DNA of 11,605 nucleotides, from positions 1-11,605 of the forward strand of contig JAFDIC010000077.1 in the NCBI GenBank assembly GCA_019308525.1. The letters run 5' to 3'. The notes under the pieces were generated by a model. The model was not told the DNA's origin, did no database searches, and saw only the letters and a program-made list of their open reading frames with translations. A program made the translations under genes and the position numbers. Positions 1 to 11,605 of this stretch are shown one piece after another (positions within the stretch are counted from its first letter, which is position 1; each line of letters opens with the position of its first letter). The stretch comes from Deltaproteobacteria bacterium. GTDB taxonomy: Bacteria > Desulfobacterota > DSM-4660 > Desulfatiglandales > HGW-15.

Positions 1-1373
1 GGGTTCCTTTGAAAGTCATGACGTACTTTATCTACCTGTTTATTGCTTTTGGGGCCTTTTACGAGATTTGCGGAGGCACGGAATTCTTTATAGACCTGGC
101 TAGCTCCCTCTTTGGAAAACTGAGGGGCGGGCCTGCAAAGATCTCTGTTGCTGTCAGTGGCATGATGGGGACCATTTCCGGAAGCGCAGTTGCCAATACG
201 GTGACGACCGGGGCTTTGACCATACCACTGATGAAGCGGATCGGATTTGAAGGGCGGGTTGCAGGGGCGGTTGAGGCTGCTGCTTCAACCGGAGGACAGC
301 TCATGCCCCCCGTGATGGGAGCAGCAGCCTTCATCATGGCAGAGTACTTGGGTATCCCTTATCTTTCCGTATGCAAAGCGGCAATAATGCCGGCAGTACT
401 CTATTATTTGGCCATCTTCAGCGTCGTTCATTTCTATTCTTTGAAGATAGGCATACAGGGGCTGCCGGAAAGCGAAGTGCCTTCAATAAAGAAAGTGTTC
501 TATGAAAAGTGGATCTTCATCATACCCATCGGGGTATTGATAGTGATTTTATTACGGGGCTATTCTCCGAGGGTTTCTGTGCTCTATGCTCTTTTGGCCA
601 CGGTGGTCATGAGCGCATTCAAGAAAGAGGCCAGAATGGGCCCCACAAGGATCTTCCAGGCCCTTGCGAAGGCAGCATATAACTCCGTAATGGTCGTCTG
701 TGCATGTGCGACCGCCGGAATCGTGATTGGCGTGGTTCTATTGACCGGTATGGGAGCAAAAATAACAGCCCTTGTCATAAGCCTTTCGTCGGGATCCCTG
801 GTGATAGCATTGCCCGTTACCATGATGGCATCTCTCGTTTTTGGTATGGGCCTCCCAACGGTGGTCTGTTATGTGCTCTTGGCGGCAACAGTGGCACCCT
901 CCCTGGTGAATTTAGGCGTTCCTCCTATAGCAGCACACCTCTTTATATTCTACTTCGGGATGCTGTGCATGGTGACCCCGCCCGTATCCTTTGCCGCGTA
1001 TGCCGGCGCCGCGATCGCCAAGGCTGACCCAATGAAGACGGGGTGGACCGCCTGGACATTCGCCCTGGCAGGATTTCTCCTGCCCTACATGTTTGTATAT
1101 AACAAGTCCCTGCTCATGATGGAATCGGTCTTTCACATATCCTTTTCCCTTGTTACCTCTCTGATCGGTGTTATATGCCTCGGGGCGGGGATAATTGGTT
1201 ATTTGCTCAGAGCCACCGGCAGGTACGAGAGGATCATGCTCTTTGCCGCGGCCTTTCTCCTGATCAAACCGGGCTGGACAACAGATATCATAGGGCTGAT
1301 TTGCGTGGGTTCAACAGTGCTGCTCCAGATGAAAAAGTTGCACGGTCCTGCGAGAGATCTTCAGGCGGGGTAA
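1..1373 (+). CDS. TRAP transporter fused permease (4TM/12TM), 5'-truncated by window edge
   Basis: C-terminal ~456 residues of an inner-membrane TRAP permease in which the small (DctQ-like) and large (DctM-like) subunits are fused; such proteins usually exceed 600 residues. The frame is open to the first base, and the residues before the TTG at position 9 (Val-Pro-Leu) continue the family pattern, so the true start lies upstream. Family hallmarks visible are the stretch with GTISGSAVANTVTTG, the AAASTGGQLMPPVMGAAAF block, GMGLPTVVCYVLLAA and the MVTPPVSFAAYAGAAIAKA block. Many hydrophobic segments follow one another, ending in a GWTTDIIGL tail typical of the fused class. Fused permeases normally work with a TAXI-family periplasmic receptor, expected upstream but not in view. 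They import organic acids using an ion gradient. The substrate cannot be read from the sequence. The TPP enzyme starts 3 nt after the stop, which suggests a shared operon and a 2-oxoacid or similar substrate (inference). Confidence 0.93.
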   Translation, partial: VPLKVMTYFIYLFIAFGAFYEICGGTEFFIDLASSLFGKLRGGPAKISVAVSGMMGTISGSAVANTVTTGALTIPLMKRIGFEGRVAGAVEAAASTGGQLMPPVMGAAAFIMAEYLGIPYLSVCKAAIMPAVLYYLAIFSVVHFYSLKIGIQGLPESEVPSIKKVFYEKWIFIIPIGVLIVILLRGYSPRVSVLYALLATVVMSAFKKEARMGPTRIFQALAKAAYNSVMVVCACATAGIVIGVVLLTGMGAKITALVISLSSGSLVIALPVTMMASLVFGMGLPTVVCYVLLAATVAPSLVNLGVPPIAAHLFIFYFGMLCMVTPPVSFAAYAGAAIAKADPMKTGWTAWTFALAGFLLPYMFVYNKSLLMMESVFHISFSLVTSLIGVICLGAGIIGYLLRATGRYERIMLFAAAFLLIKPGWTTDIIGLICVGSTVLLQMKKLHGPARDLQAG

Positions 1374-1376
1374 GGA

Positions 1377-3083
1377 ATGAAAGTTAAGTTTAGTGGAGAC
1401 ACGGTGGCCCACGCATTGCTGGAATTGCTTTCCCTCAGGGGCATAGAATACTTCTTTGCCAATGCAGGGACGGATTTTGCAAGCATTGTAGAGGCCTTTG
1501 CCCTGAGAGAGAAGCAGGGGAAGGGATACCCCGTACCATTCGCCGTGCCCCACGAGATACCCCTGGTTGGTATGGCCCACGGGTACTACCTGGGAACAGG
1601 AAGACCTCAGGCGGCAATGGTACATGTGACAGTGGGAACCGCCAACAGCATCGGGGGGCTGATGGCTGCGAACAGGGCCAGGATACCCATCCTGTTTTTC
1701 GCAGGAAGGACCCCCATAACCGAGGATGGGGATCGTGCATCAAGACAGGCCCAGATCCACTGGGGCCAGGAATCCTTTGACCAGGGTGGGATGGTCAGGG
1801 AATTTGTAAAATGGGAATATGAGCTGAGGGAGCCTTCGCAACTGGAGACGGTGATTGATCGGGCTGTCACCATGGCCATGACACAACCCCGGGGACCCGT
1901 GTACCTATCCCTTCCGAGGGAGGTCACGGCTGCTCCACTGGGCGAGATTGAGCTGAGAACAGAGGGCCGCTTCGATCTCCCCACCTTCCACCCCGACCCG
2001 GCAAAGATCAAGGAGGCTGCACGGTTGCTGCTAAAGGCACGGTTTCCCCTGATCATTACCTCCGCGATCGGCCAGGACCCTTCAGCCGTGCAGACTCTCG
2101 TAGACGTTGCAGAAGCGGGGGCCGTAGGGGTCGTATCATTCAAACCCGGTTACGTGAATTTTCCTGGAGATCATCCCTGTCACCTGGGGTTTTCCCCGGC
2201 TCCCTATTTCGAGGAGACGGACGTCATCTTCGTGGTTGACTGCGATGTCCCATGGTTTCCCCGGCATTTCAAGCCCATGGATTCTGCGGTGGTCATCCAG
2301 GCAGGCGTTGATCCCTTTTACAGCAACTACCCTATCAGGGGATTTCATTCGGACCTGACCCTGCAAGGAGATCCTGCTTTGGTCCTCTCTGAAATTGCCA
2401 GGGAACTGGCAGGAGATCCTGAAAGGGATGAGGATGCTTTGGCCAGGAGGCAGAAAAAGCTTCAAGGCATTCACGATGGTATTGCCCGGAAACTCACGGG
2501 ATTTCCCAGGGGCTCGGACCGGGAAAGCCCCCTGGATTTTGGTTGGATTTCCCACAATCTTGCCCGATTCACGGGAGATGATACCATAGTCGTCAATGAG
2601 TATGGGAACGCCATGGAGGAAAGGCTGGACTACCCTCCGGGGGGTTATTTCGGCCCGACCCACGCAGGATACCTGGGCTGGAGCTTCGGGACGGCCCTTG
2701 GCCTCAAACTGGCTCAGCCTGAAAAGACCGTCATTTTGACGGTGGGTGACGGCGCATACATGTTCTCGGTCCCAAGCGCCTGTCATTTTGTATCAAATGC
2801 AAACCGTTTGCCCCTGCTCGTAGTGGTATACAACAACCGACGGTGGAATGCCGTAAAAAGGGCCACCCTTGGGGTTCATCCCGAGGGAGTCGCCTCCCGG
2901 TCCCAGAAATTTCCCCTCAGCTCACTCGAACCCACGGGAGACTATGAGAAGATCTGTGAGGCCTTTGGGGGGTACGGCGAAAAGGTGGAGGATCCCGGCC
3001 AGGTGCTACCTGCCCTTGAAAGGGCGTTTCATGCCGTTCGGGTGGAGAAACGCCAGGCCCTCCTCAATATCATATGCAAGTGA
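1377..3083 (+). CDS. Thiamine diphosphate-dependent enzyme, acetolactate synthase-like; substrate unknown
   Basis: 568-residue protein with the three-domain plan of the acetolactate synthase/benzoylformate decarboxylase superfamily. The N-terminal PYR domain carries the likely catalytic glutamate, Glu60, in VPHEIPLVGMAHGY. The middle domain lies around residues 190-340. The C-terminal PP domain has the GDG...NN cofactor motif: Gly457-Asp458-Gly459, 26 residues, then Asn486-Asn487, binding ThDP and Mg2+. The protein is probably cytosolic and acts on a 2-oxoacid by decarboxylation or carboligation. The N-terminal NAGTDFASIVEAF stretch differs from classical acetolactate synthases (which have a GGxxxPxxDAL-type stretch), and no ilvN regulatory subunit follows, so a branched-chain amino-acid role is unlikely. 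Start ATG lies 3 nt after the TRAP stop, with purine-rich sequence just upstream, so translation may be coupled. The stop TGA (3081-3083) sits inside a seven-base repeat unit. The family assignment is secure; the reaction is not. Confidence 0.9.
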   Translation: MKVKFSGDTVAHALLELLSLRGIEYFFANAGTDFASIVEAFALREKQGKGYPVPFAVPHEIPLVGMAHGYYLGTGRPQAAMVHVTVGTANSIGGLMAANRARIPILFFAGRTPITEDGDRASRQAQIHWGQESFDQGGMVREFVKWEYELREPSQLETVIDRAVTMAMTQPRGPVYLSLPREVTAAPLGEIELRTEGRFDLPTFHPDPAKIKEAARLLLKARFPLIITSAIGQDPSAVQTLVDVAEAGAVGVVSFKPGYVNFPGDHPCHLGFSPAPYFEETDVIFVVDCDVPWFPRHFKPMDSAVVIQAGVDPFYSNYPIRGFHSDLTLQGDPALVLSEIARELAGDPERDEDALARRQKKLQGIHDGIARKLTGFPRGSDRESPLDFGWISHNLARFTGDDTIVVNEYGNAMEERLDYPPGGYFGPTHAGYLGWSFGTALGLKLAQPEKTVILTVGDGAYMFSVPSACHFVSNANRLPLLVVVYNNRRWNAVKRATLGVHPEGVASRSQKFPLSSLEPTGDYEKICEAFGGYGEKVEDPGQVLPALERAFHAVRVEKRQALLNIICK

Positions 3084-3229
3084 CGAGTGAGGGACGACCG
3101 ACGACGGACGACCGACGACCGCCGACGGACGACGCGCTGAATTTTGAATTTTGAATCCTGAATTTTGAACCCTGAACCTCGAACTTTGAATCCTGCCGAA
3201 GGCAGGCTCCTTGAACCTGGAACCTTGAA
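3079..3229. repeat. Heptameric repeat array, two unit families in one register, with an inserted hairpin
   Basis: The whole gap between the TPP gene and radA is a seven-base periodic array. It opens with AGTGACG and AGTGAGG (3079-3092), followed by six GACGACC-type units (3093-3134) and eight NNNTGAA-type units such as TTTTGAA and CTTTGAA (3135-3190; one of them reads CCTCGAA). An 18-nt hairpin follows (3191-3208), then three more units (CCTTGAA, CCTGGAA, CCTTGAA; 3209-3229). The phase is unbroken from 3079 to 3190 even though the unit sequence changes twice. No promoter or intrinsic terminator is visible. Confidence 0.9.
3191..3208 (+). repeat. 18-nt hairpin unit, copy 1
   Basis: TCCTGCCGAAGGCAGGCT: CCTGCC pairs perfectly with GGCAGG across a 3-nt loop (GAA). 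It lies exactly between two TTGAA-type heptads. The same unit, differing only in the loop, recurs at 4618-4635 (inverted) and 10270-10287. No T-run follows, so a terminator role is not supported. Confidence 0.85.
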
Positions 3230-3238
3230 TTTTTTCTC

Positions 3239-4594
3239 ATGAAAAAGAGTTCAAAATTGATGTATGTATGCCAGGGCTGCGGGTACCAGGCCCCTAAGTG
3301 GCTTGGCAGATGCCCTGATTGCGGGCAGTGGAACAGCCTTGTGGAAGAGCCGGTTGAGCCCTTGGGAAAGAGCGGTACTCCATCAGCAATGGGTAAGCCC
3401 TTGCGGGTCAAGGAGATATCCCTGGACCCCGAACTGAGAATAAGAAGCGGAATTGCAGAGTTCGACAGGACCCTCGGTGGGGGCATAGTCCCGGGTTCGA
3501 TGGTTCTCGTGGGAGGGGACCCGGGAATTGGAAAATCAACGCTCGTGCTTCAGGTTGCCGCCTTGCTGGCAAGAAAAGGGGTCAGGGCCCTGTATCTTTC
3601 AGGAGAGGAGTCGGCGCAGCAGATAAAGATGAGGGCTCAGAGGTTGGGCGTAAATCCTGATAACCTCTTCATACTAAACGGGACATGTGTGGAGGAACTT
3701 TTGCGGCTCCTGGAAGACCTCGCCCTTGGCTTGCTGGTGGTGGACTCGGTGCAGACCGTGTACACGGAGGGCATACCCTCTGCGCCCGGGAGCGTAGGGC
3801 AGGTGAGGGAAGTCTGCACGAGGCTGCTGAACTGGTCCAAGAGCACTGGCGTCCCCACCCTCCTGATAGGACACGTCACCAAGGAGGGGTCGATCGCTGG
3901 CCCAAAGGCCCTTGAGCACTTGGTGGATACCGTCCTCTACCTGGAAGGGGATGCGGCGCATGCCTTCCGCATACTGCGTTCCGTAAAAAACAGGTTTGGC
4001 GCCACGAACGAGATCGGGGTCTTTGAAATGAAGGACAGGGGCCTGGAGGAAGTGGGAAACCCTTCCCGCATATTCCTTGAGGAGAGGCCTGAGGGTGCGG
4101 CAGGCTCCGCTGTTATCCCTTGCATCGAAGGCACCCGTCCCCTGCTGGTGGAAGTCCAGGCACTCGTAGGACCGAGTCCCCTGGGAATGCCCCGGAGAAC
4201 GGCCATTGGAGTTGATCACAATCGCATCTCCATGCTGGTCGCTGTCCTGGCAAAGAGGATGGGTATGGAAATGGGAGACCAGGACATCTTCGTTAACGTG
4301 GCAGGGGGCTTGAGAGTCTCTGAGCCGGCAGCCGATCTTGGCATTGTCTGCGCCATGGTTTCCAGTTTCCTGGACAAGCCCTTGGACGACAACCTGGTGG
4401 TCTTCGGAGAAATCGGCCTGGCCGGGGAGGTCAGGGGAGTAAACCAGCCGGAAATGAGGCTGAGGGAGGCCCAAAAGCTGGGCTTTTCACGCTGCCTCCT
4501 TTCCAGGCGGAACATGGAGGGTGCATGTGGCTTCGGAGACATGGACTTGGTGGGGGTAGAGTCTGTCAGGGGCCTCCTGGACGTCCTTTATTGA
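3239..4594 (+). CDS. radA: DNA repair protein RadA (Sms)
   Basis: 451 residues, the normal length for RadA, a cytosolic RecA-like ATPase that drives branch migration of recombination intermediates together with RecA. Domains in order: an N-terminal C4 zinc finger (Cys11, Cys14, Cys25, Cys28); a RecA-type ATPase core with Walker A GGDPGIGKST at 92-101 (Lys99) and a hydrophobic Walker B strand LGLLVVDSVQT; the RadA signature KNRFG at 250-254; and a C-terminal Lon-protease-like domain from about residue 290 (VEVQALVGPSPLGMPRRTAIG and following). Start ATG 3239 follows the repeat array by 9 nt with no clear Shine-Dalgarno sequence. ATG at 3260 (residue 8) is a possible alternative and would keep the zinc finger. 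No gene-specific promoter is recognised, so transcription may come from upstream or from within the repeat DNA. Heptads resume 9 nt after the stop. Confidence 0.97.
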   Translation: MKKSSKLMYVCQGCGYQAPKWLGRCPDCGQWNSLVEEPVEPLGKSGTPSAMGKPLRVKEISLDPELRIRSGIAEFDRTLGGGIVPGSMVLVGGDPGIGKSTLVLQVAALLARKGVRALYLSGEESAQQIKMRAQRLGVNPDNLFILNGTCVEELLRLLEDLALGLLVVDSVQTVYTEGIPSAPGSVGQVREVCTRLLNWSKSTGVPTLLIGHVTKEGSIAGPKALEHLVDTVLYLEGDAAHAFRILRSVKNRFGATNEIGVFEMKDRGLEEVGNPSRIFLEERPEGAAGSAVIPCIEGTRPLLVEVQALVGPSPLGMPRRTAIGVDHNRISMLVAVLAKRMGMEMGDQDIFVNVAGGLRVSEPAADLGIVCAMVSSFLDKPLDDNLVVFGEIGLAGEVRGVNQPEMRLREAQKLGFSRCLLSRRNMEGACGFGDMDLVGVESVRGLLDVLY

Positions 4595-4603
4595 GCAGAA
4601 GAG

Positions 4604-4663
4604 TTCAAAGTTCAAGGAGCCTGCCTCCGGCAGGATTCAAGGTTCAAAGTTCAAAGTTCAAAA
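4604..4663 (-). repeat. TTGAA-type heptads with inverted 18-nt hairpin (4618-4635)
   Basis: In the minus orientation the units read CTTTGAA and CCTTGAA. Two units (4604-4617) are followed by an 18-nt hairpin at 4618-4635 (minus-strand TCCTGCCGGAGGCAGGCT) and four more heptads (4636-4663). This is the same arrangement as at 3184-3229, inverted. The space 4595-5243 (649 bp) holds no gene; it is all repeat mosaic. Confidence 0.88.
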
Positions 4664-4834
4664 TCTCGGGAAGATACGAGTCACGAGTTACAAGTGACAA
4701 GGTGCAAGTGACTGTTACTTTTCCATTCCACGGTCATTGGTCGGCTGTCGGCGGTCATCGGTCGTCGGTCGGCGGTCGTTCTGCTCTTATCTCTCGCCTC
4801 TGACCTCAAGCCTCCAACCTGCAACAATTCCTTT

Positions 4835-4862
4835 GATCGCAACAACATGTTGCTCCTACAGG
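4835..4862 (-). repeat. REP-like hairpin, subfamily A, copy 1
   Basis: On the minus strand: CCTGTAGGA, then a 15-nt hairpin GCAACA-TGT-TGTTGC (6-bp stem, 3-nt loop), then GATC. The GTAG head followed by a short palindrome and a GCGAT tail resembles the architecture of Pseudomonas-type REP sequences (head GTRG plus hairpin). It is identical to 10083-10110 and differs by one base from 5059-5086. Confidence 0.72.
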
Positions 4863-4900
4863 GGAGGTTCAAAGTTCAAGGTTCAAGGTTCCAAGGCATA

Positions 4901-4929
4901 GAATCGTGGCAAGATGCCACTCCTAGAGG
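4901..4929 (-). repeat. REP-like hairpin, subfamily B, copy 1
   Basis: On the minus strand: CCTCTAGGA, then a 15-nt hairpin GTGGCA-TCT-TGCCAC, then GATTC. It has the same 6-3-6 geometry and TAGGA head as subfamily A but a different stem. A relative at 8018-8046 has a changed stem that still pairs. Confidence 0.68.
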
Positions 4930-4930
4930 A

Positions 4931-5146
4931 AGTCACGAGTTACAAGTGACAAGTTGCAAGTGACTGTTGCTTTTCCATTCCAAGGTCATCGGTCGGCGGT
5001 CGTTCTGCTCTTATCTCTCGCCTCTGACCTCAAGCCTCCAACCTGCAACAATTCCTTTGATCGCAACAACATGTTGCTTCTACAGGGGAGGTTCAAAGTT
5101 CAAGGTTCAAGGTTCCAAGGCATAGAATCGTGGCAAGATCCCACTC
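4931..5146 (-). repeat. Composite long repeat, copy 2 (tandem with copy 1)
   Basis: Near-identical to 4679-4924 in the same order. The offset between copies is 252 bp up to the GTCNNNG array and 224 bp after it, because this copy has three GTCNNNG heptads (4985-5005) where copy 1 has seven. It contains REP-like A copy 2 (5059-5086, one substitution, GTAGAAG in place of GTAGGAG) and a degenerate REP-like B (about 5125-5146). Confidence 0.9.
5059..5086 (-). repeat. REP-like hairpin, subfamily A, copy 2
   Basis: Same 28-nt unit as 4835-4862, with the stem GCAACA/TGTTGC intact and one substitution in the head (GTAGAAG). Confidence 0.68.
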
Positions 5147-5166
5147 GCATGTCCTTTCTGTCCTCT

Positions 5167-5241
5167 GTCGGCGGTCATTGGTCGGCCGTCATCGGTCGTC
5201 GGTCGTCTTTCCGGCTGCTTACTGCTTACTGCTCACTTTGT
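5167..5241. repeat. GTCNNNG and ACTGCTT heptad arrays next to the nitroreductase stop
   Basis: Six GTCNNNG-type units (GTCGGCG, GTCATTG and so on, 5167-5208) are followed after 5 nt by GCTGCTT, ACTGCTT, ACTGCTC and a degenerate unit (5214-5241). The nitroreductase stop codon begins 2 nt further on, at 5244. The ACTGCTT/ACTGCTC units read on the minus strand match the GTAAGCA/GTGAGCA units flanking the trxB stop. Confidence 0.82.
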
Positions 5242-5243
5242 TC

Positions 5244-5894
5244 TCACTCCCTCCACCGGACAACTTCGCCGAGAGGTGCCCTTTGCGAAATAGATCTGTT
5301 CACCGGGGCCCCGGTATCCCTGTATCCCACGGCAACACCTATTACGACCTTCTTCTCTTCCGGGATGTTCAGGAACTCCTTGATTTCATCTTCAAAGGCA
5401 GTAATCAGACCGATGGGACAGGTCCCCAGTCCCAGCCCGTGGGCGGCTAGAACCAGGTAGCCTAAAAGGACACCCATATCGGTCAAGCGAGCAGAGGAAA
5501 ACACTTCATCTATTGTCAAAATGATTCCTGTTGGCGCCCCGTAGAAGTTGCAGCTTCCTTCATTGATGAACTCCTGGAAATCCGGAGTTTCCGACAGATT
5601 AGGAGCTATACATTCCAGAAGCTCTCTTTGTCGCCTCATGAAATGCTCCGGCAGTGGCCTGGATGCACCAGGCCCACAGGAAATATTCCTCTCCCTCATC
5701 CTCTTTACCAGGATTCTGCTGAGCCTTTTGCGTTCTTCCCCGGACACAACGTATATCTCCCAGGGCTGAATGTTTATGGCAGATGGTGCCTGGGTGGCCA
5801 GTGAGAGCAAATCTTCCAGGACACTCCTCTCCAAGGGCCTGTCCAGAAATGCCCTCGTGCTTCTCCTTGTCTTAATCGCCTCTAGAATATCCAT
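5244..5894 (-). CDS. Nitroreductase family protein (FMN-dependent oxidoreductase)
   Basis: 216 residues, a typical size for the family. These cytosolic homodimeric flavoproteins bind FMN and reduce nitro groups, quinones or other acceptors with NAD(P)H. Visible marks are the N-terminal IKTRRSTRAF (Arg10, Arg11, Ser12, Arg14, the FMN phosphate-binding pattern), APSAINIQPWEIYVV at about 37-51, the GLGLGTCPIGL segment that follows a hydrophobic helix, and the C-terminal QRAPLGEVV. Start ATG at 5894 is chosen over the longer frame (to 6014) because a strong Shine-Dalgarno GGAGG lies at 5905-5909, the family's N-terminus begins here, and the promoter -35 box overlaps the longer start. The stretch with several cysteines and prolines around residues 70-85 is somewhat unusual, but no CxxC cluster for an Fe-S centre is present, so a plain flavoprotein is favoured. 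The physiological substrate is unknown. It is the only complete minus-strand gene in the window, with its own promoter. Confidence 0.93.
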   Translation of the reverse strand: MDILEAIKTRRSTRAFLDRPLERSVLEDLLSLATQAPSAINIQPWEIYVVSGEERKRLSRILVKRMRERNISCGPGASRPLPEHFMRRQRELLECIAPNLSETPDFQEFINEGSCNFYGAPTGIILTIDEVFSSARLTDMGVLLGYLVLAAHGLGLGTCPIGLITAFEDEIKEFLNIPEEKKVVIGVAVGYRDTGAPVNRSISQRAPLGEVVRWRE

Positions 5895-5917
5895 AATACG
5901 CCCCCCTCCAATTCTGC

Positions 5918-5931
5918 GGCACTTCCGTGCC
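5918..5931 (-). other. Small hairpin in the nitroreductase 5' leader
   Basis: On the minus strand GGCAC-GGAA-GTGCC: a 5-bp stem with a GNRA-type loop, 8 nt upstream of the GGAGG ribosome-binding site. It could modulate initiation; no known riboswitch is recognised. Confidence 0.4.
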
Positions 5932-5985
5932 CGGATTGTCACAAAACACGCCTGGTTCCTTGGAGGCTCCAGGACTGTCCCAAGT

Positions 5986-6014
5986 CTTATAACCCAATGG
6001 GGGTATTTCGTCAA
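5986..6014 (-). promoter_or_regulatory. Sigma70-like promoter of the nitroreductase gene
   Basis: On the minus strand, -35 TTGACG (6009-6014), a 17-nt spacer and -10 TATAAG (5986-5991). Both boxes match the consensus at five of six positions with ideal spacing. Transcription would begin near 5979, giving a leader of about 85 nt before ATG 5894. Confidence 0.65.
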
Positions 6015-6089
6015 ATTTGATGCCTCCCTGGGAATCCCGCTTCAACAGCAGTGGTGGGAGCGGGTATTGGGGGAAGCACATATGTCCTG

Positions 6090-6312
6090 TTGAGGATAGG
6101 GCCCTAATTGTGATAGTCTCGGCAGGAGGTCTTATCTGGCGTTCAAGGATTGTCGCCGGGCCTATGCACGTGCATGAAAGGCTTTGAAAATCTTGGCAGT
6201 TTCATCAAGTCTTGGAGTGAGGCAAGCATCTTGCCGTCCTCAAAGAAGGTTTTGCGAAGGTCCCAATAGGATGAAGGAAGGCAGGGGGCGGCTGAGGAAA
6301 GGAGATACGGGG
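6090..6312 (+). promoter_or_regulatory. Upstream region of the beta-CASP gene: weak promoter candidate, palindrome, hairpin
   Basis: The space 5895-6312 has no gene. On the plus strand TTGAGG (6090-6095) and GATAGT (6112-6117), separated by 16 nt with an upstream TG, form a weak extended -10 promoter candidate. ATGCACGTGCAT (6164-6175) is a perfect 12-bp palindrome that could be an operator. GGCAAG-CAT-CTTGCC (6221-6235) is a perfect 6-3-6 hairpin with the same geometry as the REP-like units. A Shine-Dalgarno AAAGGAG lies at 6298-6304. Unlike the other spaces it carries no heptad array. Confidence 0.35.
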
Positions 6313-7947
6313 ATGATCAAGATTACCTGTTTGGGCGGAGTCGGTTCTGTGACCGGGTCGTGCTATCTTGTGGAGAGCCCCCAGGGCAAGAAAGTCCTGG
6401 TGGATTGCGGGCTTTTTCAGGGAGGGAGGCAGTCTGAGGCGAGAAACAGGGAGGATTGGGGTTTTGACCCCGCAGCAATCCAATCCCTGTTCCTTACCCA
6501 CGCCCACATAGACCACAGCGGGAGGATCCCCAAACTGGTCAAGGATGGTTTCAGGGGAAAGATCCTGACTTCCCCTCCCACCGCAGAACTTTGCGAGATT
6601 ATGCTCCTCGACTCCGCCCATATCCAGGAAATGGATGCCGAGTGGCAGACGAGGAAAAACAGGCGTTCCGCCAGGGAGGAGGTCGAACCCCTATACACTA
6701 CCAAGGACGCGGAAGAAAGCTTGAGGCTCCTAGCACCTCTGGAGAGAGACCGCGTTATCCAGATAGAACCCGGAGTCAGGGCAAGGTTGAGGAATGCGGG
6801 ACACATCCTCGGTAGTTCCATACTGGAGCTATGGATAGAGGGAAACAAAGAGTCAACAAAGGTGGTGTTTTCAGGCGACCTGGGCAAGAAGCACCAGCTC
6901 ATTGTCCGGGATCCCCAAGAGATTTTTGACGCGGACTATCTCTTCCTGGAATCCACTTACGGCGACCGCCTTCACAGGTCCTTCCAAGAGAGCAAAGAGG
7001 AATTGCTGGAGGCAATTGAACATGCCTATTCCCACAATGAAAAGATAATTGTCCCCGCCTTTGCAGTTGAGAGGACACAGGAAATCCTCTATGTCCTTGG
7101 GGAGTTTCATCGAAATGGCTCCCTCCCCGACATACCGGTCTACCTGGATAGCCCCCTCGCCATAAAGGCCACTGAAATCTTCCGGAAGAACAAGAAATGC
7201 TATGATAAGGAGGCAATGGAGATAGTCAATGAGGGCCATGATCCCTTCGATATGCCCAATCTCGTCTTTACGGAATCCACCAGGGCATCCATGGCCATCA
7301 ATGAGCTGGAGGGATCGGCCATAGTGATAGCAGGAAACGGCATGTGCACGGCGGGGCGCATCAAGCACCACCTCAAACACAATCTCTGGCGCCAGGGGGC
7401 CAGTATAGTAATCATTGGTTTCCAGGCCCAAGGGAGCACGGGACGGAAGATCGTGGACGGGGCAAGTCACGTCAGGATCTTCGGTGAGAACGTGGCAGTG
7501 AAGGCAAAGGTCTTTACCATAGGCGGTTTCTCAGCCCATGCGGACCAGAAGGGCCTGCTTGAATGGGTAAGCAATTTCGAGAGCAAGCCCAAGGTATTCG
7601 TGGTGCACGGAGAGCCTAAGGCCAGCGAGGCCCTTGCCAGGAAGATCCGTGGGGCATTTGGGCTGGAGGTGTATGTTCCCAGGTGGAAAGAGAGGCTTAT
7701 CCTCAAGCCCCGAGAGATCGCCTTTGAACCGCCGGGAGAAAAAGAACCAGAGGAAGACATTCATCTCCTTATGCTCAACCGGATTATTGATCTTGAAAGG
7801 GAGGTCAAAGCGCTCAAGGGGAGCATAAAGAGGGGGCGGGGAGGGAAGAGAATCTCAGAGGATGAGCTGGACAGGCTGGCATATATCAGGGAAGAGATAA
7901 GGGATATTCTCTCCATTGTCAACAAACCCACGACGGATGACCGATGA
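6313..7947 (+). CDS. MBL-fold beta-CASP RNase/exonuclease-like protein (YSH1/CPSF73-like)
   Basis: 544 residues. Metallo-beta-lactamase fold with a beta-CASP insertion and an RNA-specificity C-terminal block, the family of CPSF73-like nucleases acting on RNA in the cytosol. Metal ligands are all present: His63-x-His65-x-Asp67-His68, His164 in NAGHILGSS, Asp189 in FSGDLG, His409 in GGFSAHADQ and His432 in VVHGEP. FLESTYGDR and PAFAVERTQEIL mark the beta-CASP part. An intact two-zinc active site predicts catalytic activity. After the usual end near residue 460 there is an extension of about 80 residues, charged and heptad-like (LNRIIDLEREVKALKG; DELDRLAYIREEIRDIL), a probable coiled coil for oligomerisation. 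Start 6313 is preferred over 6184 because of AAAGGAG 8 nt upstream and because MIKITCLGGVGSVTGS is the family N-terminus. The final codons (TTDDR) and the stop TGA are encoded by a repeat array. Confidence 0.94.
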   Translation: MIKITCLGGVGSVTGSCYLVESPQGKKVLVDCGLFQGGRQSEARNREDWGFDPAAIQSLFLTHAHIDHSGRIPKLVKDGFRGKILTSPPTAELCEIMLLDSAHIQEMDAEWQTRKNRRSAREEVEPLYTTKDAEESLRLLAPLERDRVIQIEPGVRARLRNAGHILGSSILELWIEGNKESTKVVFSGDLGKKHQLIVRDPQEIFDADYLFLESTYGDRLHRSFQESKEELLEAIEHAYSHNEKIIVPAFAVERTQEILYVLGEFHRNGSLPDIPVYLDSPLAIKATEIFRKNKKCYDKEAMEIVNEGHDPFDMPNLVFTESTRASMAINELEGSAIVIAGNGMCTAGRIKHHLKHNLWRQGASIVIIGFQAQGSTGRKIVDGASHVRIFGENVAVKAKVFTIGGFSAHADQKGLLEWVSNFESKPKVFVVHGEPKASEALARKIRGAFGLEVYVPRWKERLILKPREIAFEPPGEKEPEEDIHLLMLNRIIDLEREVKALKGSIKRGRGGKRISEDELDRLAYIREEIRDILSIVNKPTTDDR

Positions 7948-8046
7948 CCGCCGACCGATGACGGCCGAATGGAAAAGTAACAGTCACTTGCAACTTGTCA
8001 CTTGTAACTCGTGACTTCCTCTAGGAGCGGTGTCTTGCCGCGACCC
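7931..8046 (+). repeat. Composite repeat, inverted partial copy (heptads plus REP-like B)
   Basis: Six units of CGACGGA/TGACCGA type (7931-7972) begin inside the beta-CASP coding frame. They are followed by six AGTCACT/TGTAACT-type heptads (7975-8016) and a REP-like B unit (8018-8046). This is the reverse complement of the first and last parts of 4679-4930, with the central part missing. Confidence 0.88.
8018..8046 (+). repeat. REP-like hairpin, subfamily B, copy 2
   Basis: CCTCTAGGA, a 15-nt hairpin GCGGTG-TCT-TGCCGC with two G-T wobble pairs, then GACCC. Against 4901-4929 the second stem pair changes from T-A to C-G on both sides, a compensatory change that keeps the hairpin. Confidence 0.65.
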
Positions 8047-8111
8047 GGATATCTCTGGGAGACAGGGATTTCCTGGCACGGATTACACGGGTTACACAGA
8101 TGATGTAAGTC

Positions 8112-8143
8112 TTTTTTCAATCAAGGCCTCTTGATTGAAAAAA
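8112..8143. repeat. AT-rich 14-bp inverted repeat
   Basis: TTTTTTCAATCAAG (8112-8125) pairs perfectly with CTTGATTGAAAAAA (8130-8143) around a 4-nt loop. The T-run opens the left arm and the A-run closes the right, the reverse of an intrinsic terminator, so it is called only as an inverted repeat. Confidence 0.85.
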
Positions 8144-8251
8144 CCTCTTTCCGCCTCCGGCGGGAAAAGAAGGGGCAATGCAAGTCGCCTGCAAAAGGGG
8201 AGGTGGCAAGAACCGGAGGTTCCTTCCAGCCCGTGATGGTGCCAGATGGCT

Positions 8252-8285
8252 TCTATGGTGATTCGGGTGCCCGAATCACCATAGA
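8252..8285. repeat. 34-bp near-perfect palindrome, 16-bp arms
   Basis: TCTATGGTGATTCGGG (8252-8267) is the exact reverse complement of CCCGAATCACCATAGA (8270-8285), separated by only 2 nt (TG). It could form a cruciform or long hairpin. It lies inside the 8066-8320 element. Confidence 0.9.
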
Positions 8286-8443
8286 CACAGACCGGATTAT
8301 CCGTGTAATCCGCGAAATCCGCCTGTCGGAGCAAAGTGCAGATCCCGGTAGCGGGGCCACGTTGAACCGGGTCCCTTTAGGGTGTTCTACCGGGGTGCCA
8401 AGAAAGAAGTGACGAGAGACAAGTCACCTGGAAGACCTATGCA

Positions 8444-8643
8444 ACCAATAGTACCAATCAGACAAGTAGAACCAATGAAGCAAGTAGATAGACCGAACCT
8501 TGAACTTTGAACCTTGAACCTTGAACCTTGAACTTTGAACCTTGAACCTTGAACTTTGAACCTTGAACCTTGAATCTAAATGTCGTCCGCGGCGGCTGAC
8601 CAATCAAACCAATGTAACGAGTTAGACCAGTAAAAGAAACCAG
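8444..8643 (+). repeat. Nine-base ACCAATNNN array flanking an 11-unit CYTTGAA heptad array
   Basis: Six nine-base units (ACCAATAGT, ACCAATCAG, ACAAGTAGA and so on) span 8444-8497. Exactly eleven heptads (CCTTGAA or CTTTGAA) follow at 8498-8574 without interruption. After 24 nt of other sequence (8575-8598, containing CCGCGG) the nine-base units resume (ACCAATCAA, ACCAATGTA, ACGAGTTAG, ACCAGTAAA, 8599-8643). The array ends about 30 nt before the trxA promoter candidate. Confidence 0.88.
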
Positions 8644-8674
8644 AAGACTGGATAGGCTTCCATGGCTTTGTGTG

Positions 8675-8701
8675 TTGACAAAGGGGGTGCCCCGTGCTAA
8701 T
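8675..8701 (+). promoter_or_regulatory. Candidate promoter for trxA-trxB
   Basis: A perfect -35 TTGACA at 8675-8680. The best -10 is GCTAAT at 8696-8701 (four of six) with a short 15-nt spacer; at 17 nt the hexamer is poor. A small GGGGG-TG-CCCC inverted repeat lies in the spacer. Placement is plausible, strength uncertain. Confidence 0.4.
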
Positions 8702-8738
8702 TGAACAATCAAGAATATATGTTGAGAAAGGAGGAGTC

Positions 8739-9062
8739 ATGGGTAATTTGCTCCAAGTAACCGATGAAAACTTCGACCAGGAGATTATTGATTCAGATCT
8801 CCCTGCCATGGTGGATTTTTGGGCCGAGTGGTGCGGCCCCTGTAGGATGGTTGGCCCCGTGGTGGAAGAACTGGCAAATGAATATGCCGGGAAAATCAAA
8901 TTCGCAAAGATGGACGTAGACAAGAACAAGCAGACCCCGGCAAGGTTCGGTATAAGAAATATCCCGACCCTGATCTTTTTCAAGAACGGCGAGGTTGCCA
9001 ACACCATAATAGGTGCCCACCCCAAGAGCTCCATCGAGCAGGAGCTGAAGAAGTTACTCTGA
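8739..9062 (+). CDS. trxA: Thioredoxin
   Basis: 107 residues, a standard one-domain cytosolic thioredoxin that reduces protein disulfides and is recycled by thioredoxin reductase, encoded directly downstream. The active site is Trp31-Cys32-Gly33-Pro34-Cys35, with buried Asp26 and cis-Pro76 (RNIPTL); these positions coincide with the E. coli numbering as I recall it. Start ATG 8739 is chosen because AAAGGAGG ends 4 nt upstream and MGNLLQVTDENF begins the fold. The in-frame start at 8694 would add 15 unusual residues and overlap the promoter candidate. Its stop TGA shares one base with the trxB ATG, so the two are probably translationally coupled. The function is secure. Confidence 0.97.
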   Translation: MGNLLQVTDENFDQEIIDSDLPAMVDFWAEWCGPCRMVGPVVEELANEYAGKIKFAKMDVDKNKQTPARFGIRNIPTLIFFKNGEVANTIIGAHPKSSIEQELKKLL

Positions 9063-9979
9063 TGCTGGACTTGATCGTCATAGGCGGAGGTCCCGCGGGG
9101 CTCACTGCGGGTTTGTACGGGGCGAGGGCCAGGATGAACTTAGTGCTCCTGGAAAGATTGGCCCCAGGGGGTCAGGTCATGAATACCAACTGGGTGGAAA
9201 ATTACCCAGGGTTCCCTGACGGGATATCCGGATTTGATCTTGTGGACAGGATGAAGACACAGGCAGAAAAGTTCGGCCTTGAGATCAGGAGCGAAGAGGT
9301 GGTCAGCCTCGAGATGGGGCCTGCTGAAAAGGTCGTCACAACTCCCGAGCGGAAAATCAAGACCAGGACGGTCATCCTTGCTACTGGAGCCACCTGGAGA
9401 AAGCTGGGTATAGAGGGAGAAGATCTCTTGACAGGGAAAGGGGTGTCTTACTGCGCCACCTGCGACGGGCCTTTTTTCAAGGACATGGAGGTCGCTGTGA
9501 TCGGCGGAGGAGATACGGCCATTGAAGAGTCCCTGTTTCTGACACGCTTCGCCAAGAAGATCCACGTAATACATAGAAGGGACAAACTGAGGGCCACCAA
9601 GCTGCTCCAGGAACGGGCAATGGCCGAGGAGAAAATTTGCTTTGTCTGGGATAGTATTCCCATAAGGATCCTGGGCGATAAGGGGGTGGAGGGTGTGGAG
9701 ACAAAAAACCTCAAGACCGGTAAGGTAACCCGAATGCCTGTGCAGGGGATCTTTATCTTCATAGGCACAACACCCAACACGGAACTGGTGAAAGATCAAT
9801 TGAGTCTGGACCAGGCTGGATTTATCATTACCAACGAAAACATGGAGACATCCGTGCCGGGCGTCTTTGCGGCGGGAGATGTCAGATCCAAGATGTTTAG
9901 GCAGATCGCCACGGCAGTGGGAGAAGGGGCCGCAGCGGCCCATGCGGCCGAGAAATTCGTAGAGGATAGGGGAAGTTAG
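9062..9979 (+). CDS. trxB: Thioredoxin reductase
   Basis: 305 residues, a low-molecular-weight (bacterial type) thioredoxin-disulfide reductase. It passes electrons from NADPH through FAD and a redox disulfide to thioredoxin. Seen in order: FAD-binding GGGPAG at 8-13; redox Cys131-Ala-Thr-Cys134 followed by DGPFF; a second dinucleotide-binding motif GGGDTA at 148-153; HRRDKLRATK after it, whose HRR fits an NADPH 2'-phosphate-binding role; and the C-terminal FAD motif GVFAAGDV with RQIATAVGEGA. ATG overlaps the trxA stop by one base. Some anaerobes use ferredoxin- or flavin-linked variants, but the intact HRR motif favours NADPH. The stop TAG (9977-9979) falls inside a heptad (GTTAGCG). Confidence 0.97.
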   Translation: MLDLIVIGGGPAGLTAGLYGARARMNLVLLERLAPGGQVMNTNWVENYPGFPDGISGFDLVDRMKTQAEKFGLEIRSEEVVSLEMGPAEKVVTTPERKIKTRTVILATGATWRKLGIEGEDLLTGKGVSYCATCDGPFFKDMEVAVIGGGDTAIEESLFLTRFAKKIHVIHRRDKLRATKLLQERAMAEEKICFVWDSIPIRILGDKGVEGVETKNLKTGKVTRMPVQGIFIFIGTTPNTELVKDQLSLDQAGFIITNENMETSVPGVFAAGDVRSKMFRQIATAVGEGAAAAHAAEKFVEDRGS

Positions 9980-10082
9980 CGGTAAGCAGTGAGCAGAAGG
10001 ACAGAGGACGGAAAGGACGCGGGATCGGGATCTTGCCGCGATTCCATGCCTTCGAACCCTGAACTTTGAACCCTGAATTTCC

Positions 10083-10110
10083 CCTGTAGGAGCAACATGT
10101 TGTTGCGATC
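10083..10110 (+). repeat. REP-like hairpin, subfamily A, copy 3
   Basis: Reads CCTGTAGGA, hairpin GCAACA-TGT-TGTTGC, GATC. All 28 positions are identical to the inverted copy at 4835-4862, more than 5 kb away. Confidence 0.72.
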
Positions 10111-10269
10111 CAAGGAATTGTTGGAGGCTGGAGACTTGAGGTCAGAGGCAAGAGATGAGAGCAAAACGACCGACGACCGACGACCGCCGACAGACGAGAG
10201 GACGCGGGATCGGGAGCTTGCCGCGATTCTATGCCTTTGAACTTTGAACCCTGAACTTTGAACCTTGAA

Positions 10270-10287
10270 TCCTGCCGCAGGCAGGCT
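10270..10287 (+). repeat. 18-nt hairpin unit, copy 3
   Basis: TCCTGCCGCAGGCAGGCT, differing from the copy at 3191-3208 only in one loop base. It follows directly after a CCTTGAA heptad, as at the other two sites. Confidence 0.85.
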
Positions 10288-10327
10288 CCTTTGATCCCCA
10301 ACCCTGGCGAACCAGACAACGCTGATC

Positions 10328-11083
10328 ATGAATGACTTCACGGTAAGTTCAACGGCAAGATCCCTGGCACTGGGCCTTGCGCTCTTTCTTGTCTTGAGCG
10401 GATGCAGCTTCGTGGGCGGGTTCATGGAAAGGGACTCCAGGAAGACCCCTGCCGAACTGGTGGCAGAAGGTGTGAGAGACATGGAGAGGGGCCGGTACAC
10501 GGCGGCGATCGAGGCATTCGAGGATGTGCGGGACAGGTTCCCTTACAGTAAATACGCAGTGCTGGCGGAGCTTCGAATTGCGGATGCTGAATTCAAGAGA
10601 GGGGAATATGATGCCGCCTTTGAGGCCTATGACCAGTTTGAAAAGCTTCACCCCAAGAACGAGAACATTCCCTACGTGATTTACCAGAAGGCCATGTGCC
10701 ATTTCGAGAGGATGACCACCCCGGACAGGGATCAATCTCACACCATGAGAGCAAAGGAAATCTTTGAAAGGCTGATAAGGAGATTCCCCAAGGACGAATA
10801 CGCAGACAGGGCCAAGAAGAACTTGAGGGAGTGCCTTCTCTTCCTGGCGGAGCACGAGCTTTACGTGGGACGCTTCTATTTCAAGATGGGCAAGTACAGG
10901 GCGGCCATGGCCAGGTATAATTACCTGCTTCAGAACTATCCTGACATGGGCCAATACTACGAGGCCCTTGAATATATCAGCAAGTGCAAGGAAAAGCTGG
11001 CCCAGGGTTATGATAAAGAAACAGATTCCCCCCTGGGCGAAAAGAAACGCACCCTTGCGGATCGTATCAGGTCGCTCTTTTGA
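10328..11083 (+). CDS. bamD: Outer membrane protein assembly factor BamD (lipoprotein)
   Basis: 251 residues, near the usual ~245. BamD is a periplasm-facing lipoprotein of the BAM complex that inserts beta-barrel proteins into the outer membrane. The N-terminus has a basic residue, a hydrophobic stretch (SLALGLALFLVL) and a lipobox LSGC with Cys26 as the lipidated residue; the next residue is Ser, fitting outer-membrane sorting. TPR-like helical pairs follow: RGRYTAAIEAFEDVRDRFP, FKRGEYDAAFEAYDQFEKLHP and FKMGKYRAAMARYNYLLQNYP, the pattern of the YfiO/BamD family. ATG 10328 is the only start that gives the full signal peptide; no strong Shine-Dalgarno sequence is visible. It follows the repeat mosaic by about 33 nt. 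Its last 17 nt overlap the 3' end of alaS on the other strand. A general TPR lipoprotein is the alternative, less likely. Confidence 0.9.
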   Translation: MNDFTVSSTARSLALGLALFLVLSGCSFVGGFMERDSRKTPAELVAEGVRDMERGRYTAAIEAFEDVRDRFPYSKYAVLAELRIADAEFKRGEYDAAFEAYDQFEKLHPKNENIPYVIYQKAMCHFERMTTPDRDQSHTMRAKEIFERLIRRFPKDEYADRAKKNLRECLLFLAEHELYVGRFYFKMGKYRAAMARYNYLLQNYPDMGQYYEALEYISKCKEKLAQGYDKETDSPLGEKKRTLADRIRSLF

Positions 11084-11605
11084 TCAGATCATACACGGAT
11101 TCGAGGGCGCGGCCCAGTTCTTCCGGTTTGCTTCCTCCACCCTGCGCCATGTCAGCTCTACCACCGCCCTTACCCCCGACCAGGGCGGAAAGATGCTTGA
11201 TTATCTCTCCTGCCCTGTAGCGGTCCACCAGATCCTTGGTAACCACGCAGATCAACAGGGCCTTGCCCTCGTTCTTGGCCCCCAGGACAATGATCCCCGA
11301 TTTCAATCGATCCTTTATCCTGTCGGCGAATTCCCTCAGGGCCTTGGGGGAATCGGCCGTGACTTCCCTTACCAGCAGCCTCGTATCCCCTACCTGCCTG
11401 ACGCCCGAGAGCAGGTCCACGGATTGACTCGTTAGGAGTCTTGCCTTGAGTTGTTCGATCTCCCGCTCCCTCTGCTTGAGATCTCTAAGCAACCTTTCAA
11501 CCCTGTCCCTGGCCTGCTCGGGAGTGGACTTTAGTGTAGCGGCAATCTCCCTCAGGTCTTCCTCCTGATTTTGAACATATTCCAGGGCGGCCTTTCCCGT
11601 GAGGG
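11067..11605 (-). CDS. alaS: Alanine--tRNA ligase, C-terminal part (5' end beyond window)
   Basis: The frame runs open from the right edge to a TGA at 11067-11069, showing the last 178 residues of AlaRS (about 870 in full). AlaRS charges tRNA-Ala. The piece begins at the end of the editing/linker region (TGKAALEYVQNQEEDLREIA), continues through a charged coiled coil (REREIEQLKARLL) and ends in the C-Ala/DHHA1 domain. The diagnostic glycine-rich block is GGKGGGRADMAQGGG, preceded by SGIIVLGAKNEGKALLICVVTKDL. The TTG at 11492 is an internal Leu codon, not the start. The gene converges on bamD and overlaps it by 17 nt with no room for a dedicated terminator. Confidence 0.96.
   Translation of the reverse strand, partial: LTGKAALEYVQNQEEDLREIAATLKSTPEQARDRVERLLRDLKQREREIEQLKARLLTSQSVDLLSGVRQVGDTRLLVREVTADSPKALREFADRIKDRLKSGIIVLGAKNEGKALLICVVTKDLVDRYRAGEIIKHLSALVGGKGGGRADMAQGGGSKPEELGRALESVYDLIKRAT

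Follow-up and report, generated by a model that had tools for sequence, protein, structure and literature searches.

Results

The window, by which is meant the whole 11,605 nt stretch of DNA analysed here, carries arrays of direct 7 nt repeats (heptads) in its intergenic spaces; TRF reports period-7 arrays at the places named in an earlier note on this DNA. A GACGACC array (3093–3134, minus strand; reverse complement GGTCGTC; TRF 3093–3133) is followed by TGAAYYY/CYTTGAA arrays (3138–3229, minus; TRF TGAATTT 3138–3169) directly upstream of radA, which starts at 3239. In the closest relative radA is inverted, between repeat-rich spaces. A TTCAARG array (4636–4662, plus; TRF unit TTCAAAG; GGTTCAA in 5′-arm orientation) precedes a 31 nt AGTNACA arm at 4679–4709 (plus), in which the sequence reads as five heptad-spaced anchors, AGT AGT AGT AGG AGT; other methods bound this array at 4686–4712 (TRF, AGTGACA) and 4676–4701 (array scan). 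Next come a GGTCNNC array (4731–4779, plus; TRF GGTCGGC 4739–4778) and six CTCNNNC units (4784–4825, minus), a family read by eye from the sequence and not picked up by the repeat tool, with a copy at 5008–5049 and a reverse copy at approximately 10120–10161.

The palindrome-containing stretch GATCGCAACAACATGTTGCTCCTACA (4835–4860, without strand), which may be REP-like judging from its letters, lies directly 5′ of the GGTTCAAR array, listed as GTTCAAR at 4867–4895 (plus; TRF). A pattern scan placed the REP-like palindrome TAGGAGTGGCATCTTGCCACGAT at 4903–4925 (minus), and a similar palindrome occurs at ten places in the relative G381. A second AGTNACA arm, 31 nt with five AGT anchors (4931–4961, plus; TRF AAGTGAC 4930–4964), sits inside a 93 % copy of 4679–4750. 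The composite of GGTC array, CTCNNNC units, palindrome and GTTCAAR array recurs as a second copy (98 %) at 4984–5146 (plus), followed by a GGTCNNC array (5167–5207, plus; TRF) and a CTGCTTA array (5215–5237, minus; reverse complement AGTRAGC; TRF).

Further along are a GACCGAT/GACCGCC array (7932–7968, minus; TRF GACCGAT 7932–7962), a reverse copy of the AGTNACA arm with five ACT anchors in 31 nt (7986–8016, minus; TRF ACTTGTA 7986–8017) and a GAACYTT array of 11.4 units (8495–8574, minus; TRF GAACCTT). Two period-9 arrays without a heptad, CACGGATTA at 8077–8101 and ATCCGCGAA at 8299–8322 (strandless, both TRF), share intergenic spaces with the heptads. Reverse copies (86–87 % complementary) of the 4745–4923 and 4984–5169 composites occupy 10000–10200 (minus) and contain GAG-type heptads and an ACGACCG array (10166–10197); a GAACYYT array (10235–10274, minus; TRF) lies upstream of a BamD/YfiO-like gene. 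The array copies of the window are not independent of one another, because 4984–5169 is 87 % complementary to 10000–10185, 4745–4923 is 86 % complementary to 10022–10200, and 4760–4922 is 98 % identical to 4984–5146. The three AGTNACA arms are likewise mutual copies; the other arrays have other lengths by TRF.

The claim that the intergenic spaces hold at least five period-7 families was borne out. Pooled over the five non-coding spaces (2347 nt), identity at lag 7 was 0.386 (z = 14.3 against 100 dinucleotide-preserving shuffles), with z = 10.7 at lag 14 and 8.3 at lag 21, and neighbouring lags were flat (z = −0.6 at lag 6, 1.1 at lag 8). The signal was strong in four of the five spaces, with at least five unit families, and absent from the space at 5895–6303 (z = −1.6) and from the coding DNA of the window (z = −2.5). 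At a score of at least 12, only lags 7 and 14 gave arrays among lags 4–15.

Relatives, too, had 7 as their most frequent array period. The sample of 1,187,108 nt came from stretches that had not been picked for repeats of their own, in genomes of which G381, G361, G378 and G364 had been chosen because an array pattern matched them. It contained 24 arrays at lag 7 and 10 at its first multiple, lag 14, against 5 at lag 8, 4 at lag 9 and 0–2 at any other lag below 14. A 200 kb sample of G276, a genome chosen for its many AKTCAGR matches, gave 19 lag-7 arrays and none at lags 8, 9 or 10. The lag-7 peak beyond these loci is uneven: no lag-7 arrays were found at the threshold used in the sets from G364, G355, G343 and the closest relative, G381 (a 139 kb unselected sample, scanned at score 14).

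A total of 144 unit families was counted; most loci were fetched by array patterns, and the counts describe array-bearing loci, not random genomes. With the patterns used, TGAAC arrays occur in 23 of 85 genomes of relatives and AGTNACR arrays in 11 of 85, and GGTCNNC is rare in the order (3 of 85; reversed control, 1). The GAACYTT family recurs across many phyla, and the heptads are not peculiar to a desulfobacterial genome. Two window units were found in 63 and 41 stretches of viral contigs, whereas the first of them, shuffled in two ways, scored 1 and 7; the remaining two window units examined matched 12 and 6 stretches, close to the control level. The idea of a period shared without a shared sequence holds only in part, as the families have an AG/GT bias in common. 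For 32 families oriented as 5′ arms, AG outnumbers CT by 28 to 5 and GT outnumbers AC by 25 to 7; for 16 families in new loci the counts are 13 to 3 and 11 to 2. An RGT anchor is present in this orientation in 57 % of 49 families, and ACY in 8 %.

Unit families do not meet in register, contrary to what had been proposed. Junctions were in phase in 25.9 of 180 cases (25.7 expected), no more than 1 in 7; random phases were one of two findings that the earlier note had named as speaking against its idea. In-register junctions between similar units merge during detection, and among junctions unable to merge (similarity of 3 or less) 8.9 of 59 were in register, with 8.4 expected. The phase said to be kept at 3079–3190 has no defined meaning for units without a shared sequence, and the multi-locus junction test was negative.

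Outside the window, arrays of one family are frequently paired on opposite strands, and the order of the two arms is nearly constant. A pair was defined as two neighbouring arrays of one family separated by at most 250 nt, and duplicates were removed by their flanks. Over seven families, inverted near pairs showed the expected order in 155 cases and the other in 8, totals that may double-count some pairs, since one array can belong to two families that differ by a single mismatch. The polarity holds by source (named genomes 29 vs 1, other genomes 26 vs 1, viral contigs 100 vs 6) and by family (GTTCAAR 82 vs 2, AKTCAGR 17 vs 0, AGTRAGC 21 vs 0, AGTNACR 23 vs 5, AGTTNCC 11 vs 1, RATGGGC 1 vs 0); GGTCNNC formed no inverted near pair at any fetched locus. 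For AKTCAGR, a prediction written before the scan was followed by 16 of 16 near pairs in the predicted order, with far pairs at 4 vs 3. Stricter thresholds left a single polarity in 12 of 12 families with at least two pairs, and in 3 of 3 in new loci. Far pairs (251–2000 nt, six families) were split 32 vs 61, and same-direction neighbours within 250 nt are common (70 over the seven families). Spacers between the inverted arms of the 130 elements listed measure 0–139 nt. In the window itself, no two inverted arrays of one family lie within 250 nt of each other; the only neighbours at that distance are three in the same direction.

Arm length has a mode at 31 nt, equal to five anchors seven apart. 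This length is shared by 37 of 183 paired arrays, by 99 of 903 unpaired ones and, in new loci, by 10 of 65 paired arrays; many arrays far exceed it. Of 83 paired GTTCAAR arms, 44 have the R of RGTTCAA as their first base and 16 the G, and ..GTT closes 39 of the arms; the GTTCAAR pattern fetched most loci and may favour such starts, but cannot favour the ends. The outer ends of both arms lie within 1 nt of equal phase in 112 of 159 pairs.

In some relatives, heptad arms belong to a dispersed element of approximately 205 nt (G364-type) with ends CCTA...TAGG and 5 bp flanking repeats. By script, an exact 5 nt flanking repeat was found at 9 of 20 copies, or 7 of 17 distinct sites (control mean 2.1, maximum 8 in 2000 shuffles). 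This element has the terminal inverted repeats and target-site duplication of a MITE. Outside this one clade, flanking 5-mers were not in excess at pairs in named genomes (3 of 30 vs 5.4 expected) or viral contigs (22 of 104 vs 20.9 expected). The window arrays, read here as probable single arms, offer no empty site for comparison. No transposase could be linked to the arms in the host genomes and transposase loci searched.

ISEcp1 has the end CCTAGATTCTACGT and makes a 5 bp duplication. Membership of the IS1380 family was not supported: a DDE_Tnp_1_4 transposase between matching ends was absent from the genomes and loci searched. The IS1380-type transposase (PF13701) had no match in eight of the host genomes that carry complete or nearly complete copies of the element. 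Twenty transposase loci contained no heptads; one chance-like CCTA...GGTTCA match, in L630, lacked an array.

Discussion

Heptameric repeats are not new to bacteria. Cyanobacterial STRR are heptameric tandem repeats, those of heterocystous species having the heptads CCCCAGT/TTCCCCA or relatives; the cyanobacterial DNA fetched here comprised two contigs of one Hydrococcus MAG. Intergenic heptamer repeats have already been published for other bacteria (PMC2700814, PMC4679880, PMC4692102). Like those of the window, the published repeats are mostly intergenic, have a period of 7 and mix several heptads in some genomes. They include GGGAATC of Xanthomonas, for which convergent inverted neighbours were noted, and GGGGAYT of Nostoc, with only a few pairs (PMC4692102). 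TAACTGA repeats are known from Beggiatoaceae, cyanobacteria and Bacteroidetes, and appear to lack a paired form because 169 direct sets stand against one indirect repeat in one genome (PMC4679880). The cited sections of both papers treat such repeats as tandem repeats of one sequence, with no rule of polarity or arm length.

The closest precedent for paired heptad arms is the class 3 of predicted global regulator binding sites in Geobacter metallireducens (classes 1–3, Additional files 7–9 of PMC2700814). Class 1 has four octamers and class 3 five heptamers, MTYCTGA, with opposite-strand pairs at variable distance; the reverse complement of MTYCTGA, rotated, is the AKTCAGR arm tested here, and five units per site likewise match the 31 nt mode and the AGTNACA arms of the window. 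The Geobacter sites differ in being described for one species and read in terms of IHF/HU; the cited sections describe neither an architecture shared across phyla nor a rule for arm length, and they do not connect the sites with a transposed element.

The heptad arrays may be arms of small non-coding elements, and those of the window single arms of such elements, a reading to which we give slightly less than an even chance. The paired form, seen in relatives and unrelated bacteria, consists of a 5′ arm, a spacer and a 3′ arm, an arm typically comprising five direct repeats of a 7 nt unit over 31 nt. The anchor of the units, most commonly RGT, keeps one orientation, and the arms are inverted, their order nearly always constant. 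A putative DNA-binding protein would read the anchor every 7 bp. Non-anchor positions may drift and be kept alike within one element by unit duplication; duplication within each element together with drift would thus produce many sequence families with one period. In one group of relatives the arms serve as subterminal repeats of a transposed element with 5 bp flanking repeats. The unpaired arrays of the window would derive from paired elements, single arms of several families having probably been copied, tandemly duplicated and recombined in intergenic DNA, accompanied by REP-like palindromes and period-9 repeats.

Replication slippage, in which the polymerase slips preferentially by 7 nt and unrelated seeds expand where selection is weak, is an unlikely account of the whole; this view of slip length is credited to an earlier survey (Mrazek 2007; PMC4679880, PMC4692102). 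It suits the commonest array period, the many unit families, the common same-direction neighbours and the alignment of copies of one element, in which unit number differs by whole units; it also suits the few self-complementary dinucleotides per unit (1.30 vs 1.76 in the units' own shuffles), as expected for slippage-prone strands. However, it predicts neither the fixed polarity of inverted pairs nor the 31 nt mode, phased arm ends and AG/GT bias, and leaves the viral-contig excess of two window units unexplained. Of the proposal of a common mechanism in place of chance slippage, the part resting on features that slippage alone does not explain (polarity, arm length) stands; the part resting on junctions does not. 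Host-encoded architectural or regulatory sites are likewise unlikely; on this view an IHF/HU-like nucleoid protein or global regulator would occupy the paired arrays, as suggested for the paired opposite-strand sites of G. metallireducens (PMC2700814). A preferred arm length with anchors would suit a multi-contact protein, no flanking repeats are needed, and 25 of the 36 single TGAAC arrays in convergent gaps run antisense to whichever gene is nearer, which hints at non-random placement. Against this, families vary between relatives, many of which have none by the patterns used, arrays in co-directional gaps show no preference for gene direction (26 sense against 28 antisense; 20 against 19), and the flanking repeats of one clade show that those copies move.

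RNA hairpins acting as terminators or stabilizers, formed by inverted arms pairing in the transcript across their spacers, are already disfavoured and most improbable. Variants in the units of one arm are not mirrored in the other (identity 0.842 mirrored vs 0.840 whole-unit shifted, p = 0.67), the paired GTTCAAR elements whose neighbours could be called, 19 in number, are spread over all gap types (12 co-directional, 5 divergent, 2 convergent), fixed polarity is not required by a hairpin, and the window has no Rfam match at the gathering threshold. To our knowledge, period-7 direct-repeat arms are not part of any known REP. REP/BIME elements are GTAG-tagged palindromes (PMC3733652), and REP-like palindromes, likewise short and intergenic, adjoin heptads in the window and in G381. 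It is very unlikely that a Y1 transposase moving REP elements produced the arrays as by-products. Y1_Tnp domains occur in 14 of 14 genomes searched, yet also in 5 of 14 control genomes; the window palindrome is in only 1 of 14 genomes (at most two mismatches), heptad arrays being wider, and the combination of TTGAAC with TGTAGGAGC nearby is no commoner than its reversed control over 297 genomes. The one gene locus inspected was L266, with a Y1 gene of G381, and the REP pattern matched nowhere in it. MITEs and IS1380-type ends are matched by the G364-type element in its CCTA...TAGG ends and 5 bp flanking repeats, whereas most arms elsewhere have neither.

It is somewhat doubtful, at present, that a single element class with inverted arms of about five units, an RGT-type anchor and fixed polarity spans many phyla in a large number of sequence families and is a main cause of the bacterial heptanucleotide excess; TAACTGA-type repeats, reported almost only as direct sets, are exempt from that reading. 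The abundance of bacterial heptamers has so far been answered, in the cited sections, only by a guess at slippage length (PMC4679880, PMC4692102). The polarity rule, the preferred arm length and the shared anchor turn it into a testable question on one element class and one protein. If true, a single class would imply a widespread putative DNA-binding or mobilizing protein that contacts DNA every 7 bp. It would also provide a rule by which any genome can be searched for such elements, and may help to account for mosaics of repeats between genes and for some of the gene inversions seen in environmental bacteria.

Repeat content of the window

The window carries nine genes, and Pfam was run on eight of them: a TRAP transporter DctM subunit, a TPP enzyme, a RadA-type ATPase (radA, 3239–4594; the name is our reading of its domains), a nitroreductase, a beta-CASP metallo-hydrolase, a thioredoxin, a pyridine nucleotide-disulphide oxidoreductase that is probably the thioredoxin reductase, and a YfiO (BamD-like) lipoprotein. 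The ninth gene, at the right edge, is presumably that of alanyl-tRNA synthetase. Period-7 arrays predominate in the intergenic spaces, where pooled lag-7 identity is 0.386 (z = 14.3) with echoes at lags 14 and 21, and where the units belong to at least five families: YTTGAAC, GACGACC/GGTCNNC, AGTNACA, CTCNNNC (recognised by eye) and CTGCTTA. The claim of the earlier note that several families share one period is thus borne out. No lag-7 signal was found in the coding DNA of the window (z = -2.5) or in the space at 5895–6303. The heptad families sit partly within long duplicated composites, and the AGTNACA arms at 4679–4709, 4931–4961 and 7986–8016, each 31 nt long and with five anchors, are copies of one another.

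The spaces also contain REP-like palindromes and period-9 arrays. Period-9 families (CACGGATTA/ATCCGNGNA and, recognised by eye, ACCAATNNN and GCTCCCAAC) occur in heptad-bearing spaces of the window (8077–8101, 8299–8322) and of two other extracted loci (L249 4190–4290; L252 3040–3070), and a few period-8 arrays are found in genome G378.

The second claim, that phase is kept where one family gives way to another, did not hold. The in-register rotation was best in 25.9 of 180 adjacent array pairs against 25.7 expected, a count that misses in-register junctions of similar units, as such arrays merge into one; in the junction class unable to merge, 8.9 of 59 were in register against 8.4 expected. 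Beyond the window, a lag-7 peak in relatives is real but uneven. In 1,187,108 nt from relatives, in stretches that had not been selected for their repeats, lag-7 arrays number 24; the corresponding numbers are 10 for lag 14, 5 for lag 8, 4 for lag 9 and 0–3 for the other lags. The 24 come from G378 (8), G155 (7), G361 (5), beta-CASP surroundings in ten relatives (3) and G331 (1). No lag-7 array is present in the material from the closest sampled relative, G381 (139 kb), or in that from G364, G355 and G343. G381, G361, G378 and G364 had entered the sample on account of an array-pattern match. In 200 kb of genome G276, chosen for many AKTCAGR matches, there are 19 lag-7 arrays, none at lags 8, 9 and 10, one at lag 11 and five each at lags 6 and 12. 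As heptad arrays form open frames of their own, open-frame masking is unsuited to such counts.

Polarity and length of paired arms

Two inverted arms around a spacer are a frequent array form in relatives and in unrelated bacteria. Among adjacent arrays of one family no more than 250 nt apart, with duplicates removed, 82 GTTCAAR pairs have GTTCAA first and 2 the opposite order, with 41 same-direction pairs. Inverted pairs number 17 vs 0 for AKTCAGR, 21 vs 0 for AGTRAGC, 23 vs 5 for AGTNACR, 11 vs 1 for AGTTNCC and 1 vs 0 for RATGGGC; GGTCNNC has no inverted pair within 250 nt. The seven families sum to 155 vs 8, with 70 same-direction pairs, totals in which an array can be common to families one mismatch apart. 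By source, named genomes contribute 29 vs 1, the remaining genomes 26 vs 1 and viral contigs 100 vs 6. At distances above 250 nt the count for six families is 32 vs 61.

The AKTCAGR-first order was predicted before the scan, and the family was absent from the pairs used until then; reverse-complementing and rotating the Geobacter class 3 consensus yields its unit. In 150 new loci the expected order was seen in each of the 16 near inverted pairs, and far pairs were split 4 vs 3. Of 16 other families in these loci, nine were RGT-only and one ACY-only. Within one phylum, AKTCAGR was found in 50 of 395 genomes and its reversed control in 12.

The commonest arm length is 31 nt (37 of 183 paired arrays, 99 of 903 unpaired ones and 10 of 65 in the 150 new loci), as in AGTGGTCAGTGGTCGGTGGTCAGTGGTCAGT and AGTTGTCAGTTCCCAGTTGCCAGTTGCCAGT, each with five anchors at a spacing of seven. 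Arm ends are phased, phased starts being possibly favoured by the retrieval pattern, and in 112 of 159 pairs the outer ends of both arms differ in phase by no more than 1 nt. Among 32 families oriented as 5′ arms, AG is found in 28 vs CT in 5, and GT in 25 vs AC in 7. In two genomes, G387 and G388 (L528, L529, L534), AGTNACR arms enclose either about 250–300 nt or only 11–16 nt, and the shorter form looks like the same element after an internal deletion. Within the window there is no inverted pair within 250 nt, and array neighbours in the same direction number three, so that reading its arrays as derived single arms is an inference.

Mobility

With one GTTCAAR-armed element as query, matches were found in 55 of the 85 genomes of the order, many to the arm only, and full or near-full copies (67–100 % identity) in at least 12. 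Twenty aligned copies of this dispersed element (G364-type, about 205 nt) have sharp ends in common, CCTAAAGTGAGC(GGTTCAA)n ... TTGAACCGCTTAACCTAGG, and an internal conserved stretch, and their unit number varies by whole heptads. A script found an exact 5-nt flanking repeat in 9 of the 20 (mean 2.1, maximum 8 in 2000 shuffles). Since L591/L594, L592/L593 and L606/L607 share flanks, this amounts to 7 of 17 distinct sites; in L608 and L609, whose right ends the script mislocated, the repeat is also visible by eye. In the order set, a 5-nt direct repeat accompanies 14 of 23 pairs against 4.3 expected, but the element just described is part of that set. No excess was seen in named genomes (3 of 30 vs 5.4) or viral contigs (22 of 104 vs 20.9). 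Transposition of armed elements is thus demonstrated in one clade only.

CCTA ends were rejected as a general arm mark (phylum set, 11 of 180 near vs 0 far; named genomes, 4 vs 4 of 237). In G276, CCTACGAA or CCTAAGGA precedes some arms (L781 16253–16347, L784 3683–3716, L788 19586–19607); it resembles the CCTA end of the G364-type element and is a possible terminal motif in this phylum. An IS1380 transposase as driver found no support in host-genome and locus searches. The transposase type is above cut-off in 8 of 20 genomes and has no match in eight hosts of full or near-full copies of the GTTCAAR-armed element (G366, G367, G338, G357, G327, G382, G335, G371), and none of 20 IS1380-type loci contains a heptad array.

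Distribution

The exact 25-nt GAACYTT pattern occurs in at least 117 stretches of species-level genomes. Among the matches listed, carriers are mostly metagenome-assembled, with a few isolates; Salegentibacter echinorum and Desulfothermus okinawensis are cultured examples. The carriers include Pseudomonadota, Bacteroidota, Verrucomicrobiota, Acidobacteriota, Desulfobacterota-type, Nitrospirota, Chlorobi, Chloroflexota, Armatimonadota, a planctomycete, Patescibacteria and a cyanobacterium, as assigned from record titles and our own reading. Viral contigs contain 63 GAACYTT, 41 CTGCTYA, 12 AGTRACA and 6 GGTCRTC stretches; as two shuffles of the GAACYTT pattern give 1 and 7, the first two families stand out and the last two do not. 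Within the order of the relatives, TGAAC arrays are found in 23 of 85 genomes (reversed control 2), AGTNACR in 11 (control 4, with high counts in G361 and G387) and GGTCNNC in 3 (control 1), the reversed patterns not being neutral for heptads, as one family reversed can resemble another. The idea of modules common to several phyla was rejected: no other word was prominent beside the searched array, and five units are common to the order and other phyla against 2.3 expected. In the draft genome G361, contigs C71, C738, C568 and C676 terminate within heptad arrays; such repeats therefore seem to interrupt assembly, and their counts in metagenome-assembled genomes may be too low.

Comparison with the closest sampled relative

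The beta-CASP protein of G381 is 80 % identical to that of the window, and the same gene neighbours are found there on two contigs. The spaces hold a similar pool in a different order (AGTNACA, CTGCTYA, GAGGCNN, TGAACYY and the REP-like palindrome). Relative to the TPP enzyme and nitroreductase genes, radA is inverted in G381 (L252 3085–4437; window 3239–4594) and is flanked on both sides by repeat-rich spaces in both, an arrangement that fits recombination between inverted arrays. The G381 TPP enzyme gene beside repeats (L252 2039–2498) looks truncated or internally deleted.

REP-like stretches ending CTCCTACA directly precede GGTTCAAR-type arrays in the window (4835–4895) and in G381 (L252 4780–4822), so that both types of element may be moving jointly in this lineage. 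As a general rule, REP–heptad adjacency was rejected, since in 297 genomes it is no commoner than with the reversed control. All 14 genomes searched encode Y1 transposase domains, yet the window's REP-like palindrome (two mismatches or fewer) is present in only one of these.

Origin of the shared period

Several functions were considered and set aside. Unit variants in one arm do not mirror those in the other (0.842 vs 0.840), which argues against a selected hairpin RNA. For a stop-codon array, the enrichment of stop triplets is only mild (0.81 strands per family vs 0.68 in shuffles), and arrays in co-directional gaps show no sense bias with respect to gene direction (26 vs 28; 20 vs 19). Where the flanking genes converge, an antisense orientation to the nearer gene was seen for 25 of 36 single TGAAC arrays (25 vs 11). 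Methyltransferase sites, such as odd palindromes of the GTNAC kind, gave a weak signal (z = 2.3).

Two rival explanations remain live. Heptad arrays may be sites for host proteins: in G. metallireducens, sites made of octamers or heptamers are described in pairs, with IHF/HU sites suggested (PMC2700814). Elsewhere, 169 direct sets and one indirect repeat are given for TAACTGA in a paper that also summarises an earlier heptanucleotide survey (PMC4679880), and some convergent pairs for GGGAATC and few for GGGGAYT (PMC4692102). Alternatively, slippage alone may cause the arrays. Six unit strings from the arrays matched no paper on bacteria, judged by title, and a polarity or arm-length rule is not stated in the titles and abstracts searched, which mostly leave out subscription papers and preprints and are not proof of absence.

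The observation in the earlier note is therefore confirmed and its interpretation, one amplifying mechanism or a common structural constraint, partly supported. As the shared cause of the period of seven, a class of paired-arm elements is the explanation that we tentatively favour most.
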